This document shows, piece by piece, positions 1-64,000 of a stretch of DNA of 64,000 nucleotides. The translations under genes and the position numbers were made by a program. The notes under the pieces are model-generated. The model was given only the letters and a program-made list of their open reading frames with translations, was not told the DNA's origin and did not search any database. Location of the stretch: the NCBI GenBank assembly GCA_017858735.1, contig JAFMBH010000002.1, forward strand, positions 1-64,000, given 5' to 3'. The stretch's first letter is position 1; each line of letters starts with the position of its first letter. The stretch is from Bacteroidota bacterium (lineage in GTDB: Bacteria; Bacteroidota; Bacteroidia; Chitinophagales; Saprospiraceae).

Positions 1-133
1 TTACACCAGGTCCACTTGGCATATTACCAACTAGTCCAAGAGCATCAGCACCATGGTTTATAGCAAGAAAAGCTTCTTCCAAACTGCTTATACAGCAGAT
101 TTTAATTTTAGGTCTTAGTAATGTTAAGGACAT
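1..133 (-). CDS. TrpF-like (phosphoribosylanthranilate isomerase family) protein, N-terminal fragment
   Basis: The reverse strand reads ATG at 133 and stays open for 44 codons to the window edge, so only the N-terminus is present. The fragment has KIKICCISS near residue 9 and GADALGLVG near residue 29. This matches the first beta strand and the phosphate-binding start of the TrpF barrel fold, where true TrpF has KICG and GADALGF. The KICC variant resembles TrpF-like proteins of Bacteroidota whose role in tryptophan synthesis is not certain. No other trp gene lies nearby in this window. It is divergent from the phosphoesterase gene that follows. The family assignment rests on this short stretch alone. 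Confidence 0.6.
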   Translation of the reverse strand, partial: MSLTLLRPKIKICCISSLEEAFLAINHGADALGLVGNMPSGPGV

Positions 134-196
134 ATTAATTTGATGGGATTGGAATAAATAGCAATGGTTTTCTTAGCAAAAATGGTCAATTTTATT

Positions 197-204
197 TAGT
201 TTTG
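197..204 (+). promoter_or_regulatory. possible -7 box (TAGTTTTG)
   Basis: TAGTTTTG fits the Bacteroidota -7 consensus TAnnTTTG and lies 12 bases before the ATG at 217. No clear -33 TTG was seen. If real, it argues against the in-frame TTG at 202 as the start codon, since that codon lies inside the box. Confidence 0.25.
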
Positions 205-216
205 GAAAAAAACAGT

Positions 217-3024
217 ATGAAATTCGCGTTATTCCTCGTACTCTTTTCATTGATTACCTTACTGCTACCAGCTCAATCGGTACCATTTATTATTTCTGCA
301 CCTGCAGGTGATGGTTATGTAAAGATTGATAAAAACGGTAAAACCATTATTCCTAATGGCAGGGTCATCACACCTTCCGGGAAAGTGCATCAAGTCGCCC
401 CTCATCCTTACGGCTTAACCCTCAGTATGGACGGCTCTATCGCTATCACCGCCAATTCAGGAACGAGCCCAATATCAATTAGTATTTTAAAAAATATTCT
501 AACAGATAATCCTCAAATAACTCAAATTCCACCCACTGTAAAAAGTGATAAAGGTGTTCTGGAATCTGTTTTTATGGGTATTGCTATTTCGCCAGATAAC
601 CAAACCGTTTACGCTGCAGGTGGACAAGCTAATAAAATTTATTCTTTTGATGCGAATACTGGAAAATCGAAAGGAGATATTGACTGCAGTTTTAAAAGTA
701 ATAAGGTTAATTATTTGCATGGATATATTGGTGACATGGTGTTGAGTAAAGATGGACGATATCTTTTTGCAGTGGATCAAATTGGATTTAGAATTTTAAT
801 AGTAGATGTCATTGAGAAAAAATTGGTTTCTTCTTGCCCTGTGGGGCGTTATCCTTTTGGTATCGCTTTATCAAAAAACGAGAAAACCGTCTATGTGGCC
901 AATGTGGGCATGTACCAGTATGACTATATCTGGAAAAAAGAAGAGGGAGAGTGGAAAAAGACCTCCGTCAAAAAACCTGTATTTGCCTATAATACGCCCG
1001 AGGCTGAGGGAGGTTATAAGAATGATTCAATATTAGTTCCCGGATTGGGACCCATTAATGCTGAGGAGTCTTTCTCAGTTTGGGCGGTGAATGTTGAAAA
1101 TAATTTGCAGCCCAGGGTAACAGCTAAATTAAAAACAGGATATTTGATTGGTGATTTAGTTGAAGGCATTCCTGCCGTGGGTGGCTCTAGTCCTAATTCT
1201 ATGGTCGTTGCCGGGAAATATGTATTTATAAGTAATGGAAATAATGATAATATTACCGTGTTGAATGCTGAAAATCAGCAAATTGTAACTCATATTAAGC
1301 TCACGCCTGATGAAAAGTTAGCTACATTAAGAGGGATTATTCCCTTTGGATTAGCCGTTTCACCTGACGAAAAAAGAATCTATGTGGCAGAATCTGGTAT
1401 TAACGCAGTGGCCGTTATTGATGTAAATACATTAAAGGTTTTAGGCCATATTCCATCGGCTTGGTTTCCAGCAAAATTAAAGGTTTCGCCCGATGGTAAA
1501 AAATTAATCATTTCCAATGCAAAGGGTTTTGGAAGTGGTCCCAATGGAGGTTCTACCTTTAAAATGGGTGTGTCGGGAAGTTATATTGGCAATTTAATGC
1601 ATGGTGCCGTTCAAGTAACTGATGTTCCAACGGATGATCAATTACCTGCCTTAACGAAACAGGTGATTGAGAATAATTTCAAAATTACTCCCGCTAATAG
1701 CCCAATATATAATGCCAGAAAGAATAATCCTATTCCACTTTTTCCAGGGCAAAAAGATTCCCCAATCAAACACATTGTTTTCATCTCAAAAGAAAATAGA
1801 ACGTATGACGATATTTTCGGCCAAATGAAGAATGGGCTGGGGGACTCTACCTTGGCACCTTATGGGTTAAACCGTACCGTGTCTAATAAAAATAAATCTA
1901 ATGTCATTGAAAATGTGAATGTTATGCCAAACCATATAAAATTGGCTGAACGATTTGCGATAAGTGATAATTTTTATGTCGATTCCGATGTGTCGGCGGA
2001 CGGCCATCGTTGGTTGGCAAATACTTATCCCAATGAATGGGTAGAGGCTACGACGCCAGCTAATTATGGAAATAACAGGGAACATAAGGAAAATTCAGTG
2101 GCTCCGGGAAATTTGGGCATTAATGGTGCCGCCGGGGCTATTTTTCCTGAAGATTATAACGAAGCTGGTTCTATGTGGGATCATTTGTACAGACATGATA
2201 AATCGTATTTTAATTTTGGTTTTGGGGTTATGTTTGAACCTGCTGATTACAAGGATACTTACAAATATGGTGGCATTCGCCATAAAGCAAATTATCCAAT
2301 GCCAACCCCTTTATTAGATAGAACCAGTTACGAATATGCCACTTACAATATGGCCATACCAGACCAGTTCAGAATGACTGTTTTTGAAAAGGAATTTAAT
2401 GAGAAATGGGGCCCCGGAAAGGATTCTCTGCCAAGCATGCTTACCGTGATTTTACCAAATGATCATGGTTCCGGGGAAAGACCCGAGGCTGGTTATCCGT
2501 TCAAGGAGAGTTATATGGCCGATAATGACCTGGCAGTAGGCAGAATAGTTGAGTTCTTATCTAAAACTCCTTATTGGAAAAATATGCTCATTTTGATAAC
2601 AGAAGATGATGCGCAGGGTGGGGTAGATCATGTGGATGCCCATAGAAGTGTGCTTATGGCCATTTCGCCTTATACAAAACGTGATTATGTCAGCCATACT
2701 CATAGCAGTTTCGGTAGTATTTTCAAGACATTCTGGAATATACTGGGCATTCCTTATCTCAATCAATACGATGCCTCTGCCTCCGATTTATCTGATATGT
2801 TTACCGATAAACCTGATTTTTCTCCCTATATCGCCTTACCAGTAGATGCCCGAATTTTTGACCCGCAAAAAGCATTGGATCCTTTTGATGAGAAATTTGA
2901 CTGGAAGGCACTAAAAGAAAGTCCTGAAATGGATGGTATGAAAGAAATGAAACGACAGACAAAGGAAAGAGAAGAGAAATCAGGTAAGAAATCGTCAAAT
3001 AGACCAGCTAAATCCAAGAATTAA
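217..3024 (+). CDS. exported YncE-like beta-propeller / phosphoesterase bifunctional protein
   Basis: The start is taken at ATG 217, which gives a signal peptide (MKFALFLVLFSLITLLLPAQS) and 935 residues. A TTG 15 bases upstream is in frame but less likely. Residues about 25-500 form a seven-bladed YVTN/YncE-like propeller with repeats such as GIAISPDNQTVYAAGG and GLAVSPDEKRIYVAES. The C-terminal half is a phosphoesterase (PlcC/acid-phosphatase superfamily, PF04185-like). It has HIVFISKENRTYDDIFG, SDVSADGHRWL and ITEDDAQGGVDHVDAHRS, the last contributing metal-ligand Asp and His residues. The likely role is periplasmic or surface phosphate-ester hydrolysis with a propeller platform; the substrate is unknown. 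The basic, Lys-rich tail lacks a recognisable type IX sorting domain. The last 30 bases overlap the end of the convergent TonB-receptor gene. Confidence 0.85.
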   Translation: MKFALFLVLFSLITLLLPAQSVPFIISAPAGDGYVKIDKNGKTIIPNGRVITPSGKVHQVAPHPYGLTLSMDGSIAITANSGTSPISISILKNILTDNPQITQIPPTVKSDKGVLESVFMGIAISPDNQTVYAAGGQANKIYSFDANTGKSKGDIDCSFKSNKVNYLHGYIGDMVLSKDGRYLFAVDQIGFRILIVDVIEKKLVSSCPVGRYPFGIALSKNEKTVYVANVGMYQYDYIWKKEEGEWKKTSVKKPVFAYNTPEAEGGYKNDSILVPGLGPINAEESFSVWAVNVENNLQPRVTAKLKTGYLIGDLVEGIPAVGGSSPNSMVVAGKYVFISNGNNDNITVLNAENQQIVTHIKLTPDEKLATLRGIIPFGLAVSPDEKRIYVAESGINAVAVIDVNTLKVLGHIPSAWFPAKLKVSPDGKKLIISNAKGFGSGPNGGSTFKMGVSGSYIGNLMHGAVQVTDVPTDDQLPALTKQVIENNFKITPANSPIYNARKNNPIPLFPGQKDSPIKHIVFISKENRTYDDIFGQMKNGLGDSTLAPYGLNRTVSNKNKSNVIENVNVMPNHIKLAERFAISDNFYVDSDVSADGHRWLANTYPNEWVEATTPANYGNNREHKENSVAPGNLGINGAAGAIFPEDYNEAGSMWDHLYRHDKSYFNFGFGVMFEPADYKDTYKYGGIRHKANYPMPTPLLDRTSYEYATYNMAIPDQFRMTVFEKEFNEKWGPGKDSLPSMLTVILPNDHGSGERPEAGYPFKESYMADNDLAVGRIVEFLSKTPYWKNMLILITEDDAQGGVDHVDAHRSVLMAISPYTKRDYVSHTHSSFGSIFKTFWNILGIPYLNQYDASASDLSDMFTDKPDFSPYIALPVDARIFDPQKALDPFDEKFDWKALKESPEMDGMKEMKRQTKEREEKSGKKSSNRPAKSKN

Positions 3025-5055
3025 GGATCTGCCAACGCCATTAATTCCAGATCCGTGAAATTTATAATCTTTGTCCAATACATTCTGGAGCGTAAGATTT
3101 ATATCCATTTTTTTGAAATTGAATCCATTGGATATATTGATTACGCTCCAGCCTGGCGTTCCCAAGCGGCCAATCCTATTGTCAGAAATATCTCCAGCCG
3201 CAAGTCTTTGTTGTTTACCAGCCAGTTGAAAAAATAATTTAGCCCAAAATTTCTCCTTTTGATACTGAATATTGACATAACCAAAAAGGGGGGGGATTCT
3301 TCTGATAGGCTCTTTCTTACTGGTGTTCTGTCCATAGGTGTAGGTAAGGCTCCCTGTCATTTGTAAGTATCTGCTCAGGATATACTGAAAATTTGTCTCC
3401 ACACCCATAATATATCCGTTTTCTGCATTTTCCTTGATGTAAACTGGGTAGCCATCTATTGTTTCATTTCCTTTTTTGTTTCGTACAATAAGGTCTTTCA
3501 ATTGATTATGGTACAAATAGGTTTCGGAACTAAACTGCTTTTTATTCCATTTATAGCCAATTTGAAACTGCGTCGATTTTTCTGGCCTTAATCCATAATT
3601 GGGTATCTCATATCTGAAATCAACAATACCCAGACTACCTAAATCATCTATATTTGGCGCTCTGAAGCCAGTGTTCATGCCATAAATAACCTTAAAAGAT
3701 GGAGACACCGATTGAGAAAGGTATAAATTTCCAACCCATGCTGAAGGTTTTACATCTATTATTTTATCTCCTTCAATGGGTATTTTTAAGGATAAAAACT
3801 GAAATCGGTTGCCTATGGATAGTTGGAATTTATTATTTTCTATTTGCTGGTTGGTGAAAAATGCGTAACTCCGTTGTTCGGCATTATTAGGGTATAATCC
3901 TCTCTCAAATGTTTGAATGCCAAGGTCTTTATATCGAATCCTTTGGCTGTTAACTTTATCAAAGTAGCCATCGAAACCATGACTTCCCAACCATTTCCAT
4001 CCGGCAATATTTTGAGAGGTATGTATTTCAGCCACCAGGCCCATTACCTGAATCGTATCATTTTCAACGCTTGTTACCAGGCTATTCTTTTTTTTGCTCC
4101 AACGGCTCTCCACAGCTTTTTGAATACTAGGTAATATTTTTATTTTCTGAATAAAACCATTCTTAGGAGTGAAGGTATATGCTACATAAGCCAGCGTCCT
4201 TTTTTGGGGATCCATTTTATTCAGGTCAAAATTTTCTAAAATATATTTATGATATACAGGTACGTCCTGTTGACCAACGAATTGCAAAAGACCTTGGATA
4301 GATTGCCTATCGTCTATTTGTATTTTTGTTTTAATATCATAACCCAATTCATCATAACCACTGGGTCGTTGATAACCCGTTTTCTTTCCACCAATAAGGT
4401 CACCAAAGTTTCGTCCGGTAATACCGGAGCTTATCCAGCTATTATTTTTCTGAAAATTTACCCTACCATGTAAACTTTTTTCCATATTATGCGACCCAAT
4501 ACGACTAATTATTTTAGAAGAAAATCCAGCCTCATCCCTTGCGGAGGGTTCATAGCTCAACATATTAATAACACCTCCAATGGCGTCAGAACCAAATAAA
4601 ACAGAACCTGAACCTCTTAAAACTTCCATTCTATCTAAACTGAACCTATCTACTGTATTTAAATACTGATTTGGTCCATATCTGGTAATAGCGTTATTCA
4701 ATCTTATACCGTCCACCAGATATAAAATCTGATTGCCAGTTAGCCCTCTTACGATTGCAGAACCTCCTCCATGATTCGTTTTTTGAATAAAGACCCCTGG
4801 CGTTTCGAGTAATATTTCAGGAATATTTCTTTGCGCATTCAAGGATAAGTTCTTTTTACTTAGCAAAGAAACAGACTCGGCAGCGTTAAAAGCTCTTATT
4901 TCTACCCTGGTTGCCGAGTAAATGATCTCATTTAAATCGAGCGTAAGCAAGCTGTCATTACTGAATGAGGTTTGGTTGTTCTGCGCTTTTAATACCTGCG
5001 AAATTAAAATGAATGGCAGAAGTGAAATAAAAAAATGGAGTCTGTTTTTTTTCAT
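2995..5055 (-). CDS. TonB-dependent outer-membrane receptor
   Basis: This 686-residue protein begins with a clear signal peptide (MKKNRLHFFISLLPF...LKAQ). The plug follows at about residues 40-160, with NIPEILLETPGVFIQKT, GSAIVRGLTGNQILYLVDG and GSGSVLFGSDAIGGVINML, all typical of TonB receptors. The rest is a 22-strand barrel ending in GRSLILGFSWSI. The extra N-terminal carboxypeptidase-regulatory-like domain of SusC proteins is absent and no SusD gene is adjacent. It is therefore more like a siderophore, cobalamin or metal receptor than a SusC. The substrate cannot be read from sequence. The gene converges on the phosphoesterase with a 30-base overlap of coding ends. Confidence 0.92.
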   Translation of the reverse strand: MKKNRLHFFISLLPFILISQVLKAQNNQTSFSNDSLLTLDLNEIIYSATRVEIRAFNAAESVSLLSKKNLSLNAQRNIPEILLETPGVFIQKTNHGGGSAIVRGLTGNQILYLVDGIRLNNAITRYGPNQYLNTVDRFSLDRMEVLRGSGSVLFGSDAIGGVINMLSYEPSARDEAGFSSKIISRIGSHNMEKSLHGRVNFQKNNSWISSGITGRNFGDLIGGKKTGYQRPSGYDELGYDIKTKIQIDDRQSIQGLLQFVGQQDVPVYHKYILENFDLNKMDPQKRTLAYVAYTFTPKNGFIQKIKILPSIQKAVESRWSKKKNSLVTSVENDTIQVMGLVAEIHTSQNIAGWKWLGSHGFDGYFDKVNSQRIRYKDLGIQTFERGLYPNNAEQRSYAFFTNQQIENNKFQLSIGNRFQFLSLKIPIEGDKIIDVKPSAWVGNLYLSQSVSPSFKVIYGMNTGFRAPNIDDLGSLGIVDFRYEIPNYGLRPEKSTQFQIGYKWNKKQFSSETYLYHNQLKDLIVRNKKGNETIDGYPVYIKENAENGYIMGVETNFQYILSRYLQMTGSLTYTYGQNTSKKEPIRRIPPLFGYVNIQYQKEKFWAKLFFQLAGKQQRLAAGDISDNRIGRLGTPGWSVINISNGFNFKKMDINLTLQNVLDKDYKFHGSGINGVGRSLILGFSWSI

Positions 5056-5142
5056 TTCTAAAAATAATAATTCTTCAAATTAATCAAATTTTAATTACAA
5101 GAATTAATATTTATATTACATCTAATTAAACTTTAGATTATT

Positions 5143-7047
5143 ATGACAAAGGCAAGTTTCAAAGAAAAATTAAGGTATAATTTTGATAACACCCTCTCTA
5201 ATGGACCTATAGCTATTATATCCTGGTTGGCATTGGTCACGTTTCTATTAGTAATCTTAGCAGGTATCCTTCTTTTTATATTTGGATTAAGTGCAAATCC
5301 ATTAGAAAATGAACCTTTTGATTTGACTGAAGGTATGTGGCAAAGTTTAATGAGAGTGCTGGACGCCGGAACGGTAACTGGCGACGAAGGTTGGGCTTTT
5401 CGTCTATTTATGTTACTTATAACTATAGCAGGTTTGTTCATTTTCTCTTCCTTGATTGGCTCTATATCAAGTGGAATTGATGAAAGTATTTCCAATCTAA
5501 GAAAGGGTAAATCAAAAGTTATTGAAACCAATCATACCTTGATTTTAGGGTATAGCTCTATGATTTATTCCGTTATTTCTGAGTTGTGTCTCGCAAATGA
5601 AAGTAATAAAAAAGCAGTCATTGTTGTACTTGCTGATAAAGATAAAGTGGAAATGGAAGATGATATTCGATCTAAAATTTCAGACACTAAAACATCTAAA
5701 ATTATTGTTCGCAGCGGTAATCCATTGGATTTACGCGACTTGTTAATGGTAAATTATAATGAAGCAAAATCTATTATCCTTCTAAGTCCTGAAAATGAAG
5801 AAAATCCTGATAATCAAGTTATTAAATCTGTTTTAAGTATTACTGGAAATAAGAACAGGAAAAAAGAGCCCTATCATATTGTGGCAGAAATTAAAGATAA
5901 TGAAAATAGGCAAGTAGCCAATTTAGTAGGTGGAAAAGAGGTTTCGTATGTCTTTTCTTCAGATCTAATTTCCAGATTAACTGCTCAAACCTGCCGACAG
6001 TCAGGATTAAGTATTATTTATTCAGATTTATTGCAATTTGAAGGAGATGAAATTTATTTTTATTCAGATCATGGAATTCCAGGAATGACGTTTAGACAAT
6101 GTTTAAATTCTTTTGAAGACTCTTGTGTTATGGGGATATTTACGGCAAATAAAGAGGTATTACTCAATCCAGATATGAATTATTTGGTTGAAAAGGATGA
6201 TCAAATCATTTTAATCGCTGAGGATGATAGTAAAATTAACAGATTGCTCATTCCTAAAGAAATATTACCTGTAAACTTCATACCGGCTGCTAAAAGAGAG
6301 AAAGAACTGGAAACTACCTTGATTTTAGGTTGGAATCGTAAAGGAAAGAAAATTATTGAAGAATTAGATCATTATGTTGTCAAAGGTTCTTCCGTGAGTA
6401 TTTTGGGTGAAATTGAGGATGTCAAAGATTCCCTTACCTTGCTGTCTGAGGAGCTTCAAAATATTACCCTCTACTTTCAACATGGTAATATCAATGATAG
6501 AAATACTTTGGACGAGTTACGAATTGAATCATTTAATCATATTATTGTTTTAAGTTATATGGATAAGGGGAGTATTCAAATCTCCGATGCCATTACCCTA
6601 ATTTGTCTTGTCCATTTAAGAGATATATCTGAAAAAGCTGGAAAGGATTTTTCAGTGGTATCGGAAATGCTGGATGTTCAAAACAGAGAACTTGCCGAGG
6701 TGGCCAAAGCAGATGATTTCATCGTTAGTGATAATCTGTTAAGTCTTTTAATGACTCAAATTGCTGAAAATAAAGACCTGGAAAAAGTTTATGATTCTTT
6801 ATTTAATGATGAAGGGGCAGAGATTTATCTGAATCCGGTGGTGGAGTATTTAGATGTCCATCAGCCCACGGATTTTTACCAGGTGATAGAAAGTGCTTCA
6901 AAAATCGGACATACCGCCATTGGTTATAGAAAACTAAGTCCAAAGGAGTATGATAATGGTAAATTCGGTATTGTGTTGAATCCACTAAAATCAAAATCTA
7001 TACAGTTTGAACAAGGGGACTTTTTGATAGTATTGGCAGAATCCTGA
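5143..7047 (+). CDS. CASTOR/POLLUX-type ion channel with two RCK/TrkA-N-like domains
   Basis: The 634-residue protein has a first membrane helix at about 22-49 and a pore-loop region around 64-90 (GMWQSLMRVLDAGT). A second helix follows at about 90-113 (LFMLLITIAGLFIFSSLIG). Next comes the family hallmark SNLRKGKSKVIETNHTLILG, then two Rossmann-like RCK domains starting near residues 130 (HTLILGYSS) and 387 (TTLILGWNRKGKKIIEEL). The second transmembrane pair and the large cytosolic RCK tandem match the CASTOR/POLLUX and DMI1 family of cation channels, here in bacterial form. The pore lacks a classic GYGD filter, so ion selectivity is open. The gene stands alone between convergent and codirectional neighbours. 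Confidence 0.85.
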   Translation: MTKASFKEKLRYNFDNTLSNGPIAIISWLALVTFLLVILAGILLFIFGLSANPLENEPFDLTEGMWQSLMRVLDAGTVTGDEGWAFRLFMLLITIAGLFIFSSLIGSISSGIDESISNLRKGKSKVIETNHTLILGYSSMIYSVISELCLANESNKKAVIVVLADKDKVEMEDDIRSKISDTKTSKIIVRSGNPLDLRDLLMVNYNEAKSIILLSPENEENPDNQVIKSVLSITGNKNRKKEPYHIVAEIKDNENRQVANLVGGKEVSYVFSSDLISRLTAQTCRQSGLSIIYSDLLQFEGDEIYFYSDHGIPGMTFRQCLNSFEDSCVMGIFTANKEVLLNPDMNYLVEKDDQIILIAEDDSKINRLLIPKEILPVNFIPAAKREKELETTLILGWNRKGKKIIEELDHYVVKGSSVSILGEIEDVKDSLTLLSEELQNITLYFQHGNINDRNTLDELRIESFNHIIVLSYMDKGSIQISDAITLICLVHLRDISEKAGKDFSVVSEMLDVQNRELAEVAKADDFIVSDNLLSLLMTQIAENKDLEKVYDSLFNDEGAEIYLNPVVEYLDVHQPTDFYQVIESASKIGHTAIGYRKLSPKEYDNGKFGIVLNPLKSKSIQFEQGDFLIVLAES

Positions 7048-7102
7048 GTTTGAATTTCACCTCTTTTAGGCGTCATCCTTTTTGAAAGATTTTTTTTCAT
7101 TG

Positions 7103-7134
7103 TTTGACATTTACAAATATTAATCGTAATTTTA
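7103..7134 (+). promoter_or_regulatory. promoter of the arsR-arsM fusion
   Basis: TTTG at 7103-7106 and TAATTTTA at 7127-7134 are separated by 20 bases. This fits the Bacteroidota TTTG / TAnnTTTG promoter with one mismatch. Transcription would start near 7141, giving a leader of about a dozen bases before the ATG at 7154. The -7 box lies inside the palindromic operator, so regulator binding would block polymerase. Confidence 0.55.
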
Positions 7135-7144
7135 CGATTAATAT
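7117..7144 (+). promoter_or_regulatory. palindromic ArsR operator
   Basis: Two perfect 13-base arms, ATATTAATCGTAA and TTACGATTAATAT, flank a 2-base TT centre. The palindrome ends 9 bases before the start codon of a gene whose N-terminus is an ArsR repressor and overlaps the proposed -7 box. Length, symmetry and position are as expected for an ArsR/SmtB dimer site, which suggests autoregulation released by arsenite. Confidence 0.7.
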
Positions 7145-7153
7145 AACTGCCTT

Positions 7154-8287
7154 ATGATTGATGCCAAACCGACAGATTTTATTCAAACAGAAATTGAGAT
7201 AGCTAAATATGCCAAAGCATTAGCTCATCCGGCGAGAATAGCCATCCTTAACTTACTGAAAGCAAGAAATACTTGTATTTGCGGTGATATTGTAGATGAA
7301 TTACCTCTTGCTCAGAGCACAGTTTCTCAGCATTTAAAAGAATTAAAATCGGTCGGATTAATAAAAGGTGACATTGAAGGCACTAAAGTTTGTTATTGTA
7401 TCGACGACCAAAAATGGGAGCAGGTACAAGCATTATGGAATGATTTTTTCAAACATTTTAATTTAGGGAAAATGAAAACGGATGTTCAACTCAAGGAGAT
7501 TGTGAAGCAAAAATACAGTGAAATTGCTTTGCAGGAAAAAGGGGTTAATCAATCTTCTTGTTGCGGCGCAGGAGGTTGTTCCACGGAAGTGTACAATATT
7601 ATGACCGATAATTACACTGATCTTTTAGGATATAATCCTGACGCTGATTTGGGTTTGGGCTGTGGATTACCCACACAATATGCAAAAATTCAAAAAGGAA
7701 ATACGGTGATTGATTTAGGAAGTGGTGCGGGAAATGATTGTTTTATTGCAAGGGAAGAAGTTGGTGGAACAGGTAAAGTTATTGGCATTGATTTCACGAC
7801 AGCCATGATAGAAAAGGCGAGGATTAATGCAAAAAAGCTTGGATTTACTAATGTCCAATTTATACAAGGTGATATTGAGGAGATGCCTGTTGAATCAAAT
7901 ATTGCCGATGTGGTGGTGAGCAATTGTGTCCTCAATTTAGTGCCAAACAAAGAAGGGGTCATCAAAGAAATTTACCGTGTATTGAAGCCAGGCGGACATT
8001 TCAGTATTTCTGATGTCGTGCTCATTGGTGAGTTGCCGGAAAATTTACAAAAGGATGCAGAAATGTATGCCGGATGTGTTTCAGGTGCCATTCAAAAAGA
8101 GGAATATTTAGGTTTTATTTCTGGTAGTGGATTTACAAATGTTTCTGTTCAGAAAGAAAAGTCTATAATTATTCCCGATGATATTTTGAGTAAATATCTT
8201 GATAATGAAGCTCTGGATGCATTTAAGAATGGAAATACAGGTATATTCAGTGTAACGGTTTACGCAGAAAAACCGGTGATTTTATAA
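7154..8287 (+). CDS. arsM: ArsR repressor fused to arsenite methyltransferase ArsM
   Basis: One uninterrupted 377-codon ORF joins two proteins that are usually separate. Residues about 15-100 are an ArsR/SmtB winged helix ([29 protein letters not shown]). It has Cys41 and Cys43 (CIC) and Cys80 and Cys82 as candidate arsenite ligands. Residues about 107-377 are a full ArsM: SCCGAGGC at 135-142, the SAM loop DLGSGAGND at 187-195, and the three conserved cysteine sites GCGLP (Cys170), SNCVLNL (Cys258) and YAGCVSG (Cys308). Met107, in GKMKTD, looks like the original start of a free-standing ArsM and is preceded by an AG-rich stretch, so internal initiation is possible. The product would methylate arsenite using SAM and repress its own promoter. 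A palindromic operator lies just upstream. No arsB or acr3 pump is next to it. Confidence 0.88.
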
Positions 8288-8535
8288 AAAAAACTATGGA
8301 GATTTGTGCCGCCAAGGGCATGATGGGGATTTTGTGAAAATTTGTGCCGCCGGGGGCATGATGGGCTATAGACGTGTGACCCCAGAGGGGTCATGGACAT
8401 TGTAAATCTTGATTCAGAATGTCATCGCGTCTCTACTCGCACATCACCGCTCGTCCCTGCGAAACCCTGCGCAGAACCCTGCAAACACTGCGTCAAAAGC
8501 GTCCCTGTTAGCCCAAAGTATAAAGTAGCATAAAA
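8288..8535. repeat. gene-free stretch with palindromic repeat units and CCCTGC repeats
   Basis: No credible gene lies here. Two 26-base copies at 8302-8327 and 8340-8365 differ at only two central bases and are spaced 38 bases apart. Each reads ATTTGTGCC...GGCATGATGGG. A third, diverged unit at 8373-8397 keeps GTG...CATGG around a perfect palindrome at 8377-8393 (TGACCCC, aga, GGGGTCA). Further right, CCCTGC recurs at 8455-8460, 8465-8470 and 8477-8482. The stretch is visibly richer in G and C than its neighbours. It looks like remnants of interspersed intergenic repeats. Function is unknown. Confidence 0.65.
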
Positions 8536-8565
8536 AACGAGGCTATCTTTTTAGACAGCCTCGTT
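8536..8565 (-). terminator. terminator of the cytochrome c / DUF1080 operon
   Basis: AACGAGGCT (8536-8544) pairs with AGCCTCGTT (8557-8565), extended by two more pairs after one mismatch. Read on the minus strand, the stem is followed at once by a run of T, so it ends transcription from the minus-strand gene whose stop is at 8574. The plus strand also has a T-rich stretch a few bases after the stem, so it may work both ways. Confidence 0.75.
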
Positions 8566-8573
8566 GTAATTTT

Positions 8574-10511
8574 TTATTTTCTGGTATTAATCCAGGCGGC
8601 AAGTTTACGGATATCGGTGCGTGGAACATGTCCCATTGGCGCCATAGGCGTAGAATAATCAGGCCAATTTTCAGGCTTTGGCATAATGATAAGAGCTTCC
8701 ATTTCAGCCACCGTATATTTGCGTTTGGCGATATCAACATAAGAAGGACCAACCGCCCGTTCTTTTTCCTTATGACAAGCAACACAAGTATGTTTGGTTA
8801 ACAAGGCCATAGCTTCTTTATCAGAAATAACGGTACTTGAAGAAGCGCTCGGTTTTGAGGTTCCTTTAGGAGCTGCCTCTTTCATTTGATTATCGGGAGA
8901 ATTTACCTGTTTTCCTGCATCAATTCTCTCTCTTTCTGCCTTCGATTTTGGGGTTACCAACGTGATATTAGCTTTACTCCCGGAAGGAATTGCGTTTAAG
9001 GTATAGTATGCTGTTTTATGTAATAGCGGCAAGCTTTCGTTTTGAGAAAGAACGCCTTCAGGCACTACCGCATGAATGTAACCTGCTCTAAGTGCATCCA
9101 CAACAATTCTCACCTTCAGTCCATCTTCAGAGACTATAGCACCTCTAACAGGATTTTCACCTATATTAACCATAGGGCTGCCATATACAGGATGATATTT
9201 ATAAGTAAAACTACTGACGTCATAATTATTAACATCAGCGGCTAATTTCTTATTCACAGGAAGGGTAAACTCAATCTCAAATCCATCAGGCATAGCCTTC
9301 ACTGATTTCATTTCAAATGGCATTTTTCCTGTGAAAATCAGTCTTTCCAAGCCAAATGCCTCATTTCCAATGGATCCCCAACCTCTGTTTGTTCCACCGA
9401 CAAATAAGCTATGGTCATTACCCCAGGACATTCTCAAAACTCCTGATCTGAATCCTGAGCGAAAATCGAACGCGGCACCTTGATATTGACCATTTACTTT
9501 TTCAAGAAAAACCCTGGCAATTTTTGACATTCCCTGATCACCAACAAAAAGTTGACCTGAAAATGGACCGAATCCACCCTGGGTTTCATCGGCAATGATT
9601 TCAGAGGTAGAAACCCCTAAAACACCGTGAGGAAGCCAAACTGCGGGTGGTTTAATGCCTTTATCAGGTATCGCTTTACTCATATCAAAAATAGTAGTTT
9701 GAGGTAGCGCTTCCTTTTCAACATACTCCGGTTTAACTCTCGGATTATCACGTGGATCTACCAGAGCAAAAATTTCTTCTTTTCTCATTTTTACGGTTGA
9801 ATTGGGATTGTCGGCCCACGCCAGAGAAGCGGGATGTCCTAAAAAGTCCCCTTTTTCCACATGAGATATGAAACCTGAACCTTGCCAATCCCCTTGATTA
9901 TCTCCGTAAAAAAAGTCTCCGTTAATCATTCCAATGCCACAGGGAGAGCGCATACCAGCTGCAAAAGGTTCCATTTTACCGTCAGCACTTATTTTCATCG
10001 TCCAACCTCTCCATGGAACAAGTGATTTTCCCGCCCACCAGTCAGAACTACCAAAGGCAACATTCGCCGTCACATAAAAGGAACCATCGGGTCCTATTTT
10101 GGGTCCGTAAGAATATTCATGATAATGACCTGAGATGGGCCAGGAATAAACAGTTTCATATTTGTCAGCTTTTCCATCTCTATTTTTGTCAAGCAGGCGT
10201 GTTAATTCACCTCGCTGAGCACAATAAATAACGTCGTCCTTAATGGCTAAGCCTAATATTTCATGTAAACCCGTAGCAAATTTCCGAAAATAGGGCTTTG
10301 TAGAATATGGATTTTCGACAATATAAACATCACCCCGCCTTGAGGAAACGACTACATTACCATTTGACATGGTTGCCATGCCGCCTGCCTCCAGAATAAT
10401 ACCTTCAGGAATAGCTATTTTTGCTATTCTGTAGTAATCGTTTTCTGTTGGTTCTTGAGCAAAAACAGAAAATGAATATAAAAAAAGTAGAATTAAAAGA
10501 TTGCTTTTCAT
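8574..10511 (-). CDS. exported sugar-dehydrogenase-like beta-propeller with C-terminal cytochrome c
   Basis: The 645-residue protein has a signal peptide (MKSNLLILLFLYSFSVFAQ). A six-bladed propeller of the sorbosone/PQQ-glucose-dehydrogenase-like type follows at about residues 25-420 (IPEGIILEAGGMATM, LGLAIKDDVIYCAQRGELTRL). After a low-complexity linker, the last ~90 residues form a cytochrome c with CVACH near residue 575 and a Met-rich region (STPMAPMGHV) for the distal ligand. The likely role is periplasmic oxidation of a sugar or alcohol with electrons passed to the attached haem. Binding of PQQ is not established for this subfamily. It follows the DUF1080 gene by 18 bases, so the two form one transcript ending at the hairpin near 8550. 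Confidence 0.82.
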   Translation of the reverse strand: MKSNLLILLFLYSFSVFAQEPTENDYYRIAKIAIPEGIILEAGGMATMSNGNVVVSSRRGDVYIVENPYSTKPYFRKFATGLHEILGLAIKDDVIYCAQRGELTRLLDKNRDGKADKYETVYSWPISGHYHEYSYGPKIGPDGSFYVTANVAFGSSDWWAGKSLVPWRGWTMKISADGKMEPFAAGMRSPCGIGMINGDFFYGDNQGDWQGSGFISHVEKGDFLGHPASLAWADNPNSTVKMRKEEIFALVDPRDNPRVKPEYVEKEALPQTTIFDMSKAIPDKGIKPPAVWLPHGVLGVSTSEIIADETQGGFGPFSGQLFVGDQGMSKIARVFLEKVNGQYQGAAFDFRSGFRSGVLRMSWGNDHSLFVGGTNRGWGSIGNEAFGLERLIFTGKMPFEMKSVKAMPDGFEIEFTLPVNKKLAADVNNYDVSSFTYKYHPVYGSPMVNIGENPVRGAIVSEDGLKVRIVVDALRAGYIHAVVPEGVLSQNESLPLLHKTAYYTLNAIPSGSKANITLVTPKSKAERERIDAGKQVNSPDNQMKEAAPKGTSKPSASSSTVISDKEAMALLTKHTCVACHKEKERAVGPSYVDIAKRKYTVAEMEALIIMPKPENWPDYSTPMAPMGHVPRTDIRKLAAWINTRK

Positions 10512-10529
10512 GTTATAGTCATTGATGAT

Positions 10530-12320
10530 TTACCAAATAATTGAATATTGAACTTTGTCTGAAGCTGGAATAACCAATGCTTTTTGATTATCTCCCGTTT
10601 CAATCGTTGCTCCTGCGACTTCGATATAATAGGCTTTCCCATCTATAAGATATCTGTTTTCCCCAGTTTTTATGATGTCACTACCTACGGCAAGTCGACA
10701 AACATGATTGAGATTAGGATTTTTTATCGTCAGTGTTCTTTGAAAATGCTTTTTATTTACCATAACGGTTTTGTCAAGAATATCAGCACCATCAAGCATA
10801 TAATTAAAGGTTGGAATATCTTCATTATCAAGTTCGTAGCCTTTTATCAATAGATTATCACCTAAATTATCCTGACTAAATACAGTCGATTTACTGGTAA
10901 AAAAAGCATTGGGAGAAAGCGTTAAAACAGCACCTAAGGGTCTGGACGAACCATCGCCACGATCATCCCACATTGGGGTTGTATTTAAAAAATTTCCTTT
11001 CCAAATCTGAACGATATTAGCATTATCAAGGTCAAAGGTGTAGTGCAATTTATCAGGACTTCCCACATTTACAGCATGGACCACTCTTTTTATCCTTTTC
11101 CCATTTTTCATTACATCCATGAAGGAACGAAATACCCTGGACGTATTTGCATCGAGGGAAATTTCTTCACTAGTCGATGTAGATAGATAAGAACCGGTGC
11201 CATGAAGGGCGGTATTTCTGAAATTTGGACCGCTTATCCAAAAGCCCAAAGAGTTATTAACCCTTTTATCTGTTTTAATTTGAATTATTTCAAACGGAAC
11301 CTTTCCTGCCGGCAAGTTAAGGAGAAGAGTTCTTCGATTATTATCTTCCTCTTTAGGTTCTGCATAAACCTCCTTGCCATTTATCTGAATAAAATACTTT
11401 CCTTTAATTTCAAATTCAATGCTATGTTCTCCGGCGGTGGGAATATTTAGCATTGTTTTTATGCTATTTGCAAATTGAGAAGTATTTGAGGTAAGATCCC
11501 AGGTAAGCTTATCTGAAGTTACTGTTACCTCAGGTTTCTTAGCTGACAATTCTTCGCGACCTTTGAATTCTCCTAAATAAACCTGATAATTAACAGGATC
11601 TAAATAGGCAGGTTTGTCGCTCAGGTCTTTCACACTGAAATGTCTGAAAGCAACGGAACCATGATCTCCTTGAATAACAAAAGGTCCTTTTTCCGTTTCC
11701 ATTTCAGAAATTGAACCCCCTGTGGGACCGCTGAGACTTACGTTTTCATGAATAATGGCACCGTTAAGCTTAATTTGAATCATTTTTGCATCGGATATCT
11801 TTTTTCCATTGCTATCAAATCTTGGCGCTTGAAAAGAAATATCTATGTGTTGCCATAAGCCGGGAGCCAGACAAGCGTTTACCCTGGGAGCATAACCTTC
11901 GTAGGTTACAAGGGGAGGACCTTGCTTGAATCTCTGATATATACCACCACAATCGGCCGTCGTTGGATTTAAAACACCCCATGAATCCAATAATTGTACC
12001 TCATATCTACCCTGCAAATAAAAGCCGGAATTAGAATGTGCTGACATCATAAAATCAAAGCTGATATCAACGTCTCCGTAGTCTTTCGCTGAATGAAGAT
12101 TTGACATATTACCTTCGGAAGGTAGATTCACCAAAACACCTGTGCCAGGAGTAAGGGTAAATACATCTTTTTTTGAAAGATCAGCGGAAGCATCCTTAGC
12201 TAATTTCCAATTTGTTTTTCCGGTAGATTTAAAGAAAGATAAATCTTCCAGAGGGATATATTCCTGAGCATTCAAGGTCAATGGTATCCAAAATAAGCAT
12301 ACCCAAAAAATCTTTTCCAT
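10530..12320 (-). CDS. exported DUF1080 (3-keto-disaccharide hydrolase-like) protein
   Basis: The 596-residue protein starts with a short signal (MEKIFWVCLFWIPLTLNAQ). Residues about 20-245 are a concanavalin-like DUF1080 domain: DYGDVDISFDFMMSAHSNSG, GFYLQGRYEVQLLDSWG, PFVIQGDHGSVAFRHF. This family includes glycoside hydrolases that cleave 3-keto-disaccharides. Residues about 270-370 resemble a PA14-like beta domain (FEIKGKYFIQINGKEVY). The C-terminal ~190 residues are beta-rich and not recognised. The gene is first in a two-gene transcript with the dehydrogenase/cytochrome protein, which fits oxidation and cleavage of sugar substrates. Enzyme activity is inferred from family only. Confidence 0.78.
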   Translation of the reverse strand: MEKIFWVCLFWIPLTLNAQEYIPLEDLSFFKSTGKTNWKLAKDASADLSKKDVFTLTPGTGVLVNLPSEGNMSNLHSAKDYGDVDISFDFMMSAHSNSGFYLQGRYEVQLLDSWGVLNPTTADCGGIYQRFKQGPPLVTYEGYAPRVNACLAPGLWQHIDISFQAPRFDSNGKKISDAKMIQIKLNGAIIHENVSLSGPTGGSISEMETEKGPFVIQGDHGSVAFRHFSVKDLSDKPAYLDPVNYQVYLGEFKGREELSAKKPEVTVTSDKLTWDLTSNTSQFANSIKTMLNIPTAGEHSIEFEIKGKYFIQINGKEVYAEPKEEDNNRRTLLLNLPAGKVPFEIIQIKTDKRVNNSLGFWISGPNFRNTALHGTGSYLSTSTSEEISLDANTSRVFRSFMDVMKNGKRIKRVVHAVNVGSPDKLHYTFDLDNANIVQIWKGNFLNTTPMWDDRGDGSSRPLGAVLTLSPNAFFTSKSTVFSQDNLGDNLLIKGYELDNEDIPTFNYMLDGADILDKTVMVNKKHFQRTLTIKNPNLNHVCRLAVGSDIIKTGENRYLIDGKAYYIEVAGATIETGDNQKALVIPASDKVQYSIIW

Positions 12321-12349
12321 TTACAATTGTTTTGTTAAAATTTGATATA

Positions 12350-12357
12350 CAAATATA
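12350..12357 (-). promoter_or_regulatory. -7 box of the DUF1080 operon
   Basis: On the minus strand this reads TATATTTG, an exact TAnnTTTG box about 30 bases before the start codon at 12320. No -33 TTG lies at the best spacing. It sits just downstream of the terminator of the preceding minus-strand gene, which supports an independent promoter here. Confidence 0.5.
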
Positions 12358-12379
12358 TAAAAAGGAAAGGACAAAAAAA

Positions 12380-12423
12380 GGACAATCCTCCTTTCCTTGC
12401 ATCAAAGGAAAAAAGGATTGTCC
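12380..12423 (-). terminator. terminator of the BNR/VPS10 protein operon
   Basis: GGACAATCCT at 12380-12389 pairs perfectly with AGGATTGTCC at 12414-12423, and inner bases (TTTCCTT against AAAGGAA) can extend the stem. On the minus strand the stem is followed by a seven-base T run. It lies 24 bases beyond the stop of the 1018-residue protein gene. Confidence 0.8.
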
Positions 12424-12447
12424 GATCAAAATTATTTATTTTAATTA

Positions 12448-15400
12448 TTATGGTTTGGGCCCTATCTTATTCAAAATGGGCACATATTTGGTTTTCAAAG
12501 AGGTAAGAGCTTCATTTGCCTTCTTAATTTCCTCATTCAGGTCTTTTGCCCTCGTTTCCTGCAAATTACTCGGTTTTGAGTCATTGCTACAAACAGCGAC
12601 ATAAACTTCACTTATATCCTCCCGAAGCCTTCTGATGTCGGCAAACATACTTTTCATTTCGACAGGAACCAATGTTTCTCTCAATGTATAAAGTGCTTTG
12701 GCCGATTGAGAAAGGGTTTCCTTGTAAGCAGGTTTTTTAACTTCCGCACTTAATTTAGTTAAGAGTTCCTCCTCAGCAATCAACTCATCTACCAAAGAGG
12801 CTAAATTCTTATGCATTTCGTACAATTGCATACTCAATGCATGCCTTGCTTTCCTGTCTTCCAAACTGAAGGAGGGATTAGATTCGTCGTGAACCAGCTG
12901 AATATTCTGCGTAATTACCTCAGTACCTTTGGTCATCCTAACTGTATAATTGCCTGGTAAAACAGCGGGTGCAGTAAAAGTAGCATAATCTACTTTACTT
13001 CCTTTGGCCGTTTTTGGGGGTTCCATTCGCAAATTCCAAAACACCTTGTTTAATCCTTTTCTTTTGGATGGATTACTCAGTTTTTGTACCAGCTTCCCTT
13101 GTTCATCCAAAATATCAATGGAAAATTCACCCGTACTCGGTCTATCTTTAAGATAATAAATTATGGGTTTAATACCTGGAGCATTGGGGGCTACCCAACC
13201 GCCCGTTGCGGGAAAGCTTCCTGCTGAAAATTCACCGTCTGAAATGGCAAGGGGAGGGGTAGGTAGAAAAATGGCGGCTTGCATCGCTTCTTTCTCCGTC
13301 AAAGATCTCATAGGACTTATATCATCTATTACAATGATACCTCTGCCATGCGTACCAAGGATGAGGTCGTTTGTTTTAGGATGAATGGCAATATCCCGGA
13401 CTAAAGCATACCAGGGAATATTATTTTTCATTCTGTTCCATTGTTTTCCCCCATCAAAACTGGTAAAAAATCCCATTTCTGTGCCAAGGAAAAGTAAATC
13501 GGGACGCACCAGATCTTCTTTTATCTTATGAGCAAAACCTGTGAATTCACTACTTTTAAAAGAAATCCATGTTTTGCCCAGGTCGGTTGATTTTGCTAAA
13601 TATGTTTTATGATCCCCATAGGCATGGTGGTCAAAAGTGGCATAAATTGTGTTTTTATCAAATCTGCTCGGTTCCACACTACTGACCCATGCCTGGGCAG
13701 GAATGCCTGTTTTTGATACGTTAGCACTGGTATTTGTCCAGGTTTTACCTCCATCGGTAGTCACCTGAAAATTACCGTCATCGGTACCGACCCAAATGAT
13801 TTTTTCGTCTAACGGACTTTCTGCTATAGCGAAGATAGTCGTGTGGTTTTCAGCACTGGTCACATCGGCACTGATACCACCACTTTTTTCTTGTTCCTGC
13901 TTTTTTGGATCATTTGTTGTCAAATCGGGAGAAATTCTCTCCCAATTTCTACCCTGGTCAGTACTTTTGAACAGATATTGAGCACCAGTATAAAGATTAC
14001 CTTTGTTTGCTGCACCTGTAACGATAGGCGTATTCCAATTCCATCTCAACTTACCATCGCTCTTGCCTGCCTGAGGTTTTATGTCAAGTGATTTAAAGGT
14101 TTTTAAATGGACTCTGGCCATGGAACCACCCTGCGCTTCCGCATAAGCATAATCAGGATGTAAAGGATCGGGTACGGTCCAGAATCCATCTCCACCATAA
14201 ATGCTTTTCCAATCGCCATTACTTATACCACCTGGCACGGCAGAAGGAGCGACCCAACTACCATTATCTTGTAATCCGCCATAAATTCGGTAGGGAGTTT
14301 CATTATCAACGGCAACATGATAAAATTGACCTACGGGAAGGTTGCTCAGAAAAATCCAGGTAACCCCTCTGTCCTGACTCAAATAAACGCCTCCGTCGGT
14401 TCCAAGATACATTTGAGCGGTATTATTGGGATTAATCCAAAGCGCATGATGATCACTATGTACCCAACCGCCTTCGCTACTGGCATCGGTAAATGAATAG
14501 CCACCATCACTGCTATAACTGAAACTGTAAGCTGGGCGGTAAACCCTTTTCGCATCTTTGGGGTCAACCACCAGCGTGCTGAAATAAAAAGGTCTGCTCA
14601 CAACATTTAAGGAAGCACTTTGAGGTTTCCAGCTTTCGCCATTATCACTACTAATATATAGCCCGGTATTTTCACTTTCTACAATAGCCAGTAAATTTTC
14701 AGGCGCAGAAGGAGCTAAAGCCATGGCGATTCTTCCAAATGGTTTTTGTGGAAGACCTTTGGTAATTTCTTTCCAGGTTTTCCCTGCATCCGTACTTTTA
14801 TAAAGACCACTTCCATTGCCACCACTCGAAAAACTAAAGGCAGTTCTTCGGAACTCCCAGGTAGTTGCATAAATGACAGAGGCGTCACGTGGGTCGAGTA
14901 ACAAGTCGGCTACACCCGTTTTTTCATTGATATATAAAATTTTAGACCATGTTTTTCCTCCATCTTCAGATTTATATAATCCCCGGTGAGGACTATCAGA
15001 CCACAGGGCTCCTGGTACGGCTACATATAAAGTAGAAGGATTTTTGGGATCAATGGCAATTTTTGAAATATGTTCAGTACTGTCAAGACCTATTTTCTTC
15101 CAGTTTTCCCCACTATCGGTCGTTTTGTAAAGTCCATTACCAATGGACACAGAGTTTCGCATATTACTTTCACCCGTTCCCACATAAATAATTTTTGCAT
15201 TGGTGGGGTCAATGGCTAAGGCGCCAATGCTCTGGCAGTATTTATCAAAAATAGGTTTGAAAGAGGCACCTGCATTTATGGATTTCCAGATACCTCCACC
15301 GGCTGTGCCAACATAAAGGATTTTTGGATCAGATACAACGCCTTCAATGGCGGAAATTCTACCACTCATGGTTCCCGGGCCTAATTGCCTGGCTTCCAAC

Positions 15401-15504
15401 ACACCAAAGGTACTGGCATTAATCGTTGTGTTTTGGGCAAAAGAAGGGAAACTTAAACCTCCAATCAGGAGGTTTAAGCCAATAAATTTCTTTAAATTCA
15501 TCAT
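12448..15504 (-). CDS. exported VPS10/BNR-repeat propeller protein
   Basis: The 1018-residue protein has a signal peptide (GLNLLIGGLSFPSFAQ). About eleven BNR/Asp-box repeats run through residues 60-690, including TDSGENWKKIG, SEDGGKTWSKI, STDAGKTWKEI, TTDGGKTWTNT and SFDGGKQWNRM. These build a two-propeller sortilin (VPS10)-like region, as in many Bacteroidota proteins labelled glycosyl hydrolase or VPS10-domain. A beta-sandwich (PGNYTVRMTKG) follows, then a long helical tail from about 880 that is rich in Leu, Glu and Lys and may form a coiled coil. No catalytic residues can be identified, so enzyme activity is unproven. The ATG overlaps the stop of the upstream LolA-like gene (TAATG); a second Met codon follows at once. 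Confidence 0.8.
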   Translation of the reverse strand: MMNLKKFIGLNLLIGGLSFPSFAQNTTINASTFGVLEARQLGPGTMSGRISAIEGVVSDPKILYVGTAGGGIWKSINAGASFKPIFDKYCQSIGALAIDPTNAKIIYVGTGESNMRNSVSIGNGLYKTTDSGENWKKIGLDSTEHISKIAIDPKNPSTLYVAVPGALWSDSPHRGLYKSEDGGKTWSKILYINEKTGVADLLLDPRDASVIYATTWEFRRTAFSFSSGGNGSGLYKSTDAGKTWKEITKGLPQKPFGRIAMALAPSAPENLLAIVESENTGLYISSDNGESWKPQSASLNVVSRPFYFSTLVVDPKDAKRVYRPAYSFSYSSDGGYSFTDASSEGGWVHSDHHALWINPNNTAQMYLGTDGGVYLSQDRGVTWIFLSNLPVGQFYHVAVDNETPYRIYGGLQDNGSWVAPSAVPGGISNGDWKSIYGGDGFWTVPDPLHPDYAYAEAQGGSMARVHLKTFKSLDIKPQAGKSDGKLRWNWNTPIVTGAANKGNLYTGAQYLFKSTDQGRNWERISPDLTTNDPKKQEQEKSGGISADVTSAENHTTIFAIAESPLDEKIIWVGTDDGNFQVTTDGGKTWTNTSANVSKTGIPAQAWVSSVEPSRFDKNTIYATFDHHAYGDHKTYLAKSTDLGKTWISFKSSEFTGFAHKIKEDLVRPDLLFLGTEMGFFTSFDGGKQWNRMKNNIPWYALVRDIAIHPKTNDLILGTHGRGIIVIDDISPMRSLTEKEAMQAAIFLPTPPLAISDGEFSAGSFPATGGWVAPNAPGIKPIIYYLKDRPSTGEFSIDILDEQGKLVQKLSNPSKRKGLNKVFWNLRMEPPKTAKGSKVDYATFTAPAVLPGNYTVRMTKGTEVITQNIQLVHDESNPSFSLEDRKARHALSMQLYEMHKNLASLVDELIAEEELLTKLSAEVKKPAYKETLSQSAKALYTLRETLVPVEMKSMFADIRRLREDISEVYVAVCSNDSKPSNLQETRAKDLNEEIKKANEALTSLKTKYVPILNKIGPKP

Positions 15505-16220
15505 TATTTATCTACGGTGAATAATGTTTCAGCAACCGTTGTGTTTACTTTGACAGATTTCATGGTAATGGTACCCATAGCACTGCCAATAGTCATCGGA
15601 AATACATATCCCTGGTCATTGGGAGAATAGCCTGACAGGTCACTGACCAATTCTATTTCCTGACCGTTTGCCTTGGTTTTGCTTTTCTGTCTGACCATAT
15701 AAAAGGTGGATGGATCAAAAAAGCAGAATTCCTCTTTTCCGTTCTTGTAGGTAAACCTGATTTTATGGCATTCTGTACCTTCAATATCCTCATTTTCCAG
15801 CAATTCAATGGCATGTCCTTTCGCTGCATAATCAACAAAAGGACTTTGAATATCCAATTGGTTAATGCCTTCATTAATGTCATCTGCTGTAACAGGTTCA
15901 GGTTTTGTCTGCCCCTGGAATGGATTAAAATTCCAGCCTGCGGTAGGAGTTATAATGGAATACCCATTCATGCCGTTTAAACTGAAGTCCTGACGTACCC
16001 CTTTGTTGTGCACAGAGGATAACTTGATAGGTAATTCAAAGCCTTGAACGGAGAGACTTCCTTCCATAACAACCGTTTGAATGGTTTTTAATTTTTCTTG
16101 ACCACCTAATGCCTGGAGATACTTATTAATAATTTCATCCGCGGTTTGAGCACTTCCTGTCACATTAGAAAATAGAATGCAAACCATGGTTAGGATAGAA
16201 AAAAATGTTGTTTTCATCAT
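15504..16220 (-). CDS. LolA-like outer-membrane lipoprotein-sorting-type protein, exported
   Basis: The 238-residue protein has a signal peptide ending in GSAQ and then TADEIINKYLQALGGQEKLK. That opening is common in Bacteroidota LolA-like proteins annotated as outer-membrane lipoprotein-sorting proteins or DUF-type beta proteins. The rest is an open beta-barrel pattern with GTECHKIRFTYKNGKEEFC and STFYMVRQKSKTKANGQEIE. The fold suggests a lipid or hydrophobic-ligand pocket, but its ligand is unknown. It is not the general LolA chaperone with certainty, since such paralogues are numerous. Its stop shares one base with the start of the BNR protein, so translation of the two is probably coupled and they may act together in the envelope. 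Confidence 0.7.
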   Translation of the reverse strand: MMKTTFFSILTMVCILFSNVTGSAQTADEIINKYLQALGGQEKLKTIQTVVMEGSLSVQGFELPIKLSSVHNKGVRQDFSLNGMNGYSIITPTAGWNFNPFQGQTKPEPVTADDINEGINQLDIQSPFVDYAAKGHAIELLENEDIEGTECHKIRFTYKNGKEEFCFFDPSTFYMVRQKSKTKANGQEIELVSDLSGYSPNDQGYVFPMTIGSAMGTITMKSVKVNTTVAETLFTVDK

Positions 16221-16239
16221 TTTGGATTTATTTTTTTTT

Positions 16240-16247
16240 CAAAGATA
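16240..16247 (-). promoter_or_regulatory. -7 box of the LolA-like/BNR operon
   Basis: On the minus strand this is TATCTTTG, an exact fit to TAnnTTTG, about 20 bases before the ATG at 16220. No -33 TTG was found at proper spacing. Confidence 0.4.
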
Positions 16248-16332
16248 TAGTGGTTTTAATACCTCCCTATGATATTTAGAAGATTTAGTATTTTTTATCG
16301 ACAAAAGCACTATAATATTCGGAATAGTAATA

Positions 16333-16848
16333 CTACCATCCGACGTACTTAGGTGGTTTGAAGCTGTTAAGCCTTAAATAAACGATAATTTGTCCCCTAT
16401 GATGAGTATGATGATCATGCATCAATTCAAATATCTGCCAGCGGGTGAGATTTCCTGCAAAAAAATTTACTCTTTCAGAAAGTTCATTTTCCTCTAAATT
16501 CTGAAGCACTTTTAAGGTGTATCTTCCGATTTCCAGGTATTGGGACTTAATGTCCTGAATAGATTGGCCTTCATCTTTTATTTTCAATCCTAAACTTTCA
16601 CCATTCAGGTAAGTACTGCTTAACCAATACATATTTTGAGTAATATGTAAAACTTGTTCCCGAAAAGACATTTCTTCTTTTATTGGTTTAAAAGTCCAGA
16701 GAGAATCTGGCAGCATATTCATAACATCCTCTGTATATTTTAATCCATTTGTCCATTTATTGATATGGTCCTGGAGAAAAGGGATTTGCCCGTTTAAGGT
16801 TGACAAAAAGAAAGAGAGGCATAAAAGGAGGCCAATATTTTTTTTCAT
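16333..16848 (-). CDS. exported DinB-like protein
   Basis: The 171-residue protein has a DinB/YfiT four-helix fold signature. Helix one carries INKWTNGLKYTEDVM, a mid helix has REQVLHITQNMYWL with one His, and a C-terminal helix has HDHHTHHRGQIIVYLRL. The histidines are in the usual metal-binding positions. Unusually for DinB proteins, which are mostly cytosolic thiol-transferase or stress proteins, the N-terminus is a good signal peptide (MKKNIGLLLCLSFFLSTLNGQ). It begins 2 bases after the stop of the AddA/RecB-like helicase gene, so both are in one transcript, although their cell locations should differ. The enzymatic role is unknown. Confidence 0.78.
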   Translation of the reverse strand: MKKNIGLLLCLSFFLSTLNGQIPFLQDHINKWTNGLKYTEDVMNMLPDSLWTFKPIKEEMSFREQVLHITQNMYWLSSTYLNGESLGLKIKDEGQSIQDIKSQYLEIGRYTLKVLQNLEENELSERVNFFAGNLTRWQIFELMHDHHTHHRGQIIVYLRLNSFKPPKYVGW

Positions 16849-16850
16849 GA

Positions 16851-19800
16851 TTACAAGTTATTAATAATTTCCTCTAAAGAATCTTTTAGGGTCCAATCGA
16901 TTTTCACAAGGGTTCCTTTTGAGACTAACAGCACCCAATTTTGAATATTCTCTGAACCTTTGTTTCGCTTAATTAATTCATTTTCAAAGGCAAGCTTATT
17001 TTTGTGGTCCTCCAAAAGCTCTTCAACTGATTTACTGTCTAAAATATTAATCAGGGTGAAAAAAATATTCTCTTGCTCTGATTCTATGACCATAGGAATG
17101 TCAAAATTATATTCCCTTTGTGCAATATAGGAAGTAATTAGGTGATTTTTACCTATAAAATCGAAGAAAAGAGGTGCTACTAAAGAAGTTAAGCGATCAC
17201 TTACCTCTATAAAAAAGGTAGCTGGTAAACGGTTAGTCAGTGAAAATTCTTTTAATAAATCTTCTGACAAAATTTTTATTCTATAGCTTTCTTCGTCTGG
17301 ATGCCATGCATTTATAAAGGCTGCCATAGCCATTTTAAAATGTTCTTTTTCTTCCTGCGACCAATTTTCTGTGTTTAAATCTTCCCAAATAGTTACCTTT
17401 TCAATAATATTAAAAGTAGTTGTTATCTCTTTTATTCCTGATAAATCTTCATATTGAATAAGTTTAGTAATATGGTCAACCTCTCCTTTCGCTGCTTCCG
17501 TATAAAGAAAGGAAGCATATTCTCTAACCACCTCGGGCGTCTGGTCAATAAAACGCATAGGGAGTATGTTAAAAGGTAGATTTTCATTTTTCCAGGGTAT
17601 TGAAATCTTTTCACTATTAAGGTCGAGGAGATTCAATTCTTCCAGGTCTTTATTCCAGATTCTATTGATAACGGATAGATTTTTATCAGCATAGGGCAAA
17701 ATCAGATAATCTCTTGCGCGGGTAAATCCTACATAAAATATTCTAATTTCTTCGGCAAGATCTTGTTTATTCTGGTAATCCCATTCTGGAGATTTTTCAA
17801 TATTATCCCAGAGTACTGTTTTTTTATTGTTTTTACCGTAGGGATTTATCCATAAACGCACCCATCGGTTTCCCAGAATATTTGATAAATCTATGGTATT
17901 ATTTTTGGGAACAATGGTCAGATTATTGATTTTGGTGTTAACTTCTTTATCTAGATCCAGAAGAATTACGATAGGCCATTCAAGTCCTTTGCTTCGGTGA
18001 TAGGTGAGCACTCTAACGGAATCGGGGCCTTCCCCTGCCCCCTGAAGATCTGTATTGGTTTCAATTTTTCTTTGGCACCAGAAAATAAATCCGGACAAAG
18101 AGGTAGCGATATGAAGACTCTTGCAACTTTCCTCATATTTAAGGGCAATGGATCTGATTTGATCAATATTATCTAAACGTTGATCTGGATTTCCCCATTC
18201 AACAATCAATCTTTTTAAATCAAGAGAGGAGATTAACTGGTCTAATATTTCAAAAACGGAAAGATATTTTCGATTTTTCCTCAACGCTATCAGTTTCCGT
18301 GTAAGAGGGTAATCTAGGCCCCATTCAGGTAATTTCAGATCACTGTCGTTTGCTTTTTGGCGTTGCCTGTCGGCCTTAGCGTGTAAAAGTGCCTCCAGAC
18401 TCATTTTTTCGCCGTACAATAAAATTTCTGTAAGGGCGATCTCATCTTTACTTTGAACATATTTCAGACAGGCGAGAATAAGAATACCTTCGACGGTACC
18501 AAAAATGCCTGGTTGTGAAACGGCGGCATTTAGCCCGGCCATTTTAAGGGAGGCTGCCACGCCTAAACAAAGGTTGTTTGTTTTACAAAGAATAGCAACA
18601 TCACCCGCTTGAGCCTTTCTCATTTCGCCGCTTTGATCATCTTTTATATAGATGCCCTTTTGTAACAAAGATTGCAGGGAATGAGCTAAAGAATTGGATA
18701 CATTTTGAATATTAAATTTTTGCTTCTTTCCATCTTCATTTTTATTTAATTCCCAAATATTTAGTGCCGGACCAAACAAATCAGATTCACTTTCCCTGGT
18801 ACGAATGGGTTGAAGTTCTACTTGAGAGGAGGGCATATCGCTAAATCCGCGAACGAAAATGGCATTAACACAATGCACCAGATCTTGCCTGGACCGATAA
18901 GAATTACCTTGAACATCCTCCGGTTTTACCCCTCCGTTTTTATCAATAATGGCTTTCATCAGAGAGGGTTCCGCCCCTCGAAATCCGTAGATACTTTGTT
19001 TTGGATCTCCCACCCAAATAGTATGTTTAGCTATTTGAGAAAGTTTAAGAAAAATGGATAATTGAATGGGGCTGGTATCTTGAAACTCATCGACCATTAA
19101 AATACTTATTTCCGATCTCAATATGTCACAAACGGTAGGATTGTCGAGTAATTCATCCACTTTAACCTCCATATCTGTGTAATCAATGAGACCTCTTTGC
19201 GTTTTGAAATGACTATACTCTTGCATAGCTTCGATGGCGAGTTCAAATATTTCATGAATAAACGCAGAAATATCAGCATGGAATCGTGGATGTCGAATAT
19301 GACTGGCTGCAAATTCGGTCATTTCTTTTATTGCTTCCTTACTTTTTACTCCGGCATCTAATTTAGATAACCTGGCCCAATCTTCCCATGGTGGATAGAT
19401 GTTGTTTTCAAGAAGTTGCTTTACTTTTTTAATCTTGTCAAGACTGGTTGAAGTAACCTTGGTTACATCACCAGTTTCGCTAACTTTATGTAAGGTGTCT
19501 TTTATCTGATCTAAGAGAAGGCTATCAAACGCTTCGGCGTCCATCTCAGGTGGTTCGAGGAGATTCAGTTGAGTAGCAATGGACTCTTTTGCTGATTCCC
19601 TTAACACGGCTGCAGAAAAATTATTAGACCTGGCAATATCGGTTAAATTTTTTACTATATTTCGCCAATCTGTGCCATTATTTTCATCTTTAATAATGGT
19701 AAGTCTTCGGCTTAACTCCTCCATTTTTTCTACCTTTTCCGGGGTCAAAATAGAGGTCATAGCCAGATTGAAATAATATTGCGGTTCTCCTTCGGTAATA

Positions 19801-20096
19801 ATATTTACAATAGGAGATACGCCTGCTTCAAAGGCAAAGCGTTGTAATAATTTGATTCCCAGACTATGAACGGTTCCAATCAATGCATTGGTTAACGCTT
19901 CAGCTTCTTGTCTCAATCCTATCTTTAGTAAAGCTATTCTTACTCTACTTTGTAACTCGGACGCAGCTTTTTGAGTAAAAGTGGTAGCAATGATGCCAGC
20001 GGCTGGATAGCCCTCATTTAACTTTTTAACCATTTCCTGAGTAAGCCTATATGTTTTTCCACTTCCAGCACCTGCCGAAATTATAGTAAATGCCAT
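16851..20096 (-). CDS. UvrD/REP-type helicase, AddA/RecB-like, without a visible nuclease domain
   Basis: This 1081-residue superfamily-1 helicase has the whole motor. Walker A is SAGAGSGKT at about 7-15, and motif II is MVDEFQDTSPIQ near 332. Motif III is GDPKQSIYGFRGAEPS, motif IV NSYRSRQDLV, motif V LTYHRSKGLEWPIVIL, and motif VI FYVGFTRARDYLILPY near 790. Length and layout match AddA/RecB-like proteins that repair double-strand breaks. Their C-terminus normally ends in a PD-(D/E)XK nuclease with a GxxD...DYK core. Here the last ~200 residues show no such motif. No AddB-like gene is in the window. It may therefore be helicase-only or depend on a partner nuclease. It is followed directly by the DinB-like gene. 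Confidence 0.85.
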   Translation of the reverse strand: MAFTIISAGAGSGKTYRLTQEMVKKLNEGYPAAGIIATTFTQKAASELQSRVRIALLKIGLRQEAEALTNALIGTVHSLGIKLLQRFAFEAGVSPIVNIITEGEPQYYFNLAMTSILTPEKVEKMEELSRRLTIIKDENNGTDWRNIVKNLTDIARSNNFSAAVLRESAKESIATQLNLLEPPEMDAEAFDSLLLDQIKDTLHKVSETGDVTKVTSTSLDKIKKVKQLLENNIYPPWEDWARLSKLDAGVKSKEAIKEMTEFAASHIRHPRFHADISAFIHEIFELAIEAMQEYSHFKTQRGLIDYTDMEVKVDELLDNPTVCDILRSEISILMVDEFQDTSPIQLSIFLKLSQIAKHTIWVGDPKQSIYGFRGAEPSLMKAIIDKNGGVKPEDVQGNSYRSRQDLVHCVNAIFVRGFSDMPSSQVELQPIRTRESESDLFGPALNIWELNKNEDGKKQKFNIQNVSNSLAHSLQSLLQKGIYIKDDQSGEMRKAQAGDVAILCKTNNLCLGVAASLKMAGLNAAVSQPGIFGTVEGILILACLKYVQSKDEIALTEILLYGEKMSLEALLHAKADRQRQKANDSDLKLPEWGLDYPLTRKLIALRKNRKYLSVFEILDQLISSLDLKRLIVEWGNPDQRLDNIDQIRSIALKYEESCKSLHIATSLSGFIFWCQRKIETNTDLQGAGEGPDSVRVLTYHRSKGLEWPIVILLDLDKEVNTKINNLTIVPKNNTIDLSNILGNRWVRLWINPYGKNNKKTVLWDNIEKSPEWDYQNKQDLAEEIRIFYVGFTRARDYLILPYADKNLSVINRIWNKDLEELNLLDLNSEKISIPWKNENLPFNILPMRFIDQTPEVVREYASFLYTEAAKGEVDHITKLIQYEDLSGIKEITTTFNIIEKVTIWEDLNTENWSQEEKEHFKMAMAAFINAWHPDEESYRIKILSEDLLKEFSLTNRLPATFFIEVSDRLTSLVAPLFFDFIGKNHLITSYIAQREYNFDIPMVIESEQENIFFTLINILDSKSVEELLEDHKNKLAFENELIKRNKGSENIQNWVLLVSKGTLVKIDWTLKDSLEEIINNL

Positions 20097-20191
20097 ATTG
20101 TATAAAATTTTTATAGTAAGTTGACCTATTCTATTGCATTGCTATTTACAATTTTATTTACAGTTTTTTCGTTTTTATTAAAAAATTTAAG

Positions 20192-20554
20192 ATGAAAAAG
20201 GAATTATTAATTTTTTTATTTATTGTTCCTCAGCTCTTCTTTGGCTGTGAAAAAAACGATTTGCTCGACGAATCTGTTTTAAAAGGGGAAGTCATTAGGG
20301 TAACTTGTGCCTCAACGGTTGTTCAGATTAAAAATGCAGAAAAGTTCGGTGAGGACGGTTGGATGGACGAAATGTCAGCAAGTGTGCAGAAGTATGATAA
20401 TGTTTTTAAGGTGGAAAATATTTGTAAAGTGAATCTGGAAATGGGTAAGACATTTCAATTCAAAATCATTTCTCTAACGCAAAATGATTGTATTCAATGT
20501 TACCTTTATGATGCACCCCCGAAGGTTTCTTATGCTATCGAGGTAATTCCCTGA
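20192..20554 (+). CDS. small hypothetical lipoprotein
   Basis: This is a 120-residue product with a hydrophobic N-terminus ending LFFGC-EKND, which resembles a lipobox with Cys19 as the lipidated residue. The mature part is short and beta-rich, with four more Cys (TCAS, ENICK, NDCIQC) that could form disulfides in the periplasm. No domain is recognised. The gene stands alone, divergent from the helicase and convergent with aconitase, with which it shares a bidirectional terminator. It is probably an envelope lipoprotein specific to a narrow group. Confidence 0.6.
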   Translation: MKKELLIFLFIVPQLFFGCEKNDLLDESVLKGEVIRVTCASTVVQIKNAEKFGEDGWMDEMSASVQKYDNVFKVENICKVNLEMGKTFQFKIISLTQNDCIQCYLYDAPPKVSYAIEVIP

Positions 20555-20562
20555 CAAAAAAA

Positions 20563-20599
20563 AGAGGGAAATCACTCTAAAAACGGATGATTTCCCTCT
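20563..20599. terminator. bidirectional terminator between small lipoprotein and aconitase
   Basis: AGAGGGAAATCA (20563-20574) and TGATTTCCCTCT (20588-20599) form a perfect 12-base stem with a 13-base loop. On the minus strand the stem runs into nine T, on the plus strand into a weaker AT-rich tract. It sits between convergent genes ending at 20554 and 20620. Confidence 0.85.
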
Positions 20600-20619
20600 A
20601 TATTTAATTAAATATCTAT

Positions 20620-22890
20620 TTAGGCAGAAAGTAAGGTCGTCCTTATTTTATTTAAGGCTGAACCTGCTTGCACCCATTCGATTTGTTGTTGATTGTAAGT
20701 ATGATTTACATTGAAAGAATCTCTGCTGCCGTCGGAATGATGAAGTACTAAAGTCAGCGGAGTGCCTGGCGTCATGGTATCGAAACCCTCGATATTAATT
20801 AAATCATCCTGACGGATTTTTTCATAATCGGCGGCATCTGCGAAAGTTAAGCCGAGCATACCTTGTTTTTTCAAATTGGTTTCATGAATCCTGGCGAATG
20901 ATTTAACAATCACGGCCCTCACGCCAAGAAATCTTGGCTGCATAGCAGCATGTTCCCTGGAAGAACCCTCACCATAATTTTCTTCTCCAAAAACGACGGT
21001 ACCAATACCTGCTTCTTTATATGCGAGCCCTGAGTCTGGAACAGAAAGGAAATCATTTTTAATAAAATTAATCACCTTATTTGTTTCACCATTAAAGGCG
21101 TTAATGGCACTGATGAAGGTGTTTTTAGCAATATTCTGTAAATGTCCGCGATAAGTTAACCAGGGGCCTGCCATAGAAATATGATCTGTAGTACATTTCC
21201 CCTTTGCTTTAATCAAGATACGCATACCTTTCAGGTGTTCGGCCTTGATAGGGGTGAAAGGAGATAAAAGTTGTAATCTTTCTGATGCAGGGCTTACTGA
21301 AATAGTTACCTCATTGCCGTTATCAGCGGGAGCGACATAACCAGCATCTTCAACGGCGAAACCATTTGTTGGTAATTCATCGCCACTTGGTGGATCTAAT
21401 TTAACAGCCACACCGTCTTCATTCAACAAGGTATCTGTTAAAGGATTGAAGGTCAAATCACCGGCGATGGTTAGTGCGGTAACAATTTCAGGAGAAGCAA
21501 CGAAGGCTCTTGTTTGAGGATTACCATCATTTCGTTTAGAAAAATTACGGTTAAATGAGGTAATGATAGAATTTGCTCTCGTTGGATCGTCAGTATGTCT
21601 TGCCCATTGTCCGATACATGGTCCACAAGCATTAGCCATAACCACACCACCAATTTTTTCAAAATCGGCCAGCTGACCATCGCGATTTACAGTGTATCTG
21701 ATAAGTTCAGAACCAGGCGTTATGGTAAATTCTGCTTTCGCTTTAATATTTTTTTCACCTGCCTGTCTTGCCACGGAGGCAGCTCTGTCTAAATCTTCGT
21801 AAGAAGAATTGGTACAAGAGCCAATCAGACCAACTTCTAATTTTGCCGGATAACCATTATCTCTCACTGCTTGAGCAAACTGAGAAATTGGCCAGGCCAA
21901 ATCTGGCGTATAAGGACCGTTAATATGAGGTTCTAACGTATTTAAATCAATCTCTATAACCTGGTCGAAATAGTCCGCAGGATTTGCGTAACAAGCTTCG
22001 TCACCGGTTAAATGTTCTGCTACCTTATCAGCTAAAGCGGCAATATCGGTTCTTCCGGTAGCCTTAAGATATCTGCTCATTGAGGCATCGTAACCGAAAG
22101 TTGACGTAGTGGCGCCAATTTCGGCACCCATATTACAAATGGTACCTTTTCCTGTACAAGAAAGAGATTCCGCACCGGGTCCAAAATATTCAACGATAGC
22201 ACCTGTTCCACCTTTAACGGTAAGAATTCCCGCTACCTTTAGAATTACATCTTTTGGAGAGGTCCAGCCGTTTAATTTTCCTGTTAGTTTAACACCAATG
22301 ACCTTAGGCATTTTTAATTCCCAGGGCATGCCCACCATAACGTCCACAGCATCAGCACCACCAACCCCGATGGCCACCATACCTAATCCACCGGCATTTG
22401 GCGTATGAGAGTCAGTGCCAATCATCATTCCACCTGGAAAAGCATAGTTTTCAAGAACAATCTGGTGAATAATACCCGCCCCTGGTTTCCAGAAACCTAT
22501 ACCGTATTTGATAGAAACGTCCGCTAAAAATTGATAAACCTCATCATTTTCGCGCAGCGCCGTGCTTAAATCTTCTGCAGAACCAACCTCGGCCTGAATC
22601 AAATGATCACAATGAACCGTGGTGGGAACCGCAGTATTGGGCATTCCACAAGTCATAAATTGTAGGAGAGCCATTTGTGCGGTGGCATCTTGCATGGCCA
22701 CGCGGTCAGGGGCAAAAAATACATAATCTTTACCTTTCTGATAACCTTGTAAAGGTGAAGCATTATGAAGATGGGCATAAAGTATTTTCTCGGTAAGATT
22801 TAATGGTCTTCCAAGTACTTTTCTTGCGTCAGCAATGCGTTGTGGTAATGCAGCATACCAGGCTTCAATCATATGAATATCAAATGGCAT
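20620..22890 (-). CDS. acn: aconitate hydratase, mitochondrial type
   Basis: The 756-residue enzyme isomerises citrate to isocitrate in the TCA cycle, in the cytosol, using a 4Fe-4S cluster. The three cluster cysteines are in GSCTNSS (Cys359) and [10 protein letters not shown] (Cys422, Cys425). The substrate-binding region includes [13 protein letters not shown], and the swivel domain has [20 protein letters not shown]. Length and sequence follow the mitochondrial-like aconitase, not the longer AcnA/IRP or the AcnB class. It is a single-gene transcript with its own promoter, and the intergenic region is shared with a divergent GMC oxidoreductase. Confidence 0.96.
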
Positions 22891-22936
22891 AATCGTTGGT
22901 TATTTAGTCTATGCTTTGGTTTTTTAAATTTCGCCC

Positions 22937-22970
22937 AAATTTAGAACTATTGAAGGATATTTACCCAAAA
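22937..22970 (-). promoter_or_regulatory. promoter of aconitase gene
   Basis: On the minus strand, TTTG (22970-22967) and TAAATTTG (22944-22937) are separated by 22 bases. This is a full fit to the Bacteroidota -33/-7 promoter. Transcription would begin near 22930 and leave a leader of about 40 bases before the ATG at 22890. Confidence 0.65.
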
Positions 22971-23068
22971 TTTTGTTATAAATAATAAAAATTTAGGAAT
23001 AGGTTTTTTTTATAATTAAAATACCCTAAATTTAGGTTTATCACTCAATAAATTTTCATAAAGCAACA

Positions 23069-24796
23069 ATGTACGTAAACACTGAAGGTAAAAAAGAAGT
23101 CACTTATGATGCTATTGTCATCGGATCAGGGATTAGTGGAGGTTTTGCCGCCAAAGAACTCTGTGAAAAGGGACTTAAAACGCTCGTCCTCGAAAGGGGC
23201 AGGGATGTCAAACATGTGGTAGATTATCCAACAGCCTCTCTCGATCCCTGGGAATTACCTAATGGGGACAATGTGCCGGAAGCTGAAGTGAAAGAGCATT
23301 ATTTCAACCAATCGAGAACAGGTTATACCATAAAAGAATCTACCAAACACTTTTTTGTTAAAGATTCTGAACAACCTTATACTGAAGTTCAACGCTTCGA
23401 CTGGATGAGGGGTTACCATGTGGGCGGACGTTCCATTATGTGGGGAAGACAAAGTTACCGATGGAGTGACCTGGATTTTGAGGCCAATGCAAAAGACGGT
23501 ATTGCTGTAGATTGGCCTATCAGATATGCTGATATCGCTCCCTGGTATGATTATGTCGAGCGATATATTGGGGTGAGTGGTCAGAAAGAAGGGCTACATC
23601 AGCTGCCTGACGGCGAGTTTTTGCCGCCCATGGAGTTTAATTGTATAGAAGAATTTGTAAAGGAAAAATCAGAAGCTAAATATCCTGAACGTCGTATAAC
23701 GATAGGCAGAACGGCTCATCTTACGCAGCCAAATCCTGAGTATCATGGAACAAGAGGTCAGTGTCTGTCCAGAAATCGATGTATAAGAGGGTGTCCTTAT
23801 GGTGCTTACTACAGTTCCAATGCTGCCGCTTTGCCCGCTGCTGAGGCTACGGGAAATATGACGCTCAGACCTCATTCTATCGTTCAAAATATCATTTTGG
23901 ATGAAAAAACACAAAAGGCAGTGGGGGTGCGTATTATCGATGCGGAAACTATGGAAGTACATGAGTTTTTTGCTAAAGTTATTTTCTGTTGTGCCTCTGC
24001 ATTGGGTACTACCCATATTCTATTGAATTCAAGGTACGATTCTCATCCAAATGGTTTGGGAAATCTTAGTGGTGAGCTCGGTCATAATATCATGGATCAC
24101 CATTTTAGAGCAGGTGCCAGAGCTAAATCGGAACTATTTGGCGATAAATATTTTAAAGGCAGAAGACCTAATGGAATATATGTGCCCAGGTTCAGAAATA
24201 TTGATAATGCAACCAAAAGAAGGGACTTTATAAGGGGTTACGGTTATCAGGGCGGTGGTGGAAGGCAAAGCTTTGGTGCTTTAGTAGCCGAAGAGGCTTT
24301 CCTAATGGGTGCTCAATCTAAAGATCAACTCTCTGAGCCCGGACCATGGTCTATGAATTTACTTGGCTTTGGTGAAACGCTGCCTTATCATGAAAATAAA
24401 GTCGAACTCGACTACAGCCGCTTAGATAAATGGGGCCTTCCAGTCCTCAAATTTGATGCAGGCATTAAGACGAATGAAAAAATTATGCGTCTCGATATGA
24501 TGAATGCTGCAGCTGAAATGCTGGAAGCTGCCGGATTAAAAGATATCACCACCTACGACGATGGTTATTCTCTAGGTCTGGGTATTCATGAAATGGGAAC
24601 GGCCAGAATGGGAAATGACCCAAAAACGTCTATTCTCAATAAATGGAATCAAATGCATCAGGTGTCTAATGTTTTCGTGACTGATGGCGCTTGTATGACC
24701 TCTGCCGCTTGCGTTAATCCATCGTTAACCTATATGGCTTTAACAGCCAGAGCGGTTGATTATGCCGTTAAACAATTGAAAAATAACAATCTGTAA
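23069..24796 (+). CDS. GMC-family FAD oxidoreductase (glucoside-3-dehydrogenase-like large subunit)
   Basis: The 575-residue flavoprotein has the FAD-binding motif VIGSGISGGFAAKELCEKG near residue 17. The GMC segment GGRSIMWGRQSYRW lies near 117 and a Cys-rich stretch CLSRNRCIRGCPYG near 230. The C-terminal catalytic region has GIHEMGTARMG near 505, with CVNPSLTYMALTARAV after it. The next gene encodes a gluconate-2-dehydrogenase subunit-3 family protein, the usual small partner of such enzymes. The pair therefore resembles the catalytic and small subunits of membrane-linked gluconate or glucoside-3-dehydrogenases. No cytochrome subunit is adjacent. No signal peptide is seen, so export may depend on the Tat signal of the small subunit. 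Confidence 0.88.
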   Translation: MYVNTEGKKEVTYDAIVIGSGISGGFAAKELCEKGLKTLVLERGRDVKHVVDYPTASLDPWELPNGDNVPEAEVKEHYFNQSRTGYTIKESTKHFFVKDSEQPYTEVQRFDWMRGYHVGGRSIMWGRQSYRWSDLDFEANAKDGIAVDWPIRYADIAPWYDYVERYIGVSGQKEGLHQLPDGEFLPPMEFNCIEEFVKEKSEAKYPERRITIGRTAHLTQPNPEYHGTRGQCLSRNRCIRGCPYGAYYSSNAAALPAAEATGNMTLRPHSIVQNIILDEKTQKAVGVRIIDAETMEVHEFFAKVIFCCASALGTTHILLNSRYDSHPNGLGNLSGELGHNIMDHHFRAGARAKSELFGDKYFKGRRPNGIYVPRFRNIDNATKRRDFIRGYGYQGGGGRQSFGALVAEEAFLMGAQSKDQLSEPGPWSMNLLGFGETLPYHENKVELDYSRLDKWGLPVLKFDAGIKTNEKIMRLDMMNAAAEMLEAAGLKDITTYDDGYSLGLGIHEMGTARMGNDPKTSILNKWNQMHQVSNVFVTDGACMTSAACVNPSLTYMALTARAVDYAVKQLKNNNL

Positions 24797-24814
24797 ACCT
24801 TTATAATAGCCACT

Positions 24815-25438
24815 ATGCAACGTCGTGAACTTTTAAAATATACAGGGATGGTTATTGGATTTACAGCCGCCACCGGATCCTTAGCAGGATTGGTATCGTC
24901 TTGTAAACCTAATAATAAAAACGCCCCATCAGAGGGTAAAGAAAAAGATAATTGGGTTCCCTCCGCGCTAACTGCAGAACAGTTTGCCTGGGTTACTTTG
25001 ATTGCTGATACTATGCTGCCTAAAACAAAAACGCCTTCTGCTTCAGAGCTGGGCGTCGATAGATTTGTAGATTTACTTCTTTCAGATTGGGCTGCTCCAG
25101 ACACAAAACAACTTTTTATAAACGGTATTGATAATTTTGACGTCAAGGTGAAGGAAAAAATGGGTAAATCTTTCGTTGCTATGATGGAATCAGAACGTAC
25201 AGATTATTTGAACGCCCTGAATACTGAAATTAGAGCAGCCGTTAAATTGCTTCCGGTCGGTGCTAAACCTTTGCCTTCTCATCAGTTTTTTATGATGCTG
25301 AAGGATACCATTTATAAAGGATATTTCGCTAATGAACAACTTTGTACCGAAGTACTGGTGTATGACCCTATTCCTGGTGTTTTTAAAGGTTGTACTCCCT
25401 TAGCAGATACAAAAGGCCTGGCTTATGCGCCCGTCTGA
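24815..25438 (+). CDS. gluconate 2-dehydrogenase subunit 3-family protein with Tat/lipoprotein signal
   Basis: The 207-residue small subunit opens with a twin-arginine-like MQRRELLKYTG and a hydrophobic stretch. A lipobox-like VSSC-KPNN follows, suggesting Tat export and lipid anchoring. The mature domain has LTAEQFAWVTLIADTMLP and FMMLKDTIYKGYF, characteristic of the gluconate-2-dehydrogenase subunit-3 family. It lies 18 bases after the GMC oxidoreductase. In known systems this subunit chaperones the flavoprotein subunit across the membrane, and here it probably does the same. Confidence 0.88.
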   Translation: MQRRELLKYTGMVIGFTAATGSLAGLVSSCKPNNKNAPSEGKEKDNWVPSALTAEQFAWVTLIADTMLPKTKTPSASELGVDRFVDLLLSDWAAPDTKQLFINGIDNFDVKVKEKMGKSFVAMMESERTDYLNALNTEIRAAVKLLPVGAKPLPSHQFFMMLKDTIYKGYFANEQLCTEVLVYDPIPGVFKGCTPLADTKGLAYAPV

Positions 25439-25494
25439 TGGTTATTTTTAAATCTTTTTGCTATTGTTTTTAGTCATTTTAATTGTTCCGTCTT

Positions 25495-26250
25495 ATGAAA
25501 CATTCTGTTTGTTACTGGTGTTTTCGCGCCTTTTATACCTTACCCGAGTTTTGTAAAGAAGTCAAAGCATTGGGTTTTGAATCGGTAGAAATTTTAGGGC
25601 CTGCCGATTGGAAGGTCGTCAAAGATGCAGGTCTTACTTGTGCCGTTGGTATGGATAGCTTTTGTAATATTTCTAAAGGATTTAATGATCCTAAAAATCA
25701 TGCCTTCCTTCAAGAGAATTATGCGAGGTTTATCAGACAGGCAAGTGAAAATGGAATTCCTTCCGTTATTTGTTTTTCTGGAAACAGAAATGGTATTTCG
25801 GACGAGCAAGGACTTGAAAATTGTGCAAGAGGTTTGGAAATGGTGACAAAGGAAGCTGAAAAATACGGTGTCAAAATAGTTATTGAACTGCTGAATAGTT
25901 ATATTGATCATGCTGATTATCAATGCGATCATACCGCCTGGGGTGCAGCTTTAGTACAAAAATTGGGCTCCCCGAACTTTAAATTATTGTATGATATTTA
26001 TCACGCTCAGGTAATGGAGGGAAATATTAGTAATAATATCCTGAAATATCATGAGGTGATTGGCCATTATCATACGGCAGGTCTTCCAGGAAGAAACGAA
26101 ATCGATGAAAGTCAGGAACTTTACTATCCTCATATCATTAAAACCATAAAGAGTACGGGTTATGATGGCTTTTTAGGGCAAGAATTTATACCTACTTCAG
26201 GGAAACCCCTGGAAAGTTTACGTAGGGCAAAGGAACTATGTACCGTTTAA
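25495..26250 (+). CDS. TIM-barrel sugar isomerase, hydroxypyruvate-isomerase-like
   Basis: The ATG at 25495 is preferred over an in-frame TTG 12 bases upstream, giving 251 residues. The protein is an AP-endonuclease-2-type TIM barrel. It has EILGPADWKVV, VICFSGNRNG, KIVIELLNSYIDH and LYDIYHAQVMEGN, then HYHTAGLPGRNEID and GFLGQEFIP. Glu and His residues of these motifs are the metal and catalytic ligands in hydroxypyruvate isomerases and related ketose epimerases. Adjacent genes are a GMC oxidoreductase and its small subunit, so a substrate produced by sugar oxidation is more likely than hydroxypyruvate itself. A good terminator follows. Confidence 0.82.
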   Translation: MKHSVCYWCFRAFYTLPEFCKEVKALGFESVEILGPADWKVVKDAGLTCAVGMDSFCNISKGFNDPKNHAFLQENYARFIRQASENGIPSVICFSGNRNGISDEQGLENCARGLEMVTKEAEKYGVKIVIELLNSYIDHADYQCDHTAWGAALVQKLGSPNFKLLYDIYHAQVMEGNISNNILKYHEVIGHYHTAGLPGRNEIDESQELYYPHIIKTIKSTGYDGFLGQEFIPTSGKPLESLRRAKELCTV

Positions 26251-26280
26251 TTTAATGAATCAGTAAAATATTTTTTAAAA

Positions 26281-26307
26281 AAAGCTTCCTCATTGGAGGC
26301 TTTTTTT
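26281..26307 (+). terminator. terminator after the GMC/isomerase operon
   Basis: AAAGCTTCC and GGAGGCTTT form a stem (one G-T pair) with a 5-base loop, followed by a T run. It lies about 30 bases after the isomerase stop and ahead of metH. Confidence 0.8.
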
Positions 26308-26360
26308 ATTATTAAAATAGTGAACCCTTTGACAAATTATAAGTTTACATACTTTTCTTA

Positions 26361-26368
26361 TACCTTTG
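26361..26368 (+). promoter_or_regulatory. possible -7 box upstream of metH
   Basis: TACCTTTG matches TAnnTTTG, 33 bases before the metH ATG. The nearest upstream TTTG (26328-26331) is 29 bases away, too far for a standard -33 box. No cobalamin or SAM riboswitch fits in the roughly 95 bases between the terminator and metH. Confidence 0.35.
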
Positions 26369-26401
26369 AGTATTGAATTTTTCATCAAATTAAAATAGAA
26401 A

Positions 26402-29400
26402 ATGAATATTAGGCTTGAAGCTTTATTTAAAGACCGTATTCTAGTTATTGATGGTGCCATGGGCACAATGATACAACAGTATAAACTAACGGAAAAGGAT
26501 TATCGGGGCACTCGATTTGCCAATCATGCTTATGATATTCAAGGTAATAATGAAATCCTCGTTTTTACTCAACCTCATATAATTGAAGCTATTCATCGTG
26601 CTTATCTGGAGGCAGGTGCCGATATATTAGAAACAAATACCTTCGGAGCTACAAAAATAGCCCAAGCCGATTATCATTTGGAAAGCCTGGCTTACGAAAT
26701 GAATCTTGAGGCTGCAAAAATAGCCAGGAAGGCAGCAGATGAATTTAATCTAAAAACACCTGAAAAGCCTCGTTTTGTTGCCGGAGCTATAGGTCCAACC
26801 AATAAAACTGCATCTCTTTCTCCGGATGTAAATAACCCCGGTTTCAGGGGAGTGTCTTTTGACGAACTTAAAGAGGCGTATTACGAACAAGCAAAAGGAT
26901 TAATGGATGGTGGTTGTGATGCGCTCATCGTGGAAACCATCTTTGATACCCTTAATGCAAAAGCTGCGCTCTTTGCCATCGAAGAATTATTTGAAGAGGT
27001 AGGCGATCGTCTTCCTGTTATGATATCTGGTACCATCACCGATGCGAGCGGAAGAACCCTCTCAGGGCAAACCGTTGGCGCTTTCTGGGCCTCCATTAAC
27101 CATATTCCAATTTTAAGTGTTGGGTTAAATTGTGCGTTGGGAGCGACGGAAATGAGACCCTATCTTCAGGAATTATCTGACATTGCAGACTGTTATATCT
27201 CCGCCTATCCTAATGCTGGTTTGCCAAACGAGTTTGGGGAATATGATCAGGGGGCCTCTGAAATGCAACAGTATATAAAGGAATTTGCCTCTTCTGGTTT
27301 TGTAAATATAGTAGGTGGCTGCTGTGGAACAACGCCTGATCACATTCAAGCCATGGCCGAAGCAGTTAAGGGTATTATTCCAAGAAAATTAACATCTAAA
27401 AGCCATTTTACTACCCTTAGTGGTCTGGAACCTCTGGTTATTCGCCCTGAAACAAATTTCGTTAACGTAGGTGAAAGAACAAATGTTACTGGTTCCAAGC
27501 AATTTGCAAGATTAATTCGCGAGAAAAATTACACGGAAGCCCTCAAAGTCGCTCAACAACAAGTGGAAGGGGGAGCCCAGATTATTGATATAAATATGGA
27601 TGAGGGTTTGCTCGATTCGGAACAAGCTATGGTGGAATTTTTAAATCTTGTTATGTCCGAACCCGATATCGCAAAGCTTCCCATAATGATTGATTCTTCA
27701 AAGTTCTCTGTCATTGAGGCTGGTTTAAAATGTGTTCAGGGCAAATGTATCGTAAATTCAATCTCATTAAAAGAAGGGGAAGAAGCATTTTTAAAACAAG
27801 CTAAATTGGTTCGTCGTTATGGCGCGGCAGCTGTAGTTATGGCTTTCGATGAAGTGGGTCAGGCCGATACAGTGGAACGAAAGGTAAGCATTTGCAAAAG
27901 GGCCTATGATTTGCTTATCCAAAAGGTAGGATTCATTCCCGAAGATATTATCTTTGATCCTAATATTTTTGCCGTAGCTACGGGTATCGAGGAACATAAT
28001 GATTATGCGATACATTTTATTGAAGCTACCCGACAGATAAAAAAACTTTGCCCAGGTGCTAAAGTGAGTGGTGGAGTAAGTAATATTTCTTTCTCCTTCA
28101 GAGGAAATGAAGTGGTCAGGGAGGCAATGCACACTGCATTTCTCTATCACGCCGTTCGTGCCGGTATGGATATGGGTATTGTAAATGCTGGGATGATGGA
28201 TATTTATTCTAATATTGAACCCGATTTACTCGAAAAGGTGGAAGATGTACTTTTTAACAGAAGAGCCGATGCTACAGAACGATTAACTGACCTGGCCGTA
28301 TCCCTTAGAGGTGATGCAGGAAAGTCGATTCAGAAAGATCTCTCCTGGAGAAATCAATCCGTAAATGAAAGACTCAAATATGCCTTAGTAAAGGGAATTA
28401 CAGACTATATTGATGAGGATGTTGAAGAGGCACGAACGCAAGTAGCTGAGCCTTTGTCTGTTATTGAAGGCCCTTTGATGGATGGCATGAATTATGTTGG
28501 TGACCTATTTGGTGAAGGTAAAATGTTTCTTCCGCAAGTAGTTAAAAGTGCCCGGGTAATGAAAAAGGCTGTCGCCTGGCTTACGCCTTATATTGAAGCA
28601 AATAAAAATGAAAATAGTAGGGCAAAGGGTAAAATTTTGCTCGCGACGGTTAAGGGAGATGTGCATGATATTGGTAAAAATATAGTTGGCGTTGTTCTCG
28701 GTTGTAACGATTATGATATTGTAGATCTGGGTGTTATGGTGCCCGCTGATAAAATACTGCAAAGAGCAAAAGAGGAAAAAGTTGATGTTATTGGATTATC
28801 AGGTCTGATTACCCCTTCTTTAGATGAAATGGTTCATCTTGCCAGTGAAATGCAGCGACTTGGATTTACTATTCCCTTGTTGATCGGCGGCGCAACAACG
28901 AGTAGAACCCATACTGCGGTAAAAATAGAACCTAAATATAAAGGCCCTGTTGTCCATGTATTAGACGCTTCTCGTGCTGTGGGCGTAGTGAGTAATTTAC
29001 TTAGCGAACAAGGTGATGTTAGCAGTAATTTCATTTTAGATGTCAGAGCTGAAAATAATAGAATTAGGGAGCAAAGAGTAGGAAGAGAACAGGTAAAACA
29101 ATTCCTGCCTATTGCAGATGCCAGGAAAAATAAATGGACCATGGATTGGGCCACTTACACCCCTCCGGTGCCGGACAAGATTGGAATACAGGAAAAAATT
29201 CCTTTTCCTTTGGAAGAATTAGTTCCTTATATCGATTGGACACCTTTCTTTAGCTCTTGGGAACTTGCGGGTAAATACCCCGATATTCTTACAGATGCTG
29301 TCGTAGGGGAGGAGGCAACGAAACTTTTTGTCGAAGCTAAAGCCATGCTCAGAAAAATAGTTGATGAAAAATGGCTCGAGGCCAGGGCCGTTTGGGGTAT

Positions 29401-30079
29401 TTTTCCCGCAAATCAAGGAACTGAAGATGATATTATTATCTATGCCGACGAAGAGAGAACCACAGAAAAAATGCGCTTGCAGTGCTTGAGGCAACAACTT
29501 AAAAAAGCTCCCGGACAACCCAATAGATCGCTGTCCGACTTTGTAGCTCCAGTGGGTAAATCTGACTTTATTGGATCTTTTGCCGTTTCCGCAGGCTTTA
29601 ATATCGAGAAAATGGATGCCTATTTTCTGGAGAATTTAGATGATTATCAATCTATTTTACTTAAAGCATTGGCGGACAGATTGGCAGAAGCCCTGGCTGA
29701 AAAATTACACGAATGGGTAAGAATGGATACCTGGGCCTATGCTAAAGATGAAAATCATTCTACCGTCGATTTATTAAAAGAAAATTTCCAGGGTATCAGA
29801 CCCGCTCCTGGTTACCCTGCCTGCCCGGATCATACCGAAAAAGAGAAGTTGTGGGAACTCCTTGAAGTAGAAAAAAGAACAGGTATTATTTTGACCGAAA
29901 GTTTTGCTATGTATCCCGCTGCCTCTGTAAGCGGTTGGTATTTTTCAAATCCTGCCTCTACTTATTTTGGCGTTGGTCAGATTTCTAAAGATCAGGTGGA
30001 AAATTATGCAGATAGAAAAAATATGTCTTTGGAGGTTATTGAAAGATGGCTTTCTCCAAATCTAAATTATAACAACTAA
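26402..30079 (+). CDS. metH: cobalamin-dependent methionine synthase
   Basis: Full-length MetH of 1225 residues. The homocysteine domain (about 1-325) has DGAMGTMIQ and the zinc-binding pair [10 protein letters not shown] near 306. The methyltetrahydrofolate domain (about 345-610) has [19 protein letters not shown]. The cobalamin domain carries the cap and [18 protein letters not shown] near 754, with the His that ligates cobalt. The AdoMet reactivation domain occupies about 900-1225, with [12 protein letters not shown] near 1133. The enzyme transfers a methyl group from 5-methyltetrahydrofolate to homocysteine in the cytosol. It needs cobalamin from outside or from a pathway not seen here. 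The next gene begins one base after its stop. Confidence 0.98.
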
Positions 30080-30080
30080 T

Positions 30081-30461
30081 ATGGAAGAATGGGAAATAAA
30101 TTTTGATTGGCTTCGTATTAGAAATCAAATTAAAGACGCATTTAATAAGCCCGAACTTCCCGATCTTAATGCCGTTTTGCTGTTGGTAGGTATTCAAATC
30201 CTGGGTCGATGGCAAAAAACGTATACTAAGGAGGAAAAGCAAGATTTAATGCATATTGCTATCTGTGAATTATTGAGCCAACAGGGAATTTATGTGTTTA
30301 AAGGAAGAGATGCAGATGGATGGCCACATTATGATAGAGTAACAAAAAGTCCTGTGGAAGGTCCGGAAGCCCAGGAAAGGTATTTAATTGAACAAATTAT
30401 TCATTTTTTTAAACGACTTGATGGCGAAAATGAAATACTACTAAAAAATCAAGCTCAATAA
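30081..30461 (+). CDS. conserved hypothetical protein, metH follower
   Basis: This 126-residue protein starts one base after the metH stop and is surely co-transcribed and probably coupled. It has no signal peptide or membrane helix and should be cytosolic. It is mostly helical with LNAVLLLVGIQILGRWQKTY, then KEEKQDLMHIAICELLS, GRDADGWPHYDRV and a C-terminal IEQIIHFFKRL. Nothing ties it to a named family with confidence. The tight position suggests a role in methionine or cobalamin metabolism, but this is inference from position alone. Confidence 0.75.
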   Translation: MEEWEINFDWLRIRNQIKDAFNKPELPDLNAVLLLVGIQILGRWQKTYTKEEKQDLMHIAICELLSQQGIYVFKGRDADGWPHYDRVTKSPVEGPEAQERYLIEQIIHFFKRLDGENEILLKNQAQ

Positions 30462-30524
30462 GTAGCATTTTTTTAAATAAAATTGTACATTGAGTTTCTT
30501 GTTTCAATTTTTCAATCGTATTTT

Positions 30525-31076
30525 ATGGAATTAGTAATTCCTGGTAGTTGGGATGCTGAACAAAATGTGGTTTTAGCTTGCATGCGCAGAGAGAAGTGGG
30601 CACAGCAAGCCCTTTATGAAGAGTATTATGCGCGCATGATGGGTGTTTGTATGCGATACGCTAATAATGAAAATGATGCTCTCGACATTATGCACGAGGG
30701 TTTTATTAAAATATTAAGGAATATTCATTCCTTTCAGCCGGGTACTTCTTTAGTTTCCTGGATCAGACGGATTATGGTCAATACGGCCATAGATTATTAC
30801 AGGTCAAATATGCGAAGAAGGACTTCTGATATGGACGAGGCTAATCATATAGTTAGTTTTGATGCAGATGCAGTGAGCCGTTTTTCAGAGATGGAAATTT
30901 TAGAGGCCGTCCAAATGCTTACACCGGCCTATCGCGCCGTTTTTAATTTATACGTTATTGAAGGTTATTCGCACAAAGAAATTAGCCAGTTACTGGATGT
31001 TAATGAAAGTACGTCAAGGTCAAATTTAGTGAAGGCAAGACTCAAATTACAAAACATTTTATTGAAGCAGAGGTAA
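30525..31076 (+). CDS. ECF-type RNA polymerase sigma factor
   Basis: The start is taken at ATG 30525 (183 residues), which fits the usual length of the family; an upstream TTG in frame at 30483 would add a poor N-terminus. Sigma region 2 is seen in YARMMGVCMRYANNENDALD and SLVSWIRRIMVNTAIDYYR. Region 4 is seen in LTPAYRAVFNLYVIEG, YSHKEISQLLDV and STSRSNLVKARLKL. Its TAA stop shares a base with the start codon of the next gene (TAATG), a pattern typical of sigma factor and anti-sigma pairs. The sigma is presumably held inactive by that partner and directs a small regulon of unknown content. Confidence 0.92.
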   Translation: MELVIPGSWDAEQNVVLACMRREKWAQQALYEEYYARMMGVCMRYANNENDALDIMHEGFIKILRNIHSFQPGTSLVSWIRRIMVNTAIDYYRSNMRRRTSDMDEANHIVSFDADAVSRFSEMEILEAVQMLTPAYRAVFNLYVIEGYSHKEISQLLDVNESTSRSNLVKARLKLQNILLKQR

Positions 31077-32473
31077 TGATGGAAGAGGAAAAAATGGACC
31101 AATTTTTGAAGGATAAACTGGAATCTCTGGAAACTCAGGTTCCTAAAGATGCATGGAAAAATTTTTCTGAAAAATGGAATGATGCCTTATTGGATGATCA
31201 AATCGATTTGGATAAAAAGTTTGATCAAAATATTCATCAAAAATTAAATAAATTCATTTTTCCTACAAATGAAAGTCACGCCTGGGCTCATTTTCATTCC
31301 TATTATTCCCATATCAAAAGTAATGAAAATAAGATTATATGGTTTAAAGCGATGGAGGTTGCCATGTCTGTTTTGTTATTCTTCACTTGTTTGCATGTAG
31401 GTGTCATTCATCAGGTACCTACCTCCCAACTGGTCAATGTTGAAAATAATAATAATAATGTATCGGATGATAAAAATGCTTCTGCCTCAACTGAAATTAA
31501 TGTGGTAGAAAACAACATTCAAAATAAAAGCCATAATGCTCCGCCAGATAAAATATTATCTAACTTATCAGATAATGAATCTGATGATTTAGATAATAAA
31601 CTACGACCCAAAAAAATCCTGTTAGAAGTTGAACCTATCCCTGGCTCGCCGGCTACTACGGTTCTAAAAATGGAACCTGTGCCAGTTTACTCAAAATCTT
31701 TCACGGAAGTAAGTCAAATTCCTACCTTAGCATCAAGACATATTCCAATTGGAACAAGAAAAATTTATATTAATAATATCCTTGATTTTGGAAAATGGCA
31801 TTTAACTTTATTAACAGGCTTAGATGGTGATAATGTTTTTACCCCGGCATACCCAAGATATAAAGTTCCGGAAACCATTAGAAACTCTTCAGGCTTTCAT
31901 CTTGGCTTTTTGTTGAGTGATGGCGCTAAACGTTTAGAGACTGGCTTTGGATTTATTTATGCACATAAAGAGTACAATGCCCCGGCGATTACCTTTATAC
32001 AGGGTAGCCTAAGGGATGGATACACTACTGAGCAGTTAAAGAAAATTCAGCTAAATCTTTTACAAATTCCGGTATTTACCCGCTTCAATATTGTACATAA
32101 AGAAAAATGGCGTATTTATGCCACATTGGGTGCTACGGCTCAAGTCACTCTTTCTGCAAATTACTTTATTGTCCATCCTGGATTTTTTCCTTCCTCAGTT
32201 GCTTTAACGGGTAAAACCAACAGTGTTTATCAAAATCTTGAAGAGGGATTAATGCAGGGAGGAACGCTTATTGATAATGTTTATTTATCTATGGACATGG
32301 GTGTTGGTGCTGAAAAGATGATTTCACCAAGAACGAGTATTTTCGGTCAATCGAGTTATCAATCTTTTGTAAGGCATATAAGTAAAGGTATAGGCCCATA
32401 TAATGACCGTATTTCGACCGTATCTTTTCAATCGGGGGTAAGAATAAATCTTTTTCAACCCATCAAAAATTGA
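31076..32473 (+). CDS. membrane protein: anti-sigma-like N-terminus joined to outer-membrane-barrel-like C-terminus
   Basis: The 465-residue protein has three parts. Residues 1-93 are soluble, with two related helices, KDAWKNFSEKWND near 24 and SHAWAHFHSYYSH near 67. One hydrophobic segment at about 94-112 (MEVAMSVLLFFTCLHVGVI) is the only membrane helix. A disordered Asn/Asp/Pro-rich linker follows at 113-245. The C-terminal ~220 residues look like an outer-membrane beta-barrel of the PorT/OMP type (FGKWHLTLLTGLDGD, KRLETGFGFIYAHK, VYLSMDMGVGAEKM). It is translationally coupled to the ECF sigma factor, so the N-terminus is a candidate anti-sigma domain in the cytosol. How a barrel-like domain is placed when tethered to an inner-membrane helix is unclear. 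Confidence 0.75.
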   Translation: MMEEEKMDQFLKDKLESLETQVPKDAWKNFSEKWNDALLDDQIDLDKKFDQNIHQKLNKFIFPTNESHAWAHFHSYYSHIKSNENKIIWFKAMEVAMSVLLFFTCLHVGVIHQVPTSQLVNVENNNNNVSDDKNASASTEINVVENNIQNKSHNAPPDKILSNLSDNESDDLDNKLRPKKILLEVEPIPGSPATTVLKMEPVPVYSKSFTEVSQIPTLASRHIPIGTRKIYINNILDFGKWHLTLLTGLDGDNVFTPAYPRYKVPETIRNSSGFHLGFLLSDGAKRLETGFGFIYAHKEYNAPAITFIQGSLRDGYTTEQLKKIQLNLLQIPVFTRFNIVHKEKWRIYATLGATAQVTLSANYFIVHPGFFPSSVALTGKTNSVYQNLEEGLMQGGTLIDNVYLSMDMGVGAEKMISPRTSIFGQSSYQSFVRHISKGIGPYNDRISTVSFQSGVRINLFQPIKN

Positions 32474-32475
32474 TC

Positions 32476-34317
32476 TTAATTTTTCAATGCGTCATAAATA
32501 GATTGTTGGATGCGCGGTCTGATATTCAAATCGTAAATGGCCCTGCTTTCTCTGGTAGGATACACTCGGTTGGATAAGAAAATGTAAATTAGCTCTTCTT
32601 TGGGGTCTATCCAAACAAAGGTACCTGTATATCCGCTGTGACCATAGCTTTCAGGAGAAGCATCTTTTGCTAGGGAACTTTTACCGGGAATATATTGAAC
32701 CAATGGTTTGTCAAAACCTACACCCCGATAATTATCAGGGCAAAATTGACAGCGGGTAAACTCATCAAAAGCCTTTTCTGCGATAAGTCTTTCCCCACCA
32801 TAAATACCTTTGTTAAGGTATAACTGCATTAATTTAGCTAAGTCATTGGCGGAACCAAATAATCCGGCATGACCCGAAATACCATTTAACATGCCGGCAC
32901 CTTCATCGTGTACATTTCCCTGCAAAAGTGTCATTCTAAAAAAAGTATCTCTTTCAGTAGGCACCATTCGAGTGGTATCGAAAAATCGCAATGGGTTCCA
33001 GGTTAAGGTATTAGCACCCAATGGTTTGTAAAATTGGGTTTTAATATAACTTTCAAATTCTTGTCCCGTCTGCGCCTTGACCAATCTGGGCATGAGTATA
33101 AAAAAGAAATCGGAGTAAACATAGCCTGGTTTAGTATTAAGGGGGGACTTAAAAATATACGAGGCCATTTTATCAGGATAATTTTTATGTAACCATAAGC
33201 CACCCGGAACTTCGATAGAATAATTTTTTGATGCTTGTAATCTGAATGTTTTTGCCTTGAAACGGTAGTCATTATTTCGATTATTGTTCCAGTTTTTTTG
33301 CCATGGATTTCTGCTATTTCCCACTAAAGTGCCTTTCCAAAAGGGAATCCATGCCCTTAATCTGGCTTGATGAGTAAGTATATCCCTCATTTTTAGATCT
33401 GCTTTGTTCGTTCCTTTTGCTTCCGGTAAATAGGTGCTTAATGGGGCATCTAAGTTTAATTTATCTTCGCCAAACCACTTCATTAATGCGGCAAGTCCAC
33501 TGCTAACTTTAGTAACGGAGGCCATATCGTAAATATCATCTGGAGAAAGTTTTTGTTCTCCTTCATAAGTGTGTTTGCCAAATGCCTCATGAAATATGAT
33601 TTTGCCCTTTTTTGCCACGAGCACCTGAGCACCGGGAAATGCCCTGGCTGCAATCCCTTGTTCAATGATATATTTTATACTGTCATGTAGGATATTCGCT
33701 TTCATGCCAACGCTGGCTATGGGTGAATATCCAAGTCGGACGCCCTTCGCTTCCTTACCATCCTCAATGGATACGCCTCCAAATATAAGTTGTGCCGATA
33801 AAGATTGGTGCCAATAATCAGAAAGGGTTTGAATGTCAAATTTTATAGTATTTCCGGTATCATCTTTACGGTCAAAATATTTTGTGTCGAAGTTTACAAT
33901 AACTACAGGCAAACCTTCAAACAATGTTTTTATTTGCATTAACTTATCTGATTTAAAATCTTCTTTAGTCCAGATTTCGATAATAAAGGCATTATCACCA
34001 GCCGATTTTCTCGCTTTTAACCAGATGTCAAGATTTTTAAGATCATCTTGAAGTGGAAGTTGATAATGACTAACAGAGGCATATTTATCTAAATGAGTAC
34101 TAAAAACGCTGGTTTGAACCTGTGGCGTGCCCAATACCAGATGTGTAATAGATAATTCATCCAGTTTTTTTAATGGAATAATTGATTTTTCATTAGAGGT
34201 CAATCTTATTTGTTGTAGGGCAACCTGATAAGCATCGTTGTTGTTTATCTGACCAAACACAGCGTTTGAAACGATCAATGACAGAAAAATGATGGTGGTG
34301 TATTTGAGGAATGACAT
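32476..34317 (-). CDS. serine hydrolase (class C beta-lactamase-like) with orphan GH3 C-terminal domain
   Basis: The start is taken at ATG 34317, giving a signal peptide (MSFLKYTTIIFLSLIVSNAVFGQ) and 613 residues; a longer reading from 34383 lacks a sensible N-terminus. The C-terminal ~380 residues are a beta-lactamase/PBP-like serine hydrolase with SVTK near 266 and YSDFFFIL. HSGYTG supplies the third motif in place of KTG. Residues about 25-200 resemble the last domain of glycoside hydrolase family 3 as found in Bacteroidota NagZ/beta-lactamase fusions (SIIPLKKLDELSITHLVLG, NLDIWLKARKSAG). The catalytic GH3 barrel that normally precedes it is absent. It may act on peptidoglycan stems or D-amino-acid esters. 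It is divergent from a PBP4 gene. Confidence 0.82.
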   Translation of the reverse strand: MSFLKYTTIIFLSLIVSNAVFGQINNNDAYQVALQQIRLTSNEKSIIPLKKLDELSITHLVLGTPQVQTSVFSTHLDKYASVSHYQLPLQDDLKNLDIWLKARKSAGDNAFIIEIWTKEDFKSDKLMQIKTLFEGLPVVIVNFDTKYFDRKDDTGNTIKFDIQTLSDYWHQSLSAQLIFGGVSIEDGKEAKGVRLGYSPIASVGMKANILHDSIKYIIEQGIAARAFPGAQVLVAKKGKIIFHEAFGKHTYEGEQKLSPDDIYDMASVTKVSSGLAALMKWFGEDKLNLDAPLSTYLPEAKGTNKADLKMRDILTHQARLRAWIPFWKGTLVGNSRNPWQKNWNNNRNNDYRFKAKTFRLQASKNYSIEVPGGLWLHKNYPDKMASYIFKSPLNTKPGYVYSDFFFILMPRLVKAQTGQEFESYIKTQFYKPLGANTLTWNPLRFFDTTRMVPTERDTFFRMTLLQGNVHDEGAGMLNGISGHAGLFGSANDLAKLMQLYLNKGIYGGERLIAEKAFDEFTRCQFCPDNYRGVGFDKPLVQYIPGKSSLAKDASPESYGHSGYTGTFVWIDPKEELIYIFLSNRVYPTRESRAIYDLNIRPRIQQSIYDALKN

Positions 34318-34412
34318 TTTCAAGGGTATTTTTTTTAACTTAGCTGAAAAGTACGAATTAGTAAAGATTTGTAACCCTTTCAAATCAATTTTTTTAGAAA
34401 AAATAAATCATA

Positions 34413-35747
34413 ATGATAAAAATCTATGTTTCTTTTTTTTGGATTGTAGTTATTTCTTTTTTCTGTGTTGGTTCCGTTTCAGGTCAAAAAGCACATAAAA
34501 AGCAGGTAAAGGAATTAGATAATCTGGTTCTTAACTCTGTCATATTTAATCAGCATTTTAGTGGATTAATGATTGAAGATGCAGCATCAGGGGAAATTTT
34601 ATTAAAAAGGGAGGCAGACAAACATTTTACACCCGCTTCTAATGTTAAATTAGTTACCTTTTATGCTGCCTTAAAGGTATTAGGTGATAGTTTGAATGTT
34701 TGGCGGGTAGCTGAAAAAGATGGACAGCTTGTAATTCAGGGAACGGGTAATCCAATGTGGAGGCACCCGGCTTTTTTGTCAGTGGAACAACCGGAGCCTT
34801 GGAAAAAATCAAATCTGCCGGTAAAGCTTTCTCTTGATAATTGGAAAGGGAATCGTTTTGGTTCAGGATGGTCGTGGGCAGATTATCCCTATTATTACCA
34901 GGTTGAAAGAAGTCCTATTCCTATTCATGGGAATTATGTGGAATTTAAAAAAGATAGCCTGGGTAAGTGGTTGACCACACCCGGTTTTTCGTTGGATCAT
35001 TTAACTTTCGATGATTCAGATAAGGGGAAACGACCCAAAATATACAGAGATGAATTTGAAAATAAATTTTATGCCAATAAAGTAGCTTTTGATACCACTT
35101 TTAATTTGATCGTTCCATTTCGTACCAATGTAGAAACCGTGTTAGGTGTTTTTAGAGAGGATATTCAGCAACCTGTATCTCAATTAAAACTTAATGTAGA
35201 GGATAACCTATCTTTTATAGATTATAAGGTCCCCATTCCAGATTCCCTTTATCGTTTTTTTCTTCAGGAAAGTGATAATTTTATAGGAGAACAATTATTG
35301 ATTTTATGTTCAGATAAACAGTTTGGTTATCTCGATCCAGAAAAATTTATTGGGTATGCAAGAGATTCTTTACTTTCCGACTTACCACAAAAACCAGTTT
35401 GGGCCGACGGCTCAGGCCTTTCAAGGTACAATCTTTTTTCACCTATGGACATGGTTTTTATTTTAAAAAAGTTACTTGAAATGATGCCTCAAGAAAGACT
35501 TTTTAGCTTATTGCCCGCTGGTGGGGTGTCGGGTACCATATCAGGTTCTTACAAAGGTCAGGGAAAGCCTTATGTTTTTGCTAAAACTGGCTCTCTTTCT
35601 AATAATCATTGCCTCAGTGGATATGTGGTAACAAATAAGGGTAAAACATTGATATTCAGTTTCATGAATAATCATTTTGTGGAAGGTAGTGCCGTGGTGA
35701 AAAATGAGATGAATAAGGTATTAACCTTTCTGAGAGATAACTTTTAA
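34413..35747 (+). CDS. dacB: D-alanyl-D-alanine carboxypeptidase/endopeptidase, PBP4 type (peptidase S13)
   Basis: The 444-residue periplasmic protein has a signal peptide (MIKIYVSFFWIVVISFFCVG...SG). The three penicillin-binding motifs are S76-N-V-K79, SRYN near 338 (in DGSGLSRYNLFSP) and KTG near 390 (FAKTGSLSNNHCLSGYV). This is PBP4/DacB, which trims D-Ala and can cleave cross-links in peptidoglycan. It is divergent from the beta-lactamase-like serine hydrolase with under 100 bases between them. The PLP dehydratase gene follows after 9 bases. Confidence 0.93.
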   Translation: MIKIYVSFFWIVVISFFCVGSVSGQKAHKKQVKELDNLVLNSVIFNQHFSGLMIEDAASGEILLKREADKHFTPASNVKLVTFYAALKVLGDSLNVWRVAEKDGQLVIQGTGNPMWRHPAFLSVEQPEPWKKSNLPVKLSLDNWKGNRFGSGWSWADYPYYYQVERSPIPIHGNYVEFKKDSLGKWLTTPGFSLDHLTFDDSDKGKRPKIYRDEFENKFYANKVAFDTTFNLIVPFRTNVETVLGVFREDIQQPVSQLKLNVEDNLSFIDYKVPIPDSLYRFFLQESDNFIGEQLLILCSDKQFGYLDPEKFIGYARDSLLSDLPQKPVWADGSGLSRYNLFSPMDMVFILKKLLEMMPQERLFSLLPAGGVSGTISGSYKGQGKPYVFAKTGSLSNNHCLSGYVVTNKGKTLIFSFMNNHFVEGSAVVKNEMNKVLTFLRDNF

Positions 35748-35756
35748 AAATAAGAA

Positions 35757-36713
35757 ATGAAATCACTTTCAAGTGTTCCCACCTTACCTGATTTGAGGCT
35801 AACCCAGGACGCGATTAAATCAATGATTCATAGAACGCCAGTGTTAACTAATCAATTTTTAAATGGTATGGCTGATTGTTCTATTTACTTTAAATGTGAA
35901 AATTTTCAGAAAATAGGTGCATTTAAAATGAGAGGTGCAGCGAGCGCTTCTTTGCGATTACAAGGGGAGGTTAAAAAGCTGGGAATAGCTACGCATTCAT
36001 CGGGAAATCATGCACAGGCCGTTGCTAAAGCTGCTCAATTTTTAGGTATTCCCGCCTATATCGTTATGCCCAATAATGCTCCTAAAATAAAAGTGGAGGG
36101 AACGCGCGCTTATGGTGCAGAAATCATTTTCTGTGAACCAAATCAAATGGCGAGGGAAAGTACTTTGGCGGAGGTAGTTAGAAAAACAGGGGCTCATTTT
36201 ATTCACCCTTATGATAATTATGATGTGATTGCCGGGCAGGCAACCGCTACCTTAGAGTTATTGGAAGATTTTCCGCACTTAGATATTGTAGTAGCTCCTG
36301 TTGGTGGTGGCGGATTGTTAAGCGGAACCTCTTTGGCCGCACATTATGTTAATCCTGAGATTATGATATTAGGGGCTGAACCCAAAAAGGTTGATGATGC
36401 CCTCAGGTCTCTCAGAAGTGGTCATATTGAACAAAATGAGCGGACTGATACCATTGCAGATGGCCTGCGGACAACCCTGGGACCGTTAACCCTCGATATT
36501 ATAAAAAGACATGTTACCGATATTTTTACCGCTGAGGAAGACGAAATTATTCAGGCTATGAGACTAATATGGGAGAGAATGAAAATTATCATTGAGCCTT
36601 CCTGCGCCGTGCCCCTGGCTGCTATACTGGCTAATAAGGAAACCTTTAGAGGGAAACAGGTAGGCGTCATACTTACAGGGGGGAATGTCGATTTAGGGAA
36701 TCTTCCTTTTTGA
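35757..36713 (+). CDS. PLP-dependent threonine/serine dehydratase or serine racemase
   Basis: The 318-residue cytosolic fold-type-II PLP enzyme has the Schiff-base lysine in KIGAFKMRGA (Lys57). ATHSSGNHAQAVA positions the substrate carboxylate, and the phosphate-binding glycine loop is PVGGGGLLSG near 181. It lacks the C-terminal ACT regulatory domain of biosynthetic IlvA, so it is closer to catabolic threonine dehydratase or serine racemase. It directly follows a PBP4 gene by 9 bases. A racemase role that supplies D-amino acids for the wall is a possibility but is only inferred. Its 3' end overlaps the convergent beta-helix gene by 21 bases. Confidence 0.9.
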   Translation: MKSLSSVPTLPDLRLTQDAIKSMIHRTPVLTNQFLNGMADCSIYFKCENFQKIGAFKMRGAASASLRLQGEVKKLGIATHSSGNHAQAVAKAAQFLGIPAYIVMPNNAPKIKVEGTRAYGAEIIFCEPNQMARESTLAEVVRKTGAHFIHPYDNYDVIAGQATATLELLEDFPHLDIVVAPVGGGGLLSGTSLAAHYVNPEIMILGAEPKKVDDALRSLRSGHIEQNERTDTIADGLRTTLGPLTLDIIKRHVTDIFTAEEDEIIQAMRLIWERMKIIIEPSCAVPLAAILANKETFRGKQVGVILTGGNVDLGNLPF

Positions 36714-37730
36714 ATTGCCGCGTAGCGTCGGTCTGATGATCATACGGTCAGCGTTATTCTGGCTTTTTTGAATATTATTGGAATCACCCATGGCATTACC
36801 AACCGTTTCCTTGTTCTCGAAAAAGCTACAATCTATAAACAACGGACTTCCTGTTTCATCATCGTCTAATTGATTATAAATGCAGGAACCTCTAACGTAG
36901 GCAATATTCGCAGCAAAATCTGAAAAACTTACCCGTGGCGAGGAGCTTGATCCTTTATCTGCTTTGTGGTAAATAGCTCCACCAAAGGTGGCGATATTAT
37001 GAGTAAAGGTAGTATGTTGAATTTCCAGTAAATCCTTACTACCTTTTGATGCATGATGGTAAATAGCGCCACCTTCTATTTCAGCAAAATTATCTTGAAA
37101 AACACAGTTTTCTATGTGAATATTTGCGTCTCCACCCTCAAGTGTAAAGGCAGATATAGCCCCACCGTATAGCGCTTGATTATCTATAAACAAACAATTT
37201 GATATCCATAAACTACTTTTATTGCCATTGCTCGTATAAAATATTCCCGCTCCCGATGCTTTTCTATCAGAAGCATTGGATGAAATATTTGCCATTCCAC
37301 GCTGTATTGTTATACCGTCTAAAACAATATCACCCTTTTCAATATCAATTAAAAAAATATTGTGTGAGTTGTCCAGGAGTGTGGTTTTATCGCCTATTTC
37401 TCCTGAGATTATGGTTTGAAATTGTTCGAAATCTCTTTCTTTCAATGCCTTTTCACTTCCTGAAAAACCGCCAAAAATTTGTACTGATTTATCAATTAAA
37501 ATTGGTATTTGTCTGTTATTAGTTCTTGTTGGATAATAAATACCTGTTTTTACCCAAATTTGGTCTGATTCCGTTGCAATGCCAATGGCAAGCTGAAGGT
37601 TAGATAGGGCATTTTCCCAGCTTTCCCCATTCCCTTTCCCATCCATTTTTACAAATATAGTCTTCGCATTTCCTTCCAAAACGAAGAATAATGTGCATAA
37701 AATGAGTGCTTTAATAAATATTGGTTTCAT
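36693..37730 (-). CDS. exported right-handed parallel beta-helix protein
   Basis: The 345-residue product has a signal peptide (MKPIFIKALILCTLFFVLEGNAK). Next comes the start of a pectate-lyase-like helix (WENALSNLQLAIGIATESD, IWVKTGIYYPT) and the sequence IFGGFSGSE. The repeats GGAISAFTLEGG, GGAIYHHASKG and GGAIYHKADKG resemble the polymorphic outer-membrane-protein/choice-of-anchor repeat, each followed by C-FxDN-type rungs. The C-terminus is short, basic and without a type IX sorting domain, so the protein is probably periplasmic. No catalytic residues can be named. The 3' ends of this gene and the dehydratase gene overlap by 21 bases. Confidence 0.72.
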   Translation of the reverse strand: MKPIFIKALILCTLFFVLEGNAKTIFVKMDGKGNGESWENALSNLQLAIGIATESDQIWVKTGIYYPTRTNNRQIPILIDKSVQIFGGFSGSEKALKERDFEQFQTIISGEIGDKTTLLDNSHNIFLIDIEKGDIVLDGITIQRGMANISSNASDRKASGAGIFYTSNGNKSSLWISNCLFIDNQALYGGAISAFTLEGGDANIHIENCVFQDNFAEIEGGAIYHHASKGSKDLLEIQHTTFTHNIATFGGAIYHKADKGSSSSPRVSFSDFAANIAYVRGSCIYNQLDDDETGSPLFIDCSFFENKETVGNAMGDSNNIQKSQNNADRMIIRPTLRGNSKRKIP

Positions 37731-37889
37731 GTTCCCTGGGCTTTAAAAATTAAATGACAATATTCCATTAACGCTAAATATAGTGATTTATTTATATGTG
37801 TTCAATATTGTTTGTTTTGTTTTTAAATTAAATTTAAAATTTGTATTTTACCGCTGCTTTATTTGCTATAACATACTAATACTTACTCC

Positions 37890-38963
37890 ATGATGAAAAT
37901 TTACAAAAAGAATTCAAAATTATTTTCCTTGTTTTGGTTTTTAATGTTTTTATCTGCAAAGGTAATTGCTCAAGATATTCATTTCACTCAATTTTTCAGA
38001 AACCCATTGCAAGTTTCACCTGGATTATCGGGTGTGTTCAACGGTGATACGAGATTGATGTTTCAGGCCAGAAATCAATGGAGGGAAATTCCTGTTGATT
38101 ACAAAACGGTAACGCTTTCCTTTGATACTAAATTACCTTCCTACTTGGAAGATGATAAATTCTGGTCATTAAATGGTGGGTTAACCTATGATTTGGCAGG
38201 AGATTCACGTTTACAACAAACAGGAATATTTTTAGGTGGAGGGTACACAAAAAAATTCAGCCAGAAGGTTTTTGGTACTATAGGATTTAACCTTAGTGGA
38301 AATCAAAGAGGTTTTGACCCCGGTGCATTGTTATTTGATCGTCAATATGACCCATCAATCAATGGTGTGAATGCTTCCGCTCCAAATGGAGAAGGACTAT
38401 TGGATTTATCGAAAATATTTTTTGATGCCGGTATGGGAGCAAATATTAGAATCCAGGCAGATCAAAAGGGACAATTAGTTGATCTTTTGAATAAAAGGAG
38501 TAAGTTAGACATTGGCGTAGGTGTTCATCATTTATTTTCACCAAATACCAGTTTCTTTCCTGACGCTGTGTCAAAAATTCCTATGCGATTAAATCCTTAT
38601 GTAATGGGTGTTTTACAAGTTTCAAATAATATTGATCTTACGACAAATCTCATTTATGTAACACAGTCAGCTTATAATGAGTGGATGGCCAGCGCAGGAT
38701 TTCGCGTTTATTTAGATAAGAATCCAGGAAATACTTTTGCCATTGACTTAAATGTTAACTATCAACAACGGGAAATAGGTAATAGGATTGCACCGTCTAT
38801 TGAAATGCTTTATCGTAATGTCAGAGCTGGATTTAGTTATGATATTAATTTAACAAAGACAGGCGTTTTGCCAACGGGTCAGGCAGATCCTGAAATTTTT
38901 GTGCATTATATAATCAAGAAAATACCTCGTTATAAAACGGTGAGGGTTTGTCCATTGATTTGA
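37890..38963 (+). CDS. PorP/SprF-family type IX secretion membrane protein
   Basis: The 357-residue protein begins with a signal peptide ending in VIAQ. The family signature QDIHFTQFFRNPLQVSPGLSG follows, then FNGDTRLMFQARNQWREIPV. It is a predicted outer-membrane beta-barrel with repeated aromatic beta strands. PorP/SprF proteins anchor or help display SprB-like adhesins carrying the type B C-terminus, two of which lie downstream. The gene precedes a PorE-like OmpA protein by 55 bases that hold a small hairpin. Whether it is the core PorP or a cluster-specific paralogue cannot be told from this window. Confidence 0.9.
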   Translation: MMKIYKKNSKLFSLFWFLMFLSAKVIAQDIHFTQFFRNPLQVSPGLSGVFNGDTRLMFQARNQWREIPVDYKTVTLSFDTKLPSYLEDDKFWSLNGGLTYDLAGDSRLQQTGIFLGGGYTKKFSQKVFGTIGFNLSGNQRGFDPGALLFDRQYDPSINGVNASAPNGEGLLDLSKIFFDAGMGANIRIQADQKGQLVDLLNKRSKLDIGVGVHHLFSPNTSFFPDAVSKIPMRLNPYVMGVLQVSNNIDLTTNLIYVTQSAYNEWMASAGFRVYLDKNPGNTFAIDLNVNYQQREIGNRIAPSIEMLYRNVRAGFSYDINLTKTGVLPTGQADPEIFVHYIIKKIPRYKTVRVCPLI

Positions 38964-39011
38964 TGTAAAAAATTTATTTTCCTAATCTGTATCATACAGA
39001 TGTAAAAAATT
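38962..39011 (+). repeat. direct repeats flanking a hairpin between PorP-like and OmpA-like genes
   Basis: GATGTAAAAAATT occurs at 38962-38974 and at 38999-39011. Between them ATCTGTA (38985-38991) and TACAGAT (38995-39001) form a 7-base perfect inverted repeat with a 3-base loop. The element fills the gap between two genes of one operon. A mild terminator, a processing site or an mRNA-stability element are all possible. Confidence 0.5.
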
Positions 39012-39018
39012 ACCAATA

Positions 39019-41463
39019 ATGCGAAATTTTAATACTTATACCCTTTATAAGCTGCTATTCAGCTTTTTATTGATAGGCACTTTTCAATTTAATTCCTATG
39101 GACAAAAATTAGAAAACTGGTTGAAAGCAGCTGATCAGTCCTTCTATGTAGAAAAGGACTATCGAACCGCTTTTAATTTTTATCAGGCAGCAACAAATTA
39201 TGATTCTACCAGGGTGGATATATGGGTGAAAATGGCAGAATCTGCGCGTAATATGCAGGGATTGCAAACAGCGAGATCCATTTACGATAAAGTTCTTCGT
39301 TTTCCAGATTCGGTTGTTACCGCTGAAAATTATTTTTATTCAGCATGGATTAATATGAGGTTAGCAGATTATAATGGCGCACAAAAGAACCTTCAATCCT
39401 ATTTCAGAAAGGCTAAGGAGGGAGATCCCTTAAAGAATAGAGCTTTAATGATGAAAGGTAGTTCCAGCCGAATTTTAAAGGATTATGCAAACTACACAAA
39501 TGTTCCTGAACAAACCAAAAAGATATCCACCTCTAATGATTGTTTGGAAGCGGAATTTGGCGCCGTTGCTTATAAAAATGATCTTGTCTATGCCAAATTT
39601 TCTGAAAAAGACAGAGTAACCTCTAAGAAGGACAGCATTGCTTTTGTGTCCAATCTAAGATTAATGAATAGTCAGGGAGATACCAATTGGTTACCTCAAT
39701 TGGCTGTACCTAATAAATTAATTTCTGGCGTTACTTTCCTACCTGAAAATACTGGTTTATACTATTGTTTGTGCGACAAGGTAAATTTAATGGAGGTTCG
39801 ATGTGATATTTATTTTAGAAAATTTAATGAGATTGGTGGCGTAGGGGAACCTTTAAAAATAGCCGCTAATGCCAGTGGATTTTCAACGCAACATCCTGCA
39901 GTGGGAAAAGATATAAATGGAAAATTATGGTTATATTTTTCTTCCAACAGACCCGGCGGTAAAGGTAAAGATGATTTATATCGCGCCGCAGTGTTAGAAA
40001 ATGGTGAGGTGGATGCACCAGAAAATTTGACCTCCCTCAATACGTCTGAAGAAGACGTTACGCCATTCTTTCATACGCCAACCCAACGGCTTTATTTTAG
40101 CACCCAGGGCAGATTTACTTTTGGAGGTTATGATGTTTATGCCTCGTCGCCAACTTCAAATGGCTGGTCTAACCCAATGAATATGGGCGTGCAAATGAAT
40201 GCATCCTCAGATGATCTGTTTTTTTCACTTAGTGAAAAAGGCACTAATGGTTGGTTAACCGTTCGGGGGGAAAAAGGAAGTTCCTGTACTACAGAAGTTC
40301 CTGACGCTTGCTGCTATAATCTGGTTACCTGGGATATGCCAATGAGAAAGGTGAGAATTTTAGCTCGTAATGCAAATGATTCTTCTTTAATCAGAGACGC
40401 TAATCTTTCTGTGCAAAGTCTGCCTTCCGGAACAGCAGAAAAAGTGGATGTTTCTTACGGTAACTGGCCCTATTTTTTGTGGAATTCTTCTGATAATTAT
40501 GCCGTAGGAATCCAAAGTGACGGTTTTGATCCTTATCAGGGAGAACTAAATATTGCAGGTTTTCCTTTTGAAGGGGATACGGTTATTGTTGAGGTTTATT
40601 TAAACCCTGCCATTATAGAACTTCAGGTTTTAACCTTTGATGACCGAACAAAAGAAGCACTTAATGGCACAACAGTTAATCTTTTAAAATGGATAGACAC
40701 AAAGAATGCAGTGGACAATATTCAAACCAATGAGAAGGGCAATTCTTTTACCTTCTCGGTTATTCAGAACCATAAATATAAGTTGATTGCAAACAAAGAA
40801 AATTATGAATCAGTTGAAAAGGACATTAGTTTTACTTTAAGTGATGTAAAAGGTTTAGGAAAAAAAATAACCATTGAGGTCTATCTTAAGCCACCTTTAT
40901 CTACGCCTGTTGCCTTATATTTTGATAATGATATACCAAAGGCGAAGCAAATGAAAATAAAAGGAACTGAGAATTATATCGAACTTTCAAATACCTATTT
41001 CAATCAGAAGGAATCTTTCGTTTCTAATTTCACTAAGGTGCTTCCCGAAGCCGAGAAATTTATTTTAACTGAACAGTATGATTTGTTCTTTAACAGGGAA
41101 GTGAAAATGGGTACGGTAAGTCTTGAATATTTGTCTAAAGCCATAGCCGCTAAGTTAGGGGAGGGTAAGAAACTGGAAATTACCTTAAGTGGATTTGCCA
41201 GCCCATTGGGTAGTGCCGCTGCTAATAAATTATTGAGCGATCGACGTATTAAAACCATACAAAATTATCTGCTGCAAAGTAATCAGGGCAAATTAGCTGA
41301 GTCTGTTAAAAATGGACAATTGACGTTTATTACTTCTGCTTACGGTGAGAATAAATCGAAAAAGCAGGTGTCGGATAATCCCATGGATAAGAGGAATTCT
41401 GTTTTCAGCCTGGTAGCTTCTGTCGAGCGAAGAGTTGAAATTTTAGTAAAAATTCTTAATTAA
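39019..41463 (+). CDS. PorE-like OmpA-family protein (TPR, PD40, carboxypeptidase-regulatory-like, OmpA)
   Basis: The 814-residue protein has a signal peptide (FLLIGTFQFNSYGQ). Residues about 30-150 are TPR-like (YRTAFNFYQAATNYD, LQTARSIYDKVL). Residues about 170-420 form a propeller with PD40 motifs such as LWLYFSSNRPGGKGKDDLY and RLYFSTQGRFTFGGYDVY. Residues about 440-630 are two carboxypeptidase-regulatory-like beta domains. The C-terminus is an OmpA peptidoglycan-binding domain (EITLSGFASPLGSAAANKLL, SDRRIKTIQNYLL). This domain order is that of PorE, which links the type IX machinery to peptidoglycan. It sits between a PorP/SprF-family gene and two adhesin-like genes, with an 8-base gap to the first of them. 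Confidence 0.87.
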   Translation: MRNFNTYTLYKLLFSFLLIGTFQFNSYGQKLENWLKAADQSFYVEKDYRTAFNFYQAATNYDSTRVDIWVKMAESARNMQGLQTARSIYDKVLRFPDSVVTAENYFYSAWINMRLADYNGAQKNLQSYFRKAKEGDPLKNRALMMKGSSSRILKDYANYTNVPEQTKKISTSNDCLEAEFGAVAYKNDLVYAKFSEKDRVTSKKDSIAFVSNLRLMNSQGDTNWLPQLAVPNKLISGVTFLPENTGLYYCLCDKVNLMEVRCDIYFRKFNEIGGVGEPLKIAANASGFSTQHPAVGKDINGKLWLYFSSNRPGGKGKDDLYRAAVLENGEVDAPENLTSLNTSEEDVTPFFHTPTQRLYFSTQGRFTFGGYDVYASSPTSNGWSNPMNMGVQMNASSDDLFFSLSEKGTNGWLTVRGEKGSSCTTEVPDACCYNLVTWDMPMRKVRILARNANDSSLIRDANLSVQSLPSGTAEKVDVSYGNWPYFLWNSSDNYAVGIQSDGFDPYQGELNIAGFPFEGDTVIVEVYLNPAIIELQVLTFDDRTKEALNGTTVNLLKWIDTKNAVDNIQTNEKGNSFTFSVIQNHKYKLIANKENYESVEKDISFTLSDVKGLGKKITIEVYLKPPLSTPVALYFDNDIPKAKQMKIKGTENYIELSNTYFNQKESFVSNFTKVLPEAEKFILTEQYDLFFNREVKMGTVSLEYLSKAIAAKLGEGKKLEITLSGFASPLGSAAANKLLSDRRIKTIQNYLLQSNQGKLAESVKNGQLTFITSAYGENKSKKQVSDNPMDKRNSVFSLVASVERRVEILVKILN

Positions 41464-41471
41464 ATAGAGCT

Positions 41472-44400
41472 ATGAATCAACATAATATAATTAAAAAACA
41501 TGATTTTATTACGTCTTTGCGTTTAAAATTAACGTTGCTCTTACCTTGCCTATTTTTTATGCTTCCTTTTACTGCCGATGCAACCCATATTGTAGGGGGT
41601 GAAATTGGCTATAGATGTCTTGGTGGCAATCAATATGAAATAACATTAAGGGTATTTAGAGATTGTTTTAATGCCGATCCAACAGCTTTTTTTGATGATC
41701 CAGGCATTATCGGGGTTTACGCTTCAAATGGTTTAAGGTTAAGTAATATTTCACTCAGACCTATGGGGAATGATACATTAAGGGAGGGTCTGGACTCTTG
41801 TTATACCTCTTTTATAAATAGTGTTTGTGTACATACCACCGTTTACAGATCCGTAATTACCTTGAATCCAAGGGTAGGGGGGTATCATTTTGTCTATCAA
41901 CGTTGCTGCCGTAATACGACGATTTCTAATATTGTTAATCCTACCGAGGCTGGTGCAACGTATGATATTTTGCTTACCGAAGCAGCTATGCGAAAATGTA
42001 ATTCAAGTCCCGTGGTAAATCGTTGGCCTCCCGTTTATGTTTGTGCCAATCAGGAACTTAATGTAAATTCTGCTGCTACTGATGTAGATAATGATTCCAT
42101 TGCGTATAAATTATGTGCCCCTCTAGTGGGTGGAACATTTCAAAGACCTCAACCTATACCTCCTACGGCGCCACCTTTTCAACCCGTTATTTGGTTAAGC
42201 CCAACGTATTCTTTAGCCAATGTACTTGGTGGGAATAATCCTTTAACCATCGACGTTAACTCAGGCGTTATGAAAGGTGTGCCTCCCGTTTTGGGACAAT
42301 TTGTGGTGGCTGTTTGTGTAGAGGAGTATGATAGATCTTCTAAAAATTTATTGTCTGTCGTTCGTCGCGATTTTCAGTATAATGTTGTGAATTGTATGGT
42401 TCCTCAAGCTACTTTTGAAGCTCCGGAAGAGGTATGTGTAGGTTCAAATCTCACTTTAAAACAAAGTACACCAGGGGCAAAATCAGTAGAATGGTATCTT
42501 GGAGAACCTGGTGCTGAAAACCTGATCGCGAAGGGTGATTCAGTTAATTTGACTTTCCCCTCAGCGGGTAAAAATAGAATCACTTTATACTACGAAAAAG
42601 GAACTGCTTGCCAGAGTACTTTTTCTGTCGTTATTGATGCCGTTGCAATAGATGTCATTTCTTTACCTTTAGCAGGTCAAAACTCAGTGGTTTGCAGAGG
42701 GGCAAATTTTGAAGTAAATATTCAAAATAAAGAGGCGAACAGGTCGCTTACTTACGATTGGCAAACCAATGGAAATCTGGTCTCAGGTCAGGGCTCTTCT
42801 TTAGCTACCTTTAAAATGGATGCGCCAACCCTTATTACCCTCAATCTTTCCAATGCCCTCGGTTGTAAATCTACTTTGATTTTTCCAGTGGCAATACACC
42901 CTTCCATTCAATCAAATATAAATTCGGGTGTTCAATTATGTAGAGATGTCCCAACGGTTACCAATGCAAATTTTAATAAAGATCTTTCTTATAGTTGGTT
43001 GCCGCAAAATGGCTTAAGTAATCCAAGTATTGGAAATCCTGTTATAACGCTGAATAGTAGCCAAATCTATTCCGTCAAAATTACTAATCCAGAAACTAAA
43101 TGTGATACCACTATCTCATTTAGTGCCATTGTCAAACCTTTTGGTGCAGATCCCGGCATTGATACCTTATCAACCGTTTGCTATAATGTTGGTAAACAAA
43201 TTAACCCAAAGTTTAATAATTCATTGATTTATTCCTGGAGTCCGGCAAAAGGTCTGAGTGAAACCAACAAAGGTAACCCTTCGGTAATGTTAAAAGAATC
43301 AATGTCTTACTCGGTTAAAATTCAGAATCCTGCCTCTGGTTGTGATACTACAATAACCGTGCGCGTTGAGGTGAGTCCTATGCTTCCCGTGGTGGAATTA
43401 GATACCACATTGGATTTTTGTCCTGGTATTCCCAAAAAGGTTAATCTTCCTGAAAGCCCTTTAGTGACCTATTTATGGTCTCCTTCAACGGGCTTGGATA
43501 ATGCCAATGTAGCTAATCCTACGTTTACTTTAACGAACAATCAATTATATACAGTAAAGGTTACTGATCCCAAAACTAATTGTAATCTGGTCTGGAAAGT
43601 AAATGCTCAAGTAAGTCCTGAGGCGGTTATTTCTGCAGGTATAGATACGACGCTTTGTAATTATGGCCCTTATACTTTGACGGCTACGTCTTCTCTTCCT
43701 CTTTCTTTCCAGTGGTCTGGAGTATCAGATTTTTCTAATAATCTGGGCAATCAGGCTACCTTAAAAAGAGATACTTTGAGTAGAGCTGAAAATACTTTTT
43801 ATCTTAAGGCTACAGACGCTAAAGGCTGTTTCTGGAGAGATACCGTGGTAATTAATGCAGGTCCGGTTGAAGCTTCTATGCCAGATAACTTTGTGGTTTG
43901 TAAACCAGTCGATTTGACCACGGTGACTATTAAGGATAATGATCCAAATCAGGGCTTGAAAAATTATAGCTGGTTCCCTGTAAATTCTTTGACTACAAAA
44001 CCAAATGAAGGGCCTTCTGCTATCTACAAAATAAACGCAACCTCACTGGTGAATGTTAATTTTGAAAATAAATATGGCTGTAAGAAAACTTTGGATACTC
44101 AGTTGGAATTGATAGATTTGAAAGTAAATATTGCTGCGGATAAGGAAACGCTTATAAAAGGTAATAATGAAATAGCTAATATTTCAGTGACAGGTTGTAC
44201 CGATTGTGAATATGACTGGATGCCTTCTTCAGGTTTAAATGCAACAAATATAGCATCCGTAAGAGCTACACCACAAGATACTACGATTTATAAGGTGGTT
44301 GTTTCAAAAAAGGGTTGTAAAGAGGAGAAAACAATTCGTATCAATGTAGATAATGTGAATTGCGGCGAACCAAATATTTTTGTTCCCAATGCATTTACTC

Positions 44401-44642
44401 CTAATAATGATGGTAATAATGATGTCCTTAAAGTAAGGGGTAGATGGATTTCAAAACTTCAATTTGTTGTCTATAATAGATGGGGACAAGAGATGTTTAC
44501 AACCACAGATTTAAATAATGGATGGAACGGCGTTTTCAAAGGAAATGAGGTGGCACCCGATGTTTATAATTACTTCCTTCAGGTGACTTGTCTGGATAAT
44601 AAAATTTTCTCGAAAAGGGGAAATACTACGCTGATTAAATGA
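41472..44642 (+). CDS. giant surface protein with gliding-motility-associated (type B) C-terminus, paralogue 1
   Basis: The 1056-residue secreted protein has an N-terminal signal ending in TADA. A Cys-rich ~300-residue domain follows, starting THIVGGEIGYRCLGG and ending near RRDFQYNVVNC. Then come PKD-like modules with the repeating pattern Y-S-W-x-P-x-x-G-L-S near residues 514, 592 and 670. A longer double module near 723-880 starts GIDTTLCNYGP and continues ASMPDNFVVCKP. The C-terminal ~95 residues are the type B sorting domain (NIFVPNAFTPNNDGNNDVL, FVVYNRWGQEMF). It is probably exported and surface-attached by type IX secretion as an adhesin. The next gene is a longer paralogue. Confidence 0.9.
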   Translation: MNQHNIIKKHDFITSLRLKLTLLLPCLFFMLPFTADATHIVGGEIGYRCLGGNQYEITLRVFRDCFNADPTAFFDDPGIIGVYASNGLRLSNISLRPMGNDTLREGLDSCYTSFINSVCVHTTVYRSVITLNPRVGGYHFVYQRCCRNTTISNIVNPTEAGATYDILLTEAAMRKCNSSPVVNRWPPVYVCANQELNVNSAATDVDNDSIAYKLCAPLVGGTFQRPQPIPPTAPPFQPVIWLSPTYSLANVLGGNNPLTIDVNSGVMKGVPPVLGQFVVAVCVEEYDRSSKNLLSVVRRDFQYNVVNCMVPQATFEAPEEVCVGSNLTLKQSTPGAKSVEWYLGEPGAENLIAKGDSVNLTFPSAGKNRITLYYEKGTACQSTFSVVIDAVAIDVISLPLAGQNSVVCRGANFEVNIQNKEANRSLTYDWQTNGNLVSGQGSSLATFKMDAPTLITLNLSNALGCKSTLIFPVAIHPSIQSNINSGVQLCRDVPTVTNANFNKDLSYSWLPQNGLSNPSIGNPVITLNSSQIYSVKITNPETKCDTTISFSAIVKPFGADPGIDTLSTVCYNVGKQINPKFNNSLIYSWSPAKGLSETNKGNPSVMLKESMSYSVKIQNPASGCDTTITVRVEVSPMLPVVELDTTLDFCPGIPKKVNLPESPLVTYLWSPSTGLDNANVANPTFTLTNNQLYTVKVTDPKTNCNLVWKVNAQVSPEAVISAGIDTTLCNYGPYTLTATSSLPLSFQWSGVSDFSNNLGNQATLKRDTLSRAENTFYLKATDAKGCFWRDTVVINAGPVEASMPDNFVVCKPVDLTTVTIKDNDPNQGLKNYSWFPVNSLTTKPNEGPSAIYKINATSLVNVNFENKYGCKKTLDTQLELIDLKVNIAADKETLIKGNNEIANISVTGCTDCEYDWMPSSGLNATNIASVRATPQDTTIYKVVVSKKGCKEEKTIRINVDNVNCGEPNIFVPNAFTPNNDGNNDVLKVRGRWISKLQFVVYNRWGQEMFTTTDLNNGWNGVFKGNEVAPDVYNYFLQVTCLDNKIFSKRGNTTLIK

Positions 44643-44672
44643 TTTGAATGGTCATTTATTGATAATCTTTGG

Positions 44673-44698
44673 AAAATGGCAGCCTTGGTTGCCATTTT
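44673..44698 (+). terminator. terminator after adhesin paralogue 1
   Basis: AAAATGGCA (44673-44681) pairs with TGCCATTTT (44690-44698) around an 8-base loop, and the stem runs into a T-rich tail. It lies about 30 bases after the stop, so the second paralogue is transcribed from its own promoter. Confidence 0.75.
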
Positions 44699-44751
44699 TC
44701 ATTTTTCGGACACATTACATTTTCATCCTGTTTTATATTAGATAAAATTCG

Positions 44752-44759
44752 TATATTTG
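44752..44759 (+). promoter_or_regulatory. -7 box before adhesin paralogue 2
   Basis: TATATTTG is an exact TAnnTTTG box, 66 bases before the ATG at 44825 and just after the terminator of paralogue 1. No convincing -33 TTG was found. Confidence 0.45.
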
Positions 44760-44824
44760 TAATTATATTGATGATAAGCTTTTAAGGTCTTTTTGATCTT
44801 AATTGAGAAAATGAAAACTACAAA

Positions 44825-47800
44825 ATGGGGAGCATAAACAAAAGTTGGTTTTACTCTTATGCAAATGATAAGTCAACCTATCGTCTTGTTATTTTGTATT
44901 TTTTCTTTTTTCTTTTCTCAAAATCACTATTTGCTACCCATATTGTTGGAGGTGAAGTAGGTTACAGGTGTCTTGGAAATAATAATTTTGAAATTACATT
45001 ACGCGTCTTCAGAGATTGTTTTAATGCTGCTGATGGCGCTTATTTTGATGATCCGGCTACCATAGGTGTTTACAACAGAGAGGGCATTCTGATTTCTACT
45101 TTCACTTTAAGTCCTATTGGTAATGATACGCTGAGTGAAGGTTCCGATCCTTGTCTCACCATTTCCAGGCCGGTTTGTGTACATACCACCACCTATAAGG
45201 ATACCATAAATCTCTTTCCGAGGTTAGGTGGATACCGATTTGTCTATCAGCGCTGTTGTAGAAATCAAACGATTGTCAATATCATTAATCCGCTGGAAAC
45301 AGGCGCCACTTTTGACATTCTGCTCACGGAAGCAGCCATGATAGATTGTAATTCAAGTCCTGTTATCAATTCCTGGCCACCTGTTTATGTATGTAATAAC
45401 AGACCCTTACTTGTGAATTCAAAAGCTACGGATGAAAATTTTGATTCTTTAGTTTATAAATTCTGTACCCCATTTCAAGGGGCTACTTTTGCTATTCCAC
45501 AGCCTGTTCCACCTGATGGCCCTCCTTATGACACAGTGGTCTGGGTCAATCCTACCTATAGTTTGTCAAATATGTTAGGCGGAAGTTTCCCTCTTGTTAT
45601 TGACTCACAAACAGGAATAATGTCAGGGGTGCCTCAAACATTGGGTCAGTTTGTCGTTGGTGTTTGTATCGAAGAGTATGATAAAGTAACTAAAGCGCTA
45701 CTTTCAGAAACAAGAAGAGATTTTCAGTATAATGTGGTGAATTGCACAGGTTCCAATGCTGCATTTAGTTTACCTGACAAAATTTGTAGAAATTCCGAGC
45801 TTACCGTTTTTCGGGAAAATCCTGAAGCGAGTACTTTTGAGTGGTATTTAGGGGAAGGGGAAGATAAAGAGCTAATCAGTAGGGATTTTGTTGTGAAATT
45901 GAAGTTTAATGAAATTGGATTTTATGTGCTTACCTTAATAACCGATAAAGGTCAATTTTGTGAAAGCACTCAGACTCGTCGTTTTCAGGTAATTGGTACT
46001 GAGGTTGATTTTACCCTCAATAAACTGGATTTTCTCTGTGAAAATTTTTCACGCTTTTCTTTAAATGATATTTCTGTTACTAATGATATAGCCACCCCAC
46101 AATATTTATGGACGGTATCTTTTGGAAATAGCGTGTTGACAAGCACGCTAAAATCGCCCGTTTTTGATATTCCTTTAGGTTCTACAGGTAATATTACTTT
46201 AAAGTTGACTGCCTCAAATTGTATCGACAGCATAACCAGAGTGTTTACTACCAGTCCATCTTCAGGAAGTGATTTTAATTTATCCATAAATGATGTCGAT
46301 CAATGCCTCGATTCACTGGTTCTAAAAGTAAATTCAACCTTGCCCGTAAATGAAATTTTATGGTTGAATAATGAGAATAAGGTCATTGCTTCGGGTAACC
46401 CCATTTCTTTGTCCTGGTATGCAAACAGACCGTCCAAATTAGTTGCCATAAATAATTTGGGTTGTAAAGACACTTTGATTCTTTCTCTAGGTCCTTTAAC
46501 TCATATCCCATTTAACCTTAATTATCCTGATTCTTTAGTCTTTTGTGATTCGTTAGCTAAAAAATTAACCCCAATCTCTTCAAACGGTTCGGATCTTTTA
46601 CGTTTAAAATGGACCTCCAGTGAGAAGGGAATTTTAAATGATACATCGACTTCTCCAACCTTTGGTTATCCATTATCAGCGCATTTTGCGTATGTAGCTA
46701 TGGTAAATATTTTGGGCTGTGAAAAACTAGATTCAGTAAAATTGATACCTGGAAAGATTAGTTTGTTACCTCCTTTTCCTCCTGATTCTATTAAAATTTG
46801 TGCAAATAATGAGTTTAAATTAGAAATAAAAACTCTTTCTTCTCCTTATGAAAATAGATATCTCTGGACGCCGGTAAATGTTATTAAAGAAGGGCAAGGC
46901 TCTTCAGCCATAGTTGTTTTGACCGACAAATCATCAAACCTTCAACTAAACATTACCAATACAGTGGGGTGTTCAATCAAGAAGGATTTTAACTTAAATG
47001 CGCAGACATTCGATCCTGCCTTAGACACCTTAATTACTGCTTGTACACCGTCTCCCGTCGTTTTAAATCCAGGATTTAATCCGTCATATACTTATCTATG
47101 GTCTCCAGGTTTCGGTTTAAGCAGTAACTCTATTGGGAATCCAATATTTTCATCTTCCGTAAGCAGAAATTATAAAGTAACAGTAACCAATCCATTCAAT
47201 AATTGTAAAATAGTTAAGGAAGTCGCTGTAAAAAAAGGATTACTTAACCAGATTAGCCTGGGAAATGATACGACGCTTTGTGATATAGATAAGTATTCTT
47301 TGTCGGTCAATGGTTTGACAAACGGTATTTCCTACAGTTGGTCAAAGGACGCAAATTTTAATACAATTATAGGCACAGGAAAATTAGTTTCTACTGTTTT
47401 AAATCAAGGATTAAATTCATTTTTTTTAAAAGCAACGGATACTATAGGTTGTGTTTTGACAGATTCCATTCAAATCAGGTTAGCATCTATTATGGCGACC
47501 GTGCCGTCTTCTCTCGTTCTTTGTAAACAACCAGATACAGCCATAGTTAATGTGAAGAACCTTGATTCCCTGCAAATATTAAGTTATGACTGGTTTCCTA
47601 AAGGAGGTACATTCCTAAATCCGCTTAATAGCCCTGAAGGTAAATTTTTAATGCGAGACTCGGGGAGAGTTAGCGTTTCCCTCCTTAATCAATATGGATG
47701 CAGAAAAGAACTCAATACGCAGATTTCTCTTTCTAATAATGGCATTCCCGTAACTTTTTCAACGGGCAGAGATAGTACTTTATGTACTTTGGGAAGTATT

Positions 47801-48763
47801 GAAATTAAAGTAAATTCTAATATTTCGGTTCAGCCTACCTGGTCGAAATCACCAACTTTTAATACCATTTTATCAACAGGAGATAAAATAAACTATACCC
47901 TCGAACGGGGCATAAATACGTTGTTCGTTAGAGGAGAAAATATAGATAAATGTGTGTATCTGGATACTATCAAATTATTTGTATTTCCTATAGCAGCTTC
48001 TATGCCAGATAATTATCCTGTTTGCTTACCCTCTGATACTGTAAAAATTCAGGTGACAGATAGCGATTCTTCTCAGTTTTTAAATTATTTGTGGGCTCCA
48101 AACGGGGTAATAAAATCTGACCCTTTAGAAGGTCCCATCGCTTTGGCTCAGATCACGAAAGATACTACAGTATCTGTTTTGTTAATGAATAAGTATGGGT
48201 GTGAATCTACATTAAGCACAAAGTTAACCTTGATTAATCCTACGGTTAAACTTACTGCAGATGTTGAAACATTAATTAAAAACAAGGGAGATAAGGCTAT
48301 AATAAGGGTCAGTGGATGTGAAGGTTGTCAATATATATGGTCTCCCTTTAATACCCTGAATAGTTTAACGGATAGTGTAGTTGTTGCCATGCCTAACGAT
48401 ACAACTATTTATAAGGTAATTGCCAGTAAACAAGGGTGTTCTGTTACAGGAATCATAAGAATTAACGTCGATGATGTTCAATGTGAAGAACCAAATATCT
48501 TTGTTCCCAATGCGTTCACACCTAATAATGACGGAAATAACGATGTATTACTTGTCAGAGGACGGTGGATAACCTCCCTTCGATTTGTGGTTTATAATAG
48601 ATATGGACAGGAGCTGTTCACCACTAATAATCAGTTAGAAGGTTGGGATGGCACATACAAAGGCAAAGATTTGGGACCTGATGTTTTTGGCTATTATCTT
48701 ACTGTTCGTTGCCTGGATGGTGGAAATTTTGCCAAACGTGGAAACGTAACGTTAATTAAATAA
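44825..48763 (+). CDS. giant surface protein with gliding-motility-associated (type B) C-terminus, paralogue 2
   Basis: The 1312-residue paralogue of the preceding protein shares its N-terminal domain (THIVGGEVGYRCLGNNNFE to RRDFQYNVVNC) and its type B sorting tail (NIFVPNAFTPNNDGNNDVL, RFVVYNRYGQELF). The signal hydrophobic stretch is RLVILYFFFFLFSKSLFA. It is about 250 residues longer. One reason is that the double module seen once in paralogue 1 occurs twice here, near 812 (GNDTTLCDIDK) and 980 (GRDSTLCTLGS). It is likely a surface adhesin exported by type IX secretion. A terminator and -7 box separate it from paralogue 1, so the two can be expressed independently. The start at 44825 is the only in-frame ATG before the signal. 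A 9-codon overlapping ORF begins at 44811. Confidence 0.9.
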   Translation: MGSINKSWFYSYANDKSTYRLVILYFFFFLFSKSLFATHIVGGEVGYRCLGNNNFEITLRVFRDCFNAADGAYFDDPATIGVYNREGILISTFTLSPIGNDTLSEGSDPCLTISRPVCVHTTTYKDTINLFPRLGGYRFVYQRCCRNQTIVNIINPLETGATFDILLTEAAMIDCNSSPVINSWPPVYVCNNRPLLVNSKATDENFDSLVYKFCTPFQGATFAIPQPVPPDGPPYDTVVWVNPTYSLSNMLGGSFPLVIDSQTGIMSGVPQTLGQFVVGVCIEEYDKVTKALLSETRRDFQYNVVNCTGSNAAFSLPDKICRNSELTVFRENPEASTFEWYLGEGEDKELISRDFVVKLKFNEIGFYVLTLITDKGQFCESTQTRRFQVIGTEVDFTLNKLDFLCENFSRFSLNDISVTNDIATPQYLWTVSFGNSVLTSTLKSPVFDIPLGSTGNITLKLTASNCIDSITRVFTTSPSSGSDFNLSINDVDQCLDSLVLKVNSTLPVNEILWLNNENKVIASGNPISLSWYANRPSKLVAINNLGCKDTLILSLGPLTHIPFNLNYPDSLVFCDSLAKKLTPISSNGSDLLRLKWTSSEKGILNDTSTSPTFGYPLSAHFAYVAMVNILGCEKLDSVKLIPGKISLLPPFPPDSIKICANNEFKLEIKTLSSPYENRYLWTPVNVIKEGQGSSAIVVLTDKSSNLQLNITNTVGCSIKKDFNLNAQTFDPALDTLITACTPSPVVLNPGFNPSYTYLWSPGFGLSSNSIGNPIFSSSVSRNYKVTVTNPFNNCKIVKEVAVKKGLLNQISLGNDTTLCDIDKYSLSVNGLTNGISYSWSKDANFNTIIGTGKLVSTVLNQGLNSFFLKATDTIGCVLTDSIQIRLASIMATVPSSLVLCKQPDTAIVNVKNLDSLQILSYDWFPKGGTFLNPLNSPEGKFLMRDSGRVSVSLLNQYGCRKELNTQISLSNNGIPVTFSTGRDSTLCTLGSIEIKVNSNISVQPTWSKSPTFNTILSTGDKINYTLERGINTLFVRGENIDKCVYLDTIKLFVFPIAASMPDNYPVCLPSDTVKIQVTDSDSSQFLNYLWAPNGVIKSDPLEGPIALAQITKDTTVSVLLMNKYGCESTLSTKLTLINPTVKLTADVETLIKNKGDKAIIRVSGCEGCQYIWSPFNTLNSLTDSVVVAMPNDTTIYKVIASKQGCSVTGIIRINVDDVQCEEPNIFVPNAFTPNNDGNNDVLLVRGRWITSLRFVVYNRYGQELFTTNNQLEGWDGTYKGKDLGPDVFGYYLTVRCLDGGNFAKRGNVTLIK

Positions 48764-48770
48764 GACGTTG

Positions 48771-48778
48771 TATATTTG
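48771..48778 (+). promoter_or_regulatory. -7 box before small secreted protein
   Basis: TATATTTG, an exact TAnnTTTG box, lies 17 bases before the GTG start at 48796 and 7 bases after the adhesin stop. It gives the downstream gene a possible promoter of its own with a very short leader. Confidence 0.4.
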
Positions 48779-48795
48779 CAAAAATTCTCAATAAG

Positions 48796-49374
48796 GTGCT
48801 GAATAGATTTTTACTTTTTACGTTGTTTTTATTGCCTTGTTTTAAATTGTCTGGACAATGTACGTCGGTTAAAATAGAAACTGATGCATTTGATAGTACG
48901 AGGGTAATTTACGATAAACCTTTAAACATTGGCGGGTTAGTCACTTCTAATTTCGAAGTGGAAGAGGGAAATAAAATGGTGGAAGAAGCTAAATTATTAG
49001 TTACTTATGCCGAAAATGATTCAATTGAGTCGTTTTTTCTTACGCTGGCTTTAATGGAATGGGAATATCAGGTGCTCGAAGCGGGAGAAAATGTAATGCT
49101 TCTGCTGGAGAACGGTAGTATTTTAAAGTTAAATACAGTTGAGGATAGGGGAACGCTGGATAAAAAATCAAATATGAGAAGATATGAGGCAGTTTGTGTC
49201 CTCCCTATCGATTTGTACTACGCTTTGGCTCATTATAAAACAGATAAAATCAGGTTGCAATACAAAAGTGGCATAAAAAGAACGGTTTCCTTGTTTACGG
49301 AACAGCAAAAAAAGTTTCAACAAACCATCCGTTGCGTAGGAGAAGCGGCAGGGGTAATGCCTGTTAAGCCTTAG
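48796..49374 (+). CDS. secreted hypothetical protein
   Basis: The 192-residue product most likely starts at GTG 48796, since no in-frame ATG precedes the signal peptide (MLNRFLLFTLFLLPCFKLSGQ). The Cys right after the signal is preceded by Gln, so it is not a good lipobox. The mature part is alpha/beta without a domain I can name, with ESFFLTLALMEWEYQVLEAG, NVMLLLENGSILKL and a late IRCVGEAAG. It follows the second adhesin paralogue on the same strand with a gap of 32 bases holding a -7 box. Envelope localisation is likely; function is unknown. Confidence 0.65.
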   Translation: MLNRFLLFTLFLLPCFKLSGQCTSVKIETDAFDSTRVIYDKPLNIGGLVTSNFEVEEGNKMVEEAKLLVTYAENDSIESFFLTLALMEWEYQVLEAGENVMLLLENGSILKLNTVEDRGTLDKKSNMRRYEAVCVLPIDLYYALAHYKTDKIRLQYKSGIKRTVSLFTEQQKKFQQTIRCVGEAAGVMPVKP

Positions 49375-49380
49375 ATTAAT

Positions 49381-50052
49381 TTATTTGTAGGCTTTTATCC
49401 ATGCAAATGCCATATTTTCCATGACCTTTTGTAGTTCTAACTGGTTATCTTTTTGATTCGCAAGACTTGTTAATGAAGGTAGGTTCTTTGCGTAATAAAG
49501 TTGTTGATTTGGCATTTCTGTCAATGTACTGGCGAGAATTCTTGCGTAAGGGAAATCGGGATCAACCTCAAGCATGATATCAGAAATAAAACGGACCACT
49601 TTTTTGTAAGCTAGAAAAAATCCATTTTTATTTTCTTCGGTTACTTCCTTAATTCTATATACTTTATCCGCTTGACTTACCATGATATTATGCAGAATAT
49701 CTTCATCAATGTAGCCAATTCCATCGTTTTTCGTCATACTATCCAGTATGCCGGCTATGGCAATTTTTAGTTTCTCTTCTGGAGAATTAATATGTTCTAA
49801 TTTATTTTGAATATTTACGTACATATATTCCCAATACCAATTAGACAAATAAACCAGAAGTAGGTGTTTATTTTCAAAATATCTATAAATAGATGCTTCG
49901 GTTGAATTTATTTTAGCGGCTAATTTTTTAAACGTAAAATGTTCAAAACCTAGATCGTCAATAAGAATAATGGAATGTTTCAATATACTTTGACCTAAAG
50001 TGGTCTCTTTCGGATCCCTTAGGTATAATCCATTATGAATGTTTACCGGCAT
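49381..50052 (-). CDS. TetR/AcrR-family transcriptional regulator
   Basis: The 223-residue protein has an N-terminal helix-turn-helix of the TetR type at about 25-70 (GFEHFTFKKLAAKINSTEAS, IYRYFENKHLLLVYL). The C-terminal ligand-binding region is all-helical and unlike any well-known subgroup (KLKIAIAGILDSM, GFFLAYKKVVRFISDIMLEV). It is divergent from prfC with 114 bases between the start codons, and convergent with the small secreted protein. Its targets and ligand cannot be deduced. Confidence 0.85.
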   Translation of the reverse strand: MPVNIHNGLYLRDPKETTLGQSILKHSIILIDDLGFEHFTFKKLAAKINSTEASIYRYFENKHLLLVYLSNWYWEYMYVNIQNKLEHINSPEEKLKIAIAGILDSMTKNDGIGYIDEDILHNIMVSQADKVYRIKEVTEENKNGFFLAYKKVVRFISDIMLEVDPDFPYARILASTLTEMPNQQLYYAKNLPSLTSLANQKDNQLELQKVMENMAFAWIKAYK

Positions 50053-50166
50053 TTTATTTTAGGATTTATAGAAATTAAAACTGCAAAATACGACTAAAAT
50101 TTTTATCAAAAGGATAATTTAAATCTTTAATTTCGCAATCAATTTTACATTAGAAAATTTATTTTC

Positions 50167-51747
50167 ATGAACGAACTGGAGATTAATAAGCGGAAAACAT
50201 TTGGGATTGTAAGTCACCCCGATGCGGGAAAAACGACCCTTACTGAAAAGCTGCTCCTTTTCGGAGGCGCTATTCAAGTGGCTGGTGCCGTTAAGTCTAA
50301 TAAAATAAAAAAATCAGCCACTTCCGATTTCATGGAAATTGAAAAACAAAGGGGTATTTCCGTGGCCACTTCGGTGATGGCTTTTGATTATAAAGATCTT
50401 AAAGTAAATATTTTAGATACGCCTGGTCATGAGGATTTTGCCGAAGATACCTATAGAACCCTCACTGCCGTAGATAGTGTGATTGTTGTTATCGATGCGG
50501 CAAAAGGCGTTGAAAGTCAAACCGAAAAATTAGTGAAGGTTTGTCGTATGAGAAATACGCCTATCATAGTTTTTGTAAATAAATTAGATAGGGAAGGGAA
50601 GGACGCGTTTGATCTTTTGGATGAAATAGAAAGTAAACTCGATATTCAGGTTACTCCTCTGAGCTGGCCCATAGGCATGGGACAGCATTTTAAAGGCGTT
50701 TTTAGTATTTTTGAGAAAAATCTAAAGTTATTTAAACCTCACGGTAAGCAAGATGAAGAGGATACTATTGAAATTGCCTCCGTGAATGATTCCCTCCTGG
50801 AGAAAATAGTGGGTATGCATGATGCTAAAACACTGAAGGAGGAGGTGAAATTAATTGCTGAAGTCTATCCCGCCTTCGAAAGGGAAGATTATCTTCTGGG
50901 GATGATTTCTCCAGTATTTTTTGGTAGCGCTATTAATAATTTTGGTGTTAGAGAATTGTTGGATTGTTTTATTCAGATCGCTCCCCAGCCACTGCCAAGA
51001 CAGGCAGAAGAAAGAATTGTTGAACCAAATGAAGCGGGCTTTTCTGGATTTGTATTTAAAATACACGCAAATATGGATCCCAATCATCGCGATAGAATCG
51101 CTTTCCTTAGAATTTGTTCAGGCGTTTTTCACCGGAATACCAATTATTTGCATGTAAGAAAGAATAGAAAACTGAAATTTTCTAATCCAACGTCTTTTAT
51201 GGCAGCTAAAAAGACCATAGTGGAAGAGGCTTTTCCCGGAGATGTTATTGGCCTCTACGATTCTGGAAATTTTAAAATAGGTGATACCTTAACAGAAGGA
51301 GAAGTGCTGCATTTTAAAGGAATTCCAAGGTTCTCTCCTGAAATGTTCAGATACGTAAATAATGTGGATCCATTGAAAACCAAACAATTAGCAAAGGGAT
51401 TGGATCAGTTGATGGATGAAGGTGTCGCTCAATTGTTCACTAAAGAATTTGACGGTAGAAAGCTAATCGGTACGGTAGGTGCCCTTCAATTTGATGTTAT
51501 TCAATACAGATTGTTACATGAATATGGTGCTTCTGTTCAATTTGAACCAGTAAACCTTTACAAAGCTTGTTGGATAAGTGCCGAAAAAGATTCAGATCTT
51601 CAGTCATTTCTGCAAAGACGAAAAAGAGACCTCGCCAAAGATAAATCTGGCAAATGGGTGTATCTCGCAGAATCTCCCTGGGCTTTGAAGTTGTTACAAG
51701 AGAATAATCCGGAAATTACTTTCCACTTTATTAGCGAATTTGAGTAA
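50167..51747 (+). CDS. prfC: peptide chain release factor 3
   Basis: The 526-residue GTPase removes RF1/RF2 from the ribosome after peptide release. GTP-binding motifs are complete: G1 [13 protein letters not shown] at 16, G2 region [14 protein letters not shown]3 [14 protein letters not shown] and G4 [16 protein letters not shown]. The downstream domains have the usual RF3 sequences ([54 protein letters not shown]). Its length matches that of E. coli RF3 (529 residues). It is transcribed alone, with convergent glycosyltransferase genes 5 bases downstream. Confidence 0.97.
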
Positions 51748-51752
51748 AGATT

Positions 51753-52907
51753 TTATCGGACTTTTCTTCCTTTCCACTGATAAACTGGGAATAAACTGGC
51801 CATTATACCTACCCAGGTAATGTACATTGTATGTATGTTCTGAGACAGGAAGAAGTACTTTTCTAATTTCCTTTTGTTGAAAAATCTTATGGCTTCTCTC
51901 TGTAAAAGATAGTCACTAAAGATTTTAAATGTATAAAGTACATAGAACATAGGAAAAAAAATGCTGGCTTGTAAGATGCTTAGAACCCCTAAAATGACAA
52001 TTGTTAGGGATACTATGAAAAGGACGGAAAGAGAAAAATTGATGTTCATTTCTTTGTAAGCATTATTCTTACTCGCCCACCTAGTTCTTTGTCTAAGCAA
52101 TGATTTTATAGAATGTTCAGGTTGCGTAACAACAATGGCCGACAAAGTTTTTAAAAATTGGATCCTTTTTGGGTGATATTGGTGAAAATGATGAAGCAAA
52201 AACATATCGTCTCCTGAAGCCTTTTTGGGAAATTGGGCATAACCCCCCAAGTCGTTAAATACTTGTTTTGAAAAGCCCATGTTGGCCCCATTTGCTAAAA
52301 GTTGGTTGCCTGACTGATAGCCAGCTCCCGTTATGACCATCATGCCAATCATATCGAGACCCTGAAATGAAGTCAAAAGTTTTGGTTTTTCATCTGAAAT
52401 AATGACGGGCCCACCTATAAATACATAATCTTCTTTCATAAATTGTTCAGAATAGGTGCTAATCCATGTAGTTGGAACGATGCAATCAGCATCGGTTAAA
52501 AGGATATATTTTCCCTTCGAAGCGTTAATACCAGTTTGAATGGCCTCTCTTTTATAGGATATTATATTTCCCTGCTCAATGGCAATTGAAGAAAGATATT
52601 TTAGATTCGTTACCGATGTCTCAAATTTTTTAATTAATTCGGCTGTTTTATCGGTCGAAAAATCATCAACTATTAAAATCTCAAATTTATCGGCTGGGTA
52701 GTCTTGTCTAAGTAAACTTTGAATGCAGTGTGATATATTCTCTTCCTCATTTCTCGCTGCTACAACTACGGAGATAAAAGGAATATTATCCAGATTATTT
52801 CTACCAGGTAGATATTTTAGGTCATTCCAGTTTTTAAGATAGCCGTAGATAATATATAAATAAGAGATACCTAAAACGAAACAAAGAGTAATACCCACAA
52901 AAAACAT
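51753..52907 (-). CDS. family 2 glycosyltransferase, membrane-bound
   Basis: The 384-residue protein has an N-terminal membrane helix and a GT2 catalytic domain. The domain has ISVVVAARNEEENISHCIQS, LIVDDFSTDKTAELI and TDADCIVPTTW, the metal-binding DxD-like site. QRTRWASKN is the Q-x-x-R-W type acceptor motif of processive or ceramide-glucosyltransferase-like enzymes. Two or three C-terminal helices follow (LSVLFIVSLTIVILGVLSIL). The ATG overlaps the stop of the upstream small membrane protein by one base, so the two are coupled. Product and acceptor are unknown; lipid or cell-surface glycan synthesis is likely. Confidence 0.9.
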   Translation of the reverse strand: MFFVGITLCFVLGISYLYIIYGYLKNWNDLKYLPGRNNLDNIPFISVVVAARNEEENISHCIQSLLRQDYPADKFEILIVDDFSTDKTAELIKKFETSVTNLKYLSSIAIEQGNIISYKREAIQTGINASKGKYILLTDADCIVPTTWISTYSEQFMKEDYVFIGGPVIISDEKPKLLTSFQGLDMIGMMVITGAGYQSGNQLLANGANMGFSKQVFNDLGGYAQFPKKASGDDMFLLHHFHQYHPKRIQFLKTLSAIVVTQPEHSIKSLLRQRTRWASKNNAYKEMNINFSLSVLFIVSLTIVILGVLSILQASIFFPMFYVLYTFKIFSDYLLQREAIRFFNKRKLEKYFFLSQNIHTMYITWVGIMASLFPVYQWKGRKVR

Positions 52908-53326
52908 TACACTAAGTCTCTTGGATCAGCTTTTTTTATGGGTATTTGACTTTCCAGCTCCTCAAAATCTGCCCAATCACTCGTTTGATTATTCCCAGTG
53001 TTCATTTGATTCTTTTTAAATTGTCTGTTTATTAGTGCCTGGAATAGTAAATAAACTAATACAATTGGAAGAAATAGTATAGATAAACCAGTTTGAATCA
53101 GACCAGTAACAGGATTATCCTTGATTTTTTTGCCCAAATATTTTATATGATTGAGTATCACTTTGGCATCAAAAACTAATATCAATATAAAAAGGACCGG
53201 CGTTAAATAATAAAGCAAAATGAAGAGTGCCCTGAGAAATAAAAAAATTACAAATAAGAACAAACCCATTATCAATAAACCCAAAAAGGGAAATTTTCCT
53301 GCGGTGTTGAAACTGCGATAAATCAT
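52907..53326 (-). CDS. small membrane protein coupled to the glycosyltransferase
   Basis: The 139-residue protein has three likely membrane helices, FLGLLIMGLFLFVIFLFLRA, then LLYYLTPVLFILILVFDA, and a later LIQTGLSILFLPIVLVYLLF. A soluble Asp/Glu-rich tail ends KKADPRDLV. No named domain is recognised. Its stop overlaps the glycosyltransferase start (TAATG), so translation is coupled, which suggests a partner role in the same membrane process. Confidence 0.8.
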   Translation of the reverse strand: MIYRSFNTAGKFPFLGLLIMGLFLFVIFLFLRALFILLYYLTPVLFILILVFDAKVILNHIKYLGKKIKDNPVTGLIQTGLSILFLPIVLVYLLFQALINRQFKKNQMNTGNNQTSDWADFEELESQIPIKKADPRDLV

Positions 53327-53432
53327 GTTTAATAAATTTTGATAACAATATAATAATCATTTCCTAAATAATGTTTTATTGATATAGAACTTTCATCACA
53401 ACACTTAGTTTTATACTAAAATAAATTTAGTT

Positions 53433-53440
53433 TATATTTG
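53433..53440 (+). promoter_or_regulatory. -7 box of the TlpA-like gene
   Basis: TATATTTG is an exact TAnnTTTG box, 15 bases before the ATG at 53456. It implies a very short leader. No TTG at the -33 position is evident. Confidence 0.5.
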
Positions 53441-53455
53441 TAAAAATTTTCAAGC

Positions 53456-54838
53456 ATGCGTAAATTATCAGGGTTCGTTTTTTTGATTATGTTCGCTCTT
53501 TTACAGACTGGACTATCGGGTCAATCTACCATTCAAGTAATATGTAACCTAAGCGGAGGGGGTAATTCCCTCTTTTTATATGAGTTTAATGGTTTTGGTT
53601 TCTCTCCTAAACATAGTGTAACTGCCGAGAAACCAGGGCAGTTTGTCATGGATGTTCCCCGGCAAACACCAAGAATGTTTTATATTGGTCAAAATTCCGA
53701 TCAGGTTATTCCTGTCATTCTCGGGCAGGAAGATAAGGTAGAAATAACTGGCAGTGCAGAAAATATTGGTTCAGCAGTTATTTCAAATTCAATGGAAAAT
53801 GATGGATATAATAATCTAAAAAATATCATTGGTGGCCTCAATAACGAAATGGGAGAAATTTTAAGGGGCTTAAGTGAAGGAAATCCGGCAAATCAAAATC
53901 AGTTGGTAAATCAGCTCGCCGGTTTAGATGCTAAAAAACTTCGATTATTGGATTCCCTTAAGGTGGTAAATCCTTTTCAATATAGAGTGATGGCTTTGAA
54001 TGCCTACCAAAGTTATCAATTAAACAATAAGGATAATCGTTATCCGGACGAGTTAAGTTATTTTTTAAATGAATTTTTTGCGAAAGTTGATTTCTCAGAT
54101 CCTGGCTATAATCACCTTATTTGGTTGTACGAAACCTTTAGAACTTATGTGAATGTTATGGTGAATGCCGGAGTGGTAGAAAACCAGGTGGAGTATTTTA
54201 TTGAGAATATTATTAGTAAAATTCCAGAAGGTTCTCATGCCCGTATGCAATGTTTAGGTGCAACCATTGCAGTAATGCAATCTCTTAAACACCCTTTATT
54301 GGCAAAATATGGTAAAAGATTCGTTACTGAATATCAAGACAAAGCGCCTGACGCTGCGATGGAGATTTCTGAAATGTTGGAAAGAACGATGCGTTTGATG
54401 GAGGGAGCAAAAGCACCTGAATTTACCCAGGTTTCTCCCGAAGGTACGCCAGTAAAACTATCTGATTTTAAAGGAAAATATGTGTTACTCGATTTTTGGG
54501 CATCCTGGTGTGGTCCTTGCAGAAAGGAAAATCCAAATGTGGTTAAGTTATATAACAAATATAAAACAAGTGGATTTGAGATATTGGGTATCAGCCTTGA
54601 TCAAAATAGAGAGCGTTGGTTACAGGCTATTCAGGCAGATAAACTCACCTGGAAACATACCAGTGACTTAAAAGGATGGTCCAATGAGGTGAGTAAATTA
54701 TATGAAATTTCAGCTATTCCGAAAACATTTTTGGTGGATCCCAATGGCATGATCATAGCCAGGGATTTAAGAGGTGCAGAATTGGAAAGAAAACTGGCAG
54801 AAATTTTTACTGAAAAATCTACTCAGGGAGGGAAATAA
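53456..54838 (+). CDS. exported TlpA-family thiol-disulfide oxidoreductase
   Basis: The 460-residue protein has a signal peptide ending in GLSGQ. An N-terminal ~300-residue region follows, with a DUF4369-like beta domain at its start (DVPRQTPRMFYIGQNSD) and helices after it. The C-terminal thioredoxin-fold domain starts near 320 (KAPEFTQVSPEGTPVKLSDF). Its active site is WCGPC (Cys352, Cys355) and its cis-proline loop is SAIPKTFLVDP. It would catalyse disulfide reduction or exchange in the periplasm. Such TlpA-like fusions are abundant in Bacteroidota and their clients are mostly unknown. It converges on the M16 peptidase gene with a 7-base gap. Confidence 0.9.
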   Translation: MRKLSGFVFLIMFALLQTGLSGQSTIQVICNLSGGGNSLFLYEFNGFGFSPKHSVTAEKPGQFVMDVPRQTPRMFYIGQNSDQVIPVILGQEDKVEITGSAENIGSAVISNSMENDGYNNLKNIIGGLNNEMGEILRGLSEGNPANQNQLVNQLAGLDAKKLRLLDSLKVVNPFQYRVMALNAYQSYQLNNKDNRYPDELSYFLNEFFAKVDFSDPGYNHLIWLYETFRTYVNVMVNAGVVENQVEYFIENIISKIPEGSHARMQCLGATIAVMQSLKHPLLAKYGKRFVTEYQDKAPDAAMEISEMLERTMRLMEGAKAPEFTQVSPEGTPVKLSDFKGKYVLLDFWASWCGPCRKENPNVVKLYNKYKTSGFEILGISLDQNRERWLQAIQADKLTWKHTSDLKGWSNEVSKLYEISAIPKTFLVDPNGMIIARDLRGAELERKLAEIFTEKSTQGGK

Positions 54839-54845
54839 TAGCTTT

Positions 54846-56081
54846 TTATTTTCCCTTGTAAGTCAGTACCGATTTTTGATCATCTTTAAGCCATACCTGC
54901 GCCGCCTGTTGGATTTCCTCGGCGGTCAGAGATTGGTATATATCTGATTCCGCATTCATCAAATCGGCGTTTCCCAAAGCTTCGAAAAAGCCTAAATTCA
55001 TCGATTTAGATTGAATACCCATTTCTGAAAGTACTAAGGTGCTTTCTGCTTTGTTTTTCCATTTTTGAAGTTCAGTGGATTCAATCAACTGGGTTTTAAG
55101 GACATTTATCTCCTTACTTATAATTTCCTCTGCATCCTGTAAAGAAATTTTTTCCGTAGGCCTTCCTTCAAATACAATTAGCCCCGGGTCAAAATCACCC
55201 GTAACGTAACAATCAATATGATTAAAATACTTGTTTTCTCGGGTTAACCGGTGTATTAATCTTGACGATGGACCATTACTGAATATATCACTAAGCAAAT
55301 CAACAGCATAAAATGCTTTATCTGCCCTTGCGGGACATGGAAAGGTCATGTATATGGCATCAACGGGAACTTCCGCCTGACTTTGTTTATGCCTGGCCTC
55401 TTTCTTAGGGGGTTCTAAGGAATAATTTTTTTTAATCGTTTTGCCAGATGGAATGTCATTAAACCATTTCATGGCCAATTCCTTCATTCTTTTTATAGAA
55501 ATAGGTCCGGCAATGACTAATATAGCATTACCCGGATGATAATATTTGTTGTAAAATTTTTTAACGTCAGTTAAATTGGCTCTTTCGATGTGACTGGGGT
55601 GTACACCGATGGTTGGCCATTTGTAAGGGTGTTTTTCATAGTTTAATGATGATAATTCATGCCATACATCACCGTAAGGCAAATTGAGACAGGTTTCATA
55701 AAATTCTTCAACCACCACCTTTTTTTGCACATCAAGGACTTCTTTTTGAAGCATTATCTCTAACATTCTGTCAGATTCTAACCATAATGCGGTTTCAATA
55801 TTTATGGCTGGCAACGTAGTAAAAAAATGGGTGTAATCATGATTGGTATAAGCATTATTTTCCCCTCCAGCTCTTTGCATAACACCATCATAGTCAGGAA
55901 TATTTATTGATCCCCCAAACATTAAATGCTCAAAAAGATGAGCAAAACCTGTTTTTTCAGGATGCTCGTCTCTTGACCCTACCTTGTAAAGTACGCTAAT
56001 ACTTGCTATAGGCGTATTTTTGTCTTCGTGCATCAATACCGTTAACCCATTTTGAAGGACCATTTTTTCGTAGGAGATCAT
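54846..56081 (-). CDS. M16-family zinc metallopeptidase
   Basis: The 411-residue protein is a full single-repeat M16B peptidase. The inverted zinc motif is H48-L-F-E51-H52 (in TGFAHLFEHLMFGG) and the third ligand Glu is near 125 in VVVEEFYE. The conserved NNAYTNHDYTHFF and the second half (PAEADKAF-type ACPA region, VFEGRPTEKISLQDAEE) are present. There is no signal peptide, so it is likely cytosolic or exported by another route. Its ATG overlaps the stop of the 70-codon membrane-protein gene (ATGA), the last step of a very tight operon. M16B enzymes often work in pairs with an inactive partner, and none is adjacent here. Confidence 0.93.
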   Translation of the reverse strand: MISYEKMVLQNGLTVLMHEDKNTPIASISVLYKVGSRDEHPEKTGFAHLFEHLMFGGSINIPDYDGVMQRAGGENNAYTNHDYTHFFTTLPAINIETALWLESDRMLEIMLQKEVLDVQKKVVVEEFYETCLNLPYGDVWHELSSLNYEKHPYKWPTIGVHPSHIERANLTDVKKFYNKYYHPGNAILVIAGPISIKRMKELAMKWFNDIPSGKTIKKNYSLEPPKKEARHKQSQAEVPVDAIYMTFPCPARADKAFYAVDLLSDIFSNGPSSRLIHRLTRENKYFNHIDCYVTGDFDPGLIVFEGRPTEKISLQDAEEIISKEINVLKTQLIESTELQKWKNKAESTLVLSEMGIQSKSMNLGFFEALGNADLMNAESDIYQSLTAEEIQQAAQVWLKDDQKSVLTYKGK

Positions 56082-56290
56082 GCTTTGTTAATATGATTTG
56101 ATGCTTGATATTCATTAAAATGTCCTCGTGCCTGAATAGTATTCTGGAACCTTTTTGAATAGAAAATATAGAAAATCAGGAAAGGAATACCAGCCAAAAG
56201 AAAATATCTTAGGTTGTTGAAGATGCCCAATATAAAGGTAACCTTTCCAACTTCGTACAATAATTCATTCATAATTAATGCATTCATCAT
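56078..56290 (-). CDS. 70-residue membrane protein, possibly a sterol-desaturase fragment
   Basis: The ORF starts right after the stop of the 992-residue gene (TAA then ATG) and ends with TGA overlapping the M16 start by 4 bases, so it is probably translated. It has one or two membrane helices (YEVGKVTFILGIF, LRYFLLAGIPFLIFYIFYSK). The sequence LRYFLLAGIPFLIFYIFY resembles from memory the N-terminus of Bacteroidota sterol-desaturase-family proteins, but the rest of that enzyme is missing. It is therefore either a small membrane protein kept for the operon or the remnant of a larger gene. A second Met (MNELLYEV) could be the real start. Confidence 0.55.
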   Translation of the reverse strand: MMNALIMNELLYEVGKVTFILGIFNNLRYFLLAGIPFLIFYIFYSKRFQNTIQARGHFNEYQASNHINKA

Positions 56291-59269
56291 TTATTCTTCA
56301 TCATCGTCTTCCTCACTTAATAAATCCAAAAACTCATCCTGAGATAAGGTTCCCGTAGCAAACTGTCTTACCAATTGTTTTAGGTGTGTCATAGCGGCTT
56401 CAATAGATGCAGCGCTCATATCCCACTGATTAATCAGGTTTAAATAGAAGTGAACGATGGCTTCAATAGCCTCATCCTGAGTTACTTTCCTCCAATCCTT
56501 GAGATCTAAGCCCAACAACAGATTTAGCAATCTTTCTACGACGTAACTAATGGCAATGGCCTCTCTTTTTTCGCCAAATTCTATTTTTTCAAGCAGTTCG
56601 GATCGTTCCTGAGCCATTGGAAGGAGCGCCTGAAATAGTAAAGAGACGAGCAAATAGGGGATTCTTCGCCCTCCACTTTTCGCATCAACTGCTTGTAGAA
56701 TAGCATCAAGAATCTGGTGGATATATTCATCTTCCACCCATTCCGGCTGCTCTACGACGCCTTCAAAGATAATTTGAACTAAATCAAGAATCTGGTCCTC
56801 ACTTAATTTTATAGTGTATCTTCCATTTTTGCGTTCCATACTTATAGCCGTAGCAAATTGCTGCAAAGCCTCTATAAGTAAATGGCGGAATTGAGTGTCA
56901 TTTACCTCTAATAAAATGGTTAATCGTCCCGCGCTTTCTTCAAAGAGATTTCGAAGAATCTCTAAACCTATTTCCGGATGATCAATAGATAAAAGATGAA
57001 TGGCCCCGGCTGATTCCTGGGCAATTTCCCTCAAACCTGGTGCCTCTTGTATTAATTCAGGTTGCGTGGCAATGGCAAGCAGCACGGCTTCAACCAATTC
57101 GTCGGTCTGGTCTTCAATAATGCCATTGGACAAATCTAATCCTACCGCATCAGATAATATAAGTTCTAAAATAGCTAAGCCAGTGGTATTTGGATTTTCA
57201 GAAACCAGATCTTCAATGGCATAAGCGATGACGTCCATTAATTGCTTGGTTTTATGCAAGCCAGCTCTCTCTCCGGGAGGAAATAACCAGGCAATTACTA
57301 AATTAAAGGCATGCTCTAATACTGTTTTTTCTGAAGGAGATTCACCGTATTGTATCCGATCCATTAAATGGGGACTTCTTTCTATCGCCTCCAGTTCGGA
57401 CTCAATGACCTGAGTAAGTAAGTCATACCCTAATCGTTGATCTGCGGGTATTTTCGATAAAGTGCGGAATGGAATGGCCAAAACCTCTCTAATCATGGGA
57501 TTACCTTCAAATGAGGTAGTCAACCAGTTAGGATTTTTTATGACAGCATCCAGCAATAATTCTACGAAGGAAAGTAATTGCCCCGGGGTTAATTGAGGGT
57601 GCTTTGAATTGGATGTTTCATTGGCAGAAAGGGCGGCTAAAATTTCCCTCAATCCTGCAATAAGAAGATATTCTTCTTTCCCATTTTCTAAGGATACCCT
57701 CAGGTTTAGTTGTAATGCAGATTTTTCTAAAATCATGCGTGTTAACTCAGGAAGCAGGTTGAGTTGCTGAATTTTTGATTCTTTCAATGCATCAGAAACA
57801 CCAGAGAACAAGTCATCCCATGTATTTTCAGCCGCTATAAGGTGCGGATGTTGTGAAAATAAAGCCAATGCAGCTTCTACCATTTGATCGGCCCATTGAC
57901 GATCAAAACCATACCTGAATCCAAATCCTGTGTCAGGGGAAACGATAATTTTTATAAAAGTCAGACCTAACTCACTAGGGTAGGTCTGTAAAATTTCTTC
58001 TAAAGTAAAAGAAATTAATGACCTGAAGAGGGCTATATTTTTTCCCTCACTCATTTCATTTTGACGATGAAATGCCGCTGAAATTACTAATAATACCCCT
58101 CGATCTAAAATACTTTTATTTCCAATCTTCTCTATACTGCTCTCCCAAAGGGTTGGATTTTCAGCAGCGCATTGAAGATATTTGTCCAACAAAAAGCGAT
58201 GTAAAACATGATTGCTTTTTATGGCATCGGGTAAATTTTCTTTTATTATATCAAAACCCTGAAGTAATTGATAAATAGGCGCCGTATTTTGAGTATCTGG
58301 GGTAACTAAATAGGGGAATTTAATAATGACGTCCAATATTTTCCCGGCATTTTCGAGAAATAATTCTTTACTTTCTAAAGCATTTGAAAGTATATTTTTC
58401 TCATTAAATTGCCAGATCGCTTGCATGGCAACACTAATAACAGGGAATTTTTCTGTTAAGTACGCAATATTAACGATGCCCTTTTCTAAAGAAAGGGTTA
58501 AGAATCTTCCCGCAATTACATCTTGAATTCCTTTGTTTTCTCCTTTTTTGTACCAGCTCAGAAGCGGACTGATAAGTTTATTGTTTTCCTGTTGATTTCC
58601 AGCGCTTTCAAAGGCAATACGCAGGAATACATCAAATACAAACAGCCTGTCTTTTGCCTCCAGGGGAATATGTTGATAGACAAAATAGACTCTTTCCAAG
58701 GTTAAATGCACGCTCGCCTCATCTAAATACCGAAAAAAGGATAATCCAAGGGTAGTAGTAACGGCTTCTTTGTAAAAAAGCAGATGGGTGCTTTCACCAG
58801 GAAATTCCTCTTTTTTTAACAGGATAAAGGTGAATAATTGCTCCATTAGCCTGGAGTATTGGGCCGAATCTTGTTGAAATGAATCCGTGGCTTCGTGTGA
58901 AATTAATCCAACGTTTAATACGTCGGAAAGAATATCTTTTCCCTTGATAAAATTTTCCTGAATTAAAAAATAGCGCAAAAATTCTTTAAGAAAAAGCTGG
59001 CTATTGGGGTTAAATAAGGTAGGAAGATTATGGAAAGCAGCCAAACTATGACCTATTAAATTAGGTACTATGTGTTTATGATTTCCTGAAAATGATGGAT
59101 AGTTTGCCAACGGATTCACTTCTGCGTTGCGAAAGGTAAGTAAACGTTTTTCAAATTCCTCCTGAGAAATTTCATTATCGACAGCTTTGAACAAAGCTAT
59201 TAATTCATTTTGTTTACTGATTGGCAGGGTTTTACCCCATTCCAGAAATAAGTTAATATATGAAATCAA
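56291..59269 (-). CDS. large helical repeat protein of unknown function
   Basis: The 992-residue protein has no signal, membrane helix or known domain; I do not recognise the family. It is almost entirely amphipathic helix with a clear super-repeat of about 260 residues. One sub-module starts near 434 (LGLTFIKIIVSP, then QMVEAALALF) and 693 (TGLAILELILSD, then ELVEAVLLAI), with a partial copy near 956 (AASIEAAM). A second sub-module occurs near 311 (ILDVIIKFPYLV), 563 (LLLDAVIKNPNWL) and 823 (IIFEGVVEQPEWV). The C-terminus is acidic (SQDEFLDLLSEEDDDEE), and a similar ISQEEFEKRL lies near residue 34. It looks like an alpha-solenoid scaffold. It starts 10 bases after a GNAT gene and runs without gap into the small membrane-protein and M16 peptidase genes. 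Confidence 0.85.
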   Translation of the reverse strand: MISYINLFLEWGKTLPISKQNELIALFKAVDNEISQEEFEKRLLTFRNAEVNPLANYPSFSGNHKHIVPNLIGHSLAAFHNLPTLFNPNSQLFLKEFLRYFLIQENFIKGKDILSDVLNVGLISHEATDSFQQDSAQYSRLMEQLFTFILLKKEEFPGESTHLLFYKEAVTTTLGLSFFRYLDEASVHLTLERVYFVYQHIPLEAKDRLFVFDVFLRIAFESAGNQQENNKLISPLLSWYKKGENKGIQDVIAGRFLTLSLEKGIVNIAYLTEKFPVISVAMQAIWQFNEKNILSNALESKELFLENAGKILDVIIKFPYLVTPDTQNTAPIYQLLQGFDIIKENLPDAIKSNHVLHRFLLDKYLQCAAENPTLWESSIEKIGNKSILDRGVLLVISAAFHRQNEMSEGKNIALFRSLISFTLEEILQTYPSELGLTFIKIIVSPDTGFGFRYGFDRQWADQMVEAALALFSQHPHLIAAENTWDDLFSGVSDALKESKIQQLNLLPELTRMILEKSALQLNLRVSLENGKEEYLLIAGLREILAALSANETSNSKHPQLTPGQLLSFVELLLDAVIKNPNWLTTSFEGNPMIREVLAIPFRTLSKIPADQRLGYDLLTQVIESELEAIERSPHLMDRIQYGESPSEKTVLEHAFNLVIAWLFPPGERAGLHKTKQLMDVIAYAIEDLVSENPNTTGLAILELILSDAVGLDLSNGIIEDQTDELVEAVLLAIATQPELIQEAPGLREIAQESAGAIHLLSIDHPEIGLEILRNLFEESAGRLTILLEVNDTQFRHLLIEALQQFATAISMERKNGRYTIKLSEDQILDLVQIIFEGVVEQPEWVEDEYIHQILDAILQAVDAKSGGRRIPYLLVSLLFQALLPMAQERSELLEKIEFGEKREAIAISYVVERLLNLLLGLDLKDWRKVTQDEAIEAIVHFYLNLINQWDMSAASIEAAMTHLKQLVRQFATGTLSQDEFLDLLSEEDDDEE

Positions 59270-59279
59270 AGTTATTGTT

Positions 59280-59867
59280 TTATTTGTACATGTTTTTTAA
59301 TAAGCCATAAACCCAGACATCTCCGCGATCTCCTGACAGTTTATAAATTTCCCCCCGGAGCTCCCCTTCGCGTAAAAATCCGAATTTTCTTGCCAATGTA
59401 GGTAAGGTAAAATTTTCAGTGGATGCTTTTATGGTAATTTTATTTAAAAGAAGCTGGTTGAAAAAATAGGGAATCATGGTTTGTAAGGTATCAGACATAA
59501 TGCCTTCACCCATTCGGTTTTTATCTGTAAAAAATCTTAATTCACCTATATTTTCTGGCATTCTTCTTGAAATATCAAGATAACCCACCAAGCACAATTT
59601 ATCTTTATCCCAGAGGCCAAAACTGAATGATTCCTGTTTTAACCAAGAGATAATTGTTTTTCTTACATAAAGTTCTGCACCATCTAAAGTAGATAAAGCC
59701 GAGGTAATCACCGGAAAATATTCACTTATCAAACTATTATTTTCTGCAACCAGGTCATAAAAAACCTTTCCGTCGCCCTCCCGTAACCTTCTAATGAGTA
59801 CCTTTTTACCTAAAATAGCTGTTTCAATAGCATATAAATCAGCATCGATGAAATTTTCTGTAAGCAT
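59280..59867 (-). CDS. GNAT-family N-acetyltransferase (RimJ/RimL-like)
   Basis: The ATG at 59867 (195 residues) is preferred over an in-frame TTG 27 bases upstream. The protein has the RimJ/RimL-like pattern: VLIRRLREGDGKVFYDLV at the start, LVGYLDISRR and IGELRFFTDKNRMGEGIMSD, which contains the acetyl-CoA loop. NKITIKASTENFTLPTLARKFGFLREGELR closes the fold. It would acetylate an amine such as a protein N-terminus or a small molecule; the substrate is unknown. It is the first gene of the operon with the 992-residue repeat protein (10-base gap), the small membrane protein and the M16 peptidase. Confidence 0.88.
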   Translation of the reverse strand: MLTENFIDADLYAIETAILGKKVLIRRLREGDGKVFYDLVAENNSLISEYFPVITSALSTLDGAELYVRKTIISWLKQESFSFGLWDKDKLCLVGYLDISRRMPENIGELRFFTDKNRMGEGIMSDTLQTMIPYFFNQLLLNKITIKASTENFTLPTLARKFGFLREGELRGEIYKLSGDRGDVWVYGLLKNMYK

Positions 59868-60026
59868 ATTTGAGGTGATTTTTGAAAAGCACAAAATAAG
59901 AACTTTCTAGCTTCTAAATTTAATTTTATATATAACCTGATAAGTTGGGAAATGGTTACTTCTGTCCAATGAATTACCTGTAAACCATAAAAATATCAAC
60001 GACTTTTGCTTTTAAGTAAAGTTAGT

Positions 60027-62051
60027 ATGCGTTTTCATGAAATACCATTTCTAAAATTGTTTATTGGATTAGTAGCTGGGATACTACTATACCCTTATTT
60101 TAACATTGAAAATATACTAGGACTTTGGTTGATCAGCACCATTTTTATAGGTGTAGGCTTTCTTATGTATAAAAATGAGAAATTATCAACCGTTGTCTTT
60201 TATCCATTTTTCACCCTCCTTATTATAACTATTCTTTTTTTCAGAATGGCCTCTTTGAACCCAACGAATAAAAGGAGCTATTTAGGAAGCGATGTATCTG
60301 CTGTTAAATTTCAGGGAAAAGTACTTAAAAGTAAGCCCAGGATAAATGGGGGACATAGGTATGTTTTGGATATCTCGAATTCTTTTAACAAAGAAAATAA
60401 GGCCATTACATCGTCAGGGCTTATATTACTGTATCTTTCAGCATCCGATTTGCCTGCGTTTTCCTCTGGTTCTATAGTTCAGGGGGAGATTTATCAGCTT
60501 CTCCCCATACCCAACGAATATAATCCAGGTTCATTTAATCAACAGAAATATTGGTCTACAAAGAGAATTTATCATAAAGCGTATGGAAGCAGAGCCCATT
60601 GGAAAGAAATAAAAGCTGCTTCGGGATCTTTGTTTTACAGAGATAAAGCGCAGCAATATATCTCTAATATATTAGGAAGAGCTTTAAAAGATAGTATTTC
60701 TTTAGGATTGATGGATGCCTTGTTACTGGGTAATAAATCGGGTCTTAGCGCTGATATTATGACTGATTTTAAGCGAACGGGTGCGATGCATATACTCGCT
60801 GTCAGTGGACTCCATGTTGGAATATTGGCAGGTATCATTCAATTTATTCTTGGTTTACTTCCTGTTTACAGCAGAGGAGGAAAGGTTTTTACTTCAGTCT
60901 TCTTTATCATTTTTCTTGTTCTTTTCGCCTGGTTAACTCATTTTGAGCCGGCAATACTCAGGGCGGTAGGTGGTTCCATTCTAATGATATTGGCCAGAAT
61001 ATTCCAGAAAACTGCCAATGCCTGGAATAATTTGTTTGCTATGGCTTGTTTTTTACTCCTGCTGGATCCAAACTTCTTTTTTCATATTGGTTTTCAATTA
61101 TCCTTTCTGGCTGTGGCGGGGATCATAGGATGCTATAAGTCGTGGGTGGGCAGGTACACGTTTTCCAATAAACTAATGCAGTATTTTTGGGAGATGACCG
61201 TCATGGGTTTTGCAGCGCAATGGGTTACTTTACCCCTTTTATTATTTCATTTTCAGCAGTTTTCATGGCTTTTCCTTATTACAGGTTGGGTAGCTATTCC
61301 ACTATCTACCTTCATTCTCGCGGTAGCCTTACTTTATATCTCATTATCTGGCATACCTTTGTTGAATACTTTTATTGGTTGGTTCCTCGAATTTTCTGTT
61401 TTTTTATTTCGTTGGATCATGTCCTTTTTAAGTGATGTTACCTGGGCAGTTTCAGAAGGTATTTATCTGCCAGATGCTGCTATTATATGCCTTGTTATCA
61501 TTGTTTTTCTTATAGCATTATCCATTGAATACCGAAAGCGAAATGTTTTTATTATTTCCACCTGTTTACTATTTACCCTTTTTCAAGTTTCATTTTTATA
61601 CTACAATAAAGAAGAACATGCTTATATTTTATCTGAAAGAGGAAACGCCGTTTTAACTATTCGAAAAGGACCTTCTTTTTTTGTTTTTTCTAATAAACCT
61701 ATCGATAAAAAGCGGCAGGACATCTTGTATTTAAAAAAATGGGCAACAAAGGGTCATTATACTATTTTACCGGAATCTGTTATTTTTTTCAATATACAAC
61801 AGCAGACCATTGTTCTGCTTAATGGAGGAAAGACTAATGATTTTATTCCCTTTGGCACTCATTGGTGGGTAGCAAGCTCTTTTAACGGTCCCTGGGAAAA
61901 ATGGCTGGGGGAATGTCCCCCCAAATTATTGATATTAAATGCCGATGTTCCTTTTTATTTAAAACGAAAACTACTGGATTTAGCTGAAAAATTAAACATA
62001 GAGGTTTACGATATTGGCGTGTCAGGGGCTTTTGATCTTCTTAAAAATTAA
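60027..62051 (+). CDS. comEC: ComEC/Rec2 competence channel, without C-terminal metallo-beta-lactamase domain
   Basis: The ATG at 60027 is preferred over a TTG 21 bases upstream, giving 674 residues. The N-terminal part has two helices and an OB-like DUF4131 domain (SDVSAVKFQGKVLKSKPRI). The central competence domain starts with LMDALLLGNKSGLSADIMTD, then FKRTGAMHILAVSGLHVGIL, followed by about eight membrane helices. The C-terminal ~120 residues are soluble and lack the HxHxDH motif of the metallo-beta-lactamase domain found in Firmicutes ComEC, as is common in Bacteroidota. The protein carries single-stranded DNA across the inner membrane in natural transformation. A ComEA-like gene follows after 3 bases. 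Confidence 0.9.
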   Translation: MRFHEIPFLKLFIGLVAGILLYPYFNIENILGLWLISTIFIGVGFLMYKNEKLSTVVFYPFFTLLIITILFFRMASLNPTNKRSYLGSDVSAVKFQGKVLKSKPRINGGHRYVLDISNSFNKENKAITSSGLILLYLSASDLPAFSSGSIVQGEIYQLLPIPNEYNPGSFNQQKYWSTKRIYHKAYGSRAHWKEIKAASGSLFYRDKAQQYISNILGRALKDSISLGLMDALLLGNKSGLSADIMTDFKRTGAMHILAVSGLHVGILAGIIQFILGLLPVYSRGGKVFTSVFFIIFLVLFAWLTHFEPAILRAVGGSILMILARIFQKTANAWNNLFAMACFLLLLDPNFFFHIGFQLSFLAVAGIIGCYKSWVGRYTFSNKLMQYFWEMTVMGFAAQWVTLPLLLFHFQQFSWLFLITGWVAIPLSTFILAVALLYISLSGIPLLNTFIGWFLEFSVFLFRWIMSFLSDVTWAVSEGIYLPDAAIICLVIIVFLIALSIEYRKRNVFIISTCLLFTLFQVSFLYYNKEEHAYILSERGNAVLTIRKGPSFFVFSNKPIDKKRQDILYLKKWATKGHYTILPESVIFFNIQQQTIVLLNGGKTNDFIPFGTHWWVASSFNGPWEKWLGECPPKLLILNADVPFYLKRKLLDLAEKLNIEVYDIGVSGAFDLLKN

Positions 62052-62054
62052 TCA

Positions 62055-62906
62055 ATGAAAAATAAATTTTCTACCTTTTTCCAATTCCCAACTTCATTGC
62101 GAAATGGATTTCTTGCACTCTTCTTATTGGTATGGTGTCTGTTAAGCAGGCAATTGTGGGCTTTAAGTTTTTTAGATGCAAATGAAAAAATACCCGTTTA
62201 CTCTGTGTTTAAGGCGGAAAAACAGCCAGTTAAACAAATAAAAATTCCCAAGGATTTTAGATTAAATATCAATGAAGCGGATCTTCAATCACTGGATATA
62301 TTATCTATACCCGATTTTTTAGGCAGGCGCTGGGTGAAATATTTGGAGAATGGAGGTAGTTTTAAAGGGGTGGGGGATGTTAAAAAGCTTTACGGTATGT
62401 CCGAGCCGCTATATAATAGTATATCAAAATATTTATATGTAAAAGAGGCTGAAGAAAAGCAGCGCAAACCTTTTTTCAAGGAAAATAGAGTCTATCGGTG
62501 TAAAACAATAGACATAAATGAAGCGGATTCTGCTCAATGGGAAGCTCTTTATGGTATTGGCCCTTATCTGGCCAAAAGGATCATAACTTTTAGAGAATCG
62601 CTCTGCGGATTTGTATCTGTCGATCAAGTGAAAGAAACGTATGGATTAAGAGACTCTGTATTTCAATCTATTAAAACTTGTTTAACCATAGAAAATAGCT
62701 TGAAACCATGTATTTCAATTAACTATACAAATCAGGAAGGGCTTTCAAAACACCCTTATGTAAGGTACAAACTAGCCAGGGCTATCTGTTTATATAGGGA
62801 AAACAATGGATTATTTCAACGCATGGAAGACTTAAAGAAGCTCCCCATAGTGAGCGACTCCATTTACATTAAACTATTACCCTATATAACATTAAATAAC
62901 CTGTAG
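62055..62906 (+). CDS. ComEA-like protein with helix-hairpin-helix repeats
   Basis: The 283-residue protein has one N-terminal membrane helix (GFLALFLLVWCLLSRQLWAL) and three helix-hairpin-helix-type units in the periplasmic part. The first is LNINEADLQSLDILSIPDFL, then IDINEADSAQWEALYGIGPY with LAKRIITFRESLCGFVSV. A diverged third has HPYVRYKLARAICLYRENNG. These bind DNA without sequence specificity. It follows comEC by 3 bases, so it is probably the DNA receptor delivering DNA to the ComEC channel. The name comEA is withheld because ComEA of Gram-positive bacteria has only one such domain. Confidence 0.85.
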   Translation: MKNKFSTFFQFPTSLRNGFLALFLLVWCLLSRQLWALSFLDANEKIPVYSVFKAEKQPVKQIKIPKDFRLNINEADLQSLDILSIPDFLGRRWVKYLENGGSFKGVGDVKKLYGMSEPLYNSISKYLYVKEAEEKQRKPFFKENRVYRCKTIDINEADSAQWEALYGIGPYLAKRIITFRESLCGFVSVDQVKETYGLRDSVFQSIKTCLTIENSLKPCISINYTNQEGLSKHPYVRYKLARAICLYRENNGLFQRMEDLKKLPIVSDSIYIKLLPYITLNNL

Positions 62907-62923
62907 GAAAACCTGGTTTACTT

Positions 62924-64000
62924 TTACATTTTTACTGATACGGGAACTTTTGCAGGACGCCAACCGTAGCGTCTGGCGCCTTCTTTTACGCCCTTTTCGG
63001 AACAAATAGAAGCCAGATAAAATTCACCCTCCACTTGTTTGATACTTTGAGTTAAATTTTCTCTGTGTAGTGCCTCATATTCGTTGTAAGAAACAGCTTG
63101 CCTGTTTTCTAATTGATTAAACAATTGGAATCTATGCGTAATTTCTCGCCAGGAGGCTTGAATGGTTGCTGTAAAAACCTTTGATTTTGATCCACTTCCG
63201 TAGGCGAAGAAACCAATTCTCGCATCAGTTAATTCAATATCATTGTCCAAATCGATGGCAAGGGTACTCATTAAAGAAAGAAAAATGGAAGCGGTATAAA
63301 GATTTCCCATTAAAGAGGAGGCTCTTTCTCCCTTTTCAATTTTTTCAGCAATAAATCTTTTATATCTTTCAGTTTTGGTAATAGCGGTTAAAAATTTAGA
63401 AAAAGCTTCCTGATAGGCCGAGTCTTCCTCGAATTGATGAACTAATGGTTCAGTTTGACCTAGTTCCTGTATTAATACATCATGATCACCTCTTTTTTTG
63501 GCTTCGGCATAAAATATTTCAGAAAACATGCGTCGTGCCTGATAAGCGTAAGGAAGGTGGAAAATCAATCTGCGCCAGTTATCTGTGGCTGCTTCATTTA
63601 TAGGCAAGCCATTTTGTGAAATATAATGTTGCAGGGCTTCTTTGATTCTTTCCTGATAACAGGAATTAGAGTAGGGGCCGTCAAAAACGGGCGTTACCTT
63701 ATGTATATGAACGTTAGTTTCGTTAGTATCCCAAAATCCTGACTGATCTAATTTCTGAAAAATGGCATTTTCAAGGTGATCGAAATTCAGGTTTTGCCCA
63801 ATACCCTTTTCTTCAATTTCTGTTAATAGCTGATTTTTTTGAACCGTTCTGATAGGTTTAAAGAAATCATGAACGGGACGTGTGGCAACACCCCATTGTT
63901 CGTCAAAAGCAAGTAATCGAGGATTTTCTTTTACAAGAAGTGCAATGGCACCAGCACCTTGGGTATATTCTCCAGTGGAGGCCAATTCATATTTAGCTAC
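62924..64000 (-). CDS. mvaS: hydroxymethylglutaryl-CoA synthase, C-terminal part (cut by window edge)
   Basis: The reading frame is open to the right edge at 64000, so the start and the N-terminal catalytic Glu/Cys region lie outside. The visible part has YELASTGEYTQGAGAIALLV, which matches the family motif, and FHLPYAYQARRMF with the catalytic His. Then come IEKGERASSLMGNLYTAS, with the substrate-binding loop, and FFAYGSGSKSKVFTA near the end. The enzyme joins acetyl-CoA and acetoacetyl-CoA in the mevalonate route to isoprenoids, or is a related polyketide HMG-synthase. The terminal KVPVSVKM is intact. It converges on the ComEA-like gene. Confidence 0.92.
   Translation of the reverse strand, partial: VAKYELASTGEYTQGAGAIALLVKENPRLLAFDEQWGVATRPVHDFFKPIRTVQKNQLLTEIEEKGIGQNLNFDHLENAIFQKLDQSGFWDTNETNVHIHKVTPVFDGPYSNSCYQERIKEALQHYISQNGLPINEAATDNWRRLIFHLPYAYQARRMFSEIFYAEAKKRGDHDVLIQELGQTEPLVHQFEEDSAYQEAFSKFLTAITKTERYKRFIAEKIEKGERASSLMGNLYTASIFLSLMSTLAIDLDNDIELTDARIGFFAYGSGSKSKVFTATIQASWREITHRFQLFNQLENRQAVSYNEYEALHRENLTQSIKQVEGEFYLASICSEKGVKEGARRYGWRPAKVPVSVKM

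Follow-up and report, generated by a model that had tools for sequence, protein, structure and literature searches.

Tandem 261-residue units, a predicted alpha-solenoid and a paired lipoprotein gene in the Saprospiraceae

The locus and its internal repeat

The window analyzed here, by which the whole stretch of 64,000 nucleotides is meant, carries on its minus strand at 56291..59269 a gene for a protein of 992 residues plus stop. Translation likely begins at the TTG at 59269, since the first in-frame ATG lies far inside the gene, and coding constraint is seen from residue 1. Ten nucleotides upstream, at 59280..59894 of the same strand, is a gene for a GNAT acetyltransferase (Pfam Acetyltransf_3, E 3e-9) that is presumably RimJ/RimL-like and for which an in-frame ATG at 59867 would be the likelier start. 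An M16-type peptidase recognized by Pfam is encoded at 54846..56081, also on the minus strand, and occupies the spot after the solenoid gene where most relatives have a TPR-like lipoprotein.

The 992-residue protein contains a pronounced internal repeat. Ungapped self-alignment at an offset of 262 scores 171, as against 48 for the next best offset and a mean of 38.8±4.2 (maximum 51) for the best offset in 40 shuffled proteins. Gapped self-alignment pairs residues 401-690 with 661-985 at a score of 208, where 100 shuffles give 39.5±6.8 and at most 57. A unit model of 261 positions, seeded with the two copies of the window protein and iterated over 28 proteins, finds two full matches in it, at 417-677 (267 bits) and 679-931 (212 bits). 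The chain can accordingly be divided, in minus-strand coordinates, into a fast-evolving N-terminal region (residues 1-299, 58373..59269), as judged by dN/dS against five congeners; a decayed second half of a unit (residues 300-416, 58022..58372), which matches unit columns 132-239 and is recognized by profiles only; a full unit of the type here called mid (residues 417-678, 57236..58021); a full unit of the type called last (residues 679-940, 56450..57235), both assigned from the unit model and from their grouping in a tree of units; and a conserved, strongly acidic C-terminal tail (residues 941-992, 56294..56449), defined by an alignment of 24 proteins including that of the window. Net charges of the mid unit, the last unit and the tail are -12, -29 and -10, the last of these within 52 residues.

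An earlier note on this DNA, made from the letters alone, had described the same reading frame (minus strand, TTG start, 992 aa) and a super-repeat of about 260 residues, and both descriptions stand. Its two alternating sub-modules, A and B, turn out to be segments of one 261-residue unit; the pattern that it gave for sub-module B, a helix followed by proline and hydrophobic residues, is seen in the unit consensus at the ends of several odd-numbered helices. The copy of B that was placed near residue 311 is upheld by profiles and not by pairwise alignment. A profile-profile comparison pairs residues 300-407 with the second half of the unit at a probability of 51%, and their single-sequence E values are 8e-7 with the mid-unit model and 5e-5 with the first-unit model; aligned pairwise, residues 1-400 score 43 against the rest of the protein, where background is 41±5, and residues 300-416 score 47 and 42 against the first unit of each of the two closest relatives, where shuffles reach 54 and 62. 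A partial copy near 956 finds no support, because the unit model has no match beyond 931 and residues 941-992 are the family-wide tail. The resemblance between short motifs at the two ends is weak as a design element, an equally good one arising in 9 of 500 shuffles.

The 261-residue unit and its family

The consensus of the unit comprises about ten helices, i.e. about five helical hairpins. Within it there is a likeness between helices 3-6 and helices 7-10 (P 3.5e-7, probability 93%); five controls with shuffled columns gave P 0.13-0.46. A construction from equal hairpin repeats of ~52 residues was considered and finds no support over the whole unit: helices 3-4 match helices 7-8 at P 1.7e-7, but the pairings H1-2/H5-6, H1-2/H9-10, H3-4/H5-6 and H5-6/H9-10 reach only 0.01-0.06. 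Among the 24 proteins counted as full-length, that of the window included (four of the 28 were set aside as truncated genes), two units are found in three, three in thirteen, four in six and five in two. Protein length rises by 261 residues per unit in a fit over 19 proteins, from which the window protein, L030, L070, L074 and L036 were omitted because of irregular ends or units, and the 261-residue unit is therefore the block that evolution has copied.

In a tree of 86 units the first, mid and last units mostly sort by position, and when each unit is compared with those of other proteins, its closest match shares its type in 25 of 25 first, 33 of 34 mid and 26 of 26 last units; the position labels of the four truncated genes were assigned by hand. 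The first full copy of the window protein (417-678), which was left unlabelled, best matches a mid unit, so that its two full units are a mid and a last. The separation of types is imperfect, since the six units of L074 and L036 cluster by themselves and those of L070 and L072 branch deep. In L060, L062 and L063 the supernumerary units are mids that are sisters in the tree, and a further cluster unites units 3 and 4 of L065 and L068; as judged from these groupings, the additional copies are duplicated mid units. Concerted evolution is not apparent between L065 and L068, whose corresponding units match at 63-75%, yet mids within one protein can be sisters, as in L060, L062 and L063.

The relatives share, besides the units, an N-domain of about 280 residues and the C-terminal tail. 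The N-domain is not detectable in the window protein with the N-domain model (best E 0.03). A 7.6-bit match of that model in L118 is false, the protein being by eye a permease-type membrane protein. At least two tandem units, of the mid and last types, and the tail place the window protein in the family; two features that are usual in relatives, the N-domain and a paired lipoprotein gene, were not found in the protein and its genome respectively. The window protein amounts to a mid and a last unit that follow an eroded N-terminus.

The solenoid gene occurs in 29 of 199 genomes of the window's own family. In an order-level sample it was found in 12 of 298 genomes, every one of them in that family, and in class-level and phylum-level samples, both poor in family members, in 1 of 295 and 1 of 296, each time only the window's genome. 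Within the genomes sampled so far the solenoid is confined to this one family. Viral contigs contain no relative, and plasmids and phages no match to the window protein; a mobile or viral origin was rejected on these grounds. Two loci from records CAMDWC01 (L027 and L029) carry the window-genus protein at 95-98% identity. The solenoid of genome G153 is 38% identical to the window protein over residues 412-989.

Sequence searches leave the family without a name. Pfam matches of the window protein are no better than E 0.086 and NCBIfam matches no better than 0.027, and a search of PDB sequences at E 5 yielded nothing. Database scans of 20 full-length relatives, out of the 28 proteins of the unit model, gave scattered weak Pfam matches (at best 0.0013, to Rota_NS6 in one member, and 0.0027, to NBAS_11th in two), a best PHROGs match of 8e-4 in one member, and no PADLOC or NCBIfam family at E 0.01. 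None of the 16 weakly matching Pfam families (20 members, E up to 0.1) is a HEAT, ARM or TPR model, and family profiles searched against PDB sequences gave best values of 0.0052, to a designed helical repeat, and 0.037. The earlier remark that no named family with this unit was known is in keeping with the lack of a convincing sequence match for the window protein or 20 relatives, and a full-text literature search, with subscription papers outside its scope, had no description of such a family among the papers that it listed. The family is apparently new, of a kind, the alpha-solenoid, that is already known.

As to the fold, the helices of the proposed helical solenoid are predicted, and its structural neighbors are none of them decisive. 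A model of the whole protein made without an alignment has pLDDT 42; that of one unit, made with a shallow alignment of window and congener units, has helices throughout and a short beta hairpin at a weak pLDDT of 55 and pTM of 0.52. Foldseek with this low-confidence unit model gave no match at E 0.001, and its list holds HEAT/ARM-type and designed repeat proteins. The VIA neighbors are HEAT/ARM proteins, designed helical repeats and other helical proteins, with rmsd mostly 5-8 and Z up to 10.3, which is below the level that the tool calls telling for helical repeats. The predicted fold is consistent with a HEAT/ARM-like solenoid.

Constraint within the window genus

Comparison of the window gene with those of five congeners reveals a division within the chain. 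dN/dS is 0.13-0.31 for residues 1-299, 0.14-0.15 for 300-416, 0.000 in all five comparisons for the mid unit (417-678) and 0.005-0.017 for the last unit (679-940), while seven neighboring genes in the same comparison have values of 0.02-0.26; the GNAT gene has 0.02-0.06. Counted as residue differences, the five full-length congeners depart from the window protein at 23, 33, 37, 45 and 41 positions of residues 1-416 and at 1, 1, 1, 1 and 3 of the 576 residues 417-992 (Fisher 2e-8 to 7e-17 for the first four). The mid unit is unchanged in five of six congeners and has three changes in the sixth, the truncated MAG gene L027, which differs at 35 positions in residues 1-416; the last unit has one or two changes against the five full-length congeners.

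Contig-wide, against genome G001, residues 417-992, a stretch chosen after the data were seen, have a dN/dS of 0.0057 and would rank second of 59 genes (median 0.075); 23 of 82 open reading frames were dropped from this ranking for want of a usable ortholog, and the solenoid gene itself is among the 59. The only gene below that value (0.0044) lies at 114648-115946 on the minus strand of the window's own contig, C132, and encodes what we take, by eye, to be the double GTPase Der. In other genera, where the pairs compared are more distant, N-domain and units are about equally conserved, and as far as tested the contrast is therefore peculiar to the window genus.

Partner genes, possible roles and known helical repeats

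The gene downstream of the solenoid in relatives encodes a lipoprotein, helical and about 260-320 residues long, that shows weak TPR matches and, in 15 of 16, a lipobox-like motif. Among the same 199 genomes the solenoid is present in 29, the lipoprotein in 25 and both in 24 (Fisher 5e-25, uncorrected for kinship); since the genomes are related, this co-occurrence does not amount to 199 independent trials. Of 34 tabulated loci, 26 were usable after removal of four from the window genus and four ending within 150 nt past the gene. The lipoprotein gene starts at most 131 nt downstream in 18 of these and at up to 3.5 kb in another three (L062, L069, L073); in the remaining five (L030, L057, L058, L107, L108) the fetched stretch shows no lipoprotein gene. 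Five solenoid genomes are without the lipoprotein: three belong to the window genus, one (G024) has a shortened N-terminal region, and in one (G149) the contig stops past the gene. No lipoprotein was found in the window's own genome (best E 0.79). G153 has both genes, far apart.

Only in G020 does a lipoprotein genome lack the solenoid. A domain resembling the lipoprotein forms there the C-terminal part of a fusion protein of 1658 residues that also has PKD and Amidase_2 domains (8013-12989 of locus L102) and whose gene adjoins those of an AAA_5 ATPase and of an EAD11-iSTAND protein. Genome G132 has a second solenoid-lipoprotein pair (4954-13602 of locus L067), near which lie an S8 subtilase gene on the upstream side and an eCIS_core (PF13699) gene on the downstream side.

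It is conceivable, if on the whole unlikely, that solenoid and lipoprotein form one envelope complex, in which the solenoid gets to the periplasm or surface by an unrecognized route, or is seated on the membrane, and docks on the lipoprotein. Operon-like spacing, the strong co-occurrence, which extends to genes that lie far apart in G153, and the rather hydrophobic N-terminal helix of relatives agree with such a complex, as does the failure to find the lipoprotein in two lineages whose N-domain is undetectable (the window genus) or shortened (G024). However, G024 still yields an N-domain match, and two lineages are all that connect the N-domain with the lipoprotein. A plain hydropathy scan found no clear signal peptide in 26 solenoids, although six have somewhere a 19-residue stretch of 1.65-1.75 and the N-terminal helix of relatives is fairly hydrophobic, so that membrane association of the solenoid may occur. 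An exported lipoprotein and an unexported solenoid would need a further step to meet, a point against the reading preferred below. Because no clear signal peptide is visible, the solenoid is better placed in the cytoplasm, perhaps in association with the membrane, and contact with the exported lipoprotein is not assumed; the two proteins may serve one pathway from opposite sides of a membrane.

The GNAT neighbor offers a different possible partner. In eukaryotic Nat complexes a large helical solenoid, the auxiliary subunit Naa15 or Naa25, carries and positions a small N-acetyltransferase, and the solenoid could by analogy be the auxiliary subunit of the neighboring GNAT in a bacterial counterpart, although this seems improbable. 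In 16 of 31 loci, among them four from the window genus, a GNAT gene precedes the solenoid gene on the same strand at a distance of at most 267 nt (GNAT distances are wrong where genes overlap, in L031, L061 and L064, and lipoprotein distances were tabulated separately), and 24 of the 29 solenoid genomes have the GNAT group. The window genus, moreover, kept the GNAT and lost the lipoprotein, so that GNAT is there the remaining partner gene, and itself conserved. However, the group, delimited at E 1e-60 after a gap from 2e-68 to 5e-45 had been seen, is present in 38 of 199 genomes, of which 14 lack the solenoid, and five of the 29 solenoid genomes are without it at this cut-off (G028 and G156 have weaker matches beyond it). 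In at least seven solenoid genomes (G029, G074, G079, G083, G135, G162, G178) the GNAT lies on another contig, and the lipoprotein pairing is the tighter of the two. An obligate partnership, as expected for a Nat auxiliary subunit, is not what the genome distribution displays.

The site itself points the same way. Cyclase, GNAT and UPF0102 genes follow each other with nothing between in 6 of the 14 GNAT genomes without a solenoid (L112, L116, L117, L119, L120, L123), an empty form of the site, the other eight lacking that order; in L031, L070 and L072 the filled site reads cyclase, GNAT, solenoid, lipoprotein, UPF0102. Joint presence or absence of solenoid and lipoprotein at a site where the GNAT remains favors the solenoid-lipoprotein pair, and retention of the GNAT in their absence speaks against its obligate dependence on the solenoid. 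A large helical solenoid encoded next to a small GNAT enzyme does recall the Nat auxiliary subunits; unlike these, the solenoid has no such chain among its PDB sequence matches and a GNAT whose distribution is independent of it. In a highly improbable elaboration, the solenoid would wrap the GNAT and bring it substrates or the ribosome; the Nat architecture would then have been invented independently in bacteria, and the window genus would have kept its barest form (mid, last, tail and GNAT).

Very doubtful, too, is a role as binding platform of an antagonism or immunity system, for which the PKD/Amidase_2 fusion beside AAA_5 and EAD11-iSTAND genes in G020 and the eCIS_core neighbor in L067 are hints of one locus each, with no PADLOC match in 20 members, no match of the window protein in plasmids or phages, and near-frozen units in the window genus that are the opposite of arms-race evolution.

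The reading preferred here, tentatively and with somewhat less than even confidence, is that of an apparently undescribed alpha-solenoid family of tandem 261-residue units, with the protein as a HEAT/ARM-like scaffold that binds a fixed partner through its last two units. Sequence comparison establishes the units in two to five copies, their three positional types, the duplication of mids, the N-domain and tail of relatives and the tight pairing with the lipoprotein gene; it establishes likewise that in the window genus, where the lipoprotein was not found, the N-terminal 416 residues evolve fast and the last two units and tail are nearly invariant. Near-identity of the last two units between species makes a fixed partner protein probable, and the part from mid unit through tail would grip that one partner. 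N-domain and first unit would serve a function linked to the lipoprotein and would have decayed once the lipoprotein was lost; their joint loss or decay in the window genus suggests such a tie, from few events. Additional mids would lengthen the scaffold and leave both ends unaltered, a scaffold of constant ends and extensible middle that fits the unit types. The "scaffold or binding solenoid" of the earlier note remains the best guess.

A duplicated 261-residue unit with fixed first, mid and last types provides a clean natural case of the growth of a giant scaffold. The near-unchanged part suggests a constant partner for which a search can now be made, and the pairing with the lipoprotein offers another handle that can be tested, in a bacterial family to which Haliscomenobacter hydrossis belongs, described in PMC3156403 as sheathed and chain-forming.

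Among the nearest known systems are the HEAT/ARM solenoids (transportins, CAND1, CLASP TOG domains, beta-catenin), which share helical hairpins in a row with the predicted fold of the family and which, together with designed repeats, dominate the top structural neighbors of the low-confidence model. Unlike HEAT/ARM repeats, the hairpins of the family look longer, about 44-64 residues by eye from the consensus, and are grouped in a fixed 261-residue unit that is itself the duplicated element and has no HEAT/ARM Pfam match. Compared with a TPR, which has 34 positions, the unit is seven to eight times as long, and the solenoid has no TPR match at E 0.1; the weak TPR matches lie instead in the paired lipoprotein (best E 1.7e-4, in two of five members).
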